From positions 1 through 58,337 of the forward strand of contig JANSYC010000022.1 in the NCBI GenBank assembly GCA_024742605.1: a DNA stretch of 58,337 bases. The letters run 5' to 3'. Both the position numbers and the translations under genes were made by a program. Numbering within the stretch: the first letter of the stretch is position 1; each line of letters begins with the position of its first letter. The notes below the pieces were generated by a model. That model was not told the DNA's origin and did no database searches. It worked only from the letters and a program-made list of their open reading frames with translations. Positions 1-58,337 of the stretch are shown here, piece after piece. Source of the stretch: Alphaproteobacteria bacterium (GTDB taxonomy: Bacteria > Pseudomonadota > Alphaproteobacteria > Thalassobaculales > Thalassobaculaceae).

Positions 1-687
1 GCCGGGTTCGCGTTCGATGCGGGGCGGCAGGATTCCGCCAAGGATCTGAGCCGTGAGATGGTGCTGGAGAACGCGCGCGAGATCGTGACGGCGACCTCCC
101 TTCCCGTCTCGGCCGATCTCGAAGGCGGGTTCGGGGAGACGCCCGAGGCCTGCGCCGAAACCATTCGCCAGGCCAGTGCGATCGGCCTGGTCGGCGGCTC
201 GATCGAGGATGCGACCGGGGTTCCCGACACTCCGATCCATCCGTTCGAGATCTCAGTTGACCGGATCCAAGCGGCCGTGGCGGCGGCGTCGGATCTGCCG
301 TTCCTGCTGACCGCCCGGGCCGAGAACTACCTCTACGGCCGTCCCGACCTGGCCGACACGATCCGGCGCCTGCAGGCATTCTCCGAGGCCGGGGCCGATG
401 TGCTGTATGCGCCGGGTCTGCCCGATCTGGAGGCCATCCGCACGGTGTGCCGGGAGGTCGACAGGCCGGTGAACGTGGTGATGGGGCTGTCGGGGCCGAA
501 TTTCAGCGTGGCCGAACTGCAGGATGCCGGGGTCAAGCGGATCAGCGTCGGCGGCTCCTTCGCCCGCGCCGCCCTCGGGGCCTTCCTGCGGGCCGCGCGG
601 GAGGTTCGGGACACGGGCACCTTCGGCTACGCGGCCGATGCGATCCCGGATGGCGAGGTACGGACATTTTTTTCAAGGCAGATTTGA
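1..687 (+). CDS. Isocitrate lyase/PEP mutase family protein, 5'-truncated by the window edge
   Basis: The reading frame is open from base 1, so the gene starts upstream; a methionine at base 58 is internal. The visible 228 residues match the C-terminal part of the isocitrate lyase/phosphoenolpyruvate mutase TIM-barrel family, whose members cleave or form C-C or C-P bonds of oxo-acids such as oxaloacetate or 2-methylisocitrate. Family signatures are SADLEGGFGE, the GGSIEDATG strand, the LTARAENYL strand and a late RISVGGSFARAAL segment. The active-site Cys loop and first metal-binding strand lie outside the window, so substrate cannot be assigned. The end DGEVRTFFSRQI fits the usual family C-terminus. 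The stop overlaps a possible TTG start of the RTX-like frame, and a run of seven T lies just before the stop. Confidence 0.88.
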   Translation, partial: AGFAFDAGRQDSAKDLSREMVLENAREIVTATSLPVSADLEGGFGETPEACAETIRQASAIGLVGGSIEDATGVPDTPIHPFEISVDRIQAAVAAASDLPFLLTARAENYLYGRPDLADTIRRLQAFSEAGADVLYAPGLPDLEAIRTVCREVDRPVNVVMGLSGPNFSVAELQDAGVKRISVGGSFARAALGAFLRAAREVRDTGTFGYAADAIPDGEVRTFFSRQI

Positions 688-1010
688 CCGATTACCTTTA
701 CGCATCGCCGCGCAGCGATCTCGGCCCGGTCGTGCAGGCCGGCGGCCCGGACGCCCAGGATATGATCGGCGGGCTTTCGGACAACATCGTCTATGGCAAC
801 CAGGGCAACGACACGATCTCCACCCGGGGCGGAGACGATACGGTATTCGGCGGCCAGGATGCCGACACGATCTTCGGTGGCGACGGCGCGGACGTCCTGT
901 ACGGAAACCTCGGCGGCGACCTGATCTCAGGTGGGGCGGACGGCGAGGTGCTGTACGGTGGCCAGGGGGCCGACACCCTTGTCGGAGGGGCCGCCAACGA
1001 CCTGCTGTAA
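684..1010 (+). CDS. Short RTX-type calcium-binding repeat reading frame, start uncertain
   Basis: About 108 residues containing roughly seven glycine/aspartate nonapeptide units of the RTX type, for example YGNQGNDTI, FGGQDADTI, FGGDGADVL and YGGQGADTL. Such repeats form calcium-loaded parallel beta-rolls in secreted type I exporter substrates, usually in far larger proteins. No ATG or GTG precedes the repeats in frame after the upstream gene. The only nearby candidate is a TTG at 684 that overlaps the upstream TGA. The other possibility is a -1 shift out of the upstream gene at the T-run 667-673. The frame ends inside a repeat (GGAANDLL, stop). It could be a remnant of a longer RTX protein, an extension of the upstream gene, or a small expressed protein. 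The repeats are clear; the gene model is not. Confidence 0.5.
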   Translation: MTDYLYASPRSDLGPVVQAGGPDAQDMIGGLSDNIVYGNQGNDTISTRGGDDTVFGGQDADTIFGGDGADVLYGNLGGDLISGGADGEVLYGGQGADTLVGGAANDLL

Positions 1011-1045
1011 GGCGTGGTTTTTCTGACGAGCGCTGCGCGCGTGCC

Positions 1046-1882
1046 TCATGCCCCGACCGCGATCCCAACCGGCCCTGCGCGCAGGGCCTGCCAGCTCGCT
1101 GCGTCGGGAGCGGACAGCAGGCCGCCGGTGAGCTCACTGGGACGGTAGGGTCGGCCGTCGGCGGCGCGGGCGTTGTGGCCGCCCGCCTCGGCGTGAATCA
1201 GAATACCGGGCGCGTGGTCCCAAGGCATGGTCTTCCAGTAGAATGCGAAATGCGCCGCCCCGGTCACCAGCCTGATGTATTCGACCCCGGCGCAGCCGAG
1301 CCGGTAATGATGACCGAGCGTCTCGGTCGCGGCCTCCCGTGCCGGCTGGCGGACCGCGTCGGGCAGGAACCGCAGGGCGAAGGACCCGGCCATCTCCCCC
1401 AGCGGTGCGGACGGGGCGACCCTCAGACGGGACCGCCCTTCGGGAGACAGCATCTCGGCCCCCTCGCCCCTGGCGGCCATGACGGTGCGGCCGGTGACCG
1501 GTTCCAGGATCCAGGAGGCCACGGTCTCGTCGGCGACGGCAAGCGCCACCATGACGGCGAATTTCTCGTCGCCCTTGGCGAAATTGTTGGTGCCGTCGAC
1601 CGGGTCGACGATCCACACCGGGTCGGACCCGCCGAGCAGATCCATCAGGACGGGATTGGCCGCCACGCCCTCCTCACCGACCACGACCGAGCCTGGGAGG
1701 ATCTCCATCAGCCGGCGGGTCAGCACCTTCTCGGATTCCTCGTCCGCCACGGTCACCAGATCATTCGGACCGGTCTTCGCCCGGATATCGGCATCGGCCA
1801 GATTGCGCCAGCGCGGCAGGATCTCGGCCTCCGCCACTTCGGTCAGCAGTGCGGCAACAATGTCCATGTCGACGAGCGCCAT
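1046..1882 (-). CDS. Inositol monophosphatase family protein
   Basis: 278 residues of the Mg-dependent, lithium-sensitive sugar phosphatase superfamily (IMPase, FBPase, CysQ). Visible metal-site motifs are GEEG near residue 69, the WIVDPVDGTNNF signature near residue 90 (Asp 93 and Asp 96), and a C-terminal PWDHAPGILIHAEAGG segment carrying the WD motif. Substrate is uncertain: inositol-1-phosphate, histidinol phosphate or 3'-phosphoadenosine 5'-phosphate are all known for relatives. I chose the ATG at 1882 because GGAGG lies 7 bases upstream of it; a methionine five codons earlier (1897) contains that same ribosome-binding site and is less likely. The gene lies downstream of groL in the same direction, separated by a good terminator, so it is probably expressed separately or only by read-through. 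Confidence 0.9.
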   Translation of the reverse strand: MALVDMDIVAALLTEVAEAEILPRWRNLADADIRAKTGPNDLVTVADEESEKVLTRRLMEILPGSVVVGEEGVAANPVLMDLLGGSDPVWIVDPVDGTNNFAKGDEKFAVMVALAVADETVASWILEPVTGRTVMAARGEGAEMLSPEGRSRLRVAPSAPLGEMAGSFALRFLPDAVRQPAREAATETLGHHYRLGCAGVEYIRLVTGAAHFAFYWKTMPWDHAPGILIHAEAGGHNARAADGRPYRPSELTGGLLSAPDAASWQALRAGPVGIAVGA

Positions 1883-1914
1883 GTGCTCGACCTCCATTGG
1901 GAGCGGGTTTCAGG

Positions 1915-1948
1915 AAAAGGAAAAGGCCGCAGGGATATCCCACGGCCT
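1915..1948 (-). terminator. Rho-independent terminator of groESL
   Basis: Read on the minus strand, a stem of GGCCG/CGGCC extended by GGG/CCC around an ATAT loop is followed directly by TTTTCCTTTT. It lies about 50 bases after the groL stop, where a terminator is expected, and ends just before the inositol-monophosphatase-like gene. Confidence 0.75.
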
Positions 1949-1995
1949 CTCCTATCATGTTCGCGGATGATCCGCAGCAGTCGGTTCCGGCGAGC

Positions 1996-3723
<1,728 letters not shown>

Positions 3724-4011
3724 TTACTCGATGATGCCCATGATGTCGGACTCACGCATCACGACGAGATCCTTGCCGTCGATCTTCACTTCCGAACCGG
3801 ACCATTTGCCGTAGAGCACGACATCGCCCTTCTTCACGTCCAACTTGTGGACCTTGCCGGCCTCGTCGCGGGCGCCGGAGCCGACGGCCACGACCTTGCC
3901 CTGCATCGGCTTTTCCTTGGCGGTGTCCGGAATGATAATGCCGCCGGCGGTCTTGGTCTCGGCCTCGGTCGGCTCGATGACGACGCGGTCATGAAGCGGT
4001 CTGAATTTCAT
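3724..4011 (-). CDS. groS: Co-chaperonin GroES (Hsp10)
   Basis: 95 residues, the standard GroES length, forming the heptameric lid of GroEL. Seen are [14 protein letters not shown], the mobile loop with [21 protein letters not shown] and a C-terminal [12 protein letters not shown]. The ATG at 4011 has a GGGAG ribosome-binding site just upstream; an upstream in-frame extension runs through the CIRCE element and is not coding. First gene of groESL, with promoter and HrcA operator in the 5' region. Confidence 0.98.
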
Positions 4012-4081
4012 GGGTGTCTCCCGTTGAAGGCTTTCGAGCTGCGCTCGATTTGAATAACCGTGTTCAGGGGGTCGCATGCTG

Positions 4082-4108
4082 TTAGCACTCGACCCCAATG
4101 AGTGCCAG
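4082..4108. promoter_or_regulatory. CIRCE operator (HrcA binding site)
   Basis: TTAGCACTC, a 9-base spacer and GAGTGCCAG. The consensus is TTAGCACTC-N9-GAGTGCTAA, so the left arm is perfect and the right arm has two changes. It lies between the promoter -10 and groS, where HrcA would block initiation. No hrcA is in the window. Confidence 0.93.
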
Positions 4109-4111
4109 GGG

Positions 4112-4140
4112 ATATAGAAACTCCTCCCCCTCTCTGTCAA
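4112..4140 (-). promoter_or_regulatory. groESL promoter
   Basis: On the minus strand TTGACA (4135-4140) is separated by 17 bases from CTATAT (4112-4117), a near-consensus sigma-70 promoter. The expected start falls inside the adjoining CIRCE element. I see no separate heat-shock sigma-factor match. Confidence 0.8.
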
Positions 4141-4187
4141 GGACAGCGGCCGAATCCTTTCGGAAGATCCCGTATGAATCAGCGTCG

Positions 4188-5513
4188 TTACGGCGCCGGC
4201 CGCACGAACCGCTTCTCGTATCGGGCCAGATCGGTTGGCGACAGAGTGACCGTCACCATGGCGTGCGTGCCCTCTCCCTCCTGGGACAGGATCTCGCCAT
4301 GGGCGTGCAGCCAGGCCAGTGCCGCGCCGTCGGACAGGTCGACCTCGAAGGTCCGGGTCTGGTCATTGGCCCCCAGAATATCGTCGATCCGCGCCACCAG
4401 ATCCGGAATGCCCTCGCCGGTGACGGCGGAGAGCGGCACGGTCGGCAGATTCGCATTGGCCGCTTGGTTCGCCAGAGCCTCCCGATCCTCGGCGGTCAAC
4501 CGGTCGATCTTGTTCTGGACTTCGATCGTACGTCCCGGACGGGTTTCGTCGTCGACGTCGAGATCCCGGAGCACGGAAAGCACGTCCTCCTTCTGCGCGG
4601 CGGTATCCGGATGCGAGATGTCCCGGACATGCAGGATCAGATCCGCCTCGACCACCTCCTCCAGCGTTGCCCGAAAGGCGGCGACCAGATGGGTCGGCAG
4701 ATCGGAGATGAATCCCACCGTGTCGGAGACGATCACGGTCCGGCCGCCCGGCAGATCGATTCGCCGCATGGTCGGATCAAGGGTGGCGAACAGCAGATCC
4801 TCCGCCATCACCGAGGCGCCGGACAGGTGGTTGAACAGGGTCGATTTCCCGGCATTGGTATAGCCGACCAGGGCCACGACCGGGAACGGAACGCGCTTCC
4901 GCGCCCCCCTGTGGAGCTCGCGGGTCCGCTTCACTTCTTCCAGTTCGCGCTTCAGCCGGACGATCCGCTCGTCGATCAGCCGGCGGTCCAGCTCGATCTG
5001 ACGCTCGCCGGGTCCGCCCAGGAAGCCCGCACCACCACGCTGCCGCTCCAGGTGGGTCCAGGACCGCACCAGCCGGGAGCGCTGAAAGCTGAGGGATGCA
5101 AGCTCGACCTGCAGCCGGCCTTCATGGGTCCGCGCCCGGGCACCGAAGATCTCAAGGATCAACTGGGTCCGGTCGATGACCTTGACCTTGCACTCGCGCT
5201 CCAGGTTGCGCTGCTGGATCGGTGTCAGGGTGGCGTCGACCACCAGGACGTCGACCTCCAGCCCCTCCATCATCGGGCCGAGCCGTTCGATCTGACCTCC
5301 GCCGATCAGGGTGCTGGGTCGCGGTCGGTTGACGGTCATGACCTCGGAGCCGACCACGTCCAGCTCAATGGCGAGCGCCAGCCCCGTGGCTTCTTCAAGC
5401 CGGGCTTCCGGATCGCGCAGCTCCGCCGTTCCGCCGCTCGCGGGCGGCGACTTGAGACGGGGATGGATGACGAGCGCCCGTGTCTGATGGGCGGCGGTTT
5501 CGTATGTGTTCAA
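4188..5513 (-). CDS. hflX: Ribosome-associated GTPase HflX
   Basis: 441 residues. HflX is a translation-factor-class GTPase that splits stalled ribosomes, especially under heat stress. The N-terminal HflX domain ends in the glycine-rich [19 protein letters not shown] linker, followed by the G domain with the P-loop [14 protein letters not shown], the [10 protein letters not shown] switch and NKIDRL. The only start that keeps the N-terminus is a TTG at 5513 (TTG-AAC-ACA) with a weak ribosome-binding site, 26 bases after the hfq stop, so translation may depend on hfq. The hfq-hflX order is conserved across proteobacteria. Confidence 0.97.
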
Positions 5514-5539
5514 GTCTTGATGGCGGAGACGGGTTCCCC

Positions 5540-5788
5540 CTACTCCTCACCATCCTCCTTCGGATCGAAAAGCTGGACCGGCTGTGACGGCATGATGGTC
5601 GAGATCGCATGTTTATAAACCAGTTGCGAATGCGCGTCACGGCGCAACAGAACGCAAAAGTTATCGAACCACGTCACGATGCCCTGCAGCTTGACTCCGT
5701 TCACCAGGAATATAGTCACGGGGGTCTTGTCTTTCCGGATCTTGTTCAGGAACACGTCCTGCACACTTTGGCTCTTTTCCGCGGCCAT
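5540..5788 (-). CDS. hfq: RNA chaperone Hfq
   Basis: 82 residues, typical for alphaproteobacterial Hfq. The hexameric Sm-like ring pairs small RNAs with mRNAs. Sm1 is seen in [20 protein letters not shown] and Sm2 in the [10 protein letters not shown] signature; the distal and rim residues FCVLLRRD are also present. The acidic C-terminal tail is short. It lies between the HAD phosphatase gene and hflX and appears to have its own promoter overlapping the end of the HAD gene. Confidence 0.99.
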
Positions 5789-5857
5789 TATCCTACCCTC
5801 TTTCTTTGGGACGCCCAGTTCTCGACTGTGCGCGGCTGATCTACCCCAGCCCAGTCA

Positions 5858-5873
5858 TCTCGCACATGCGAGA
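5858..5873. repeat. Inverted repeat in the hfq 5' region
   Basis: TCTCGCACATGCGAGA: six-base arms TCTCGC/GCGAGA plus an inner A-T pair. It lies between the putative hfq promoter and the hfq start, so it would form a hairpin in the hfq leader. No T-run follows it in either direction, so it is not a standard terminator. Confidence 0.45.
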
Positions 5874-5885
5874 AGACCATTAACA

Positions 5886-5913
5886 CATATAACGCATTGG
5901 CAGCGTTTATCAA
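5886..5913 (-). promoter_or_regulatory. Candidate hfq promoter
   Basis: On the minus strand TTGATA (5908-5913) and TATATG (5886-5891) are 16 bases apart. The -35 box overlaps the last codons of the upstream HAD gene. Its position about 100 bases before hfq is reasonable; the spacing is slightly short. Confidence 0.42.
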
Positions 5914-6578
5914 ATACTAAGTCTCTGGAGCAGTTCCCGGCAGCCTGGGAGATGCATACGCGGCGGTGCGGCACTCAGGTCCTCGGGATGCGGGTCCTCC
6001 GGATGAAGCAGGATCGGCACGCACCCGCTCCGATGCGCGCAAAGCAGGTCGACCGCGCTGTCGCCGACGAACCAGACATCGTCGGTCGGCGCGAGCCCGG
6101 TGCCGTCGAGCGCCATCAGCACCGCATCCGGCTCCGGCTTGTCGCGCGGTGCGTCGGTGGCGCCCACCAGACGGTGAAACATGCCCTCCCACCCCAGGTG
6201 CAGCGCCTCCGCGCGCAGGTATTTGCCGTTCTTGTTGCTGACCAGCGCCATCGGCACGCCGGATCGGTGCAGATGATCGAGCAGATCGAACGCGCCGGGC
6301 AGCGGCGTTACGGTCGCCAGATGATCGCGGGCAAACGCTGTATAAAACAGCTGACCCGCCTCCTCCGCCCGCTCTCCGAACAGCTTCGGGAACGTGTCCC
6401 GCATCGACAGTTTGGCATTGGCGCGGACCTCCGCTTCCGACCAGGGCACATGGCCCATGGCGACGAACACCACCGCCAGGGCCCCGGTGATCGCGCCCCA
6501 GTTGTCGATCAGGGTCGAGTCCCAATCGAACAGAACGGCCCGCGGCTTCGGCAGATTGCCCGCAGAGTCATCGGTCAC
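5910..6578 (-). CDS. HAD superfamily phosphatase (phosphoglycolate phosphatase-like)
   Basis: 222 residues with the four HAD motifs in order: DWDSTLID (nucleophile Asp 18, acid Asp 20), VSNKNG, a Lys before PEPDAVL, and the GDSAVDLL acidic motif. A helical cap is inserted after motif I, as in subclass I phosphatases such as phosphoglycolate or pyrophosphate phosphatases. Substrate is unknown. The start is a GTG at 6578 that overlaps the stop of the upstream transaminase gene by four bases (GTGA), so the pair is probably translationally coupled. Confidence 0.9.
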   Translation of the reverse strand: MTDDSAGNLPKPRAVLFDWDSTLIDNWGAITGALAVVFVAMGHVPWSEAEVRANAKLSMRDTFPKLFGERAEEAGQLFYTAFARDHLATVTPLPGAFDLLDHLHRSGVPMALVSNKNGKYLRAEALHLGWEGMFHRLVGATDAPRDKPEPDAVLMALDGTGLAPTDDVWFVGDSAVDLLCAHRSGCVPILLHPEDPHPEDLSAAPPRMHLPGCRELLQRLSI

Positions 6579-7438
6579 TGCGTGCGGCCCTCGCTCGCCG
6601 CGTAGGACAGATAGCTGTCGCGAAGCTGCACGCTCATTGATCCGGCCTTTCCGTTGCCGATCACCGTCTGGTCGATCTGGGTGACCGGGGTCACGAACGA
6701 GGTGGCGGAGGACACGAACGCCTCCTTGGCGTCCAGCGCCTCCTGAACCGAGAACGCCCGCTCGACGAATTTGAGCCCCTCCCGCTCCGCCAGCCGCAGG
6801 ATCGACAGGCGGGTGATCCCGTTCAGAATGTTCTCGTTGGCGTTCCGGGTCACCAGCTCGTTGTCCTTGGTGACGATCCAGGCATTGGTCGAGGTGCCCT
6901 CTGTGACGTTGCCGTCCTCATCCACCTGCCAGGCCTCATAGGCGCCGCTTTCGCGGGCCTGCTGCTTGCCCAGCACGTTCGGCAGCAACGAGACGGTCTT
7001 GATGTCGCAGCGCTTCCAGCGGATGTCGGGGATCGTGATGACCTTGACCCCGTTCTCAACAACCTCGGGCTTGGTCGCGGCGATCCGCTTGGCGGTCAGA
7101 ACGATCGCCGGCTTCACGTCCTTCGGAAACGGATGGTCCCGCCGGGACACGCCGCGGGTCACCTGCATGTAGACCAGGCCGTTGCGGATCCGGTTCTTGC
7201 GGATCAGTTCCCGCATCACCGATTGCAGCGACGGGCGGCTCATCGGACTGTCGATCCGCAGTTCGCCCAGGGACCGGTCCAGCCGGTCCAGATGGGGGAC
7301 TTCGTCCACCAGGGCCCCGTCCTGCACGAGCACCACCTCATAGACCCCGTCGGCAAACTGGTAGCCGCGATCCTCGATATGGACGGCGGCATCTCCATGG
7401 GTGACGAAGCGACCGTTGACATAGGCGACGCGGGACAT
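6575..7438 (-). CDS. dat: D-amino-acid transaminase / class IV aminotransferase
   Basis: 287 residues of the PLP fold-type IV aminotransferases, interconverting D-amino acids and 2-oxo acids. Seen are the N-terminal YVNGRFV and EDRGYQFADGVYEV segment, the RCDIKTVSLLPNVLGKQ block with the likely Schiff-base lysine at residue 147, and EGTSTNAWIV for phosphate binding. I start at the ATG at 7438, since MSRVAYVNG is the family N-terminus; the longer frame adds 31 non-homologous residues. Branched-chain or 4-amino-4-deoxychorismate enzymes of the same fold are alternatives, but the CDIK context favours a D-amino-acid transaminase. Confidence 0.9.
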   Translation of the reverse strand: MSRVAYVNGRFVTHGDAAVHIEDRGYQFADGVYEVVLVQDGALVDEVPHLDRLDRSLGELRIDSPMSRPSLQSVMRELIRKNRIRNGLVYMQVTRGVSRRDHPFPKDVKPAIVLTAKRIAATKPEVVENGVKVITIPDIRWKRCDIKTVSLLPNVLGKQQARESGAYEAWQVDEDGNVTEGTSTNAWIVTKDNELVTRNANENILNGITRLSILRLAEREGLKFVERAFSVQEALDAKEAFVSSATSFVTPVTQIDQTVIGNGKAGSMSVQLRDSYLSYAASEGRTQ

Positions 7439-7493
7439 GGATCTCTCCGTTCCGTTTGAGTGCGATAGACTGGATAGTGAGATGTCCTGCCGG

Positions 7494-8870
7494 TCAGAAA
7501 AAGTCCAGCCTGACCGCGAACATCCGCTCAACCTTCTTGACGGCCTCGTAGGTCGCGAACACCACGACCCGGTCCTTGGCCTCGATCACGGTGTCGCCGC
7601 GCGGCATGATGACCGTGTCCCGGCGCAGGATCGCCCCGACGATCACACCGCTCGGCAGGCGGGCGTCCTTCAGCGGCTTGCCGACCAGGGTCGAGGTTTC
7701 CAGCGCTTCGGCCTCGATGACCTCGCCGAAATCCTCCCGCACGGAATAGACCGCCCGAATCCGGCCCCGCCGCACATGCTGCAGGATCGAGGACACGGTG
7801 ATCGCGCGGGGATTGACCACCGCGTCGATCCCGAGCTGAGTGATCAGCGGGGCATAGGTGCTGGCATTGATCAGGGCGACCGTGCGATCGCATCCGGACC
7901 GTTTCGCGAGCAGCGAGCTCAGAATATTGACCTCGTCGTCATTCGACACTGCAACGAAGGTCTCGGTCTGTGAAATGTTTGCTTCCTCGAGGATCTCCGG
8001 GTCCAGCACATCACCGTTCAAAACCATGACATTGCCGAGGGTCTGGGCCACGTGGCGCGCGCGCTCGCGGCTGAATTCGATGATCTTGGCGGTTACCCCG
8101 GGATGGTCGCGTTTGATCTCCTCGGCCAGGGTTAGCCCGATATTGCCGCCACCCGCGATGATGATCGAGCGCGCCTCCGGCTCCTCGTGTCCGAAAGCCG
8201 CCATGGCCCGGCCCAGATGGGTGCTGTCGCACACGAAATAGACCTCGTCCCCCGGCAGCATCTGATCGTCCGGTTTCGGGACGATCGCGCGTTCGTTCCT
8301 CAGAATGCCGACGATCACGATGTCCAGATCGTGGAACAGGGAGGACAATTGCCGCAACGGCGTATTCAGAATTGGTGTTGCCTCGTCGCATCGGACGCCC
8401 ACGACACGTATCCGCCCGTCGGCCATTGGCACCACGTCCAAGGCTCCCGGCACCTGCAGGCGCCGTCCGATCGCCCTGGCGACCTCCTGCTCCGGTGAAA
8501 TGATCACATCGATGGGCATATGGTCGCGGGAGAACAGATCCCCCCAGATCGGCTGCAGATAGCTCTGGTTCCGGACCCGTGCAATCTTGGTCGGCACGTC
8601 GAACAGGGAATGGCCGACCTGGCAGGCGACCATGTTCACCTCGTCCGAATAGGTCACGGCAATCAGCATGTCGGCGTCTCCGACACCGGCCTGCTCCAGA
8701 ATGCCGGGATGTGACGCGAAACCGGTGATCGCCCGCACATCGAGGGTATCGCTGATCTTTTGGGTCAGCCTCGGATCCTGGTCGACCACCGTGACATCGT
8801 TGTTCTCTCCCGCGAGATGGCGGGCGATGCTCGTGCCGACCTGGCCGGCGCCGCAGATCACGACCTTCAT
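7494..8870 (-). CDS. trkA: Trk potassium uptake regulatory subunit TrkA
   Basis: 458 residues, the full length of TrkA. It is a cytoplasmic NAD(H)-binding ring that gates TrkH/TrkG potassium channels. Two RCK units are visible: the first Rossmann motif GAGQVGTSIARHLA with acidic VVDQD, and the second with IAGGGNIGLTLAEEI; each is followed by a TrkA-C region, the last near LPSGVIVGAILR. No trkH lies nearby. It sits at its conserved place between ntrX and hfq. A hairpin separates it from ntrX, so expression could be partly independent. Confidence 0.97.
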   Translation of the reverse strand: MKVVICGAGQVGTSIARHLAGENNDVTVVDQDPRLTQKISDTLDVRAITGFASHPGILEQAGVGDADMLIAVTYSDEVNMVACQVGHSLFDVPTKIARVRNQSYLQPIWGDLFSRDHMPIDVIISPEQEVARAIGRRLQVPGALDVVPMADGRIRVVGVRCDEATPILNTPLRQLSSLFHDLDIVIVGILRNERAIVPKPDDQMLPGDEVYFVCDSTHLGRAMAAFGHEEPEARSIIIAGGGNIGLTLAEEIKRDHPGVTAKIIEFSRERARHVAQTLGNVMVLNGDVLDPEILEEANISQTETFVAVSNDDEVNILSSLLAKRSGCDRTVALINASTYAPLITQLGIDAVVNPRAITVSSILQHVRRGRIRAVYSVREDFGEVIEAEALETSTLVGKPLKDARLPSGVIVGAILRRDTVIMPRGDTVIEAKDRVVVFATYEAVKKVERMFAVRLDFF

Positions 8871-8900
8871 GGCAGACGCTCTGGTTCCTGGACCCGTGCG

Positions 8901-8925
8901 AAAAGGCCCTTTTGGGTAAGGGGCC
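8901..8925 (-). terminator. Possible weak terminator between ntrX and trkA
   Basis: On the minus strand GGCCC and GGGCC arms flank an 11-base loop and are followed by TTTT. The stem is only five pairs and the T-run short, so it may be an attenuator or a chance structure. Confidence 0.35.
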
Positions 8926-8954
8926 GGGGTGAGAAATCCCGGTTTGGCCCGCCG

Positions 8955-10358
<1,404 letters not shown>

Positions 10359-10367
10359 GCCTCGCGC

Positions 10368-12641
10368 TCAATCCTGCGTCCCAGGTTCTTCGGGGTCGGT
10401 CGTCGAGCTCGGCGCCTCGGTCACTGTTGTCACTTCGAACCGGAGTTCGACCAGGGCGCCTCCGTCGTCGCCATCCTTCAACACGACGGAACCTCCATGA
10501 TCCTCCATTATTTTCTTCACGATGGCCAGTCCGAGCCCGGTCCCCTTCTCCCGCGTGGTGATGTAGGGCTCCGTCAGTCGGTCTCGGTCCTCGGTCGGCA
10601 GTCCCCGCCCATTGTCCGCGACCAGGATTCGGACCGCATCCGGCAAGCGTTCCAGCGAAACCGCAACCCGGCCGGGCTCGGGGTCGCCGGATCCGGGGGA
10701 CTCCTCCAACCGGGCCTGAATGGACTCGGCCGCGTTCTGCAGCAGATTGGTCAGGGCCTGACGGATCTGACGCGAATCGCAGGTCAGCTCGATCTCGTCT
10801 CCCGTGACGTCGAAGGTAATGTTCGGGTGCGCCGTACGCTGCAGATCGACCTGCTGATCGACCAGCTTCGCCAAGTGGTCGGGCTTCATGACCGGCGCCG
10901 GCATCCGCGCGAAGGCCGAGAATTCGTCGACCATGCGTCCGATGTCACCGACCTGCCGGATGATCGTCTCGATCAGCCGGGAGAACGTCTCCGGGTCGCT
11001 CGAAATCTCCGCGAGATACTTCCGCTTGAGACGCTCGGCGGAAAGCTGGATCGGCGTCAGCGGGTTCTTGATCTCGTGCGCGATCCGCCGCGCCACATCG
11101 GCCCAGGCGGCCTTCCGCTGGGCCTGAAGCAGTTCGGTGATGTCGTCAAAGGTCAGCACGTAGCCCGTGGTCTCTCCGTCGACCCGTTCCGCCACGATCC
11201 GAGCGAGAAAGGTCCGACGCCAGGCCTCGGATCGATGAACGACGATCTGACCCTGCGCCTCTCGCCCCGGCCGTCTGAGCGCGGTCTCCAGAAGATCCGC
11301 CATTTCAGGGACGGCGTCGGCAAGCGGGAGTCCGATGAACTCATCGAGATCCATATCCAACAGACGCCCGGCCGACCGGTTCGGCAGGTTGATGCTGCCC
11401 TCGTCGTCGAGCCCGATCACGCCGGCAGTGACCCCCCCCAGCACCGCCTCGGTGAAGCGGCGACGCTCGTCCAGCTGACTGTTGGCGTCGACCAGTTCGC
11501 CGCGCTGTGACTGCAGTTGCGCGGTCATGCGATTGAAGGCCCGGCTCAGATTGACCAGCTCGTCGACCGCATTGCCGGGCGCGACCCGCGCCGTCAGGTC
11601 TCCGGCCCGCACCCGCTCCGCAACTCCGATCAGCGAACTGACCGGGCGTGCGATCCGGTCCGCCAGCATCAATCCGATCCAGATCGAGGCCATCACCAGC
11701 AGAAGGGCGACCAGACCGAAGACGATGGCGAAGGAGAGCTGGAAGTCGAAACGCTTGCCCTCCAGTTCCTGGTATTCCGTCACCGCTTTCTGCGTCAGGT
11801 CCAGATGCGCCAGCAGGGCCGGGTCCACGAACCGTCCGACGAACAGAAACGCGTCGACGAACTGGTTGAGGTAGACCAGCGCCCGGATGCGGTCCTCGTT
11901 CGGCGTGGTCAGGACCTCGACGCCTTTCTGACGGGCGGCCTGCATCGCCGCCTCCGGCAAGGGTTCGAAATCAAAGGAGAAGGACAGGGCCGAGCGGGCC
12001 AGGACCCGGCCGGTCCCGTCGAACACCACCGCCTCGGTCAGATTTCGGACCGCGGCCTGTGCGCTGACGATCTGATCGAACCGACGCTTGTCGGACATCA
12101 GGAACGGCGCGTCCCGGTTCAGATCGTTCGCCATGGCAAGCGCGTCGCCGCGGATGGTCTGGCGGTGCTCGTCAAGATAGGCGCGGGCGACGGTGGCCGA
12201 GCTGTTGACCGCCGTGGCCACCCGGTCGGAGAACCAGCCGCGCAGCGCCACGTCGAAGAATACCGCCGAGAAGATCGTCACGATCAGGGTCGGGGTGACC
12301 GCCACCGCCCCGAACATGAAGGCGAGGCGCAGATGCAGCCGGGACCCCGCCTGCCCGTCCCGTCGGTCGAGCCAGATCCGAACCAGCTGGCGCGCCACCA
12401 GCACGCCCAGCCCGAGCAGCAGGACGATGTTCACGTAGACGCTGGCGAGAATCAGCTCCGGATCGGCCCCGGGCGCGGGCCCGCTGCCGGTCAGCAGGGC
12501 GGCGGTCGTGCCACCGGATGCGATGGCGAGCACGGCCAGCACGATCGCCGACCGGCGCTCCAACTGAACCCGCTGGGCCCAGCGCAGAAATTCCGTCAGT
12601 CGCGACCGCGGATAGGAGGTGGGTGCGAGACCTTCGGTCAT
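10368..12641 (-). CDS. ntrY: Sensor histidine kinase NtrY
   Basis: 757 residues. Two N-terminal hydrophobic segments (about 29-50 and 67-85), a third near 97-118, a large periplasmic sensor region and a fourth segment near 300-325 precede a HAMP domain, a PAS domain (VIGLDDEGSINLPNRSA), the HisKA motif AHEIKNPLTPIQLSAERLKR and HATPase boxes DNGRGLP and GTGLGLAIVKKI. It autophosphorylates and passes phosphate to NtrX. The C-terminal tail is acidic and Thr/Ser-rich. It lies between ntrC and ntrX as in other alphaproteobacteria. Confidence 0.97.
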   Translation of the reverse strand: MTEGLAPTSYPRSRLTEFLRWAQRVQLERRSAIVLAVLAIASGGTTAALLTGSGPAPGADPELILASVYVNIVLLLGLGVLVARQLVRIWLDRRDGQAGSRLHLRLAFMFGAVAVTPTLIVTIFSAVFFDVALRGWFSDRVATAVNSSATVARAYLDEHRQTIRGDALAMANDLNRDAPFLMSDKRRFDQIVSAQAAVRNLTEAVVFDGTGRVLARSALSFSFDFEPLPEAAMQAARQKGVEVLTTPNEDRIRALVYLNQFVDAFLFVGRFVDPALLAHLDLTQKAVTEYQELEGKRFDFQLSFAIVFGLVALLLVMASIWIGLMLADRIARPVSSLIGVAERVRAGDLTARVAPGNAVDELVNLSRAFNRMTAQLQSQRGELVDANSQLDERRRFTEAVLGGVTAGVIGLDDEGSINLPNRSAGRLLDMDLDEFIGLPLADAVPEMADLLETALRRPGREAQGQIVVHRSEAWRRTFLARIVAERVDGETTGYVLTFDDITELLQAQRKAAWADVARRIAHEIKNPLTPIQLSAERLKRKYLAEISSDPETFSRLIETIIRQVGDIGRMVDEFSAFARMPAPVMKPDHLAKLVDQQVDLQRTAHPNITFDVTGDEIELTCDSRQIRQALTNLLQNAAESIQARLEESPGSGDPEPGRVAVSLERLPDAVRILVADNGRGLPTEDRDRLTEPYITTREKGTGLGLAIVKKIMEDHGGSVVLKDGDDGGALVELRFEVTTVTEAPSSTTDPEEPGTQD

Positions 12642-12701
12642 GACGTTCGCGGGTCTTTTCGTCTGGTCATCCGCAGAGACCCTGTGGGGGTCGGTCCGGC
12701 T

Positions 12702-14171
12702 CTAGGACCTTACGCCACGCACCACCGGAATGTCCAACTCACGAATCTTCTTGCGCAAGGTGTTCCGGTTCAACCCCAGAACCTCGGCCGCCTTGATCTG
12801 ATTGCCACGGGTCGCGCCCAGGCAAAGCAGGATCAGCGGCCGCTCGATCTCCCGCAGGACCCGGTCATAGAGTCCGCTGGCCGGCAGATCCTTGTCATGG
12901 GCCGCGAAATACGCCGACAGATGCCGTTCGACCGCTTCGGACAGGCTCTCGTCGTCGCGGCCCTCCGCACCGTCCGGGCCGGGGCTGCCCTCGGAAGCCT
13001 CGCTCAGTTCCTGCTGGATCGCCTCGGCGCCGATCGTGTCCTCGGTATAGAGCGCGGCCAGCCTGCGGCACAGATTCTCCAGTTCCCGCACGTTTCCCGG
13101 CCAGGAATAGGTCTGCAGAACGTCGAGGGCCGATTTATCAAGATGTTTGACCGGCAGTCCTTCCGCCGGCATCAGCGAGAAGAAATGCCGCGCCAGGTCG
13201 GGCACGTCTTCCGCCCGCTCCCGGAGCGCCGGCAGTCGGATCGGCACCACATTCAGCCGGTAAAACAGATCCTCCCGGAACAGTCCCTGGCGGATCAGAT
13301 GCCGCAGATCCCGGTGGGTGGCGGCCACGATCCGAACGTCCGCCCGGATCGCCGCCCGTCCTCCAACCGTGGTGTATTCGCCCTCCTGAAGCACCCGCAG
13401 CAAGCGGGTCTGCGCCTCCAGGGGCATGTCGCCGATTTCGTCCAGGAACAGCGTTCCGCCCTGGGCCTGCTCGAACCGCCCGGTGGTCCGCATGGTGGCG
13501 CCGGTGAAGGCACCCTTCTCATGCCCGAACAACTCGGACTCGATCAGTTCGCGCGGGATGGCGGCCATGTTGATTGCGACGAACGGCCCTTCGGTCCGCT
13601 TTCCGTAGTCGTGCAGCGCCCGGGCCACCAGCTCCTTGCCGGTGCCCGAGGCACCGTTGATCATCACCGTCAGGTCGGTGCCCATGAGACGGGCCAGAAC
13701 CCGATAGATCTCCTGCATCGCCGGAGAACGGCCGATCAGCGGCAGCCCGCCTTCGTGCGACGGGGCCACCGCCTCCTCGACGCGGGGCTGCTGCTTGTTC
13801 GGGGTGACGAGGGCTTTCCGCACCGTCGCCATCAGTTCGTTGAGATCGAACGGCTTCGGCAGATACTCGAAGGCGCCGCGCTCACTCGCCTTCACCGCCG
13901 TGAGCAGGGTGTTCTGCGCACTCATCACGATCACCCGCAGATCAGGCCGAGCCTTGCGGATGCGGGGCAGCAGATCGAGCCCGTTCTCATCGGGCATCAC
14001 CACATCGGTGATCACCAGATCGCCCTCGCCCTGCTCCACCCAGTTCCACAGCCCTGCCGCGGTGCCGGTGGTCTTCACCTCATGCCCCAGACGGGCCAAC
14101 GCCTGACTCAGAACCGTGCGGATCGCCCGGTCATCATCCGCGACAAGGATCGAGGCGCGTACTTCACTCAT
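12702..14171 (-). CDS. ntrC: Nitrogen regulation response regulator NtrC
   Basis: About 489 residues. It activates sigma-54 promoters under nitrogen limitation after phosphorylation by NtrB. Seen are the receiver domain (ADDDRAIR, acceptor Asp near 56 in VITDVVMP), an AAA+ domain with [15 protein letters not shown], the intact sigma-54 contact loop [21 protein letters not shown], and a Fis-type DNA-binding end ([17 protein letters not shown]). I prefer the ATG at 14171 over a GTG at 14174 because GGAG then sits seven rather than four bases upstream. The start overlaps the ntrB stop by eight bases. Confidence 0.97.
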
Positions 14172-15354
14172 CACCGCTCTCCTTTGGGGCCGCGTCCGGC
14201 GCCGGAACCGAGACGCCGCTGCGGCGACGCACCCGTCTCGGGGTCGGCTGATCTACGATCGGAAGTGTGAGCCGAAAGATCGATTTGCGCGGCACGCTGT
14301 CGACCTCGATCACCCCGCCGTGATCCGCCACCGTCTTGGCCACGAATGCGAGGCCGAGACCGGACCCGTTGGTCTTGGTGGTCACGAACGGCTCGAACAG
14401 GTTGGCCCGCAACTCCTCGGGCACACCGGGTCCATTGTCCTGGACCGTGACCTGGAGCGGCAGATGCAACCGCTCCTGGGAGCCTGCCACCGCGACCCGC
14501 ATGCCGTGCCGGTAGCTGGTCGTCAGAACGACCTCTCCGCCCTCTTCCGGCGCCGCCTCGCAGGCATTCTTGATCAGATTGAGGAACACCTGGACCAGCA
14601 GGTCCCGGTTCCCCAGAACCGGCGGCAGTGACGGGTCGTAGCGCTCCACGAAGGAGATGCGGCGGCCGAAACCGGTCTGCGCCACCTTGCGGGTGTGCTC
14701 GAGGACCTCATGGATGTTCACCGGGCTCCGCTGGATCGGGCGCTCATCGGAGAACACCTCCATGCGGTCGACCAGGGCGACGATCCGATCGGTCTCGTCG
14801 CAGATCAGCCGGGTCAGGGACTGGTCGTCCGCGCTGACGGACTGCTCGAGCAGTTGTGCGGCCCCGCGGATTCCGGACAGGGGATTCTTCACCTCATGGG
14901 CCAGCATCGCGGCCATCGCCGTCACCGAGCGGGCGGCGCCGCGATAACTGAGTTGGCGGTGCATGGTGGAGGCGATCGAGCGCTCCTGCATGCTGAGCAC
15001 CACATGCCCGTGCAGTTCCGGCACCGGTGCCACCTGAAGATTGATCGTGCGCTGCTGGAGCCTCTGACTTTCCAGCACCATGTCGTAATCCGAGAGGCTG
15101 ACCTGCTGGTCCCGGGACTGCTCGATCATCCGGGCAATCGGGCTGTCCTCCGGGATCCATTCATAGAGTGACCGGCCGGTGGCATAGGCCCGACTGGCGC
15201 TGATGAGATCTTCACCTGCCATATTAATGTCGGCGATTACTCCATTGTAATCCAGAACCAAAACGGCTGTAGGCAAAGCGTTTAGAATCGCCGTTGCGTC
15301 GACCAGAGTCTGTGTGCGGGCCCGCGTGCTGACCTTCGGAGCGGATCGGCTCAT
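14164..15354 (-). CDS. ntrB: Nitrogen regulation sensor kinase NtrB
   Basis: 396 residues, soluble. An N-terminal PAS domain (about 20-130) is followed by the HisKA motif [16 protein letters not shown] (phospho-acceptor His 153) and the ATP-binding N, G1 and G2 boxes ([25 protein letters not shown]). NtrB phosphorylates or dephosphorylates NtrC according to PII signalling. The start overlaps the dusB stop by four bases (ATGA) and the stop overlaps ntrC, so the genes are tightly coupled. No PII gene is in the window. Confidence 0.97.
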
Positions 15355-16376
15355 GCGGCCTCCGACAGGGCCAGGGGGGCGACGTCCCGGAAATAGCGGT
15401 CGATCTCACCGAACACGACGGCCGGGTCCATGCTGTTGTTGACCGCCTGCCGAAACGCCGCGGAGTTCGGCAGGCCCTGGCTGTACCAGCCGACATGCTT
15501 GCGCGCGATCCGCAGACCGGTCTCGGCCCCGTAGTGACGCAGCATATGATCGAGATGGTCGACCAGGATTGCGTAAAGCTCCGACAGCGAGGGCTCGCCG
15601 GAGATCACGTCGCCCCTGAGATGCTCCGCGACCTGCCGCAGGAACCAGGGTCGGCCCTGCGCACCGCGTCCGACCATCACGCCGTCGGCGCGGGACTGGG
15701 CCAGACAGGTGTCCACATCGTCCAGGGTGGTGATGTCGCCGTTCGCGATCACGGGCACGCAGACGGAGTCCTTGACCGCGCGGATGGCGGCCCAATCGGC
15801 CGCCCCCGTATACATCTGGCATCGGGTGCGCCCGTGCACGGTGATCATCCGCACGCCGAGATCCTCCGCGGCGCGGGCGATCACAGCCGCATTGTGGCTG
15901 GTGTCGTCCCAGCCCAGGCGCATTTTCAGGGTCACCGGAACCCCGACCGCCTTCACAACTGCCCCGATGATTTCGGCGGCCAAGGCCTCATCGCGCATCA
16001 GCGCCGAGCCGGCCAGCTTGTTCACCACCTTCTTGGCGGGACAGCCCATGTTGATGTCGACAATCGCGGCCCCTCTGTCGACACAGATCCGTGCCGCCTC
16101 CGCCATCACCGAGGGCTCCCACCCGGCGATCTGGACCGCCATCGGGTGCTCTTCCGCGCGGTCGCCGGTCAGCTTATGCATCTCCTCGCGGACCTCGCGC
16201 AGAACCGCGTTGCTCGCGACCATTTCAGACACCACCAGCCCGGCTCCCAAACGCCGGACCAACCGACGGAAGGGCAGATCCGTGACCCCAGACATCGGAG
16301 CCAGAACGACCGGGTCGGCAACCGTGACCGGTCCGATTTCAAGAGGTTGGCGCTTGCCCGACATCTGATTGCCCAT
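15351..16376 (-). CDS. dusB: tRNA-dihydrouridine synthase DusB (NifR3)
   Basis: 341 residues, an FMN-dependent enzyme reducing specific uridines in the tRNA D-loop. The TIM-barrel FMN-binding start VLAPMSGVTDLPFRRL, the NMGCPAKKV active-site motif, HGRTRCQMYTG and IANGDITTLDD are clear. This is the gene once called nifR3, the usual first gene of the alphaproteobacterial ntrBC operon. A start at 16376 is used; an internal ATG at 16364 is possible. The 122-base upstream gap has a weak promoter-like pair and no sigma-54 site I could support. Confidence 0.97.
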   Translation of the reverse strand: MGNQMSGKRQPLEIGPVTVADPVVLAPMSGVTDLPFRRLVRRLGAGLVVSEMVASNAVLREVREEMHKLTGDRAEEHPMAVQIAGWEPSVMAEAARICVDRGAAIVDINMGCPAKKVVNKLAGSALMRDEALAAEIIGAVVKAVGVPVTLKMRLGWDDTSHNAAVIARAAEDLGVRMITVHGRTRCQMYTGAADWAAIRAVKDSVCVPVIANGDITTLDDVDTCLAQSRADGVMVGRGAQGRPWFLRQVAEHLRGDVISGEPSLSELYAILVDHLDHMLRHYGAETGLRIARKHVGWYSQGLPNSAAFRQAVNNSMDPAVVFGEIDRYFRDVAPLALSEAA

Positions 16377-16498
16377 TTAATAAGCATCCCATTTTCGTGC
16401 CGAAAACTTGTGCATGATTACCGTCTACCCGGAGGAACGCAAGGGATAACCCGTCCGAATGGAGGGAATTTCACGGCAGATCTCTGGTGAGGCTGCGC

Positions 16499-17323
16499 CT
16501 ATCCGGCGATCAGGATTTGGTGAACCGCTTTCACGCCGGGATAGGCCAGTGTGATCAGGAGATACGCCGCAAGCGTGAAACGAGACGCCCGCCGCCCCCG
16601 CAGCCCGGCCTTGGCGTGCGAGACCAACAGAATACCGAGAACCACGAAGGCGATGAAGGACAGCACCGTCTTGTGATCGAAATCGATCGCCGATCCGACC
16701 GCCGCCACTTCCAGCACCATGCCGCTGACAATTCCAAGACCGAGCACGATTTCGGCGACGACCAAGGCCCGGAACTGCAGGCTTTCAGCCTCCCGCATCG
16801 GCGGCAGGATCGCCACGAAACCCGGCTCGCGCTTCGCTTTCAGGGAGCGTTCCCGCAGGATCACCGCCAAGCCCGCGAGGGCCGCAAGGGTCACAAGCGC
16901 ATAGGTCGACAGCGAAACCAAGATATGCAGCGCCACCCAGAGGTCCGGCAAGGTCGCCCCATAGGCGGGCCCGCCGGGAGGCTGATCAATGTCCAGGATC
17001 GTCGCCAGGATCGCGACCACCAGCAGATAGGGCGCGAGCAGAGGCAGAAGCCCGGCGACCGGGCGTCTGCGCACGGCAAAGCAGGCATAGGCGATCAGCG
17101 TGGCTCCGATCGACAGCCAGAGTGCGGTCGCCAAACCGCCGTCCCAGGAGACCGAGACCCGCCACCCGACCAGCACCAGGGCACCGGCGAGTGTCATGCC
17201 CTGAACCGCCCAAAACCCGCCACGCGAGGCGGCGCGATCCCGGAACGGAAGGACCGAGGCAGGAATCAGCGCGAACAGCGCTGCGAAATCGACGATGAGT
17301 GGAAACGGCGGCAAAGCGGTCAT
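16499..17323 (-). CDS. CcsA/YpjD-type cytochrome c assembly family membrane protein
   Basis: 274 residues with about eight hydrophobic segments, consistent with an integral inner-membrane protein of the cytochrome c assembly (CcmC/CcsA/YpjD) superfamily. A segment LWVALHILVSLSTYALVTLA and a later DHKTVLSFIAFVVLG carry histidines in places where family members bind or contact haem. The exact role is not settled; YpjD-like proteins are often annotated only by family. The ATG at 17323 (MTALPPFPLIVDF) begins with the first hydrophobic helix; a longer frame adds 34 polar residues. The gene lies between dusB and the divergent ispDF. Confidence 0.82.
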   Translation of the reverse strand: MTALPPFPLIVDFAALFALIPASVLPFRDRAASRGGFWAVQGMTLAGALVLVGWRVSVSWDGGLATALWLSIGATLIAYACFAVRRRPVAGLLPLLAPYLLVVAILATILDIDQPPGGPAYGATLPDLWVALHILVSLSTYALVTLAALAGLAVILRERSLKAKREPGFVAILPPMREAESLQFRALVVAEIVLGLGIVSGMVLEVAAVGSAIDFDHKTVLSFIAFVVLGILLVSHAKAGLRGRRASRFTLAAYLLITLAYPGVKAVHQILIAG

Positions 17324-17530
17324 CGGTTCGATTGGCTCGTATGGGCTGTGGCTGCTGGGCACCGGATAGGCCGGAGCACCAGAGTGCGATGAGTACATCA
17401 AGATGGTGTGCCATGCGACCCACATGCGGCTCGAACGGCAGAGTCGCCTGATCTTGGGCTTTGATGATACCGCTTTTGCCGATATTCAGGTATCGCAATC
17501 ACCTGCCCGCATCACAAAGAGGTCGACGAC

Positions 17531-18754
17531 GTGCCGGACCCCCTCAACGCCGAAACCCGCCCGAAGCTTGTCGCGTTGATCGTCGCGGCTGGCAAGGGTG
17601 CACGGGCCGGCGGAGGCCTGGCGAAGCAGTATCGGTCGGTGGCGGGCCTGCCGGTCCTGCGACACAGCGTGGCGCTGTTCCTGGAGCATGCCCAGGTGGA
17701 TCAGGTTCGCGTGGTGATCGCGGAGGATCATCGCGCCCCGTATGAGGCGGCGCTGTCGGAGCTGATGTCCGACCGGCTTGGGGCCCCGATCATCGGCGGG
17801 TTGGAACGGCAGGAGTCGGTGCGCCTAGGGCTGGAGGCGCTGGACCTCGAGGCCGTGGCCGCCGGGACCGCCCCCCCGGACCTGGTCCTGATCCATGATG
17901 CCGCCCGACCCTTCGTGCCGCAGCACATGCTCGGCCGGGTGATCGCCGCGCTGACGATCGGTCCCGCCGCGCTTCCGGTTCTTCCGGTGATCGATACCCT
18001 GAAACGGGATGCCGGAGGACTCAGTTCCGAGACGGTGCCGCGCGCGGGTCTGATGCGCGCGCAGACCCCGCAAGGCTTCCGGTTCGCAGAGATTCTGGCG
18101 GCTCACCGACATGCCGCCGAACAGGCGTTCACCGTCACGGACGATGCCGAACTCGCCGAGCGGGCGGGGCTGCCGGTCACCCTGGTCGCCGGATCGGAGG
18201 ATGCGATGAAGATCACTACCGAGGATGATTTCGACCGGGCCGAGCGGCTGTTCGCCCGACCGTTGGAAACCCGGGTCGGTACCGGCTTCGACGTGCATCG
18301 GCTGGGTCCCGGGACCGGCGTGATACTCGGCGGCATAACGATACCCCACGATCAGGCGCTTCAAGGCCACTCGGATGCGGACGTGGCGTTGCACGCCATC
18401 ACGGACGCGATCCTCGGGGCCATCGGCGACGGCGATATCGGCGCCCATTTCCTGCCGACCGACCCGAAATGGAAAGGCGCGTCGTCGGACCGTTTTCTCG
18501 CCGATGCCGTCCGGCGGGTCGGCGAGCGCAGCGGGGTGATCCGGCATCTGGACCTGACGATCCTCTGCGAAAGGCCGAAGATCGGCCCGCACCGGGATGC
18601 CCTGCGGGCGTCGATTGCGGCGATCTGCGACATCGCCATGGACCGGGTCTCGGTCAAGGCCACGACCACGGAACGCCTTGGCTTCACCGGACGGGGCGAA
18701 GGCATCGCCGCACAAGCCGCCGCCACGGTGGCGCTGCCGGCGGACCGCCCATGA
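17531..18754 (+). CDS. ispDF: Bifunctional IspD/IspF of the MEP isoprenoid pathway
   Basis: 407 residues. IspD (about 1-235) makes CDP-methylerythritol from MEP and CTP; IspF (about 247-407) cyclises the phosphorylated product to MEcPP. The IspD part shows VALIVAAGKGARAGG, LIHDAARPFV and AMKITTEDDF; the IspF part shows TGFDVHRL, GHSDADVALHAITDA and VSVKATTTERLGFTGRGEG. The fusion is common in alphaproteobacteria. Start is GTG with GAGG eight bases upstream. The stop overlaps the pgpA start by four bases. Confidence 0.97.
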   Translation: MPDPLNAETRPKLVALIVAAGKGARAGGGLAKQYRSVAGLPVLRHSVALFLEHAQVDQVRVVIAEDHRAPYEAALSELMSDRLGAPIIGGLERQESVRLGLEALDLEAVAAGTAPPDLVLIHDAARPFVPQHMLGRVIAALTIGPAALPVLPVIDTLKRDAGGLSSETVPRAGLMRAQTPQGFRFAEILAAHRHAAEQAFTVTDDAELAERAGLPVTLVAGSEDAMKITTEDDFDRAERLFARPLETRVGTGFDVHRLGPGTGVILGGITIPHDQALQGHSDADVALHAITDAILGAIGDGDIGAHFLPTDPKWKGASSDRFLADAVRRVGERSGVIRHLDLTILCERPKIGPHRDALRASIAAICDIAMDRVSVKATTTERLGFTGRGEGIAAQAAATVALPADRP

Positions 18755-19236
18755 CGTCATCGGATCGACCGTCGCTCGCCGATCCCTGGATCCTGATCGC
18801 GACCGGGCTGGGCAGCGGCTATCTGCCGAAGGCGCCCGGAACCTGGGGGTCCGCTCTGGCAGCTCTCCTGGCGTGGCCGATCATGGGCTTTGGCGGGGCC
18901 CCGGCGCTCGCCTTGGCCGCCATAATGGTCACCGGACTCGGCTTCAAGGCGACGGCGGTCTACCAGGAGCGGTCTGGCAGGAAGGACCCTGGGCCGGTCG
19001 TGGTGGACGAGGTCTCCGGGCAATGGATCGCCCTCCTCGCCTGCCCGCTCGATCCGCTCTGGTTCCTGGCGGGATTCGCGGCCTTCCGGCTGTTCGATAT
19101 TACAAAACCGCCGCCGGCGCGGCAGATCGACCGAAACATGGGCGGGGCTGCGGGCGTGATGCTCGACGACGTGGTTGCGGGTCTTTACGCTGCCGGAGCG
19201 GTTCTCGCGGCGCGCTGGGCGCTCGTGGGTCTTTAG
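18751..19236 (+). CDS. pgpA: Phosphatidylglycerophosphatase A
   Basis: 161 residues. PgpA removes the phosphate from phosphatidylglycerophosphate to give phosphatidylglycerol at the inner membrane. Visible are GLGSGYLPKAPGTWGS near the N-terminus, the acidic DPGPVVVDEVSGQWIAL segment, and FRLFDITKPPPARQIDRN, all family hallmarks, with three to four hydrophobic helices. The ATG overlaps the ispDF stop (ATGA), so it is cotranslated. A much longer upstream frame overlapping ispDF is a shadow. Confidence 0.95.
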   Translation: MTSSDRPSLADPWILIATGLGSGYLPKAPGTWGSALAALLAWPIMGFGGAPALALAAIMVTGLGFKATAVYQERSGRKDPGPVVVDEVSGQWIALLACPLDPLWFLAGFAAFRLFDITKPPPARQIDRNMGGAAGVMLDDVVAGLYAAGAVLAARWALVGL

Positions 19237-19248
19237 GAGGCTTGGGTC

Positions 19249-19746
19249 ATGCGTCTGCTACCCGATGATCTGGTTCAAGCGGCCGAAGCTCTGCTGAACG
19301 CCTGCAAGGAACGGGGGCTGATGATCGCCACGGCCGAATCCTGTACGGGCGGCCTGATCGCAGGCTGTCTGACCGAGATCGCAGGCTCGTCCGCCGTCGT
19401 GGATCGGGGCTTCGTGACCTATTCGAACGAGGCCAAAACCGACATGCTCGGCGTGCCGATGGACATGATCGACTCGCACGGAGCGGTGTCCGAGAACGTC
19501 GCCAAGGCGATGGCGGTCGGCGCCTTGGCAAGGTCCCAGGCCGCACTGACCATCTCGGTCACCGGGGTCGCCGGCCCCGGCGGCGGCTCTGCCGATAAGC
19601 CGGTGGGATTGGTGCATTTCGGCTCCGCCATGACCAAACAGCCGACACTTCATCAGCGCCATGTATTCGACGGAGACCGGTCCGACATCCGCCACGAGAC
19701 CGTCCGGACGGCCTTGCGCATGCTGGCGGATAGACTGACAAACTGA
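19249..19746 (+). CDS. pncC: Nicotinamide-nucleotide amidohydrolase PncC (CinA C-terminal domain)
   Basis: 165 residues, the stand-alone CinA C-terminal domain. PncC deamidates nicotinamide mononucleotide for NAD recycling. The hallmark block ATAESCTGGLIAGCLTEIAG includes the catalytic Ser, followed by VVDRGFVTYSNEAKTDMLGV and the SVTGVAGPGGGSADKPVGLV glycine-rich loop. It follows pgpA by 12 bases in the same operon, with GGAGG upstream of the ATG. Confidence 0.95.
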   Translation: MRLLPDDLVQAAEALLNACKERGLMIATAESCTGGLIAGCLTEIAGSSAVVDRGFVTYSNEAKTDMLGVPMDMIDSHGAVSENVAKAMAVGALARSQAALTISVTGVAGPGGGSADKPVGLVHFGSAMTKQPTLHQRHVFDGDRSDIRHETVRTALRMLADRLTN

Positions 19747-19787
19747 AAGCTCACGCAAAACGATGTTTCTTTCCATGAGGCTTATCG

Positions 19788-20564
19788 GTGTCTGATCACG
19801 GCTACGACATGCAGCAGTTGACCGTTCACACGATCTATCGGCTGGCAAACACCCCCGCGCGGCGATTCCCCTTCAAGCACTTTCTGCTGGAGGATTTTCT
19901 GGATCCGGAGCTGTTTCGGAATTTGCGCGCGCTCGATACCGAAGGTCTACTTCAGCAGCGGGTCACCGACGCCGGCGATCCGGCGGAGAACAAGCGCCAC
20001 GTGCTGCGCATGTCCGACCCGGCAACGCGTTCCGATGCCTCCATGCCCGGATGCGTTGTCGCGATGACCGACTTGGTCAATCAGAGACCTCTTGTCCATG
20101 TCATGATTCGAATGTTCGAAGAATCGGTAAAGAGACGGTTTCCGTTCACACCGCCGGTCGAATCGAATATCGATCTGATCGAAGACCATCAGGGCTACCA
20201 ATTGGCACCGCACACCGATGTGAGCCAGAAACTGGTCACGTGCCTGATCTATCTGGCGGAAGACGACGCCGATCCGATGATCGGGACCGAGCTCTATGCG
20301 CTGCGAGGCGGCGTAGAAAAGCCGGATCAGCCTCGTATGCGATGGGACAGGGCCGATTTCGTCCGTGCCACGACCGCCCCCTACCGGCCCAACACCGCCC
20401 TGATCTTCTCGCCCGGTCCCGACACGTTCCACGGCGTGAGCCCGTTCACCAAGGCGGGACAGGTTCGGAAACTGATGCAGTTCCAGATCAATATCGACAA
20501 GCCGGCCTATAACGAGAAGCTGGCGGTGTGGCAGGCGGAACAGGACCGCAAGACGGAAACCTGA
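19788..20564 (+). CDS. 2-oxoglutarate/Fe(II)-dependent oxygenase-like protein
   Basis: 258 residues. A double-stranded beta-helix oxygenase is suggested by YQLAPHTD with His 142 and Asp 144 as an HxD metal pair, DTFHGVSPF with His 215 as the distal ligand, and Arg 227 in GQVRKLMQF as the likely 2-oxoglutarate contact. Substrate is unknown; the family includes prolyl hydroxylases and sugar or lipid hydroxylases. The start is GTG at 19788 with GAGG eight bases upstream; an ATG at 19809 is an alternative. It follows pncC by 41 bases and ends 17 bases from the convergent COQ10-like gene. No terminator is seen in that gap. Confidence 0.75.
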   Translation: MSDHGYDMQQLTVHTIYRLANTPARRFPFKHFLLEDFLDPELFRNLRALDTEGLLQQRVTDAGDPAENKRHVLRMSDPATRSDASMPGCVVAMTDLVNQRPLVHVMIRMFEESVKRRFPFTPPVESNIDLIEDHQGYQLAPHTDVSQKLVTCLIYLAEDDADPMIGTELYALRGGVEKPDQPRMRWDRADFVRATTAPYRPNTALIFSPGPDTFHGVSPFTKAGQVRKLMQFQINIDKPAYNEKLAVWQAEQDRKTET

Positions 20565-20581
20565 CCCCGTGTTTGCCGACG

Positions 20582-21034
20582 TTATTTCGACGTGGCCGTG
20601 CCGTTCCCATAGAGCGCGTCGGCCCGGTTCTCGAATGCGGCCACCATCCGACGCACCGCCTCGTTGAAGAAGAGGCCCATGATCTTCTGCAGCATGCGGT
20701 TCCTGAACTCGAAATCGACGTAGAAATCGACCAGGCACCCGTCTTCGTGCGGCTCGAATTCCCAGGTGTTGTTGAGGTAGCGGAAGGGTCCGTCGGCATA
20801 GGACACGCTGATCCGGTTTTCGCTCCGGTGGGTCTCGACCCGGGAGGTGAACCGCTCCCGGATCATTTTGTAGCCGATGATCAGATCCGCCAGAATCACC
20901 TCTCCGTCCCGCTCGCGGATGCGGGATCCGACGCACCAGGGCAGGAACTCCGGGTACCGATCCACGTCGGCCACCAGATCGAACATCTGATCCGGTCGAT
21001 AGGGAACGACCCGCTGTTCAGCGTGTGTCGGCAT
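20582..21034 (-). CDS. COQ10/RatA family START-like protein
   Basis: 150 residues of the polyketide-cyclase/START fold, as in mitochondrial COQ10 (ubiquinone binding) and E. coli RatA (reported to inhibit 70S ribosome assembly). Seen are PYRPDQMFDLVADVDRYPEF, FLPWCVGSRI, the RERFTSRVETHR strand and the long C-terminal helix beginning NRMLQKIMGLFFNEAVRRM. In alphaproteobacteria next to lipA, the ubiquinone role is the more likely one, but this is inference. The ATG at 21034 gives the usual N-terminus; the longer frame adds 26 residues. Confidence 0.9.
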   Translation of the reverse strand: MPTHAEQRVVPYRPDQMFDLVADVDRYPEFLPWCVGSRIRERDGEVILADLIIGYKMIRERFTSRVETHRSENRISVSYADGPFRYLNNTWEFEPHEDGCLVDFYVDFEFRNRMLQKIMGLFFNEAVRRMVAAFENRADALYGNGTATSK

Positions 21035-21056
21035 GCGGTACCCGTAAGGTGAAGGG

Positions 21057-22070
21057 TTATTCGGCGGCGGTTTGAGCCGAAGCGGATACGTCAAGCACCT
21101 CGGCCTCGTCAACCGCCTCGCCCCGCAGACGGGCGTTCCGGGCGGCCCTGAGCTGCTCGAAATCCTCGCCCGCGTGATACGAGCTTCGGGTCAGCGGGGT
21201 CGATGCCATCTGCAGGAACCCCTTGGCGTAGCCGAACTGGGCATAGGCGCCGAACTCCTCTGGGGTGACGAACCGGTCGACGGCGATGTGCTTTCGGGTC
21301 GGCTGCAGGTACTGCCCGATGGTCATGAAGTCGACCTCGGCCGAGCGCAGATCGTCCATCACCTGCAGCACCTCGTCCCGTGCCTCGCCCAGCCCGACCA
21401 TGATGCCGGATTTGGTGAACATGGACGGGTCCAGCTCCTTGACCCGCGACAGCAGCTGGAGCGAGGCGAAATAGCGCGCGCCGGGGCGGACCGAGGTGTA
21501 GAGCCGCGGCACGGTCTCGAGATTGTGGTTGAACACATCCGGCTTGGCGCCGACCACCATCTCCAGCGCGTCCTTCTTGCGCAGGAAATCGGGCGTCAGG
21601 ACCTCGACAGTGGTGCCCGGCGAATGCTTGCGGATCTGCAGGATGGTCTCGGCGAAATGCCCGGCACCACCGTCGGGCAGGTCGTCCCGGTCGACGCTGG
21701 TGATCACCACATGGGCGAGGCCCAGCTTGGCCACGGACAGTGCCACGTTCTCCGGTTCGTGCGGATCAAGCTGGTCGGGCTTGCCCGTCGCCACATTGCA
21801 GAACGAGCAGGCCCGCGTGCAGACGGCCCCAAGGATCATCATGGTCGCGTGCTTCTTCGACCAGCACTCCCCGATGTTCGGGCAGGCCGCCTCCTCGCAC
21901 ACGGTGTTCAGCTTATGCGACCGCATGATCTCGCGGGTCTCGTGATAGACCTTCGAGGTCGGCGCCTTCACCCGGATCCAGTCCGGCTTCTTCAGCTGGA
22001 CCGGATTGTCCGGACGATGCGCCTTCTCGGGATGGCGGATGCGCGCCTTCTCGGCGCTCGCCTCGGTCAT
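21057..22070 (-). CDS. lipA: Lipoyl synthase
   Basis: 337 residues. A radical-SAM enzyme inserting two sulfurs into protein-bound octanoyl groups. The auxiliary cluster ligands are in [12 protein letters not shown] and the radical-SAM cluster in [25 protein letters not shown] and the C-terminal SSYHAGE segment also fit. Its placement beside lpdA-pdhCBA fits the need to lipoylate the E2 and E1-beta lipoyl domains encoded there. 25 bases separate it from lpdA upstream. Confidence 0.98.
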
Positions 22071-22095
22071 CTCAATTCCTTTCCTGAGTCAGACC

Positions 22096-23505
22096 TCAGA
22101 AGTGGATCGCCCGACCGTAGGCGTCAAGGACGCTCTCGTGCATCATTTCGCTGAGGGTCGGGTGCGGGAAGATGGTGTGCATCAGATCCGCCTCGGTGGT
22201 CTCCAGCGTCATGGCGATGCCGTAGCCCTGGATCAGTTCGGTCACCTCGGCGCCGATCATATGGGCGCCCAGCAATTCGCCGGTCTTCTTGTCGAACACC
22301 GTCTTCACCATCCCCTCCGGCTCGCCAAGCGCGATCGCCTTGCCGTTGCCGATGAACGGGAAATGGCCGACCCGGACCTCGTAGCCGGCGGCCTTGGCCT
22401 TCGCCTCGGACAGACCGACGGAAGCCACCTGCGGGCGACAATAGGTACAGCCCGGAACCCGGGTGACGTCCAGCGGATGCAGCCCCATGGTGCCGGCGAT
22501 CTTTTCGACGCAGAGGGTGCCCTCGTGGGAGGCCTTGTGAGCCAGCCAGGGCGGGCCGACCAGATCACCGATGGCGTAGACGCCCGGCTCTCCGGTCTCC
22601 AGCCATTCGTTGACGACCACATGGGTCTTCTCGACCTTGATCTTGGTGCCCTCGAGGCCGATCCCCTCCACATTGCCGACGATACCGACGGCCAGAATGC
22701 AGCGGTCGAAATCCAGGGTTTCGGTCTTGCCGCCGACCTCGACCGTGACCTTCACGCCGCCGCCGGATTTCTCCAGCTTGTGGATCTTGGCGGAGGTGCG
22801 GATATCCATTCCCTGTTTCTTGAAGGACTTCAGCGCGAAGGCCGAGATCTCCTCGTCTTCGGCCGGCAGAATGCGGTCCATCACCTCGAGCACGGTGACC
22901 TTCGAGCCCATGTCGTGGTGAAAGCTCGCGAACTCGATGCCAATGGCACCGGAGCCGATCACCAGCAGCTTCTTCGGCAGGGTCTCCGGTACCATCGCTT
23001 CCTTGTAGGTCACGATCGCCTTGCCGTCCGGCTCCATGCCCGGAAGGGTGCGGGCGCGAGCACCGGTCGCCAGGATGATGTTTTTGGCGGTGTAGCCGGT
23101 GGTCTTGCCGTCCTTCTCGACCGCCAGCTTGCGCAGGCCGCCGGCGGTGCCGTCCAGCTTGCCCTGGCCGTCGATCACGGTGACCTTGTTCTTCTTCAGC
23201 AGGTGCCCGACCCCGCCGGACAGCTGCTTCGCCACCCCGCGCGACCGTTGAACCACCTTCTTAAGATCGAACGATACATCCTTGGCGCTAAAGCCATATT
23301 GATCGAGATTCTGAAGAATATGTCCGACCTCGGACGACCGCAGCAGCGCCTTGGTCGGAATGCAGCCCCAGTTCAGGCAGATCCCCCCAAGATGCTCGCG
23401 CTCGACCACGGCGGCCTTCATGCCGAGCTGGGACGCGCGGATGGCGGCCACATAGCCGCCCGGTCCGCCGCCGACCACGATGATGTCGAATTGGGTCTCG
23501 GCCAT
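22096..23505 (-). CDS. lpdA: Dihydrolipoyl dehydrogenase (E3)
   Basis: 469 residues. FAD-linked disulfide oxidoreductase that reoxidises dihydrolipoyl groups, passing electrons to NAD. FAD site DIIVVGGGPGGYVAAIRA, redox pair in GGICLNWGCIPTKAL (Cys 43 and Cys 48), NAD site GSGAIGIEFASF, and C-terminal HPTLSEMMHESVL with the catalytic His. I start at the ATG at 23505, preceded by AGGAGG; the longer frame overlaps pdhC. It is the last of the four-gene pdh cluster, and might also serve other 2-oxoacid complexes. Confidence 0.98.
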   Translation of the reverse strand: MAETQFDIIVVGGGPGGYVAAIRASQLGMKAAVVEREHLGGICLNWGCIPTKALLRSSEVGHILQNLDQYGFSAKDVSFDLKKVVQRSRGVAKQLSGGVGHLLKKNKVTVIDGQGKLDGTAGGLRKLAVEKDGKTTGYTAKNIILATGARARTLPGMEPDGKAIVTYKEAMVPETLPKKLLVIGSGAIGIEFASFHHDMGSKVTVLEVMDRILPAEDEEISAFALKSFKKQGMDIRTSAKIHKLEKSGGGVKVTVEVGGKTETLDFDRCILAVGIVGNVEGIGLEGTKIKVEKTHVVVNEWLETGEPGVYAIGDLVGPPWLAHKASHEGTLCVEKIAGTMGLHPLDVTRVPGCTYCRPQVASVGLSEAKAKAAGYEVRVGHFPFIGNGKAIALGEPEGMVKTVFDKKTGELLGAHMIGAEVTELIQGYGIAMTLETTEADLMHTIFPHPTLSEMMHESVLDAYGRAIHF

Positions 23506-23518
23506 GATCCCGGCCTCC

Positions 23519-24844
23519 TTACAGCAACATGGTGAGCGGGTCTTCGACCAGCTTCTTGAAGGCGGCGAGGAACTCGGCACCGACGGCACCGTCCACCACC
23601 CGGTGATCGACCGAAAGCGTACAGCTCATCACCGTGGCGATGGCGAGCGCGCCGTTCTTGACCACGGCCCGCTGCTCTCCGGCGCCGACCGCCAGGATCG
23701 CCCCCTGCGGCGGGTTGATGACCGCCGCGAAGTCCTTGATCCCGAACATGCCGAGATTGGAGATCGAGAAGGTGCCGCCCTGGAACTCGTCCGGTGCCAG
23801 CTTGCCGGCCCGCGCCCGGGTGGCCAGGTCCTTCATGGAGCTTGAGATCTCGATCAGCCCCTTGGAGCCCGCATCCTTGATCACCGGGGTGATCAGACCG
23901 CCGTCGATGGCGACCGCGACCGAGATGTCGACCTGCTTGTAGATGCGGATCGCCTTCTCGGTCCAGGACGCGTTCGCCGCCGGCACCTGCTTCAGCGCCA
24001 CGGCGGCCGCCCGGATCACCAGATCGTTGACCGACAGCTTGTAGGCATCGCTTTTCGCGTTGAGATCCTTGCGGACCTTCAGCAGTTCGTCGATCTCGCA
24101 GTCGACGGTCAGGTAGAAATGCGGGGCGAACTGTTTGGACTCCGTCAGGCGCTTGGCGATGACCTTGCGCATGTTTGAGTTCGGGATCTCGTCATAGGCC
24201 GGAAGACCCGGAACATCCGCGCTGGGGGCCGCCCCAAGGGACGGTGCCACCGCCGGAGCCGCCGCGGCAGCAGGGGTAGCATCGGGCGAGGCCTTTTTGC
24301 CACCGCCGCCGGACATTGCGGATTCCACATCGGCCTTCACGATCCGGCCCTGCGGACCCGATCCCTTGAGCGACGCCAGATCTAACCCGGCCTGCGCGGC
24401 CATCCGGCGGGCCAGGGGCGAGGCCTTCACGCGGCTTCCGTCCGCCGCAGCGGGTGCGGCGGGCGCCGGCGTATTCGCCGCCGGAGGAGATGCCGCCGGA
24501 GCTTCCGCCTTCGACGTGGGCTTGGCTTCGGGTTCGGACTTGGCGTCGGGTGCCGGCGCCGCCGGCTCGGCGCCCTCGGCCGGAATGTCGTCGGCGCTTT
24601 CGCCCTCCTCCAGGATATAGGCAATCACCGCGTTGACCGCGACCGCCTCGGTGCCTTCGGCGACGACGATCTTACCGATCGTGCCTTCGTCGACCGCCTC
24701 AACCTCCATGGTCGCCTTGTCGGTCTCGATTTCGGCGACCACGTCGCCGGAGGAGATCGTGTCCCCTTCCTTGACGTGCCATTTGACCAGATTGCCCTCC
24801 GTCATCGTCGGCGACAGGGCAGGCATCAGTAATGGTGTTGGCAT
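23519..24844 (-). CDS. pdhC: Pyruvate dehydrogenase E2, dihydrolipoyllysine acetyltransferase
   Basis: 441 residues. One N-terminal lipoyl domain (1-80, lipoyl Lys 43 in [11 protein letters not shown]), an Ala/Pro-rich linker, the peripheral-subunit-binding domain (VKASPLARRMAAQAGLDLAS), a second Ala/Pro linker and the catalytic core ending in SVDHRVVDGAVGAEFL with the active-site His. It forms the core of the complex and transfers acetyl to CoA. The lipoyl domain is nearly identical to that of the adjacent E1-beta gene. 14 bases separate the two genes. Confidence 0.98.
   Translation of the reverse strand: MPTPLLMPALSPTMTEGNLVKWHVKEGDTISSGDVVAEIETDKATMEVEAVDEGTIGKIVVAEGTEAVAVNAVIAYILEEGESADDIPAEGAEPAAPAPDAKSEPEAKPTSKAEAPAASPPAANTPAPAAPAAADGSRVKASPLARRMAAQAGLDLASLKGSGPQGRIVKADVESAMSGGGGKKASPDATPAAAAAPAVAPSLGAAPSADVPGLPAYDEIPNSNMRKVIAKRLTESKQFAPHFYLTVDCEIDELLKVRKDLNAKSDAYKLSVNDLVIRAAAVALKQVPAANASWTEKAIRIYKQVDISVAVAIDGGLITPVIKDAGSKGLIEISSSMKDLATRARAGKLAPDEFQGGTFSISNLGMFGIKDFAAVINPPQGAILAVGAGEQRAVVKNGALAIATVMSCTLSVDHRVVDGAVGAEFLAAFKKLVEDPLTMLL
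24599..24844 (-). repeat. Lipoyl-domain coding repeat, copy in pdhC
   Basis: The first 82 codons of pdhC match the first 82 codons of pdhB (26038-26283) closely in DNA, with about eight amino-acid differences. Long stretches such as the one coding [12 protein letters not shown] are the same. Confidence 0.85.
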
Positions 24845-24858
24845 GACCTCGCCTCCCC

Positions 24859-26283
<1,425 letters not shown>

Positions 26284-26344
26284 TTCTTGGTTTCCCCTTA
26301 TCCGGTCGCGCGAGGCCCGCTCGGGCCCGCTGCGCCCTTATCGG

Positions 26345-27394
26345 TCACGCTTCGACCAGGACGTCGGTGTAGAGTTCGGCTGGATCCGGTTCCGGGCTTT
26401 GCTGCGCGAAATCGGCGGCATCGGTGATGATGTCCTTGATCTCACGGTCCACTTTCTTCAACGCATCCTCGTCGGCGCCCTGTTCCAGCATGACCTTCTT
26501 GAGCAGATCGATCGGATCGTGTTCCTGCCGCATCTTGGTCACCTCGTCCTTCGAGCGGTATTTGGCCGGATCGGACATGGAGTGACCGCGATAGCGGTAG
26601 GTCGCGATTTCGAGGATGTACGGGCCCTTGCCTGCCCGGCAGTGTGCCACGGCCTTCTCGCCCGCCGCCTTGACCGCCAGCACGTCCATCCCGTCGACCT
26701 GTACACCGGGGATGCCGTAGCCGTGGCCACGCTCGGCCAGCGAGGTGCCGGCGGCGGCCCGGGCCTGGGAGGTTCCCATGCCGTACTTGTTGTTCTCGAT
26801 GATGAAGATGGTCGGCAGTTTCCAGAGCGCCGCCATGTTGAAGCTCTCGTAAACCTGGCCCTGATTGGTGGCGCCGTCGCCCATATAGGTCAGGCTGACC
26901 CGGTCGGTTCCCTCGTACTTGTGCCGGAACCCGAGTCCGTTGCCGATCGACACCTGCGCGCCGACGATGCCGTGGCCGCCGAAAAAATCCTTCTCACGAC
27001 TGAACATGTGCATGGAGCCGCCCTTGCCGCGGGAGTAGCCCCCGATCCGGCCGGTCAGCTCGGCCATCACGCCGCGGGATTCCATACCGCAGGCCAGCAT
27101 GTGGCCGTGATCACGATAGGCGGTGATGACGCTGTCGCCCGGCTCGATGGCGGCCTGCATCCCGACCACTACGGCTTCCTGGCCGATGTAGAGGTGGCAG
27201 AAGCCGCCGATCAGGCCCATGCCGTAGAGCTGTCCCGCCTTCTCCTCGAAGCGGCGGATCAGCAGCATGTCGCGATAGTATTTCGTCAGTTCCTCGACGG
27301 ACGGCATCTGCGCCTTGGAGGCGTCGGTCTTGGTCGACCGTTTGCGCGTCGTCGTCGAGCCACTCGAGCTGGTCTTGCGGGCCGCTCTTGCCAT
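26345..27394 (-). CDS. pdhA: Pyruvate dehydrogenase E1 alpha
   Basis: 349 residues. Thiamine-diphosphate-dependent decarboxylase subunit. Key segments are RRFEEKAGQLYGMGLIGGF, the YRDHGHMLACG region, the phosphorylation-loop-like GGYSRGKGGSMHMFSREKDF, and the TPP motif beginning GDGATNQGQVYESFNMA and ending in ENNKYGMG. The first 27 residues are basic, Ser/Thr-rich and probably disordered. It opens the pdhABC-lpdA operon; the 175-base gap upstream holds several dyad symmetries and a weak promoter-like pair (TTGCAT-17-TTAAAT). Confidence 0.98.
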   Translation of the reverse strand: MARAARKTSSSGSTTTRKRSTKTDASKAQMPSVEELTKYYRDMLLIRRFEEKAGQLYGMGLIGGFCHLYIGQEAVVVGMQAAIEPGDSVITAYRDHGHMLACGMESRGVMAELTGRIGGYSRGKGGSMHMFSREKDFFGGHGIVGAQVSIGNGLGFRHKYEGTDRVSLTYMGDGATNQGQVYESFNMAALWKLPTIFIIENNKYGMGTSQARAAAGTSLAERGHGYGIPGVQVDGMDVLAVKAAGEKAVAHCRAGKGPYILEIATYRYRGHSMSDPAKYRSKDEVTKMRQEHDPIDLLKKVMLEQGADEDALKKVDREIKDIITDAADFAQQSPEPDPAELYTDVLVEA

Positions 27395-27431
27395 GGTCGG
27401 CTCTCCCCTGTTCCTGTCCGGTTGACCGGGC

Positions 27432-27470
27432 GCGATCAGGTGATCGCTCCCAGAGCCAAGCTGTCTGGGA
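27432..27470 (-). other. Two adjacent hairpins in the pdhA leader
   Basis: Arms TCCCAGA/TCTGGGA (27448-27454 and 27464-27470) form one seven-pair stem; GCGATC/GATCGC (27432-27437 and 27442-27447) form a second. They are side by side, 38 bases before the pdhA start. No T-run follows, so they may shape or stabilise the mRNA leader. Confidence 0.5.
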
Positions 27471-27510
27471 TTTAAAGGGAAAGAGGGGTTAGATGCAAGG
27501 GGGCTAAATG

Positions 27511-27528
27511 TTTGTGTTGCAACGCAAA
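27511..27528. promoter_or_regulatory. Near-perfect 18-base palindrome upstream of pdhA, candidate operator
   Basis: TTTGTGTTGCAACGCAAA is symmetric except for one base pair (T/G versus C/A at the fifth position from each end), with GTTGCAAC at its centre. It lies about 115 bases before the pdhA start. The form is that of a dimeric repressor or activator site; the regulator is not known from this window. Confidence 0.5.
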
Positions 27529-27534
27529 AATGTC

Positions 27535-27557
27535 AGTTAACTGAATTTCGGTTAACT
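27535..27557. promoter_or_regulatory. Inverted repeat of GTTAAC sites upstream of pdhA
   Basis: AGTTAAC and GTTAACT arms are separated by nine bases; each arm contains the self-complementary GTTAAC. Six bases from the neighbouring 18-base palindrome and 13 bases beyond the ftsB stop. It could be an operator or an AT-rich ftsB terminator hairpin, since TTTTT follows nearby on the minus strand. Confidence 0.42.
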
Positions 27558-27569
27558 TGCTGTCAGGTC

Positions 27570-27935
27570 TTATTGAACCCGCGCGCTGACCATTGTGAGT
27601 CCCACCAAAAGGCTCGACGGCGCCTGACCCGTGCTGACCACCAGACTGTCCTCCGGTACGAAACCGAGCACGATCCGCGCCCGCTCTTCCAGCAAATCGG
27701 TGTCCAGGGACCCGGGACTCAACATCGCGACCCGTGCCTCGAGGGCGGCCCGCTGTGCCGAGACGCCGTCTTTGGTGGCTTGGGCCTCGGCGATATCCCG
27801 GTCCAGCTTGAAATAGGCCCGCACACCCCGGTCGCCTTCAATCGCATGATAGGAGAAGTAACCGACCAGCAGGCAGCCCAGAACCGGACCGACAACATGG
27901 CGCGCCCGCCGCTTCAACTCGTTCATCAACGCCAT
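27570..27935 (-). CDS. ftsB: Septum formation initiator family protein (FtsB/DivIC-like)
   Basis: 121 residues. A short basic N-terminus, one membrane helix (about 14-30, VGPVLGCLLVGYFSYHAI), a predicted coiled coil (about 41-75, rich in Ala/Glu/Arg heptads) and a C-terminal DTDLLEERARIVLGFVPEDS resembling the LEERAR-LG signature of FtsB. FtsB is part of the FtsQLB divisome complex. Conserved position between enolase and pdhA in alphaproteobacteria supports the call. Start at 27935 or at a second Met three codons later. Confidence 0.9.
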   Translation of the reverse strand: MALMNELKRRARHVVGPVLGCLLVGYFSYHAIEGDRGVRAYFKLDRDIAEAQATKDGVSAQRAALEARVAMLSPGSLDTDLLEERARIVLGFVPEDSLVVSTGQAPSSLLVGLTMVSARVQ

Positions 27936-28117
27936 TGGACCGTCTCCGGGTCACCGCGAATCATCGGGACTCAGTGGAACACAACGCCCGAATCGCGTCA
28001 CCGGGAACGAATCGCGAACCTCGAGTGGCCTGGGACGTTTCAGATGGAAAGTGTGACCAAAAAGACTCAGAAGGTCGGGTCAGTCGCTGCGTTCGGGCGG
28101 TTCGGGCAGGTTGGATG

Positions 28118-29239
28118 TCATCCGCGTCCCCCGAACCTCGCATACCCGAACGGTGCCAGTTCCGGCGGACGGAGACCCTCCAAGGCCCATTTCGTGACCA
28201 TCTCGGCCACCGCCGGGGCGATCGCCCAGCCGTGACCGGTCCAGCCGCAGCCCATGAAGGCGTTGGACAGGCCCGGCACCCGGTCGATGGTCGGGATGGA
28301 GTCGACGGATTCCGCCTCCAGGTGATCGGCGTCGGCCACCTCAACCTCAAGTCCGGCAAGGGACGGGTAGACAGCGGCCGCATCCGCGACATTCGCCGCA
28401 ATCGCCTCGGGGAGCGCCGTCCCCGTGCGGGTCTCCGGGTTCCAGTGTCCGAGATGGCCGCCCGAGATCATCAGGCGGCCGCCCTCCTCCGCCTTCAGCG
28501 AAAGGGTTCGGCTGGCATGGCCGATCAGATGCCGGACGGGATTGTCTGACAGGGGCCGGGACACCAGCACCTGCAGGGCGAGGTTCCAGGTCGGGAGATC
28601 GGCCCAAGGCCGGACGAGATCACGGACGCTGCTGTTCGCGAACAGTAACAGGTCGCCGCCGATGTCGATCTCGTCGCCGTCCACGGTCTCAAGGGCGACA
28701 GCCCGACCACCACGTTCGGTCACGCTTGCGACCCGGACCCCTTCGCGCAGGTCGACGCCCGCCTCTTTGGCTTTCGCGGCGAAGGCGCGGGTCGTGGCCG
28801 TGTGATCCGACACCCCGTCGCCCGGACAGTGGACCGCGGCGATGACCGACGGTGCAACGCCCGGCTCCAGATCCCGAACCGCATCGGCCGAGAGCATCGA
28901 TGTGGAAATCCCGTGGCGGTTCTGCAGGTCGATCCGCGCCTGGGCGTTTGCCAAGTCGCGCTTCCGCTCGATCAGCATCAGATGCCCGGTGCGCTCGAAC
29001 AGCGGGCCTGTGCCGAGCGTCTCGTGCAGGTCCGGCCAGATATCCCGCGCGCGGGCCATCAGCGGAAGTTCACGATGATCCCTGTAATTCGCCCGCACGC
29101 CCCGGCGACCCGGCCCGCCGGAGGCCCCGCTGGCGACCGTCTGCGCCTCCAGCAGAAGGACTTCGACGCCGCGCGAAGCAAGCCCCCACGCGATCGCTGA
29201 GCCGTAGACGCCGCCGCCGACGACGACGGTCTTTGCCAT
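28118..29239 (-). CDS. FAD-dependent oxidoreductase of the DAO family
   Basis: 373 residues with the D-amino-acid oxidase/sarcosine oxidase fold. N-terminal FAD Rossmann motif VVVGGGVYGSAIAWGLASRG with a following acidic LLLEAQ, and the C-terminal FMGCGWTGHGWAIAPAVAEM flavin segment. Substrate is not evident; glycine, sarcosine, D-amino acids or dimethylglycine are typical. It sits between ftsB and eno, a pair that is usually adjacent in related genomes, so it may be an insertion. Arms GGTTCGGG/CCCGAACC (28099-28106 and 28130-28137) straddle its stop. Confidence 0.9.
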   Translation of the reverse strand: MAKTVVVGGGVYGSAIAWGLASRGVEVLLLEAQTVASGASGGPGRRGVRANYRDHRELPLMARARDIWPDLHETLGTGPLFERTGHLMLIERKRDLANAQARIDLQNRHGISTSMLSADAVRDLEPGVAPSVIAAVHCPGDGVSDHTATTRAFAAKAKEAGVDLREGVRVASVTERGGRAVALETVDGDEIDIGGDLLLFANSSVRDLVRPWADLPTWNLALQVLVSRPLSDNPVRHLIGHASRTLSLKAEEGGRLMISGGHLGHWNPETRTGTALPEAIAANVADAAAVYPSLAGLEVEVADADHLEAESVDSIPTIDRVPGLSNAFMGCGWTGHGWAIAPAVAEMVTKWALEGLRPPELAPFGYARFGGRG

Positions 29240-29265
29240 AACGGGGCCTCGTCCGCCCGTAGCCG

Positions 29266-30616
<1,351 letters not shown>

Positions 30617-30637
30617 CTGAGGGACGGAGGATTTGGC

Positions 30638-32032
30638 TCAGACCGCCGCCAACAGATCCTCGGCACGGGCCCGGGCGGCTTCCGATTTTCCGGAGGCGCC
30701 GGTCGCCTCCAACGCGTCCGCATATTTGCGCCAGCCCCACGCGTTCAACGGTTTGGCCGCCGTGCGTTCTGCCAGAAGCGCGCGGGCCAGAGAAGGATCG
30801 GTTCTGACGGCCGCGTCGACCAGCATCTCTTCCCAGATATCCCGCTGGGCATGGCTGCCGCCCATCCGGTACATCTCCGATCGGACCGGATAGAGGGCCG
30901 CGACCGCGCCGGCCGCATTCCCGTTGGCCAAAGCCTCCATCGCGGTGGCCGTGGCCAGACCGCAGGCGGCGGTGACCCGACCCTGACTCATGTCAGAATT
31001 CGCGTAGGCACGAAGATGCGCCAACAGCTTACGTGCGGCTTCCCGTTCTCCGCTCTTCAGCAGCACCATCAGATAATGCATGGCGACGAAGATCAGCTCG
31101 TGATCCTCGACATGTTTCAGGGAGACCTCGGCCAGATCCGTCCAGCGTCCGCCGACATCGACCCCGTAGAGCTCCAGCCGCCACAACAGCGAGGCGGCGT
31201 TGCAGACGTCGAGATACATATCGCTTTCGATGTCGGAGGCGATTTGCCGGTCGTAGAGCTCGAAGACCTGATCGAACTCATGCCGCTCCAGATGGTACAG
31301 CGCCCGATGCCAATAGAGGTGGAAGCGGAAATTGTTGGTGGTGGCCCAGCTTTCCTCCAGTTCTGCAACCCAGCGAATCCCCTCGCCGTGCCGGCCCTGC
31401 ATTTCCATCACGTGGGCGACCGCGTGAACCGACCAGGCATCTGCCGGGTTGATCTCGACCGCCCGGCGTCCGACCCGCTCGGCTGCCGCATAGTCCCCCG
31501 CCTCTTCCAGGCCGAACGCGTACATGCCCAGAACGAACCCGAGATCCCGGTCGCCGACTTCCCATTCCGGCAGCACACGCGCGACGCTGTCCCGCATCAG
31601 GCGCCCTTCGCCGTCGTAGAAATGATTGAAATGGGCCAAGCGCAGGGCCAAGACGTCTTTCGGATGCTCGATCAGCGCCCGCTCCCAGGCTGCGGTCGCG
31701 CCGTCCAGGTCCTCCGCACACCAGGCCCGCAGTGCGTCCAGATGCGAGGTTTCCCGCGCGGTGATTTCGGTTTCCGTGACAAGCGACTCGGCCTTTTCAA
31801 GCGCCTTCTTCGCCCGCTCCGCCATCACCGCCGAGCCGAACAGCTTGAAGAAATATCCCTTGGCAATATGGGCCATCACCATATCCGGATCCTGGCCGAA
31901 CACCCCCTTCAGACGATCCCCGATGTCACGGCCGAAGCCGAGATAGCTCGTCACGGTCTCGTCGAACGCGGCGACGGTTTCGGGGGAGGCTGCGGTATAG
32001 GACAGGCCGTAGCGGCCCGTGATCAGGCTCAT
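30638..32032 (-). CDS. Tetratricopeptide repeat protein 38 (TTC38) family
   Basis: 464 residues, nearly all helical and rich in Ala, Glu and aromatic residues, with TPR-like pairs such as DLDGATAAWERALIEHPKDV and AVEINPADAWSVHAVAHVME. The HAVAHVMEMQGR segment and the many Trp residues are typical of the TTC38 group found in bacteria and animals, whose function is unknown. I start at the ATG at 32032 (MSLITGRYGLSYTA); the longer frame overlaps kdsA. It lies 28 bases downstream of kdsA in the same direction. Confidence 0.85.
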   Translation of the reverse strand: MSLITGRYGLSYTAASPETVAAFDETVTSYLGFGRDIGDRLKGVFGQDPDMVMAHIAKGYFFKLFGSAVMAERAKKALEKAESLVTETEITARETSHLDALRAWCAEDLDGATAAWERALIEHPKDVLALRLAHFNHFYDGEGRLMRDSVARVLPEWEVGDRDLGFVLGMYAFGLEEAGDYAAAERVGRRAVEINPADAWSVHAVAHVMEMQGRHGEGIRWVAELEESWATTNNFRFHLYWHRALYHLERHEFDQVFELYDRQIASDIESDMYLDVCNAASLLWRLELYGVDVGGRWTDLAEVSLKHVEDHELIFVAMHYLMVLLKSGEREAARKLLAHLRAYANSDMSQGRVTAACGLATATAMEALANGNAAGAVAALYPVRSEMYRMGGSHAQRDIWEEMLVDAAVRTDPSLARALLAERTAAKPLNAWGWRKYADALEATGASGKSEAARARAEDLLAAV

Positions 32033-32060
32033 GACGAACTCCGGGCTGAGACCCCGGTGT

Positions 32061-32906
32061 CTAGCGTCCGAGGTCGACGGGATGGGCTTTGGCGATCTTA
32101 TCGAACGCGACGAAGGTGTCCAAGACGGCACCCAGGTCCTTGAGCGCAATCATGTTGGGACCGTCCGATGGCGCGCTGTCCGGATCCGGGTGGCATTCCA
32201 TGAACACGCCCGCCACGCCGACCGACAGGGCCGCGCGTGCCAGAACCGGCACGAACTCCCGCTGACCACCACTCGATCCGCCCTTGCCACCGGGTTGTTG
32301 GACCGAATGGGTGGCATCGAAGATCACCGGATAGCCGGTCAGCGCCATTTCCGGCAGCGCCCGCATGTCCGAGACCAGGGTGTTGTAGCCGAAGCTCGCG
32401 CCCCGCTCGGTCAGCAGGATGTTTGCGTTCCCGGTCGAGGCGACCTTTGCCGCCACGTGCTGCATGTCCCAGGGGGCGAGAAACTGGCCTTTTTTGACGT
32501 TCACCACCTTGCCGGTTTCGCCCGCCGCGAGCAGCAGGTCGGTCTGGCGGCACAGAAAGGCCGGGATCTGCAGAATGTCGACATGTTCGGCGGCAATGGC
32601 GCACTGGTGCGGCTCGTGCACATCGGTCACCACCGGGCAGCCATAGGTCTCACGGGTTTCGGCCAGGATCGCCAGCCCCTGTGCCAATCCGATGCCGCGT
32701 GCGGCCCCGGCACTGGTCCGGTTCGCCTTGTCGAAAGAGGACTTATAGATCAGCGGGATGCCCCGCGCGGCGCAGATCTCCGCCAAGGCGGCGGCCACCT
32801 CCAGCGCATGATCGCGACTCTCGATCTGGCAGGGCCCGGCTATCAGCGCGAACGGCCTGTCGTTCGCGAAGGAGACGGAACCGGCTGAGACCGAGCGGGG
32901 TGTCAT
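32061..32906 (-). CDS. kdsA: 3-deoxy-8-phosphooctulonate synthase (Kdo8P synthase)
   Basis: 281 residues. Condenses PEP and arabinose-5-phosphate for lipopolysaccharide Kdo. Seen are [63 protein letters not shown], and [15 protein letters not shown]. Cys 26 in AGPC marks it as the metal-dependent class rather than the Asn-bearing class of E. coli. It lies four bases behind pyrG, so the pair is cotranscribed. Confidence 0.97.
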
Positions 32907-32910
32907 GGCA

Positions 32911-34560
<1,650 letters not shown>

Positions 34561-34615
34561 TTATACCCGATCCGAGGCCGATCCAGCATTTTGATTCCAC
34601 AAAAAAGGTTCTATC

Positions 34616-34631
34616 TCCGGGCGCACCCGGA
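34616..34631 (-). terminator. Hairpin between secG and pyrG, possible weak terminator
   Basis: TCCGGG/CCCGGA stem with a four-base loop. On the minus strand TTTTTT comes about nine bases after the stem, farther than usual for intrinsic termination. Another small stem spans the secG stop (34657-34671). Confidence 0.3.
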
Positions 34632-34664
34632 AACAACGCGAAAAAATTGAGACTTACCAGTATC

Positions 34665-35006
34665 TTACTGGGAAACAGGCGCGGCCGGTTCGGTCGGAGC
34701 AGCCGGGACCTCAACCGCTGACGGGGCGTCGACAATGGACGAGCCACCGCGATCTCCGGCGAGAATCGCCAGCGTCAGGCTGGTGACGAAAAAGCAGGCG
34801 GCCAGAATTGCGGTCGTCCGGGTCAGCAGATTGGCGGTGCCGCGAGCCGACATGAACGATCCCATTCCGCCACCGCCGCCGCCACCGCCGCCGCCACCGC
34901 CGATCCCAAGACCGCCGCCCTCGCTCCGCTGCACCAGAATGGTGAGGACGAGCGCGATCGCGATCATCAGATGAACGGTCAGGATGATGGGGATCAACTG
35001 CGTCAT
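34665..35006 (-). CDS. secG: Preprotein translocase subunit SecG
   Basis: 113 residues with two membrane helices (about 4-24 and 65-84) joined by a loop that holds a long glycine tract and the MSARGTANLLTRTTA signature. SecG is the small accessory subunit of the SecYEG channel. The glycine tract is coded by a GCC-rich triplet repeat (on the plus strand near 34865-34905). The C-terminal tail is rich in Pro, Ala and Val. Confidence 0.95.
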   Translation of the reverse strand: MTQLIPIILTVHLMIAIALVLTILVQRSEGGGLGIGGGGGGGGGGGGMGSFMSARGTANLLTRTTAILAACFFVTSLTLAILAGDRGGSSIVDAPSAVEVPAAPTEPAAPVSQ

Positions 35007-35051
35007 GTCTCTTACCTCGTCGCCGACCTAAGGGTCCGCTGCAAATTTCGC

Positions 35052-35066
35052 GCGGGTTTTACCCGC
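35052..35066 (-). other. Hairpin between tpiA and secG
   Basis: GCGGGT/ACCCGC arms around a three-base loop, 45 bases before the secG start. No T-run follows on the minus strand, so it may be an mRNA processing or stability element rather than a terminator. Confidence 0.4.
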
Positions 35067-35146
35067 TTCGCGCCGCTCTGACCAGCCCAAACAACGCATC
35101 CGACGCAGATCCGATGTCGATGCGCGTTCTCAAATCGAAGCCCAGG

Positions 35147-35890
35147 TCAGGTGGACCGGGCAATCGCCAGGAAATCGCCGGCCTTCAGGCTGGCGCCTCC
35201 GACCAGAGCACCATTCACGTTATTGACCGCCATCAGCTCGGTCGCGTTGGCGGGCTTGACCGATCCGCCGTAGAGCAGCCTCACGTTCGCGGCGTCGCCG
35301 GTCTTCTCGGCCAGGACGCTCCGTATATGGGCATGCACGGCGGCCACGTCGTCGGTTGTGGGTGTCCGTCCGGTGCCGATCGCCCAGACCGGTTCGTAGG
35401 CGACCACCAGAGTTTCCCCGGTCAGCCCCTCGGGGACCGACCCGCGGATCTGGGTGCCGACCACGTCGAGAGTTCTACCGGCATCGCGCTCCGCCTCGGT
35501 TTCACCGACGCAGACAATCGGTATCAGATCATTGGCCCGCGCCGCTTCGGCCTTTGCCAGCACCACCGCATCGCTCTCGGCATGATCGGCGCGCCGCTCG
35601 GAATGGCCGACGATCACATAGGCGCAGCCCAGATCGGCCAGCATCGCCGCACTGACGTCCCCGGTATGGGCGCCCGATGCGTTCTGATGACAGTCCTGTC
35701 CGCCTACCGAGATCATCGAGCCTTCCAGCACGCCGAGAACCGCCGCCAAATAGGGGGCGGGCGGGCAGACCGTCATCTCGAACTTGGCGGCGGCACCAAC
35801 GGCGCCGAGCAGATCCTTCGCCAAGGCCTCGGAGCCGGCGAGGTCCATGTTCATCTTCCAATTACCGGCGATCAGCGGACGCGGCGCCAT
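35147..35890 (-). CDS. tpiA: Triosephosphate isomerase
   Basis: 247 residues. Interconverts dihydroxyacetone phosphate and glyceraldehyde-3-phosphate. LIAGNWKMN carries the catalytic Lys, [10 protein letters not shown] the electrophilic His, [11 protein letters not shown] the catalytic Glu and [11 protein letters not shown] the phosphate loop. It is divergent from the ppiD-like gene, with 239 bases between. Confidence 0.99.
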
Positions 35891-36028
35891 GATGGATCTC
35901 CTTCGACCTGGTTCGTTCGGACGTCTCTTTCGGTCGCGCAGGGCTTTACCACGCCGCCGCGCGTGAGGCCAAGTGACGGCCCATTTCAGAAGTTGGTAGA
36001 TATGTATGGTGGAGCGGTCTTCCAGGGG

Positions 36029-36058
36029 TTGCCCCCGGTCCCGCCCCTTCCTTATGAT
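36029..36058 (+). promoter_or_regulatory. Candidate promoter of the ppiD-trpE unit
   Basis: TTGCCC (36029-36034) and TATGAT (36053-36058) with an 18-base spacer, about 70 bases before the ppiD-like start. A run of eight A lies just before the ribosome-binding region. Confidence 0.4.
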
Positions 36059-36129
36059 GCGCGGCTTTCGCGGGCAAAGGATATCCGGTCCGACCGCGCG
36101 ACTTCACCTGAAAAAAAACGGCTGCAGCC

Positions 36130-38013
36130 ATGCTTCAAATCATACGGTCCGCCCTGGGATCGATCTTCGTCAAGGCTCTGTTTGTCCTGCTGATCGCGAG
36201 TTTCGCAGTCTGGGGGGTCGGCGACATCTTCGGAGGACCGGCCGCCGGACGGGCGGCGGTCTCGGTGGGCGACGTGCGGATCTCCACGCAGACGGTCGCC
36301 GACGAGTTCGACCGCCAGCGCAGCCAGCTCGGCCCGCAGGTGACCCCGCAGATCGCCATCCAGATCGGTCTGCTCGACAGGGTCCTGTCGCAGTTCGCGA
36401 CCGAAGCGGTCCTGACCGTCGAGACCGATGAGCTCGGACTCGGCGTCGGCCGGGAGCAGGTCGGACGATATGTGCGGGAACAGTTCGTCGACGATCTCGG
36501 TAACTTCAATCGCGCCGCCTATGAGAATTTCCTGTTCCGCACCAGGCAGACCGAGGCGCAGTTCGTCGACCGTCTGATGAGCGAGCTGACCCGGAATCAG
36601 CTCATCGGTGCCCTGATCGCGGATGATACGGTTCCCGCTGCTGTGGTCGACCGGATCTACGACTATCGGGAAACCCGGCGGACGGCGCGCCTGCTGACCA
36701 TCCGGCCCGCTGCCCTGGCCGCACCGGAGCAGCCCGGTGGCGCCACGCTCGACACCTTCTATCAGGACCGCAAGGAGGATTACCGCGAGCCGGAGTACCG
36801 GGCGCTGACCTGGGTCGAGATCATGCCGGAGGCGATCGCCGAAACCATCGAGATTCCGGAGGCGGAGGTTCGGGCGTCCTATGACGATCAGATCCTACGC
36901 TTCACCACGACAGGAACCCGTGCCGTCGAGCAGATCTTCCTGGTCGACCAGGCGACGGCCCAATCTGCCTACGACCGGATCACCGGCGGCGAGGATTTCT
37001 TCGCGGTTGCCGAAGATCTGGCTGGAATGGATGCCGACACCGCCAAACTCGGCACCCTGACCAAGGCCGATCTGCCGGGTGGGACCGAAGACGCGGTGTT
37101 CGCCCTGAGCGTCGGCGAGGTCGGCACACCGGTCGAGAGCGATCTGGGTTGGCACGTGTTCCGGGTCACCGAGCGCAACGACGAGACCGTCGCTCCCTTC
37201 GATCAGGTGCAAGACGGTCTGCGGCGCGAACTGGCTTTGGATCAGGCGGTCGACCAGGTGTTCGAAACCGCCAATGATTTCGAGGATCGGTTGGCGGGTG
37301 GTGCCACTCTTGAAGAGGCAGCCGCGGCGCTGAACCTGCCGGTCGTGACCACCCCGGCGGTGACCGAGGCGGGCCTGACACCCGCCGGCGAGCCGATGGA
37401 CCGGACGCCGGGCGGCAATTTCCTGGAGCTTGCCTTCTCCACCGAACAGGGACGTCAAAGCCCGCTCGGGGAGGCCGGCGACGGATTCTTCGTCGTGCGG
37501 GTCGACGGTATTGACGCGTCCCGGATTCCCCAGCTCTCGGAGATCACAGCAGAGGTCGAGGCCGACTGGATCGCGGATGCCCGCCAGCAGCAGGCGGAGG
37601 ATCTGGCCGACGAGGTTGCCCAGAAGATCCGCGACGGCGCGTCCCTGCCCTATCTTGCCGCCTCTCAGAAGTTGACCCTGGCGGACACGCCGGCGGTCAC
37701 CCGCGCGGGCGACGCCCTGCCCGAGGGCTATCCCCGCAGCCTGGCGGGCGCATTGTTCGAGATTGACGACATCGGCGGTGTGACCGTCGTGTCCGGTCCG
37801 GATGCGGTCTACGTCGCCCAGCTTTCGGAGATCGCCACTCCCGATGGCGACGGCGGCGAGGCGATCCGCGCGCAGATCACGGCAGAGCTCGAACGGAGCC
37901 AGCGGGCGGATGTGATCGATCTGCTGCTGGCCGACCTCGAAGAACGCTATGAGGTCGAAACCGATCGCGATTCGGTCGTCTCTGTCTTCACCATCGCTGA
38001 ACCGCAGCAGTAG
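36130..38013 (+). CDS. ppiD: Periplasmic peptidyl-prolyl isomerase, PpiD/SurA-like
   Basis: 627 residues, the size of PpiD. An N-terminal membrane anchor (about 12-32, FVKALFVLLIASFAVWGVGD) is followed by a SurA-type N-terminal chaperone region, a parvulin domain (about 265-360; AVEQIFLVDQ, GGEDFFAVAEDLAG, VFALSVGEVGTPVESDLGWH) and a long C-terminal chaperone region. It helps fold exported proteins at the inner membrane. It is followed by trpE after 28 bases, a pairing common in Rhodospirillales. Confidence 0.93.
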   Translation: MLQIIRSALGSIFVKALFVLLIASFAVWGVGDIFGGPAAGRAAVSVGDVRISTQTVADEFDRQRSQLGPQVTPQIAIQIGLLDRVLSQFATEAVLTVETDELGLGVGREQVGRYVREQFVDDLGNFNRAAYENFLFRTRQTEAQFVDRLMSELTRNQLIGALIADDTVPAAVVDRIYDYRETRRTARLLTIRPAALAAPEQPGGATLDTFYQDRKEDYREPEYRALTWVEIMPEAIAETIEIPEAEVRASYDDQILRFTTTGTRAVEQIFLVDQATAQSAYDRITGGEDFFAVAEDLAGMDADTAKLGTLTKADLPGGTEDAVFALSVGEVGTPVESDLGWHVFRVTERNDETVAPFDQVQDGLRRELALDQAVDQVFETANDFEDRLAGGATLEEAAAALNLPVVTTPAVTEAGLTPAGEPMDRTPGGNFLELAFSTEQGRQSPLGEAGDGFFVVRVDGIDASRIPQLSEITAEVEADWIADARQQQAEDLADEVAQKIRDGASLPYLAASQKLTLADTPAVTRAGDALPEGYPRSLAGALFEIDDIGGVTVVSGPDAVYVAQLSEIATPDGDGGEAIRAQITAELERSQRADVIDLLLADLEERYEVETDRDSVVSVFTIAEPQQ

Positions 38014-38041
38014 TCCGCCCACCAACCGACGAGACGCGGCC

Positions 38042-39550
38042 ATGGCCACCCTCCCCAGCTTCGAGGCCTTTCGCGAAACCCATGATGCGGGACGCCCGCA
38101 GGTGGTTTGGACGACCCTGGTCGCGGATCTGGAGACCCCGGTCTCGGCCATGCTCAAGCTGGCGGACGGACGGACCAACGCCTTCCTGCTGGAAAGCGTC
38201 GAGGGCGGAGCGACCCGGGGTCGCTATTCGATCATCGGCCTGAAGCCCGATCTGATCTGGCGGTTCTACAAGGACAAGGCCGAGATCAACCGCAATGCGC
38301 GGGTCGATCCGGAGGCCTTCGAGACCCTTGAAACCCCGCCGCTCGACTCTCTGCGGACCTTGATCGAGGAATGCCGGATCGACCTTCCCGCCGGCCTGCC
38401 GCCGCCGGCCGCCGGACTGTTCGGCTACCTGGGCTATGACGCGGTCCGCCTGTTCGAGAAGATCCCGGACGCCAATCCCGACACGCTCGACATCTGGGAC
38501 GGGCTGTTTCTGCGCCCGACGGTGGTCTGCGTGTTCGACAGTGTCGAGGATATTGTAACGGTCGTAACCCCGGTGCGCCCCCGTGCGGGGATCACGGCAG
38601 AAGCGGCCTACGAGGACGCCCAGGCGCGGCTGGCGGACGTGGTTGCCGATTTCTCGCGCTCGCTTCCCTATCGCCGGGAGGGTGGCTCGGCGGTCGACAG
38701 CCTGCCGGAGCCGGTCTCCAACACCGGCCAGAGCGCCTTCAAGACGATGGTCGCCAAGGCGGTGGACTACATCAACGCAGGCGATGCATTCCAGATCGTG
38801 CCGTCGCACCGGTTCGCGGTGCCGTTCAAACTGCCGCCTTTCGCGCTCTACCGGTCCTTGCGACGGCTGAACCCCTCGCCGTTCCTGTTCTTCTTCGATT
38901 TCGGCGGACGCTATTCCATCGTCGGATCCAGCCCCGAGATCCTGGTCCGTCTGCGCGACGACGTGGTGACGATCCGACCGCTCGCGGGCACACGCAGGCG
39001 GGGTCAGACGGCGGAGGAGGATCAGGCCCTGGCGGACGAACTGCTGGCCGATCCCAAGGAACGGGCCGAACATCTCATGCTGCTGGATCTGGGACGGAAC
39101 GATACCGGGCGGGTCTCGGAGATCGGCACGGTCTCGGTCAAGGAGCAGTTCACCATCGAGCGCTACAGCCATGTGATGCACATCGCGTCCCACGTGGAGG
39201 GCACGATCCGCAAGGGTCTCGACGCGGTCGACGCCCTGTTCGCGGGCTTCCCGGCCGGAACCGTCTCCGGGGCGCCCAAGGTGCGGGCGATGGAGATCAT
39301 CGACGAGCTTGAAGTCTCACGCCGCGGCGTCTACGCGGGGGCTGTCGGGTATTTCTCGGCGGACGGCTCGATGGACACCTGCATCGCCCTGCGCACGGCG
39401 GTGGTGAAGGACGGGACCATGTACGTCCAGGCCGGCGGCGGTGTGGTCGCGGACAGCGATCCGGAGTCCGAGTACCAGGAGACCGTCAACAAGGCCCGTG
39501 CCCTGATCCGGGCGGCCCAGGAGGCCGTTCGCTTCGCCGCCGGTCGGTGA
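38042..39550 (+). CDS. trpE: Anthranilate synthase component I
   Basis: 502 residues. Makes anthranilate from chorismate with the glutamine amidotransferase TrpG. N-terminal feedback region with LLESVEGGATRGRYSIIG, and the chorismate-binding core DAFQIVPSHRF, SSPEILVRL, PLAGTRRRG, DLGRNDTGRV, HVEGTIRKG, GTVSGAPKVRAMEII and VQAGGGVVADS. The ATG at 38042 follows GAGAC-rich sequence; the longer frame overlaps ppiD. No trpG, trpD or trpC follows; the next gene is convergent and starts five bases away. Confidence 0.97.
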   Translation: MATLPSFEAFRETHDAGRPQVVWTTLVADLETPVSAMLKLADGRTNAFLLESVEGGATRGRYSIIGLKPDLIWRFYKDKAEINRNARVDPEAFETLETPPLDSLRTLIEECRIDLPAGLPPPAAGLFGYLGYDAVRLFEKIPDANPDTLDIWDGLFLRPTVVCVFDSVEDIVTVVTPVRPRAGITAEAAYEDAQARLADVVADFSRSLPYRREGGSAVDSLPEPVSNTGQSAFKTMVAKAVDYINAGDAFQIVPSHRFAVPFKLPPFALYRSLRRLNPSPFLFFFDFGGRYSIVGSSPEILVRLRDDVVTIRPLAGTRRRGQTAEEDQALADELLADPKERAEHLMLLDLGRNDTGRVSEIGTVSVKEQFTIERYSHVMHIASHVEGTIRKGLDAVDALFAGFPAGTVSGAPKVRAMEIIDELEVSRRGVYAGAVGYFSADGSMDTCIALRTAVVKDGTMYVQAGGGVVADSDPESEYQETVNKARALIRAAQEAVRFAAGR

Positions 39551-39555
39551 AGTCG

Positions 39556-40788
39556 CTACTCTGCCGGTTGCACCATCGGGCCTGTCGAAGCCGTCCTTGG
39601 CGCCGGTAGGAACAGGGAGATCGCGAAGGCCGCCCCCGCGAAGGCGCCGAGCAGCAGCAGAAGCGTCGCGAAGTCCCCGGAAATCCGGAACATCTCACCG
39701 ACCAGGGGCACGCTGGCGGCGGAGACCCCAAGCGAGATCAGAAATTTGACGCCGAAGGCCGTGCCGCGCCAGGCCGGGGGGGTATAGCGCGCGAACAGGC
39801 TGTTCTCGGCCGGGACCCCCGTGGTGTTGCCCAGGACCATGATGGCCGCCACCGGCAGTAGCAGCGGGCCAGCCAGCGAGGCGGCGATGATCAGGAACGG
39901 CACCTGCACCGCCCAGCACACCGCATAGACCCGTCTGGTATCGTAGCGGTCCGCCAGCCAGCCGCCGAGGATCTGAGCCGCCGCCGAGAACAGGTAGATC
40001 CCGGAGACCAGTCCGCCGATCGCCGCCGGGCTTTGCACAAGGTCGCTCAGCCGGGTGTCGAACAGTTTCGGCATCGCGAAGGTCGTCGCCTGATAGATCA
40101 TGCCGGACAGCGCGATGGTGAACAGCAGCACGATCACCGCGCGCATCATGTCGCCACGGCTGGATTCTGCGGTTGCCGTATGGGCCGCCACCCGGGTGTC
40201 GACCAGCAGGCCACGCAGGATGCAGACCAGCAGCACGAGGCCGACTCCGACGCAGACGGTGCCCGGCACGAAGAACGCCCATCGCCAGTCGAACAGGGTC
40301 GCCAAGGTTCCAGCGACTGCGGCACCGCCTGCGGTGCCGAGGGAGCCGAACACCCCGTTGATCCCCAGCGCCCGCCCGCGATTGGCCGGATTGCGGGTGA
40401 CCCAGGCGATCCCGACCGGATGATAGATCGACGCGAACAGACCCATGGCCGCGATCCCGAGCCCGATCTGAAGCGGCGTCTCGGAGAACCCGGTCGCGAC
40501 ACAGGCAGCGCCGGTGCCGAGGAAGAACACCGCCATCATGCCGGGCGCGCTCCAGCGGTCGGCCAGCCACCCGGCCGGCACTGCCCCAGCGCCGAACAGG
40601 ATCTGGCCGATCAGCATCAGGGCGATCAGCTCGTCGAACGGCAGGTCCCAGGCCACCTCAAGCGACAGCACCACCGTCGGGAAAAGCAGCATCAGCAGAT
40701 GCGAGAAACTGTGCCCGATGCACGAGAACGCCAGCGCCAGCCGCGCCGAAAGGCGCTCCACCAGATCCAGATCCGTTCCGTCGGTCAT
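39556..40788 (-). CDS. MFS transporter
   Basis: 410 residues with about twelve hydrophobic helices in two six-helix halves. The first cytoplasmic loop carries GWLADRWSAPG and the second half the matching GGWLADRYDTRRVY, the repeated MFS loop motif. The segment IYHPVGIAWVTRNPANRGRALGI is typical of a group of uncharacterised proton-linked exporters or importers. Substrate is unknown. The stop lies five bases from the trpE stop with no terminator in between. Confidence 0.85.
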   Translation of the reverse strand: MTDGTDLDLVERLSARLALAFSCIGHSFSHLLMLLFPTVVLSLEVAWDLPFDELIALMLIGQILFGAGAVPAGWLADRWSAPGMMAVFFLGTGAACVATGFSETPLQIGLGIAAMGLFASIYHPVGIAWVTRNPANRGRALGINGVFGSLGTAGGAAVAGTLATLFDWRWAFFVPGTVCVGVGLVLLVCILRGLLVDTRVAAHTATAESSRGDMMRAVIVLLFTIALSGMIYQATTFAMPKLFDTRLSDLVQSPAAIGGLVSGIYLFSAAAQILGGWLADRYDTRRVYAVCWAVQVPFLIIAASLAGPLLLPVAAIMVLGNTTGVPAENSLFARYTPPAWRGTAFGVKFLISLGVSAASVPLVGEMFRISGDFATLLLLLGAFAGAAFAISLFLPAPRTASTGPMVQPAE

Positions 40789-40920
40789 GGCGTTTCCTCA
40801 GTTTTGAGGAGCACCATCCCACTTCCCGCCGGGCGCCGACAAGTCTCTGATTTCGCGAAGCACCCTTCCGAATTTCGCGCAATTGCCCGCAGAGACCGGC
40901 ATCGCCGATCGGAACCAAAT

Positions 40921-41328
40921 CTAGTCGGCGGGGCTGCTCAGCGAGATCGCCACGGTATCGCCCGGAGCCGGCTCGACCGGTGCGGGCCATAGATAATTCC
41001 AACCGACGTAACCGGCCCCGCCCCAGAGCGCGAAATGAAACGGCAGATGAGCAAGCCACACCGCCGCCAGCGTCGCCCCGGTGGCTCCGGTGGCGGCACC
41101 GACGCCCGCATAGACGCCGACCCCGATCGCAACGGCGGACGTCCCTCCGACAATCAGGGCGGTCTGCTCGGAAATGTGATTGCGCTCAAGCGTCTCGACC
41201 CACGACTGCGGCAGAACACCGACGCGTCCTACATCCGGATCGTGGACCGCACCGGTCGGGTCGGCTCTGGCTGGCACAGCGCCGAGTACCAGAACCAGCA
41301 AAATAAAGAACGCTACAGCCGATCGCAT
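40921..41328 (-). CDS. Unrecognised small exported or membrane protein
   Basis: 135 residues; I do not recognise the family. MRSAVAFFILLVLVLGAVPARA is a clear Sec signal peptide with an ARA cleavage site. A short acidic mature start is followed by two long Gly/Ala/hydrophobic stretches (about 58-84 and 86-113) that look like membrane helices, then a polar C-terminus. AGGAGG lies four bases upstream of the ATG, which decides the start; a longer frame adds 73 Arg/Ser-rich residues. It is 132 bases from the MFS gene and probably separately transcribed. Function is unknown. Confidence 0.65.
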   Translation of the reverse strand: MRSAVAFFILLVLVLGAVPARADPTGAVHDPDVGRVGVLPQSWVETLERNHISEQTALIVGGTSAVAIGVGVYAGVGAATGATGATLAAVWLAHLPFHFALWGGAGYVGWNYLWPAPVEPAPGDTVAISLSSPAD

Positions 41329-41498
41329 CTGACCTCCTCGAAACACAGCAAAGCGCGGGCTGGGCCGATATGTTAGCATCTCGCTGCCGCTAGATCTCGA
41401 AATTGACGACCCGACCGCAGAATCCTCAACTTTACCTTGGTCAGGACGTTCGCCAGTTTGTGGGATAGACTTCGTTGGGGAAATTGGTTGGGGAGCAC

Positions 41499-41807
41499 AT
41501 GATGGTCGGACACGGCGGGGCCATGGGGAACGGGCGGATCGGTCCATCGGGCGTGCCCGCGAACGCCAACACCCATCCCGAGGACAGCATCCTTGCCTGG
41601 CTTGCCCGCGGGATCGACCAGCCCGGCGGCAAGCTCCCCTTATTCGATTCCGACGGCCAAGCCGTCGACCCCGGACTGGTCCATATGTCCATAGCGCAGG
41701 GATGGGCGGAACCCTGGTTCAGAAACCCGCTGAAGCCCGACTGGCTGGTCTGCAAACTGACCGAAGCGGGGCGAGACATGGCCGCCCGGTTCATGGACCC
41801 GTCCTGA
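41499..41807 (+). CDS. Unrecognised small protein
   Basis: 102 residues; family not recognised. The start region is Gly/His-rich; the core holds HPEDSILAWLARGIDQPGGK, LVHMSIAQGWAEPWFRNPL and a C-terminal KLTEAGRDMAARF that resembles the last helix of winged-helix proteins, but this is a weak hint. GGGGAG precedes two adjacent ATGs at 41499 and 41502; a TTG at 41475 is less likely. It is 69 bases upstream of the next unrecognised gene in the same direction. An overlapping minus-strand frame is Ser/Pro/Trp-rich and is judged a shadow. Confidence 0.6.
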   Translation: MMVGHGGAMGNGRIGPSGVPANANTHPEDSILAWLARGIDQPGGKLPLFDSDGQAVDPGLVHMSIAQGWAEPWFRNPLKPDWLVCKLTEAGRDMAARFMDPS

Positions 41808-41876
41808 ACCGCGGCCGACTGGACAACGCATGGCCAGCAAGGCCATGATTGCCCTCGATTTGTGCGGGGAACCACC

Positions 41877-42371
41877 ATGACGCTTGAAGACTATCTCACG
41901 GTCATCGCAGGCAGCACGCTGGCGGACTGGCGCAGCACTCTGCTGCCGACGTTCATGTATCGGGTGGTCCCGGTCCGGGGAGGCAGCGGTCCGGATTTCG
42001 AACTCCAGGAACACACCACCATGCTGACCTACACCAAAGACGTGCGGTTCGGCATGGCCTGGGGTCTGGTGGCGGACAAGAACTACAATGAAGACTGGGT
42101 TCAGAAGCTGCCGAACAAGCGGGCCCAGGGCATTCTGCTGGACTTCATGTTCAACGGATCAGTGGTGTTCCGTGACATGCTGGTGGCGGCTGACGGCTGG
42201 CGCTGCATTCTGCCCCAGCCGATGGACGAGACCGGCCCGCCGTTCCGCGTTCCCGAACGCCGCGCGCGGATCGCACGATTGGCGCACCAGTTGGTTGGAC
42301 CGGATACCAATTTCGACGCCTATTTCAAACGCGTGGGCATGCAACTGGTCAAACAGCCCTGGCCGGTCTAG
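41877..42371 (+). CDS. Unrecognised conserved-looking protein
   Basis: 164 residues, no signal peptide and no membrane helix; family not recognised. Aromatic-rich blocks include FMYRVVPVRGG, FGMAWGLVADKNYNEDW, LPNKRAQGILLDFMFNGSVV and FRDMLVAADGWRCILPQPMD. The composition is that of a folded cytoplasmic protein. GGGGA six bases upstream supports the ATG at 41877 over a GTG five codons earlier. It may form an operon with the preceding 102-residue gene. The stop is 58 bases from the convergent aldolase gene; GTCAG/CTGAC arms there form only a short stem. Confidence 0.6.
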   Translation: MTLEDYLTVIAGSTLADWRSTLLPTFMYRVVPVRGGSGPDFELQEHTTMLTYTKDVRFGMAWGLVADKNYNEDWVQKLPNKRAQGILLDFMFNGSVVFRDMLVAADGWRCILPQPMDETGPPFRVPERRARIARLAHQLVGPDTNFDAYFKRVGMQLVKQPWPV

Positions 42372-42429
42372 GGCTGCTGTTTCTGAAGAATTCATTGGCT
42401 TCGTCAGGCGCTTCTGACCGGGCCGCCGA

Positions 42430-43197
42430 TCAGTCCTTGTAGTCGGCTTCGTCCTTCTCGAGCAGACGCTTCAGCGCTTCGAAATGGCGGACCGCCTGGG
42501 CGCGCTCGCTGGGCTGGCTCATCTGATCGTGGGTCATCTGGGCCACGTCCTGGGAAATCCGGCGCATCGGCCGTCCCGTCGACATGGCGATCACCTGGGC
42601 CTGACAGGCACGCTCCAGATAGTAGAGGTTGTCATAGGCAGCCGCCACCGTCTCGCCGACAACCACGACACCGTGATTGGCCAGGAACGCCACCTTCTTG
42701 CCGCCCTGAAGCGCCTTCGCGATCCGCTCGCCCTCGGAATCGTCGAGCGCGAGACCGTTGTAGTCGTCGTCATAGGCGATGTCGTTGTAGAACTTGAGCG
42801 ACGTCTGCAAGGTCGGCTCAAGGCGTCCGTCCTCCAGCATGGTCAGCGCGGTGGCGTAGGGCATGTGCGTGTGCAGCACCACCTTCGCCTCCGGAACCTT
42901 CCGGTGAATATGATAATGGATGAAGAACGCGGTGGGCTCCGGGGGCTCCTTGCCGTTGACCGCCTTGCCGTCGGCATCGACCTCGACCAGGTCGCTGGCC
43001 CGTACTTCGGACCAGTGATAGCCGTGTGGATTGATCAGGAACCGGTCGTCCTCGCCGGGAATGACGGCCGAGAAATGGTTGCAGATTCCCTCATGAAACC
43101 CCATCCGGACCGCCCAGCGCAGGGCTGCAGCCAGATCGATCTTGGTCTGGGCGCGGGCATCGATCTCGGTATTCCGATTGACGGCGGTGACGGACAT
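42430..43197 (-). CDS. Class II aldolase/adducin family protein
   Basis: 255 residues. Zinc-dependent sugar-phosphate aldolase/epimerase fold. Metal ligands appear in VVLHTHMPYATAL (HxH) and a later FLANHGVVVVGETV; the N-terminal WAVRMGFHEGICNHFSAVIP and INPHGYHWSEV fit the phosphate-binding loop. The group includes fuculose-1-phosphate aldolase and many decarboxylases of unknown substrate. The ATG at 43197 has GGAGG seven bases upstream. It lies just downstream of tRNA-Pro. Confidence 0.88.
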   Translation of the reverse strand: MSVTAVNRNTEIDARAQTKIDLAAALRWAVRMGFHEGICNHFSAVIPGEDDRFLINPHGYHWSEVRASDLVEVDADGKAVNGKEPPEPTAFFIHYHIHRKVPEAKVVLHTHMPYATALTMLEDGRLEPTLQTSLKFYNDIAYDDDYNGLALDDSEGERIAKALQGGKKVAFLANHGVVVVGETVAAAYDNLYYLERACQAQVIAMSTGRPMRRISQDVAQMTHDQMSQPSERAQAVRHFEALKRLLEKDEADYKD

Positions 43198-43290
43198 GGC
43201 AGGCCTCCTCCCCTTGCTTTCAAGCATATCGCGCCGGGCCTGGCGCCTCGGTCTCTTGGGGGATAGGCTTGGGACGGGCCCGTTTGGATA

Positions 43291-43367
43291 TGGTCGGAGC
43301 GGCGGGATTCGAACCCACGACCCCCACACCCCCAGTGTGGTGCGCTACCAGGCTGCGCTACGCTCCG
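43291..43367 (-). tRNA. tRNA-Pro (anticodon GGG)
   Basis: Complete cloverleaf with encoded CCA. Acceptor stem CGGAGCG/CGCTCCG with discriminator A, D-arm GCGC-AGCCTGGTA-GCGC, anticodon stem CCACA/TGTGG around loop CTGGGGG (anticodon GGG) and a T-arm with GGTTCGAATCC. The GGG anticodon reads CCC and CCU. Confidence 0.97.
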
Positions 43368-43376
43368 ACAGCGCGG

Positions 43377-43405
43377 ACTATAGGCGATGACTTCCGGCGG
43401 GACAA
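43377..43405 (-). promoter_or_regulatory. Candidate tRNA-Pro promoter
   Basis: On the minus strand TTGTCC (43400-43405), a 17-base spacer and TATAGT (43377-43382), about ten bases before the mature tRNA 5' end. This implies a very short leader. Confidence 0.5.
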
Positions 43406-43430
43406 CGCTTTGAAAGACGGTTTGTGCGTT

Positions 43431-44003
43431 TCAGCGACGCGCATCCGCCAAGAGCCTTTTGAGCGCCTTCAGGTCCTTCAGAACGTCGTTCAGGCGGCCG
43501 CGCGCACTGTCGTCGAGTTCGATGTCGGCCGCCGGGTCCGCAGCCGCCCCCCGAGGCACCTCATTCCGACGCGTGGCCTCGCCGATGACTGGCGCGCTGT
43601 CGTTCGACGCTTCGCCCTTTGGGGCCGCGGGGGTCTCTTGTCGGGCGGCGGAGTCCGGGTTTCCGCCCTTTCGGGGACTGGTGGCATGAGCCGCCCGCGC
43701 CGCCTCGCCGGCCGTCGGCATCCGAACGGCACCGTCGCGCAGAAGCTTCTGGACACCCTTGATGGTGTAACCCTCGCGGTACAGAAGTTCCCGGATTCGC
43801 TCCAGCAGGGCAACGTCTTCCGGCCGATAATACCGCCGGCCACCGCCCCGTTTCAGCGGGCGGACCTGGCTGAATTTCGACTCCCAGAACCGAAGCACGT
43901 GCGGTGGGACCTCAAGATCAACAGCAACTTCGCTGATCGTCCGAAATGCCGCCGCCGACTTGCCGTTTCGACGCGGCTGCTGTGACTGATCCAGTTCGGC
44001 CAT
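43431..44003 (-). CDS. MerR family transcriptional regulator
   Basis: 190 residues. The N-terminal MerR helix-turn-helix reads [20 protein letters not shown], then [20 protein letters not shown] and [13 protein letters not shown], which matches the MerR-like protein that conservatively follows ihfA in alphaproteobacteria. The C-terminal half is low-complexity (Ala, Pro, Glu, Arg) and ends in a short helix rich in Leu and Lys. The effector is not evident; there is no metal-binding Cys pair. The ATG at 44003 is used; a GTG 13 codons upstream (44042) is possible. Confidence 0.9.
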
Positions 44004-44106
44004 GACCCGTTCCACCTCTTGTCGCGCATTTTGCGCCGTCACCGCGATATCTTATCGCTACGAATAACCCCAAGGCCGCTCGCGCGGCGCCGCCGGAAAC
44101 TCCGGT

Positions 44107-44412
44107 CTATCCGTTGCCCAGCTTGGCGTTGATCCGGTTTTTCAGAACATGGGAGGGACGGAACACCAAAACCCGGCGCGGGAGAATAGGAACCTCTTCC
44201 CCGGTCTTGGGATTTCGGCCAACCCGCTGCCCCTTCTGGCGCACAGAAAAACTTCCGAAAGACGAGATCTTCACCATCTCGTCCCGTGCCAAGGCGTCGA
44301 TCATCTCATCCAAAACCGACTCGACCAAATCAGCCGATTCGTTTCGGGAGAGCCCTACTTCCTGATACACAGATTCACTTAATTGCGCACGCGTCACCGT
44401 ATGATCGGTCAT
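44107..44412 (-). CDS. ihfA: Integration host factor alpha subunit
   Basis: 101 residues. Histone-like DNA-bending protein, a heterodimer with Ihf[38 protein letters not shown] and the arm [17 protein letters not shown] are clear. IHF commonly assists NtrC-type sigma-54 activators, which fits the ntr genes elsewhere in the window. Start at 44412; a GTG two codons earlier is possible. Confidence 0.97.
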
Positions 44413-44478
44413 GAGCACCCCCTAGTTGCGTCATGAGGGTACCCCTAACCGAAACTCGGGTCAATTAATTCGGCAATT

Positions 44479-45519
44479 TCAGGCAATTGGGGCCGGTTCC
44501 TCGCGCATTGCCTTCGCCTGCCCTTGATTTCCGGCGGTTGGCAAGCCGATCCGCACCAATCCGGCTCCCCAGGCGAGGCCCCCTCCGATCGCTTCCATCA
44601 GGACCAAATCACCGGATTTCACACGGCCGTCACGCGCCGCCTGATCAAGGGCCAGTGGGATGGATGCCGCCGAGGTGTTCGCGTGTTTCTCGATCGAACA
44701 GACCACCCGGGTCATCGGCAGCCCCATGCGCTTGGCCATCGCTTCGATAATCCGTCGGTTGGCCTGATGCGGGATCAGCCAGTCGACCTGATCCGAGGTC
44801 ATACCATTGGCGGTCAAGGCTTCGTCGATGACATTCGACAGTTTGGAAACGGCGTGCCGGAAGACTTCCTTGCCTTCCATACGAACATGCCCGACCGTCC
44901 CGGATGAGGACGGTCCGCCGTCGACATAAAGGATGTCGCGCGCGCTTCCGTCGCTATGAAGATGGGTTGACAAAACGCCCCAAGCCGTTGATGCGCCTTC
45001 AACATCTTCCGATCTCAGCACGACCGCACCCGCCCCGTCTCCGAACAGGACGCAGGTCGACCGATCCTCCCAGTCCAGCAGCCTGGAAAAGGTTTCCGCC
45101 CCAATCACCAGCGCGGTGCGCCCCTGCCCGGCTTTCAAGAAATTGTCGGCGGTTGCGAGCGCGTAGACGAAACCGGCGCAGACCGCCTGGATGTCGAAGG
45201 CGAACCCGCGGGTCATGCCAAGGGCATGCTGAACCTTCGTCGCCGTCGAGGGAAAGGTGTCGTCCGGCGTCGTGGTCGCGACCACGATCAGGTCCAGCTC
45301 GGAAACCGGAACGCCGGCCCGCTCCAGGGCGCCGCGCGCCGCGTTGGTCGCCAGCGCGCTGGTCATCTCCCCGTCGGCAGCGATATGGCGTTGTCCGATC
45401 CCTGTCCGCTGTCGGATCCAGTCGTCGGACGTTTCCATCCGCTGGGCGAGTTCGTCGTTGGTGACCACGCGGGCCGGAAGATAGGATCCGGTCCCTATCA
45501 GAAGTGAACGTTTCATCAT
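44479..45519 (-). CDS. fabH: 3-oxoacyl-ACP synthase III (KAS III)
   Basis: 346 residues. Condenses acetyl-CoA with malonyl-ACP to start fatty acid synthesis. Catalytic Cys 114 in [13 protein letters not shown], His in [11 protein letters not shown] and Asn in [16 protein letters not shown]-terminal [13 protein letters not shown] and [13 protein letters not shown] are typical. Two ATGs are adjacent; the first overlaps the plsX stop as ATGA. It is followed by ihfA. Confidence 0.98.
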
Positions 45520-46601
45520 GCTGTCGCAACCACTGTCGGTTCCGCCGGGCCGTCATCGGCAGGGCGCTCCTCGGTGTTCTTCAATTTCAACTCCGCCAGA
45601 TCGAGCTTCACCTGCTCAATAAAGTCGTATTGGGCCATATCCGCCGCAACACCGATCGCGTTCGCGAAACCCAGCGCATCGGTGCCGCCATGGCTTTTCA
45701 CGGTGATCCCGTTCAGGCCGAGGAACACGGCACCATTGTACCGCCTCGGGTCCATCCGTTGACGCAATTGTCCGACGGCGTTCCGCGCCAGGAGGTAGCC
45801 GATCTTGGAAATCAGCGATGAGCGGAATGCGTCCCGCAGAAACTGTCCGGTGAGCCGGGCGGTGCCCTCGGCGGTTTTCAAGGCGATATTCCCGGAGAAA
45901 CCATCGGTCACGATCACGTCGACCGTGCCGGCTGCGATATCGTCGCCCTCAATGAATCCGTGAAAATCGAAAGACAATTTGTCCAGCTTACGCAGGGTCG
46001 CGGCCGCGTCCCGGAGCGACTCGGAGCCCTTCTGTTCTTCCGATCCGACGTTCAGCAGGCCGACCAGAGGACGTTCCAGGCCAAGAACAGTGCGGGCGAA
46101 GATCTCGCCCATCAGGGCGAACTCGACCAGATTACGTGCATCGCACTCGATATTGGCACCGAGATCGAGCATGGCGCTTTCGCCGCGACGCGTGGGAAAG
46201 AAGCTTGCGATCGCCGGCCGATCGATCCCCACCACCGTCCGCAAAAGCAGCTTGGCAATCGCCATCAGTGCGCCGGTGTTGCCGGCGGAGACCACGCAGG
46301 TGGCTTTGCCGCTCTTGACCTGCTCGATCGCCACCCACATGGAGGAGCCTTTGCCGGACCGGAACGCGACCGAGGGTTTCTCATCGGACGCGATCGCCTT
46401 GTCGGTATGCAGAATCTCCGGGTTGGACTTCGCCAGCCGCTTGGTCTTGGACAAGGCGGCAGTGATCCGCGCCTCATCCCCCACCAGGATGAAGGAGAGA
46501 TCCGGCGCTCGCTCCAGCGCCACGTCCGCCCCGTGGACGACAACCTCGGGGCCTTTATCTCCCCCCATGGCATCCAACGCGATGGTCAAACCGGAAGCCA
46601 C
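45516..46601 (-). CDS. plsX: Phosphate acyltransferase PlsX
   Basis: 361 residues. Makes acyl-phosphate from acyl-ACP for the PlsX/PlsY glycerolipid route. [20 protein letters not shown], the [17 protein letters not shown] region, [16 protein letters not shown] and [18 protein letters not shown] are family hallmarks. The C-terminal tail is short and acidic. It follows yceD after 126 bases; unlike in many bacteria, no rpmF lies between. Confidence 0.98.
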
Positions 46602-46727
46602 CCGCTCCGTCTCCTTGGTCGTTTAGATCGGCTTTGATCCTACCCGCAACGCCGCCGATCATGGTATGTCGGCGCATGCGATGATTGGTCAGGTTTTAGG
46701 CTTGTTTTAGGGTTGTCCACAAGAAGG

Positions 46728-47345
46728 TTACGATTTTTTGACATTCCGGCCTTGCGCCATCCGCTGCTTAAGCTCGGCCAGGCTGGCGAATGGCAGCACC
46801 TTTCCGTCTTGATCCTCTTCCCTCTCCAGACCCACTGATACCACAGGAACCGCGTCTGCATCGACCTCCCCCGGCAGATCCGACGCTCGGGGATAGGGAT
46901 CGAGCGCCAGGGAGAGCGCCTGGGCCGCAATCTCGCCGATGTCGAGGACGCCGTCCACCAAAGGCTCCGGCTCATCGGCAATCGGATCCAGGTCAACCGC
47001 GTCGAGCCCACGGTGGCCCATCTCCCCGCCTTCGTCACTCCCCGCCTCGACGAACAATTCGGCGATTTCGGTTTCGACATGGGCGGGAATCGGCTCCAGG
47101 GTCACAACACATTCCTGGATCAGGTCAGACCGGATCGTACCGGCCACTTCGATCCAGCCGGTATCGGCCCTCCGGCGCACGCGCAGTTCGGCCTCGAAGC
47201 TGCTCATCCCCAACAATCCGAACCTGGACGCCAGAGCCGCCCGGACGTCCTCCGAGGGGTTCAGCTTAATGGTCTGCGGGCGCGGCCCCAATCTGTCGAG
47301 CCGAACCACGTGGGACAGTTCCCCGCCGGTCTCCTTGTCCGTCAT
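46728..47345 (-). CDS. yceD: YceD/DUF177 family protein
   Basis: 205 residues. DUF177 proteins are linked to 23S rRNA accumulation and large-subunit assembly and often lie next to rpmF or plsX. Seen are an N-terminal beta-rich region (GTIRSDLIQECVVTLEPIPA, a conserved core), an acidic central segment and a C-terminal GEIAAQALSLALDPYPR helix. The ending KVLPFASLAELKQRM is typical for the group. The start overlaps the upstream chaperone gene by four bases (ATGA). Confidence 0.92.
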   Translation of the reverse strand: MTDKETGGELSHVVRLDRLGPRPQTIKLNPSEDVRAALASRFGLLGMSSFEAELRVRRRADTGWIEVAGTIRSDLIQECVVTLEPIPAHVETEIAELFVEAGSDEGGEMGHRGLDAVDLDPIADEPEPLVDGVLDIGEIAAQALSLALDPYPRASDLPGEVDADAVPVVSVGLEREEDQDGKVLPFASLAELKQRMAQGRNVKKS

Positions 47346-47935
47346 GCTGTCGACTCGTCAATTCGCCCAGGTCCAAGCGTTTCGTTGGCCTCAGGCTCGA
47401 CGAACCGGACCCGTCCGGAGATCAGATCGGAAACGGGCTGCTCGGCCAAGGCGTCGACCTGCCGCTCGACGTAGACGGCCATTGCCATCGCTTGAGTTTC
47501 CGACATCTGACCGCCGCCGGAAACGTTGCGCGCCAGGGCATCGGCCAGAGCCGTCCTGTCGCCGGAGCTCAGCGCCGCCTCATAGCTTCCGACTCGGCCG
47601 TAGAATGCCGCGCCCATCTGCTTGACCTTCTTGCCCACGCTCATGTCGCCGACACCAATCGCGCGCAGCGACCGGTCCATATCGTGGAACATCGCATCGA
47701 ACAGCGCCTGGGCAACCGCAGCACCGCTCTTGTCCTGTCCTAGCCGCCGCAGAACCAAGTGCATGTGCAGCACCACGGCCTCGAAGCGGCCATCGATATC
47801 GTCGGCAACGCCTAACTCCACATAGAGATGCGGATGGCGCGCCTGGGCCACAATTGCGGTATAAAGAGCTTCGGCCGCCGCCTTGTCGGCGCCGGGGGAT
47901 AGAAACCTGCTCTTGAAAAGACGCTGGAAAACCAT
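47342..47935 (-). CDS. Ubiquinol-cytochrome c chaperone family protein (CBP3-like)
   Basis: 197 residues, helical. The family helps assemble cytochrome bc1 in mitochondria and alphaproteobacteria. ALYTAIVAQARHPHLYVELG, DDIDGRFEAVVLHMHLVLRR, ALFDAMFHDMDRSLRAIGVG and the DMSVGKKVKQMGAAFYGRV segment are characteristic. The ATG at 47935 is the family start; the longer frame overlaps bamE. It opens a unit cbp3-yceD-plsX-fabH-ihfA-merR and is divergent from bamE. Confidence 0.93.
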   Translation of the reverse strand: MVFQRLFKSRFLSPGADKAAAEALYTAIVAQARHPHLYVELGVADDIDGRFEAVVLHMHLVLRRLGQDKSGAAVAQALFDAMFHDMDRSLRAIGVGDMSVGKKVKQMGAAFYGRVGSYEAALSSGDRTALADALARNVSGGGQMSETQAMAMAVYVERQVDALAEQPVSDLISGRVRFVEPEANETLGPGRIDESTA

Positions 47936-48054
47936 TTCTCTCCCATGGGCCGTCCTCGGACGGCGAAACCGTAAATTGGTTGGGACCTCAAGTGACCCCG
48001 TTCGTAAACCGCCTGCGCGCCGTCGGCCCGCACTTGAAAGACACCGTCGGTGAT

Positions 48055-48501
48055 ATGGTCTCCCGGGCGGCGTCGGCAATCGCTGTGCTTCTGGTCCTTG
48101 TCGTATTCGGCGCCTCGGCATGTTCTCCGCAGATCCGCACCCATGGGAACATGGTCGATCCGGACGCGTTGGCCAAGATCAATCCCGGCAGCAGCACCAC
48201 CGGCGAGGTTCTCAGCCTGTTGGGCTCTCCTTCCAGCGAGGCGAATTTCGGTCAACGCACATGGTACTACATCGGCCAGCGCACCGAACGACAGGCGTTT
48301 CTGAAGCCTGAGATCATTGAACGCAAGGTCGTCTACGTGGATTTCGACCAATCTGGCCTGGTCGACACCATCGGCTCCCTCGATCTGGAGGACGGCAAGA
48401 AGCTGGCCTTCATCACGCGGGAAACCCCGACCGCCGGCCAGAAGGTCACGCTGATCAAGCAGCTTCTGGGCAATATCGGACGCTTCAACCCGGAGGAATG
48501 A
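48055..48501 (+). CDS. bamE: Outer-membrane assembly lipoprotein BamE
   Basis: 148 residues. BamE is a small lipoprotein of the BAM complex inserting beta-barrels in the outer membrane. The N-terminus MVSRAASAIAVLLVLVVFGA is a lipoprotein-type signal ending at a Cys, though the residue three before it is Ala instead of the usual Leu. The SmpA/OmlA core follows: DPDALAKINPGSSTTGEVLS, LLGSPSSEANFGQRTWYYIG and a VVYVDFDQSGLVD strand. I chose the ATG at 48055 because it gives a normal signal peptide; GTG at 47992 or TTG at 47980 would add 21-25 residues. Confidence 0.88.
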   Translation: MVSRAASAIAVLLVLVVFGASACSPQIRTHGNMVDPDALAKINPGSSTTGEVLSLLGSPSSEANFGQRTWYYIGQRTERQAFLKPEIIERKVVYVDFDQSGLVDTIGSLDLEDGKKLAFITRETPTAGQKVTLIKQLLGNIGRFNPEE

Positions 48502-48546
48502 GGAAACGGCCTCGGCCGCCCCTCACCGAACCGATTATCCCTCGAC

Positions 48547-49998
48547 TCAATAGCCCGGCGGCGGCGTGAAGCCCCCCAGCTCGCGCTCCATCATCGCCGC
48601 GAAGGCGATGCTGCGCTTGTCGTGACCGTGCGGGGCGACGATCTGCAGGCCGCAGGGCAGCCCGTTGCCGCAGACGCCGGCCGGGGCAACCGTACTCGGC
48701 AGGTAGGTGACGCCGCTGATCCCAGCCCAGAACATCTGATCGAGCACGGATTCCGGCTTGCCGTTGATCGGGATCACCCGGTCCTTGCGGTCGCCCTTCT
48801 GGTCGTGTTTGAACGCGGTCGAGGCCGCCGTCGGACAGAGCAGCAGGTCGTACTCCTGGAAGAAGGTCGCCCAGGCCTCCCGGTAATGGGCGCGGCGCTC
48901 GTTGTCCTTCAGCCACTCCCGATGCCGCGTGGTCGTGCCTTTGGCCTGCAGGGCGCTGTAGCTGTAGTCGGTATCCGACACCGCAGCGGCCTCCGCAAGC
49001 ATCGCGTCGAAGACCGCCGGCGGGGTTCGTCCTCCCGTCGCGGCCCGCAGGAGCCGGATGTAAGTCGCGTGGTATTCGGCGTTGTCGAAGGCCGGCCGTG
49101 CCGTGTCGTCGACCTGCAGACCGAGCCTGGCAAGCGCGTCGACCGCCCCCTGAAGCTGTGCGGTCATCACATCGTCCTGTGCGCAGATGGGGTCGGTCAG
49201 CATGACGGCGACCTTGAAGTCCGACGCCCTGGTCTTGTTACAGGCCGGCAGTTCCACCTTCCAGCAGTTGGCGTCCGGGCCGGCCGGGCCGACCATCGCG
49301 TCGAGCGCGACCTCCCGATCCTTGGCGGAGCGGGCCAGCGGGCCGACCACCGAGATGTCCGCCGGCGCCATGACACCGGGCAAGGCGTGGCCGCGCGGAG
49401 AGACGATCCCGTAGGTCGGCTTGTGGCCGAAGACGCCGCAGTAATGCGCCGGATTGCGGATCGAGGCCCCGATGTCGGAGCCGCTTTCGATGGCGCTCAT
49501 CCCGGTCGCCAGGGCCACGGCGGAGCCGCCGGACGAACCGCCGGGCGTGCGGGACTTGTCCCAGGGATTGTTGGTCGAGCCGTAGACCGGGTTGAAGCTC
49601 TGCCAGTCGGCCAGCATCACCGGTACGTTGGTCTTGCCGAACAGGGTGACCCCGGCACCCTTCATCCGCTCGACCGCCACGCAGTCCCTGGCGGCGATGG
49701 AGCCCGCATGCTCCTCAAGCCCCCAGCAGGTCGGCAGTCCCTCGATATCGTAGCTTTCCTTGATGGTCATCGGCACGCCGTGCAGCGGCCCCCAGACGTC
49801 GCCTTTGGCCAGAGCGGCGTCCGCCGCGTCGGCACGGGTGCGGGCGCGCTCGAAATCGCGCACCGGCACCGCATTGAGATCACCGTCATACTTTTCGACC
49901 CGCTCCAGGCAATGATCCAGCAGCTCCCGGCAGCCGATCTGCCTGTCCTGGATCATGGTTGCCAGTTCGGTGGCGGTTTTGAACGCGATGTCGGTCAT
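48547..49998 (-). CDS. Amidase signature family enzyme
   Basis: 483 residues. Serine hydrolase of the amidase signature family, acting on amides, carbamoyl or hydantoin-like compounds. The Ser-cis-Ser-Lys site is visible: Lys 80 in GVPMTIKESYD, Ser 155-156 in TPGGSSGGSAVALA, and the nucleophile Ser 179 in ESGSDIGASIRNPAHYCG. The start ATG overlaps the MFS stop (ATGA). As the last gene of the cluster it probably acts late in the pathway. The substrate is not known; GatA is unlikely because gatBC are absent. Confidence 0.93.
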   Translation of the reverse strand: MTDIAFKTATELATMIQDRQIGCRELLDHCLERVEKYDGDLNAVPVRDFERARTRADAADAALAKGDVWGPLHGVPMTIKESYDIEGLPTCWGLEEHAGSIAARDCVAVERMKGAGVTLFGKTNVPVMLADWQSFNPVYGSTNNPWDKSRTPGGSSGGSAVALATGMSAIESGSDIGASIRNPAHYCGVFGHKPTYGIVSPRGHALPGVMAPADISVVGPLARSAKDREVALDAMVGPAGPDANCWKVELPACNKTRASDFKVAVMLTDPICAQDDVMTAQLQGAVDALARLGLQVDDTARPAFDNAEYHATYIRLLRAATGGRTPPAVFDAMLAEAAAVSDTDYSYSALQAKGTTTRHREWLKDNERRAHYREAWATFFQEYDLLLCPTAASTAFKHDQKGDRKDRVIPINGKPESVLDQMFWAGISGVTYLPSTVAPAGVCGNGLPCGLQIVAPHGHDKRSIAFAAMMERELGGFTPPPGY

Positions 49999-51254
49999 GA
50001 CGAGGTCTCCGTGGACACGCTCCGCCGCGCCTTCAGCTCGGGCACGGTCCAGAACAGGGTGATACCGATGAGAATAAAGCCGGACGAAACCAAGAAGCCC
50101 ACATCGTAGCCTCCGGTGGCATCGTGAAGGAAGCCCGCAAGCCAGGACCCCGCCGCGGCGCCGAGCCCCTGTCCGGTCGTGATGGTGCCGTAGATGGTGC
50201 CGAGCCCCCGCCCGCTGAACAGGGTTGCCGAAACCGTCGCCACGATCGGGCCCCGCGCGCCCATGCTGATTCCGAAGAACAGCACGAACACCGCCACGAA
50301 CAGGACCGACAGGTGGGCCTGGATCAGAAACAGCGCACCGATCCCGATCAGGGTGCACATATAGCTGATCGTCGCGGTGACCCGGTTGCCGAACCGGTCG
50401 GCGGCGGTGCCGGTGACCAGCATGCCGACAATCGACAGCATGCCGGTGAAGCCGAATGCCGACGCGGCCTCGATGGGCGGCATCCCCTGCTCCACCAGAT
50501 AGGCCACCGACTGCAGGCTGATCGCGAACACCCCGACCGCCGTCACGAAGAACACGAAGAACAGGGCCCAGAAGGCCCGCGAACGGATCGCTGAGCCCAG
50601 GACCGGCGCCTCCGGCATGCCGATACCGGATTTGCGTTCGACGCGGCCTTTGCGGATGGCCGACCACGGCAGCAGGACGACCGGCAGCACCAGAACCAGC
50701 ACCGCGCCCCCGAGCCAGAGATATCCGTCCCGCCATCCCTGCCCGTCGATCAGGACCTGCGACAGCGGCGCAAGTGCAAGGGTCCCGGTGCCCAATCCGG
50801 CCGAGACCACAGCCATCGCGGTCGCCAGATTGCGGTCGAACCAGCGGGCAACCAGGGCCGAGGCCGGGATCATCCCGACGGAGGCGACGCCGAACCCGGT
50901 CATCACCCCCAGACAGATATAGAACTGCCAGAGCTCGGTGGCGTGGCTTGCCAGGGCGTAGCCGAGCCCGAGGCTGGACAGCCCGCAGATGTAGAGCGCA
51001 CGCGGACCCAGCCGATCGAACATCAGCCCCACGAACGGGGAGGACAGCCCGTTGACCGCCATGAACAGGGAATAGATCGAGGTCAGCGTGCCCCGCTCCC
51101 ATCCGGTTTCGTGTCCGATCGGCAGCAGGAAAACCGCGAAGGTCTCGCCCATACCACGGGCCAGCGCGTTCATCAGAAAGCACAGGATTAGAACGCCCAG
51201 GGCAGCGAGACCTCCCGCAACGGCAGGATGCCTTGATCTGTCCGGATCAGTCAC
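49995..51254 (-). CDS. MFS transporter
   Basis: 419 residues with about twelve membrane helices. Loop motif FDRLGPRALYICGLSSLG after helix 2 and DRFGNRVTATISYMC in the second half. The overall form resembles the monocarboxylate/oxalate-type MFS group. The start is GTG and overlaps the hydrolase stop by eight bases; its own stop overlaps the amidase. In this cluster it may export a product or give a second uptake route beside the TRAP transporter. Confidence 0.9.
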   Translation of the reverse strand: MTDPDRSRHPAVAGGLAALGVLILCFLMNALARGMGETFAVFLLPIGHETGWERGTLTSIYSLFMAVNGLSSPFVGLMFDRLGPRALYICGLSSLGLGYALASHATELWQFYICLGVMTGFGVASVGMIPASALVARWFDRNLATAMAVVSAGLGTGTLALAPLSQVLIDGQGWRDGYLWLGGAVLVLVLPVVLLPWSAIRKGRVERKSGIGMPEAPVLGSAIRSRAFWALFFVFFVTAVGVFAISLQSVAYLVEQGMPPIEAASAFGFTGMLSIVGMLVTGTAADRFGNRVTATISYMCTLIGIGALFLIQAHLSVLFVAVFVLFFGISMGARGPIVATVSATLFSGRGLGTIYGTITTGQGLGAAAGSWLAGFLHDATGGYDVGFLVSSGFILIGITLFWTVPELKARRSVSTETSS

Positions 51255-51729
51255 CCTCGAACGTGTAGCGGAAGTCGCAATGGCTCGCCCCGCTCATCAG
51301 GGTTTGGCTGCGTTCGAGCTTCAGCTTGGGATTGAAGCCGGTACAGAACGCGCCGTCCCGGTTGCAGGATAGGAGATGTCCGATGTCGCCAAGGCCCATC
51401 GCCTTGTACATCTCGGAATATTTGCAGCGGACGATGTTGAAATCGAAGCTGGTTTCGGTCCGGTCGATCACCTCGATTTCCAGAGCGCCGCTTGCGGTCC
51501 AGTACTTCATGATGTCGACGAACCCGTCCAGATCGGACTCGACGTCGTCCCGTTGGGCGAAGCTCTGAGCCTGGGCGACCGCCGCCTTCTCGATCGCATT
51601 GCCGAGGATCTGATCGGCCTTCTCCTTGCCGAGTTGGGCGACCATCTCCGCATGGATCGGCTTGATGACCTCCGCCTCGATTCGGCGCTGCTCAAGAATC
51701 GGGAGCTGTTTTGGGGTTTCGTCCGTCAC
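51247..51729 (-). CDS. L-2-amino-thiazoline-4-carboxylate hydrolase family protein
   Basis: 160 residues. The C-terminal half carries the family signature: VRCKYSEMYKAMGLGDIGHL, LLSCNRDGAFCTGFNPKLKL and TLMSGASHCDFRY, with Cys 102, 122, 129 and 151. The family is named after the enzyme opening the thiazoline ring of L-ATC in bacterial cysteine production, but most members are uncharacterised and the true substrate may be another cyclic amidine or related compound. It is 12 bases behind the SDR gene and overlaps the MFS start by eight bases. The adjacent amidase is the natural candidate for the next step. Confidence 0.85.
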   Translation of the reverse strand: MTDETPKQLPILEQRRIEAEVIKPIHAEMVAQLGKEKADQILGNAIEKAAVAQAQSFAQRDDVESDLDGFVDIMKYWTASGALEIEVIDRTETSFDFNIVRCKYSEMYKAMGLGDIGHLLSCNRDGAFCTGFNPKLKLERSQTLMSGASHCDFRYTFEGD

Positions 51730-51741
51730 CGCAAGATCTCC

Positions 51742-52521
51742 TTATCGCGCGCTGTAGCCGCCGTCGAGCAGCAGGTCGGCGCCGGTCATGAAGCTGGACT
51801 CCTCGCTCGCGAGGAACACCGCCCCCTTGGCCATTTCTTCGGGACGGCCCAGCCGGCCCAGTGGATGCATGGTCTGGCCCCAGCCCTTTTCGGCCCCTTC
51901 GGGCGAGCCATAGCGGCCGAACAGCCGCTCCGTCGCCGTGCCGCCGGGTGACAGGGTGTTCACGCGGATATTATCGTCCGCATGGTCGAGGGCCATGGTC
52001 TTGGCGAGCTGGATCAGCGCCCCTTTGGTCGTGCAGTAGGCGGCACTGCCGGCATTGCCGACCCGTCCCATCTGGGACGCGGTCAGGATGATCGAGCCGC
52101 CGCCGTTCCGCTTGAGATGCGGCAGACCGTGCTTGCAGAGGTGAAAGGCCCCGGTGAGATTGACTGCGAGGGCCTGGGTCCAGTCGCTTTCTTCCAGATC
52201 CTCAATCGTCGCTGCTGGCGTCAGGGTGGCCGCGTTGCCGACCAGGATGTCCAGATGCCCGAACGCCTCCGCCGCCGCATCCACCACATCGCGGACATTG
52301 TCGAAAGACCGCACATCGCAATAGCCGCCTCCGGCCTCGGCACCGGTTTCCCGCAGGGCTTCCGCGAGGTCCTCGGCCTCGCCGCCGTGCAGGTCCGCGA
52401 CCCAGACCGCAGCGCCCTCTGCGGCATAGGCCTCACAGATCGCCTTGCCGATGCCGCGCGCACCGCCGGTGATGATTGCCGCCCGGCCTGCCAGTCTGCC
52501 CAGTCCACTTGCCTTGGCCAT
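51742..52521 (-). CDS. SDR family oxidoreductase
   Basis: 259 residues. Classical short-chain dehydrogenase: cofactor motif ITGGARGIGKAICEAYA, Asp after the second strand (VADLHGGEA) which favours NAD, NAG replaced by GNAATLTP, Ser in ILTASQMGRVG and the YCTTK active-site motif, plus the LSPGGTATERLF segment. Substrate unknown. It lies between the alpha/beta hydrolase (10 bases) and the ATC hydrolase-like gene (12 bases), so it belongs to the cluster. Confidence 0.93.
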   Translation of the reverse strand: MAKASGLGRLAGRAAIITGGARGIGKAICEAYAAEGAAVWVADLHGGEAEDLAEALRETGAEAGGGYCDVRSFDNVRDVVDAAAEAFGHLDILVGNAATLTPAATIEDLEESDWTQALAVNLTGAFHLCKHGLPHLKRNGGGSIILTASQMGRVGNAGSAAYCTTKGALIQLAKTMALDHADDNIRVNTLSPGGTATERLFGRYGSPEGAEKGWGQTMHPLGRLGRPEEMAKGAVFLASEESSFMTGADLLLDGGYSAR

Positions 52522-52531
52522 ATCGGCCTCC

Positions 52532-53422
52532 TTAGGTCTCGGGTGCAGCCGTTATGATTCCGCCATGGGTCGACCGCGGGTCCCGGAGGCTCCAGCGCCC
52601 AGCCTCCACGGTGTGAAAAAACTCGTCCAGCAACTGATTGAACAGGGCCGGCTCCTCGATATTCATCGTATGCCCGGTCCTCGGCAGCATCGCATGGGCC
52701 GAGGACGGGATCATCTTCTTCATCAGCAGACCCGGTTCCAGACAGGGGTCGTCCTCGTCGCCGTTCACGATCAGGGTCGGAACAGTCAGCGCCTGCATCT
52801 TGTCGGTCAGGTCGTATAGCGACGGCCTGCGCGCCTGGACACCCCGCATGGTGTTCGCCGAGCCGAGGGTCGAATGTTCCCGCAGCTGCTGCTCGAACTC
52901 CGCCCAGCCACGGGGATCCTTGTTCTGGAACTGCACCCGCGTCGGACCGCGCGCATAGGTCTTGCCGACCGAGTCCATGCCTTCCTTGGCGATCCGGTCC
53001 GCCGTCGCCTCGGTCTCGGCCCGGAACTGGTCCCGCTTGCCCGGCTCGGCACCGTAACCACACCCGGCCACGGTGAGCGACAGCGCTCGATCCGGGTACT
53101 CGAAGCCGAAATGCAACGCCGCGAACCCCCCCATGGACAGGCCGACCACATGGGCCTCGTCGATCCCAAGGGCGTCCATCACGGCGCGGATATCGTCACG
53201 CGCCCGATCCTGGGAATAGGCCGCGGGATCTTCCGGAACGTCCGATGGCGGATATCCCCGCGCCGCATAGCTCACACAGCGGTACCGCCGCGCGAAGTGG
53301 CGCATCTGCGGCTCCCAGGACCGGTGATCCCCGGCATATTCGTGCACGAAGACGATCGGCATGCCTTCGCCAACCTCTTCGACATAGAGCTTGACGCCGT
53401 CGTCGGTGGTGATGTGACCCAT
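52532..53422 (-). CDS. Alpha/beta hydrolase
   Basis: 296 residues. The nucleophile elbow GLSMGG (Ser 96) follows HVV, the oxyanion region is FVHEYAGDHRSW, the acid is likely in LIVNGDEDDPCLEPG and the catalytic His in LPRTGHTMNIEEP. It resembles 3-oxoadipate enol-lactonase or C-C hydrolase-like enzymes; substrate is unknown. 31 bases separate it from dctM, so it continues the transporter operon. Confidence 0.92.
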   Translation of the reverse strand: MGHITTDDGVKLYVEEVGEGMPIVFVHEYAGDHRSWEPQMRHFARRYRCVSYAARGYPPSDVPEDPAAYSQDRARDDIRAVMDALGIDEAHVVGLSMGGFAALHFGFEYPDRALSLTVAGCGYGAEPGKRDQFRAETEATADRIAKEGMDSVGKTYARGPTRVQFQNKDPRGWAEFEQQLREHSTLGSANTMRGVQARRPSLYDLTDKMQALTVPTLIVNGDEDDPCLEPGLLMKKMIPSSAHAMLPRTGHTMNIEEPALFNQLLDEFFHTVEAGRWSLRDPRSTHGGIITAAPET

Positions 53423-53453
53423 CGAGAAGCTCCTTCGTCGAAAGACCGTGCGA

Positions 53454-54740
53454 TCAGTAGAAAAGGCTGGGCAGCCACAAGGCGATGTCCGGGAAGGCCA
53501 CGAGCAACGCGATCATGACGAACATGGTCAGCACGAAGGGAATGATGCCAACCATGATGTCGTTCATAGATCCGCGCCCACGGACACCCTGGACAACGTA
53601 GAGGTTAACCCCGATCGGCGGCGTGATCAGTGCCGTTTCCAGCATGACCATCAAGAGAATTCCGAACCAAACCGGATCGTAGCCAAGTCCGACGATGATC
53701 GGCGTGATAATGGGCGCGGTGGTGATCAGCATGGACAGCGTTTCCATGAAGCAGCCCAGGATCAAATAGAAGACAATGATTGCCATCAAGGTCTGGAACG
53801 GGGTGATTCCCAGGCTGCTGATGAACGTCGCCAGCGCTTGGGTCAGGCCGATGAATCCGAGGACGAAGTTCAGGAAAATCGCCGCCAGGATGATCAGCAT
53901 GACCATCGCGGTTGTCTTCATCGTGCCTTCGATCGCCTCGCGGAGCATGTTCAGCGAGAGCTTCCCATAGCCCCAGGCCAGAGCAAGGGCGGCGACCACC
54001 CCGAGGGAGGCCGCCTCCGTCGGCGTCGCCAGTCCGGCGTAAATCGAACCGACCACGACCATGAAAATGCCGAGCGGCGGCAGCAGATCCGGCAGCACCC
54101 GCATCCGGTCGCTCCAGCTGGTATCCACCGGCGTGCCGCCCCAGGAGCGTCTGTAGATACAGAACAGCACCACCGTGACCATGAACAGCACGGCCAGCAG
54201 GAGCCCTGGTATGAAGCCCGCCAGATAGAGCTCGGGCACGCTGGTATCTGTCAGCAACCCGTAGACGATCAGGTTGATGGACGGCGGAATCAGGATTCCC
54301 AGCGTCCCGCCCGCGGCCAGAGTTCCAAGGAATATGCGCTCGTTGTAACCGCGCTTCTGGATCTCGGGGATGGCAACGGTGCCGACGGTGGCAGCGGTCG
54401 CAACGCTCGACCCGGACGTGGCCGCGAACAGCGCGCACGATCCGATATTGGAGTGCATCAGCCCGCCCGGAAGCCAAGACAGCCACTGCACCATGGCGTT
54501 GTACATCCGCTCCGCGATCCCGGCGCGCAGCAGGATCTCGCCCAACAGCACGAACATCGGGATCGCGACCAGCAGAAATTCGATCGACGTTTGCCAGAGG
54601 TTCTCCCCAAGCGCCAGCCAGAGAAATCCGCGGCCGTAAAGCTGGTCGAGGGTCAGTCCCAGGATTCCGAGGGCCGCGGCGATCGGAACTGCAAGAGCGA
54701 TCAGGACGACCAAAACGAGGATTGTGATGGCGAGCATCAT
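53454..54740 (-). CDS. dctM: TRAP transporter large permease DctM
   Basis: 428 residues, about twelve membrane helices. Typical motifs include VPMFVLLGEILLRAGIAERM, SGSSVATAATVGTVAIPEIQ, GYNERIFLGTLAAGGTLGIL and the second-half ILGCFMETLSMLITTAPIIT and VNLYVVQGV. It is the ion-coupled transport subunit of a tripartite ATP-independent periplasmic transporter for organic acids. It begins 15 bases after dctQ. Confidence 0.97.
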   Translation of the reverse strand: MMLAITILVLVVLIALAVPIAAALGILGLTLDQLYGRGFLWLALGENLWQTSIEFLLVAIPMFVLLGEILLRAGIAERMYNAMVQWLSWLPGGLMHSNIGSCALFAATSGSSVATAATVGTVAIPEIQKRGYNERIFLGTLAAGGTLGILIPPSINLIVYGLLTDTSVPELYLAGFIPGLLLAVLFMVTVVLFCIYRRSWGGTPVDTSWSDRMRVLPDLLPPLGIFMVVVGSIYAGLATPTEAASLGVVAALALAWGYGKLSLNMLREAIEGTMKTTAMVMLIILAAIFLNFVLGFIGLTQALATFISSLGITPFQTLMAIIVFYLILGCFMETLSMLITTAPIITPIIVGLGYDPVWFGILLMVMLETALITPPIGVNLYVVQGVRGRGSMNDIMVGIIPFVLTMFVMIALLVAFPDIALWLPSLFY

Positions 54741-54755
54741 GGACTTGGTCGATCC

Positions 54756-55352
54756 TTAACCGTGTGAAGAGGATTGGGAGGACGATCCGCCGGAGGCCAG
54801 GCTTTCCTGAGTCTCCTCGTCGATCGTGCGCGCTCCCGACAGTTCCCGAACTCCGGCGTCATCGCCCCGCGCCAAACGGGCCAGCGACATGATGACGATC
54901 AGCAGCAAGGTCAGGCACAGCAGCAGCAACCCGGCGAACCAGAGGGTCTGCGGAATCGCGACCGGGGTCTGCAGCGGGGTGATGGACTTGGTCCAGAACT
55001 TGTAGCTGTCCTCCAGCATCAGCCAGACCCGCCAGGTGAGCGGGAAGATGAACACCCCAAGGAGCATAAGCCCGAAAATATCGAGCAGGGACCGAAAGCG
55101 CTCTCCCACCAGGAGATACAGCGCGTCAATCCGAACGTTCGTGCGTGAAATCAATGCATAGGGCAGTGCCCAAGCGGTCGAGATCGCGAAAACGTAACCC
55201 GACATCTCGTCGGCTCCGCCCAGGGTGATCCCGACAAGGTCCCGCAGGAGCACGTCCACGGTCACCATGAACGCCGACAGGATCAGAAGGCTCCCACCAA
55301 TCCAGACCGCGACCCGCGCGACGGACGTGTTGATCGCCAGAAGTTTTTCCAT
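54756..55352 (-). CDS. dctQ: TRAP transporter small permease DctQ
   Basis: 198 residues with four membrane helices (about 13-34, 50-70, 90-110 and 135-160). GADEMSGYVFAISTAWALPY and NVRIDALYLLVGERFRSLLD are family features. The C-terminal tail is polar, with a Ser-rich end. It works with dctM as the membrane part. Confidence 0.95.
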   Translation of the reverse strand: MEKLLAINTSVARVAVWIGGSLLILSAFMVTVDVLLRDLVGITLGGADEMSGYVFAISTAWALPYALISRTNVRIDALYLLVGERFRSLLDIFGLMLLGVFIFPLTWRVWLMLEDSYKFWTKSITPLQTPVAIPQTLWFAGLLLLCLTLLLIVIMSLARLARGDDAGVRELSGARTIDEETQESLASGGSSSQSSSHG

Positions 55353-55431
55353 GAGGTCTTCATCCCGAAGTCGTCGAACGAGACGGGCGACCGGCCCGGC
55401 GCTCGAAACGCACCGGACCGGTCAGGATATA

Positions 55432-55447
55432 TCGGCGTCTAAGCCGA
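55432..55447 (-). other. Hairpin between dctP and dctQ
   Basis: TCGGC/GCCGA arms with a six-base loop directly after the dctP stop, in a 95-base gap that has further GC-rich symmetry. No T-run. Such a structure could lower dctQM expression relative to dctP or protect the dctP mRNA end. Confidence 0.4.
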
Positions 55448-56506
55448 TCAGTTCGGCATTGGCGCAGTCACGCCGGCAACCGCACCGATGGTCGCGTTCC
55501 AATTGGTGACGCACTCGGCACCGCACCGCTCGGCAAACCGCTTGAGGACGATCTCCTCCAGAACCTGCTTGCGCTTGGCATCGTCGGCGGCCGACGGGAC
55601 CACCTTCTTCATGCCGCCGACATCACCGATCGGGCACGGGCCTTCGGTGTTGCAGGCGATACCCGTCTGGTCCTGATCGATGTTGAGCTGCCAGGTCTTG
55701 GCTTCCCAGTCGCTCATCTGCGCTTCCATGAACGCCTTGGTCTCGTCGTTCAGGCTGTTCCATTTCTTCAGGTTCATCGCCGCGAAGGTCGCGGTGTAAC
55801 CAACGCTCATCAGATAGGCGTGGTTGGCGACCTGCCACCACTTGGCCTGATAGGCCGGCATCGTGCCGGTGATGCCACAATCCACGACCTTCTTCTCGAG
55901 GCCCGGAACAACCTCGGCAAACGCGATGGTGACGGAGGTGCCGCCCATACCTTCGACGAAATCACCCATGGAGGTGGTGTAGACGCGGATCTTCTTACCT
56001 TCCAGATCGGCTGCCGAATTCACGTCGGCGTTGCACCACAGCATCTGGCTGGGGAACGGATAGACGGCCAACAACTTGGCGCCATAGGTTTCTTCGAACT
56101 GTTTGGCGAGGGTCGGACGATAGGCCGCGAACGCTGCCTTTGCGTCGTCCCAGTTCTGGATCACACCGGCCAGATCAACGCCCTCGGCGACCGGATCCTC
56201 ACCGGCGATGTAGCCGACGACGCCGTGCGCCACGTCGAACACGCCGATCTTGAGGAGCCGCATCACCTCAAAGCCCTTGATGCCCAACTCGGTCTGCGGC
56301 AGGGCGTCGGCCGTGATCTTACCGCCGGAAGCTTCCGGCATCGTCTTGTCCCACAACGGTCCCTCGGCTTCCTTCCAGTTCGAAAGGTTGCCCCAAGTAC
56401 CGACAACCTTCAGGTTCAGCGTGTTCAGCTCGGCCGAAGCCGGAGCTGCCATCACGCCGGTCGCCAGCATGGCGGTCGCCGCAATCGTCAACGCAGTCTT
56501 GCGCAT
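55448..56506 (-). CDS. dctP: TRAP transporter solute-binding protein DctP
   Basis: 352 residues. Sec signal peptide MRKTALTIAATAMLATGVMA with APASA cleavage site, then a DctP-type periplasmic binding fold: GPLWDKTMPEASGGKI, ELGIKGFEVMRLLKIGVFDV, LEGKKIRVYTTSMGDFVEGM and the FAEVVPGLEKKVVDCGITG region. The usual carboxylate-binding Arg is likely the one in KKIRVYTTS. Six Cys in the mature protein are unusual for the family and could form disulfides. The ATG at 56506 has GGAGG nine bases upstream. Confidence 0.95.
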   Translation of the reverse strand: MRKTALTIAATAMLATGVMAAPASAELNTLNLKVVGTWGNLSNWKEAEGPLWDKTMPEASGGKITADALPQTELGIKGFEVMRLLKIGVFDVAHGVVGYIAGEDPVAEGVDLAGVIQNWDDAKAAFAAYRPTLAKQFEETYGAKLLAVYPFPSQMLWCNADVNSAADLEGKKIRVYTTSMGDFVEGMGGTSVTIAFAEVVPGLEKKVVDCGITGTMPAYQAKWWQVANHAYLMSVGYTATFAAMNLKKWNSLNDETKAFMEAQMSDWEAKTWQLNIDQDQTGIACNTEGPCPIGDVGGMKKVVPSAADDAKRKQVLEEIVLKRFAERCGAECVTNWNATIGAVAGVTAPMPN

Positions 56507-56649
56507 CGTGAAGTCCCTCCTCGTGAAGCCAGCGTGCCCTTTGGCGGACACACTTCCCAAAATTCTTTCATCAGAGGCCCTTTCGTTAGGCCCCTTTCAT
56601 GAGCGCGCCAGTGAACACGATGCTGCGCTGTAGGTCAAAGGGCTGAAGA

Positions 56650-57450
56650 TCAAGGAGATACGGAGTGCCGTCGTCGGCGGCTCACGATGACGGCCAGTCC
56701 CGCTGCCATCAGGGCCGATCCCACGAACGAGACCACCACAGCCACCGTTGCCGGCAGCGGCCCCGTCAGCAGATGCAGAGCCAGGACGAAGCTCGCATAG
56801 ACCACCAGGGAGGGCTGCGCCGCGTTCAGGGTGGCGGCGCCGAAGGTGCGCCCGTAATGGCCGTAGAGCATCCAGGCCGATGCAAGCAGTGTGGTCGGAA
56901 AGCCCAACGCGAACCCGGACCAGACCGGTCCCAACCAGGGACTCGCGGTGGCCACCAGAGCGACCACCAATCCCGCCGCCGCCCCCCGGACCACCAGAAA
57001 CCTCCATCCGGCGGCGGCGGAGACGCCTTCGGGTTTGCGCAGATCCCGGCGCCGGCAGAGCCAGGCAAACAGCGCTCCCGCCATCACTACGGCAAACGCG
57101 AAGGGGATGCTCATCGGTGCCTGGTGCACCAGAAACGTCACCCCAAGCCAACCGGCGATTCCAATTCCGGCCGAAAGCAGATAACCGCCCCAGCGCTCCG
57201 CCCAGACCCAGGCCGTGCAGAACACCAGCACCGCGCCGGTCGTCGCGAAGGCGACCAGAGCCCCTTCCCGCACGAACGCGTCCGGAGCGTCGAGCGATAC
57301 GAAGAAGAAGCCCGGACCCGCGTTGAACGGCAGGGTGATCAGCACGCTGGTCAGAACCGGGCCAACCCGCTGGGCGATCCGCCCGGCGACGATCACGATC
57401 GCGGCCGTGGCCATCGTCTTCCAGAGAATCGAAATCAGCATCGGGGTCAT
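56650..57450 (-). CDS. Unrecognised integral membrane protein with two similar halves
   Basis: 266 residues with about eight hydrophobic helices. The two halves look related: RVGPVLTSVLITLPFNAGPG in the first and WLGPVWSGFALGFPTTLLAS in the second both place a GP-S-P pattern in a helix break. It resembles small two-domain transporter or GlpM-like families, but I cannot name it. The ATG at 57450 is used; the longer frame adds 37 Arg-rich residues. It is seven bases behind the alpha/beta-hydrolase-like gene and 143 bases before dctP. Confidence 0.7.
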   Translation of the reverse strand: MTPMLISILWKTMATAAIVIVAGRIAQRVGPVLTSVLITLPFNAGPGFFFVSLDAPDAFVREGALVAFATTGAVLVFCTAWVWAERWGGYLLSAGIGIAGWLGVTFLVHQAPMSIPFAFAVVMAGALFAWLCRRRDLRKPEGVSAAAGWRFLVVRGAAAGLVVALVATASPWLGPVWSGFALGFPTTLLASAWMLYGHYGRTFGAATLNAAQPSLVVYASFVLALHLLTGPLPATVAVVVSFVGSALMAAGLAVIVSRRRRHSVSP

Positions 57451-57457
57451 CGGGAAA

Positions 57458-58261
57458 TCACTGCGCCGCGAGAAAGGCGAGTAGGGTCCGCGCGAACTCC
57501 GCCTTCGCGTCCCGCCCGGTGACCACATGCGCGGCCTGCGGCATCTCATACCCCATCGCACCGGGAATGGCTGCCTGAACCGGGCGGGTCAGGCGCGGGC
57601 CAGTAATCCGGTCGATCCCGTTATGGAAGACCAGGGCGGGTGCCCTGATCCGGCCCAGCCGATCCAACGCGTCATGGGCCTTCGCCGCCTCGGTCAGCCG
57701 CCGATGGGCCTGCAAATTCCCCCGAAGCTCCTTCCACCCTCCATCGGGGCCGAGCAGCCGGTGCCCGGCCGCCGCGAAGAAGTCGGGCCGGAAACTCTCC
57801 ACCACGACGAACCGCTGAAAGGCCTCGAACCCTGCCGCCGCATGCATTTCAAGCCAAAGGTCCATCTGGGCAGCGAGATAGGGATCGACCCGCGCCCAGC
57901 ATCCGGAATTGACCAGCGACCGCACCAGATCCGGGCGCCGGATTGCAACCTCCTGAAAGATGCACGCGCCGATCCCGACGATCCCCACAAAATGGGCCCG
58001 TTCGAGTCCGAGATGCGCCGCCAGCGCTATAACATCCTCGGCGTACAACGCGGTGGTTGCCGGGATGGTCGGGTCGTCATCGGAGTCCGCGAGGCCACGG
58101 TGATCGAACACGATGACCTGATACCGCTCGGTCAGACCGGCGGGGATATGCCCGATCCCGCCATGACAGAAGGTTCCCCAGCCGCCGGAGATGAACAGCG
58201 GCTCACCCTCGCCGTGGATCTCGTAATGCATGTGGTGTTCGTTCAGCAGGGCGGTGGGCAT
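57458..58261 (-). CDS. Alpha/beta-hydrolase-fold protein with no visible serine nucleophile
   Basis: 267 residues with an alpha/beta hydrolase pattern: VIVFDHRGLADSDD near residue 49, a likely acid in FHNGIDRITG and a likely His in PQAAHVVTG. At the nucleophile elbow (residues 92-100) the sequence is VGIVGIGAC instead of a G-x-S-x-G motif, with no Ser and one extra residue. It may be non-hydrolytic, as in dehydratase-like or receptor-like members of the fold, or use another residue. It is the first complete gene of the cluster; 76 bases lie between its start and the window edge. Confidence 0.8.
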   Translation of the reverse strand: MPTALLNEHHMHYEIHGEGEPLFISGGWGTFCHGGIGHIPAGLTERYQVIVFDHRGLADSDDDPTIPATTALYAEDVIALAAHLGLERAHFVGIVGIGACIFQEVAIRRPDLVRSLVNSGCWARVDPYLAAQMDLWLEMHAAAGFEAFQRFVVVESFRPDFFAAAGHRLLGPDGGWKELRGNLQAHRRLTEAAKAHDALDRLGRIRAPALVFHNGIDRITGPRLTRPVQAAIPGAMGYEMPQAAHVVTGRDAKAEFARTLLAFLAAQ

Positions 58262-58337
58262 GTTCGAGGTCCGGTGGGTCGAGAGGCAGCGCCACCATAG
58301 CGACCCGAACCACCGTCGTCAGCCCAGGGCCTTTTCC

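Follow-up and report, generated by a model that had tools for sequence, protein, structure and literature searches.

A predicted PhaR box and a widely conserved dyad upstream of pdhA in an alphaproteobacterium

In the alphaproteobacterial DNA analysed here (the window, a stretch of 58,337 nucleotides), the palindrome upstream of pdhA most likely covers a box for PhaR, a sensor of the stored bioplastic PHB that is titrated onto PHB granules. As far as sequence can tell, this would be another case of a known kind, since a shift of a pdhA promoter fragment, a site and a fall in expression have been reported for PhaR in Bradyrhizobium diazoefficiens (PMC6201568). Next to the box lies a 21-base dyad, here called dyad A, which is conserved more widely than anything else in the pdhA upstream region. 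We consider it probable that the pdhA promoter carries a PhaR site at about -59, immediately preceding a conserved sigma-70-type promoter, and dyad A near -83 for another regulator, and that free PhaR activates the operon while PHB granules titrate PhaR away.

The pdhA gene, coding for pyruvate dehydrogenase E1 alpha, occupies 26345..27394 on the minus strand and is followed on the same strand by genes for E1 beta (24859-26283), E2 (23519-24844) and dihydrolipoyl dehydrogenase (22096-23589), and by a lipA-like gene (21057-22070). Upstream of pdhA, also on the minus strand, lies an ftsB-like gene (27570..27935), all these reading frames being named by sequence recognition; the intergenic stretch between the two genes is 27395-27569, and a scan of pdhA upstream regions found an ftsB-like gene adjoining pdhA in many relatives. 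The host genome has a size of 4.47 Mb. Relatives of its PdhA include those of Thalassobaculum fulvum, Nisaea nitritireducens and the symbiont Candidatus Endolissoclinum faulkneri L5 (G012), to whose genus a second reduced genome, G020, also belongs, presumably that of Endolissoclinum strain L2.

Four dyad symmetries had been noticed at 27432-27557 in a preliminary description, and all of them were found at those positions. Two are leader stems on the minus strand, GCGATCA-GG-TGATCGC at 27432-27447 and CCCAGA-N9-TCTGGG at 27449-27469; the third is an 18-base palindrome, TTTGTGTTGCAACGCAAA, at 27511-27528, with 8/9 pairs. The remaining symmetry had been read as a pair of GTTAAC sites, and both copies are present (27536-27541 and 27551-27556), not as two separate sites but as the arms of one 21-base dyad with 9/10 pairs, dyad A, which reads GTTAACCGAAATTCAGTTAAC on the minus strand at 27536..27556 and has the consensus ATTAACYGAAATTCRGTTAAT. 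The four dyads are three different things, namely a PhaR box, dyad A and the two leader stems. The latter are not kept in the genus-mate G001 by eye, no Rfam match was found in 26200-28200, and they are probably incidental, lying within what would be the transcript leader.

Chance expectations for each class of symmetry were taken from three first-order Markov resamples of the window per test. Taken singly, neither near-perfect 18-mer palindromes (14 in the window, 13.7 expected) nor 21-mer dyads (3 against 4.3) are rarer than chance; the first kind of stem occurs 12 times against 3.3 expected and the second 27 times against 30.7. Their clustering is unusual, the 126 bases holding 7 inverted-repeat starts with arms of at least 6, a count that about 0.1% of 126-base windows attain. 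In the whole genome, the symmetric 18-mer pattern has 2 sites with up to three mismatches versus 1 in the reversed control, and the 21-base dyad pattern 46 versus 73; at one mismatch, each is found only as its copy upstream of pdhA. Comparative evidence is stronger than the statistics of the window. Phylogenetic footprinting, proposed in the preliminary description, drew on the pdhA upstream regions of 29 relatives (L006-L034) and on 80 named loci, some from the same genomes; both the 18-base palindrome and the 21-base dyad are kept before pdhA in relatives, and the lack of conservation that was to have counted against the palindromes was not what was observed.

The assignment to PhaR comes from two published descriptions of its sites. 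For Sinorhizobium meliloti, the motif WNWD2NYGCRNYGCRNH2WNW has been described together with a table of 21-base sites and gel-shift ratings of the promoter fragments (PMC12542648), and 25 of these sites, from gel-shifted promoters, were made into a symmetric matrix. With this matrix, 27512-27532 ranks first among the 58,317 positions of the window at 20.6 bits, within the 14.0-28.9 bits spanned by the training sites themselves, while the runner-up reaches 8.8. The 25 sites include one of the four exoH sites rated efficient, and the rank is robust to the choice: with the other three added (28 sites) the best and second scores are 20.3 and 9.7 bits, and with efficient sites alone (17 sites) 20.2 and 10.5. 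The predicted box, 21 bases on the minus strand centred at 27522, overlaps the 18-base palindrome, and its core TGCGTTGCA, at 27518-27526 on the minus strand, fits YGCRNYGCR. Furthermore, the palindrome fits by eye, at 11/12 positions, the consensus TGCRNYGCASMA derived with DNase I footprints in B. diazoefficiens (PMC6201568). Whereas the preliminary description could link the palindrome to no known regulator, PhaR thus fits by an independent matrix and by a footprint-based consensus. By eye the pdhA box misses the full 21-base consensus at two arm positions, and it is absent from the 14 strict matches in the genome; that consensus is a guide and not a defining rule, since several of the sites published in Table 3 miss it too (PMC12542648). 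That the palindrome looks like the site of a dimeric regulator of the pyruvate dehydrogenase operon, and is conserved, has held up, but not the dyad centre first given to it, GTTGCAAC: the functional dyad is likely TGCG-T-TGCA, centred at 27522, because in those promoters outside the Thalassobaculum-like group that keep TTGCRTTGCA the palindrome's right half is mostly absent.

PhaR is encoded in the host genome (PF07879 at G000:C133:18888-19070, E 5.1e-30). The genome has three phasin matches, two with paired PhaR boxes upstream, scoring 26.1/22.1 and 22.8/21.6 bits, and the third with no PhaR box above 9.1 bits. Genome-wide, the strict PhaR consensus is hardly enriched, with 14 sites versus 10 in the reversed control, and other host sites match or exceed the score of the pdhA box (28.7 bits at locus L242, 23.2 at L248, 20.9 at L250 and 20.8 at L244). 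High-scoring boxes at position 1501 of L242, position 1501 of L248 and position 569 of L250 stand before or near other genes, by eye a Sua5/YciO-like gene after the L242 box and an ABC-transporter ATPase gene after that of L250.

Across genomes, the box and the PhaR gene were compared in two samples. A first sample counted boxes of at least 13 bits within 330 bases upstream of pdhA, a region wide enough that some of its 30 boxes lie off the homologous place (for example at L016, L017 and L073); a box was found in 28 of the 62 genomes that have PhaR and in 2 of the 17 that lack it (one-sided p 0.0099, not corrected for kinship). The balanced sample took one genome per family: 92 were picked by size, 80 allowed and 74 found to have pdhA, and one region cut by a contig end left 73 promoters. 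Boxes of at least 13 bits were present in 15 of these against 1.8 in first-order Markov resamples, and all 15 belonged to PhaR genomes, that is, 15/63 with PhaR and 0/10 without, an association that is not significant in this sample (p 0.084); the other 48 of the 63 PhaR genomes have no 13-bit box near pdhA. The box also persists in two genomes that lack a PhaR match, at 23.2 bits in Endolissoclinum L5 and at 20.6 bits in the draft genome G035. Neither reduced symbiont genome, L5 or G020, has a PhaR or Phasin_2 match. The retention of the box in PhaR-less L5, which may reflect inertia or another binding protein, counts against a story of PhaR only. In the same L5 promoter (L027) dyad A is decayed by eye, yet the box keeps its high score, and the box of G020 (L026) scores 9.9 bits.

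Dyad A is conserved more widely. With at most one mismatch in its 19-base core, it occurs in 28 of the 73 family-balanced pdhA promoters, against 0.03 in first-order Markov resamples. A blind scan of 289 alphaproteobacterial genomes with the pattern gave 56 sites in 49 genomes, all of which were inspected (30 loci first, 25 fetched later, and G002, whose pdhA is at L017), and 26 of the 56 are found no more than 300 bases upstream of pdhA. Among the 55 loci other than that of G002, the match is upstream of pdhA in 20/20 with at least 55% G+C versus 5/35 in the rest, and the 30 matches away from pdhA are all in loci of at most 52% G+C. The profile, TTAACY-GAAATTC-RGTTAA, reaches 2.1 bits per column (63 sequences, 43.8 effective) and, being limited to sequences within two mismatches of the dyad pattern, is descriptive and no proof. 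Only the C/T-G/A pair shows clear covariation, with 38/58 paired versus 27.6 expected (p 0.001; 58 sequences dereplicated from 81). An RNA element was set aside: dyad A is located upstream of the promoter predicted below, occurs also where no ftsB was detected next door, and falls in the region without an Rfam match.

The two conserved elements are separate. In the Thalassobaculum-like group 29 bases separate the starts of dyad A and of the palindrome core, and a spacing of 28-29 bases is also seen in Magnetospirillum, Asaia, Rhodopila and others; among the 11 balanced promoters with both, the box centre is 23-29 bases downstream of dyad A in five, as in the host, and 19-41 bases upstream of it in six, which marks them as distinct. 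In the Nisaea-like loci L015-L019, a long dyad, TTTTCAATAAGTTAACTCTGTTGAAAA, stands by eye in place of the PhaR core, downstream of dyad A, and overlaps the -35. We lean towards a reading in which dyad A is an operator conserved in many alphaproteobacterial families, its regulator being undescribed and dedicated almost exclusively to the pyruvate dehydrogenase operon, and in which some lineages have gained PhaR boxes next to it at differing positions. No paper on the dyad was found in the searched part of the literature, outside subscription journals. The motifs of CtrA, the LysR T-N11-A box, Lrp, DeoR, FruR, PurR and PdhR were compared with it by eye, and none fits. In Tistrella mobilis (L071) a LysR-type gene (974-1885) lies by eye directly upstream of dyad A and pdhA; such a gene was seen in only 1 of 13 picked loci, most of them without a detected ftsB, and was taken as coincidence. 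Dyad A is the more novel and interesting part of this region, an operator-like palindrome kept class-wide before one gene, and would be a clean bait for the missing pyruvate dehydrogenase regulator.

A strict consensus promoter scan found no promoter. The family promoters share a pair of hexamers, which in the window gives a predicted -35, TTGCAT (27493..27498), and a predicted -10, TTAAAT (27470..27475), both on the minus strand. In 25/27 family promoters, versus 7.7 in letter shuffles, a TTG hexamer precedes a T(A/T) hexamer by 17 bases, and a tighter form of the pair occurs in 25/27 versus 1.5. Transcription would then start near 27463, and counted from this predicted start the centre of the PhaR box would be at about -59 and dyad A at about -83.

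The passage from sugar breakdown to acetyl-CoA is gated by pyruvate dehydrogenase. When no PHB is stored, free PhaR would occupy its box and aid transcription of the pdh operon, and with it the conversion of pyruvate into acetyl-CoA; as PHB granules build up, PhaR would be soaked up and the operon turned down, while dyad A would bind another regulator. Binding and the activating direction at the host pdhA are inferred. In B. diazoefficiens, PhaR shifts the pdhA promoter fragment only partly, at the highest protein amount and with low affinity, and pdhA falls 2.25-fold in a phaR mutant (PMC6201568). In S. meliloti, loss of phaR lowers PdhB and PdhC by about 2 log2 units in one medium; in a second medium the effect is near nil (-0.27 and -0.16), and Table 3 of that study, its list of PhaR sites, includes no pdh box (PMC12542648). 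With PhaR boxes at pdhA in several families of Alphaproteobacteria, central carbon flow would be under the direct control of stored PHB outside the rhizobia as well.

Since PhaR is known chiefly for repression, and presumably represses through the phasin boxes of the host, it might also bind the pdhA box and repress pdhA as it does phasin genes. We regard this as unlikely: the box is upstream of the predicted -35, and pyruvate dehydrogenase falls without phaR in both B. diazoefficiens and S. meliloti (PMC6201568, PMC12542648). A different reading takes the whole block downstream of dyad A as an IHF or HU bend site (T-tract, TTG, CAA-N4-TTR), with the palindrome only a part of it. The best match to WATCAANNNNTTR falls at a single offset in 24.5 of 58 aligned promoters against at most 5.6 in shuffles, CAA-N4-TT occurs in 24 of the 58, and a bend site would explain why PhaR-less Endolissoclinum keeps the place. 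That count was made post hoc on homologous, pre-aligned promoters, however, the CAA falls inside a PhaR arm, the window fits WATCAANNNNTTR by eye at only 11/13 positions and the G+C core is left unexplained, and we hold this reading to be still less probable than repression. At 27500-27515, on the minus strand, CAA-N4-TTA with an upstream T-tract is weakly conserved with IHF-like spacing, and is also seen in promoters without the PhaR core.

The first candidate considered for the palindrome was an acyl-CoA-responsive regulator of the ScfR/RamB family; PF09856 is present in the host genome, and acetate and propionate genes are under the control of this family (PMC10370305). Paracoccus RamB, however, requires a pair of near-identical boxes spaced 18 bases apart (PMC10370305), and PF09856, like PhaR, is absent from both reduced symbiont genomes. 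This candidate was set aside because the palindrome is, by eye, a single site and the PhaR matrix fits far better, and we give it very little credence. Least credible of all is that the four symmetries are together a product of chance: both palindromes do occur at chance frequency in the window, but the count of dyad A in the balanced promoters and the PhaR matrix result refute this for dyad A and the PhaR box, and it still stands for the two leader stems.

Both elements can be set beside known systems. E. coli PdhR shares the pyruvate dehydrogenase operon as a target, and its motif, ATTGGT-N3-ACCAAT, fits neither pdhA dyad by eye. The operator of mycobacterial BkaR, of the TetR family, is like dyad A a palindrome of GTTAA half-sites, but these are reversed (GTTA-N8-TAAC versus TTAAC-N9-GTTAA) and belong to another phylum, and there is no evidence of kinship between the two (PMC3920632). 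The pdhA box of B. diazoefficiens, TGCAGTGCGGCA, shares with the host box the regulator family, the target gene and the core TGCRNYGCR (PMC6201568); that species is of another alphaproteobacterial family, and the host box scores high whereas the published fragment was only partly shifted. Finally, the paired boxes of S. meliloti phaP1 and phaP2, phasin boxes of the kind from which the matrix was built, have the same core and A+T-rich arms as the host pdhA box, but at those phasin promoters two boxes flank the -35 and repress, whereas a single box lies upstream of the predicted -35 of the host pdhA (PMC12542648).
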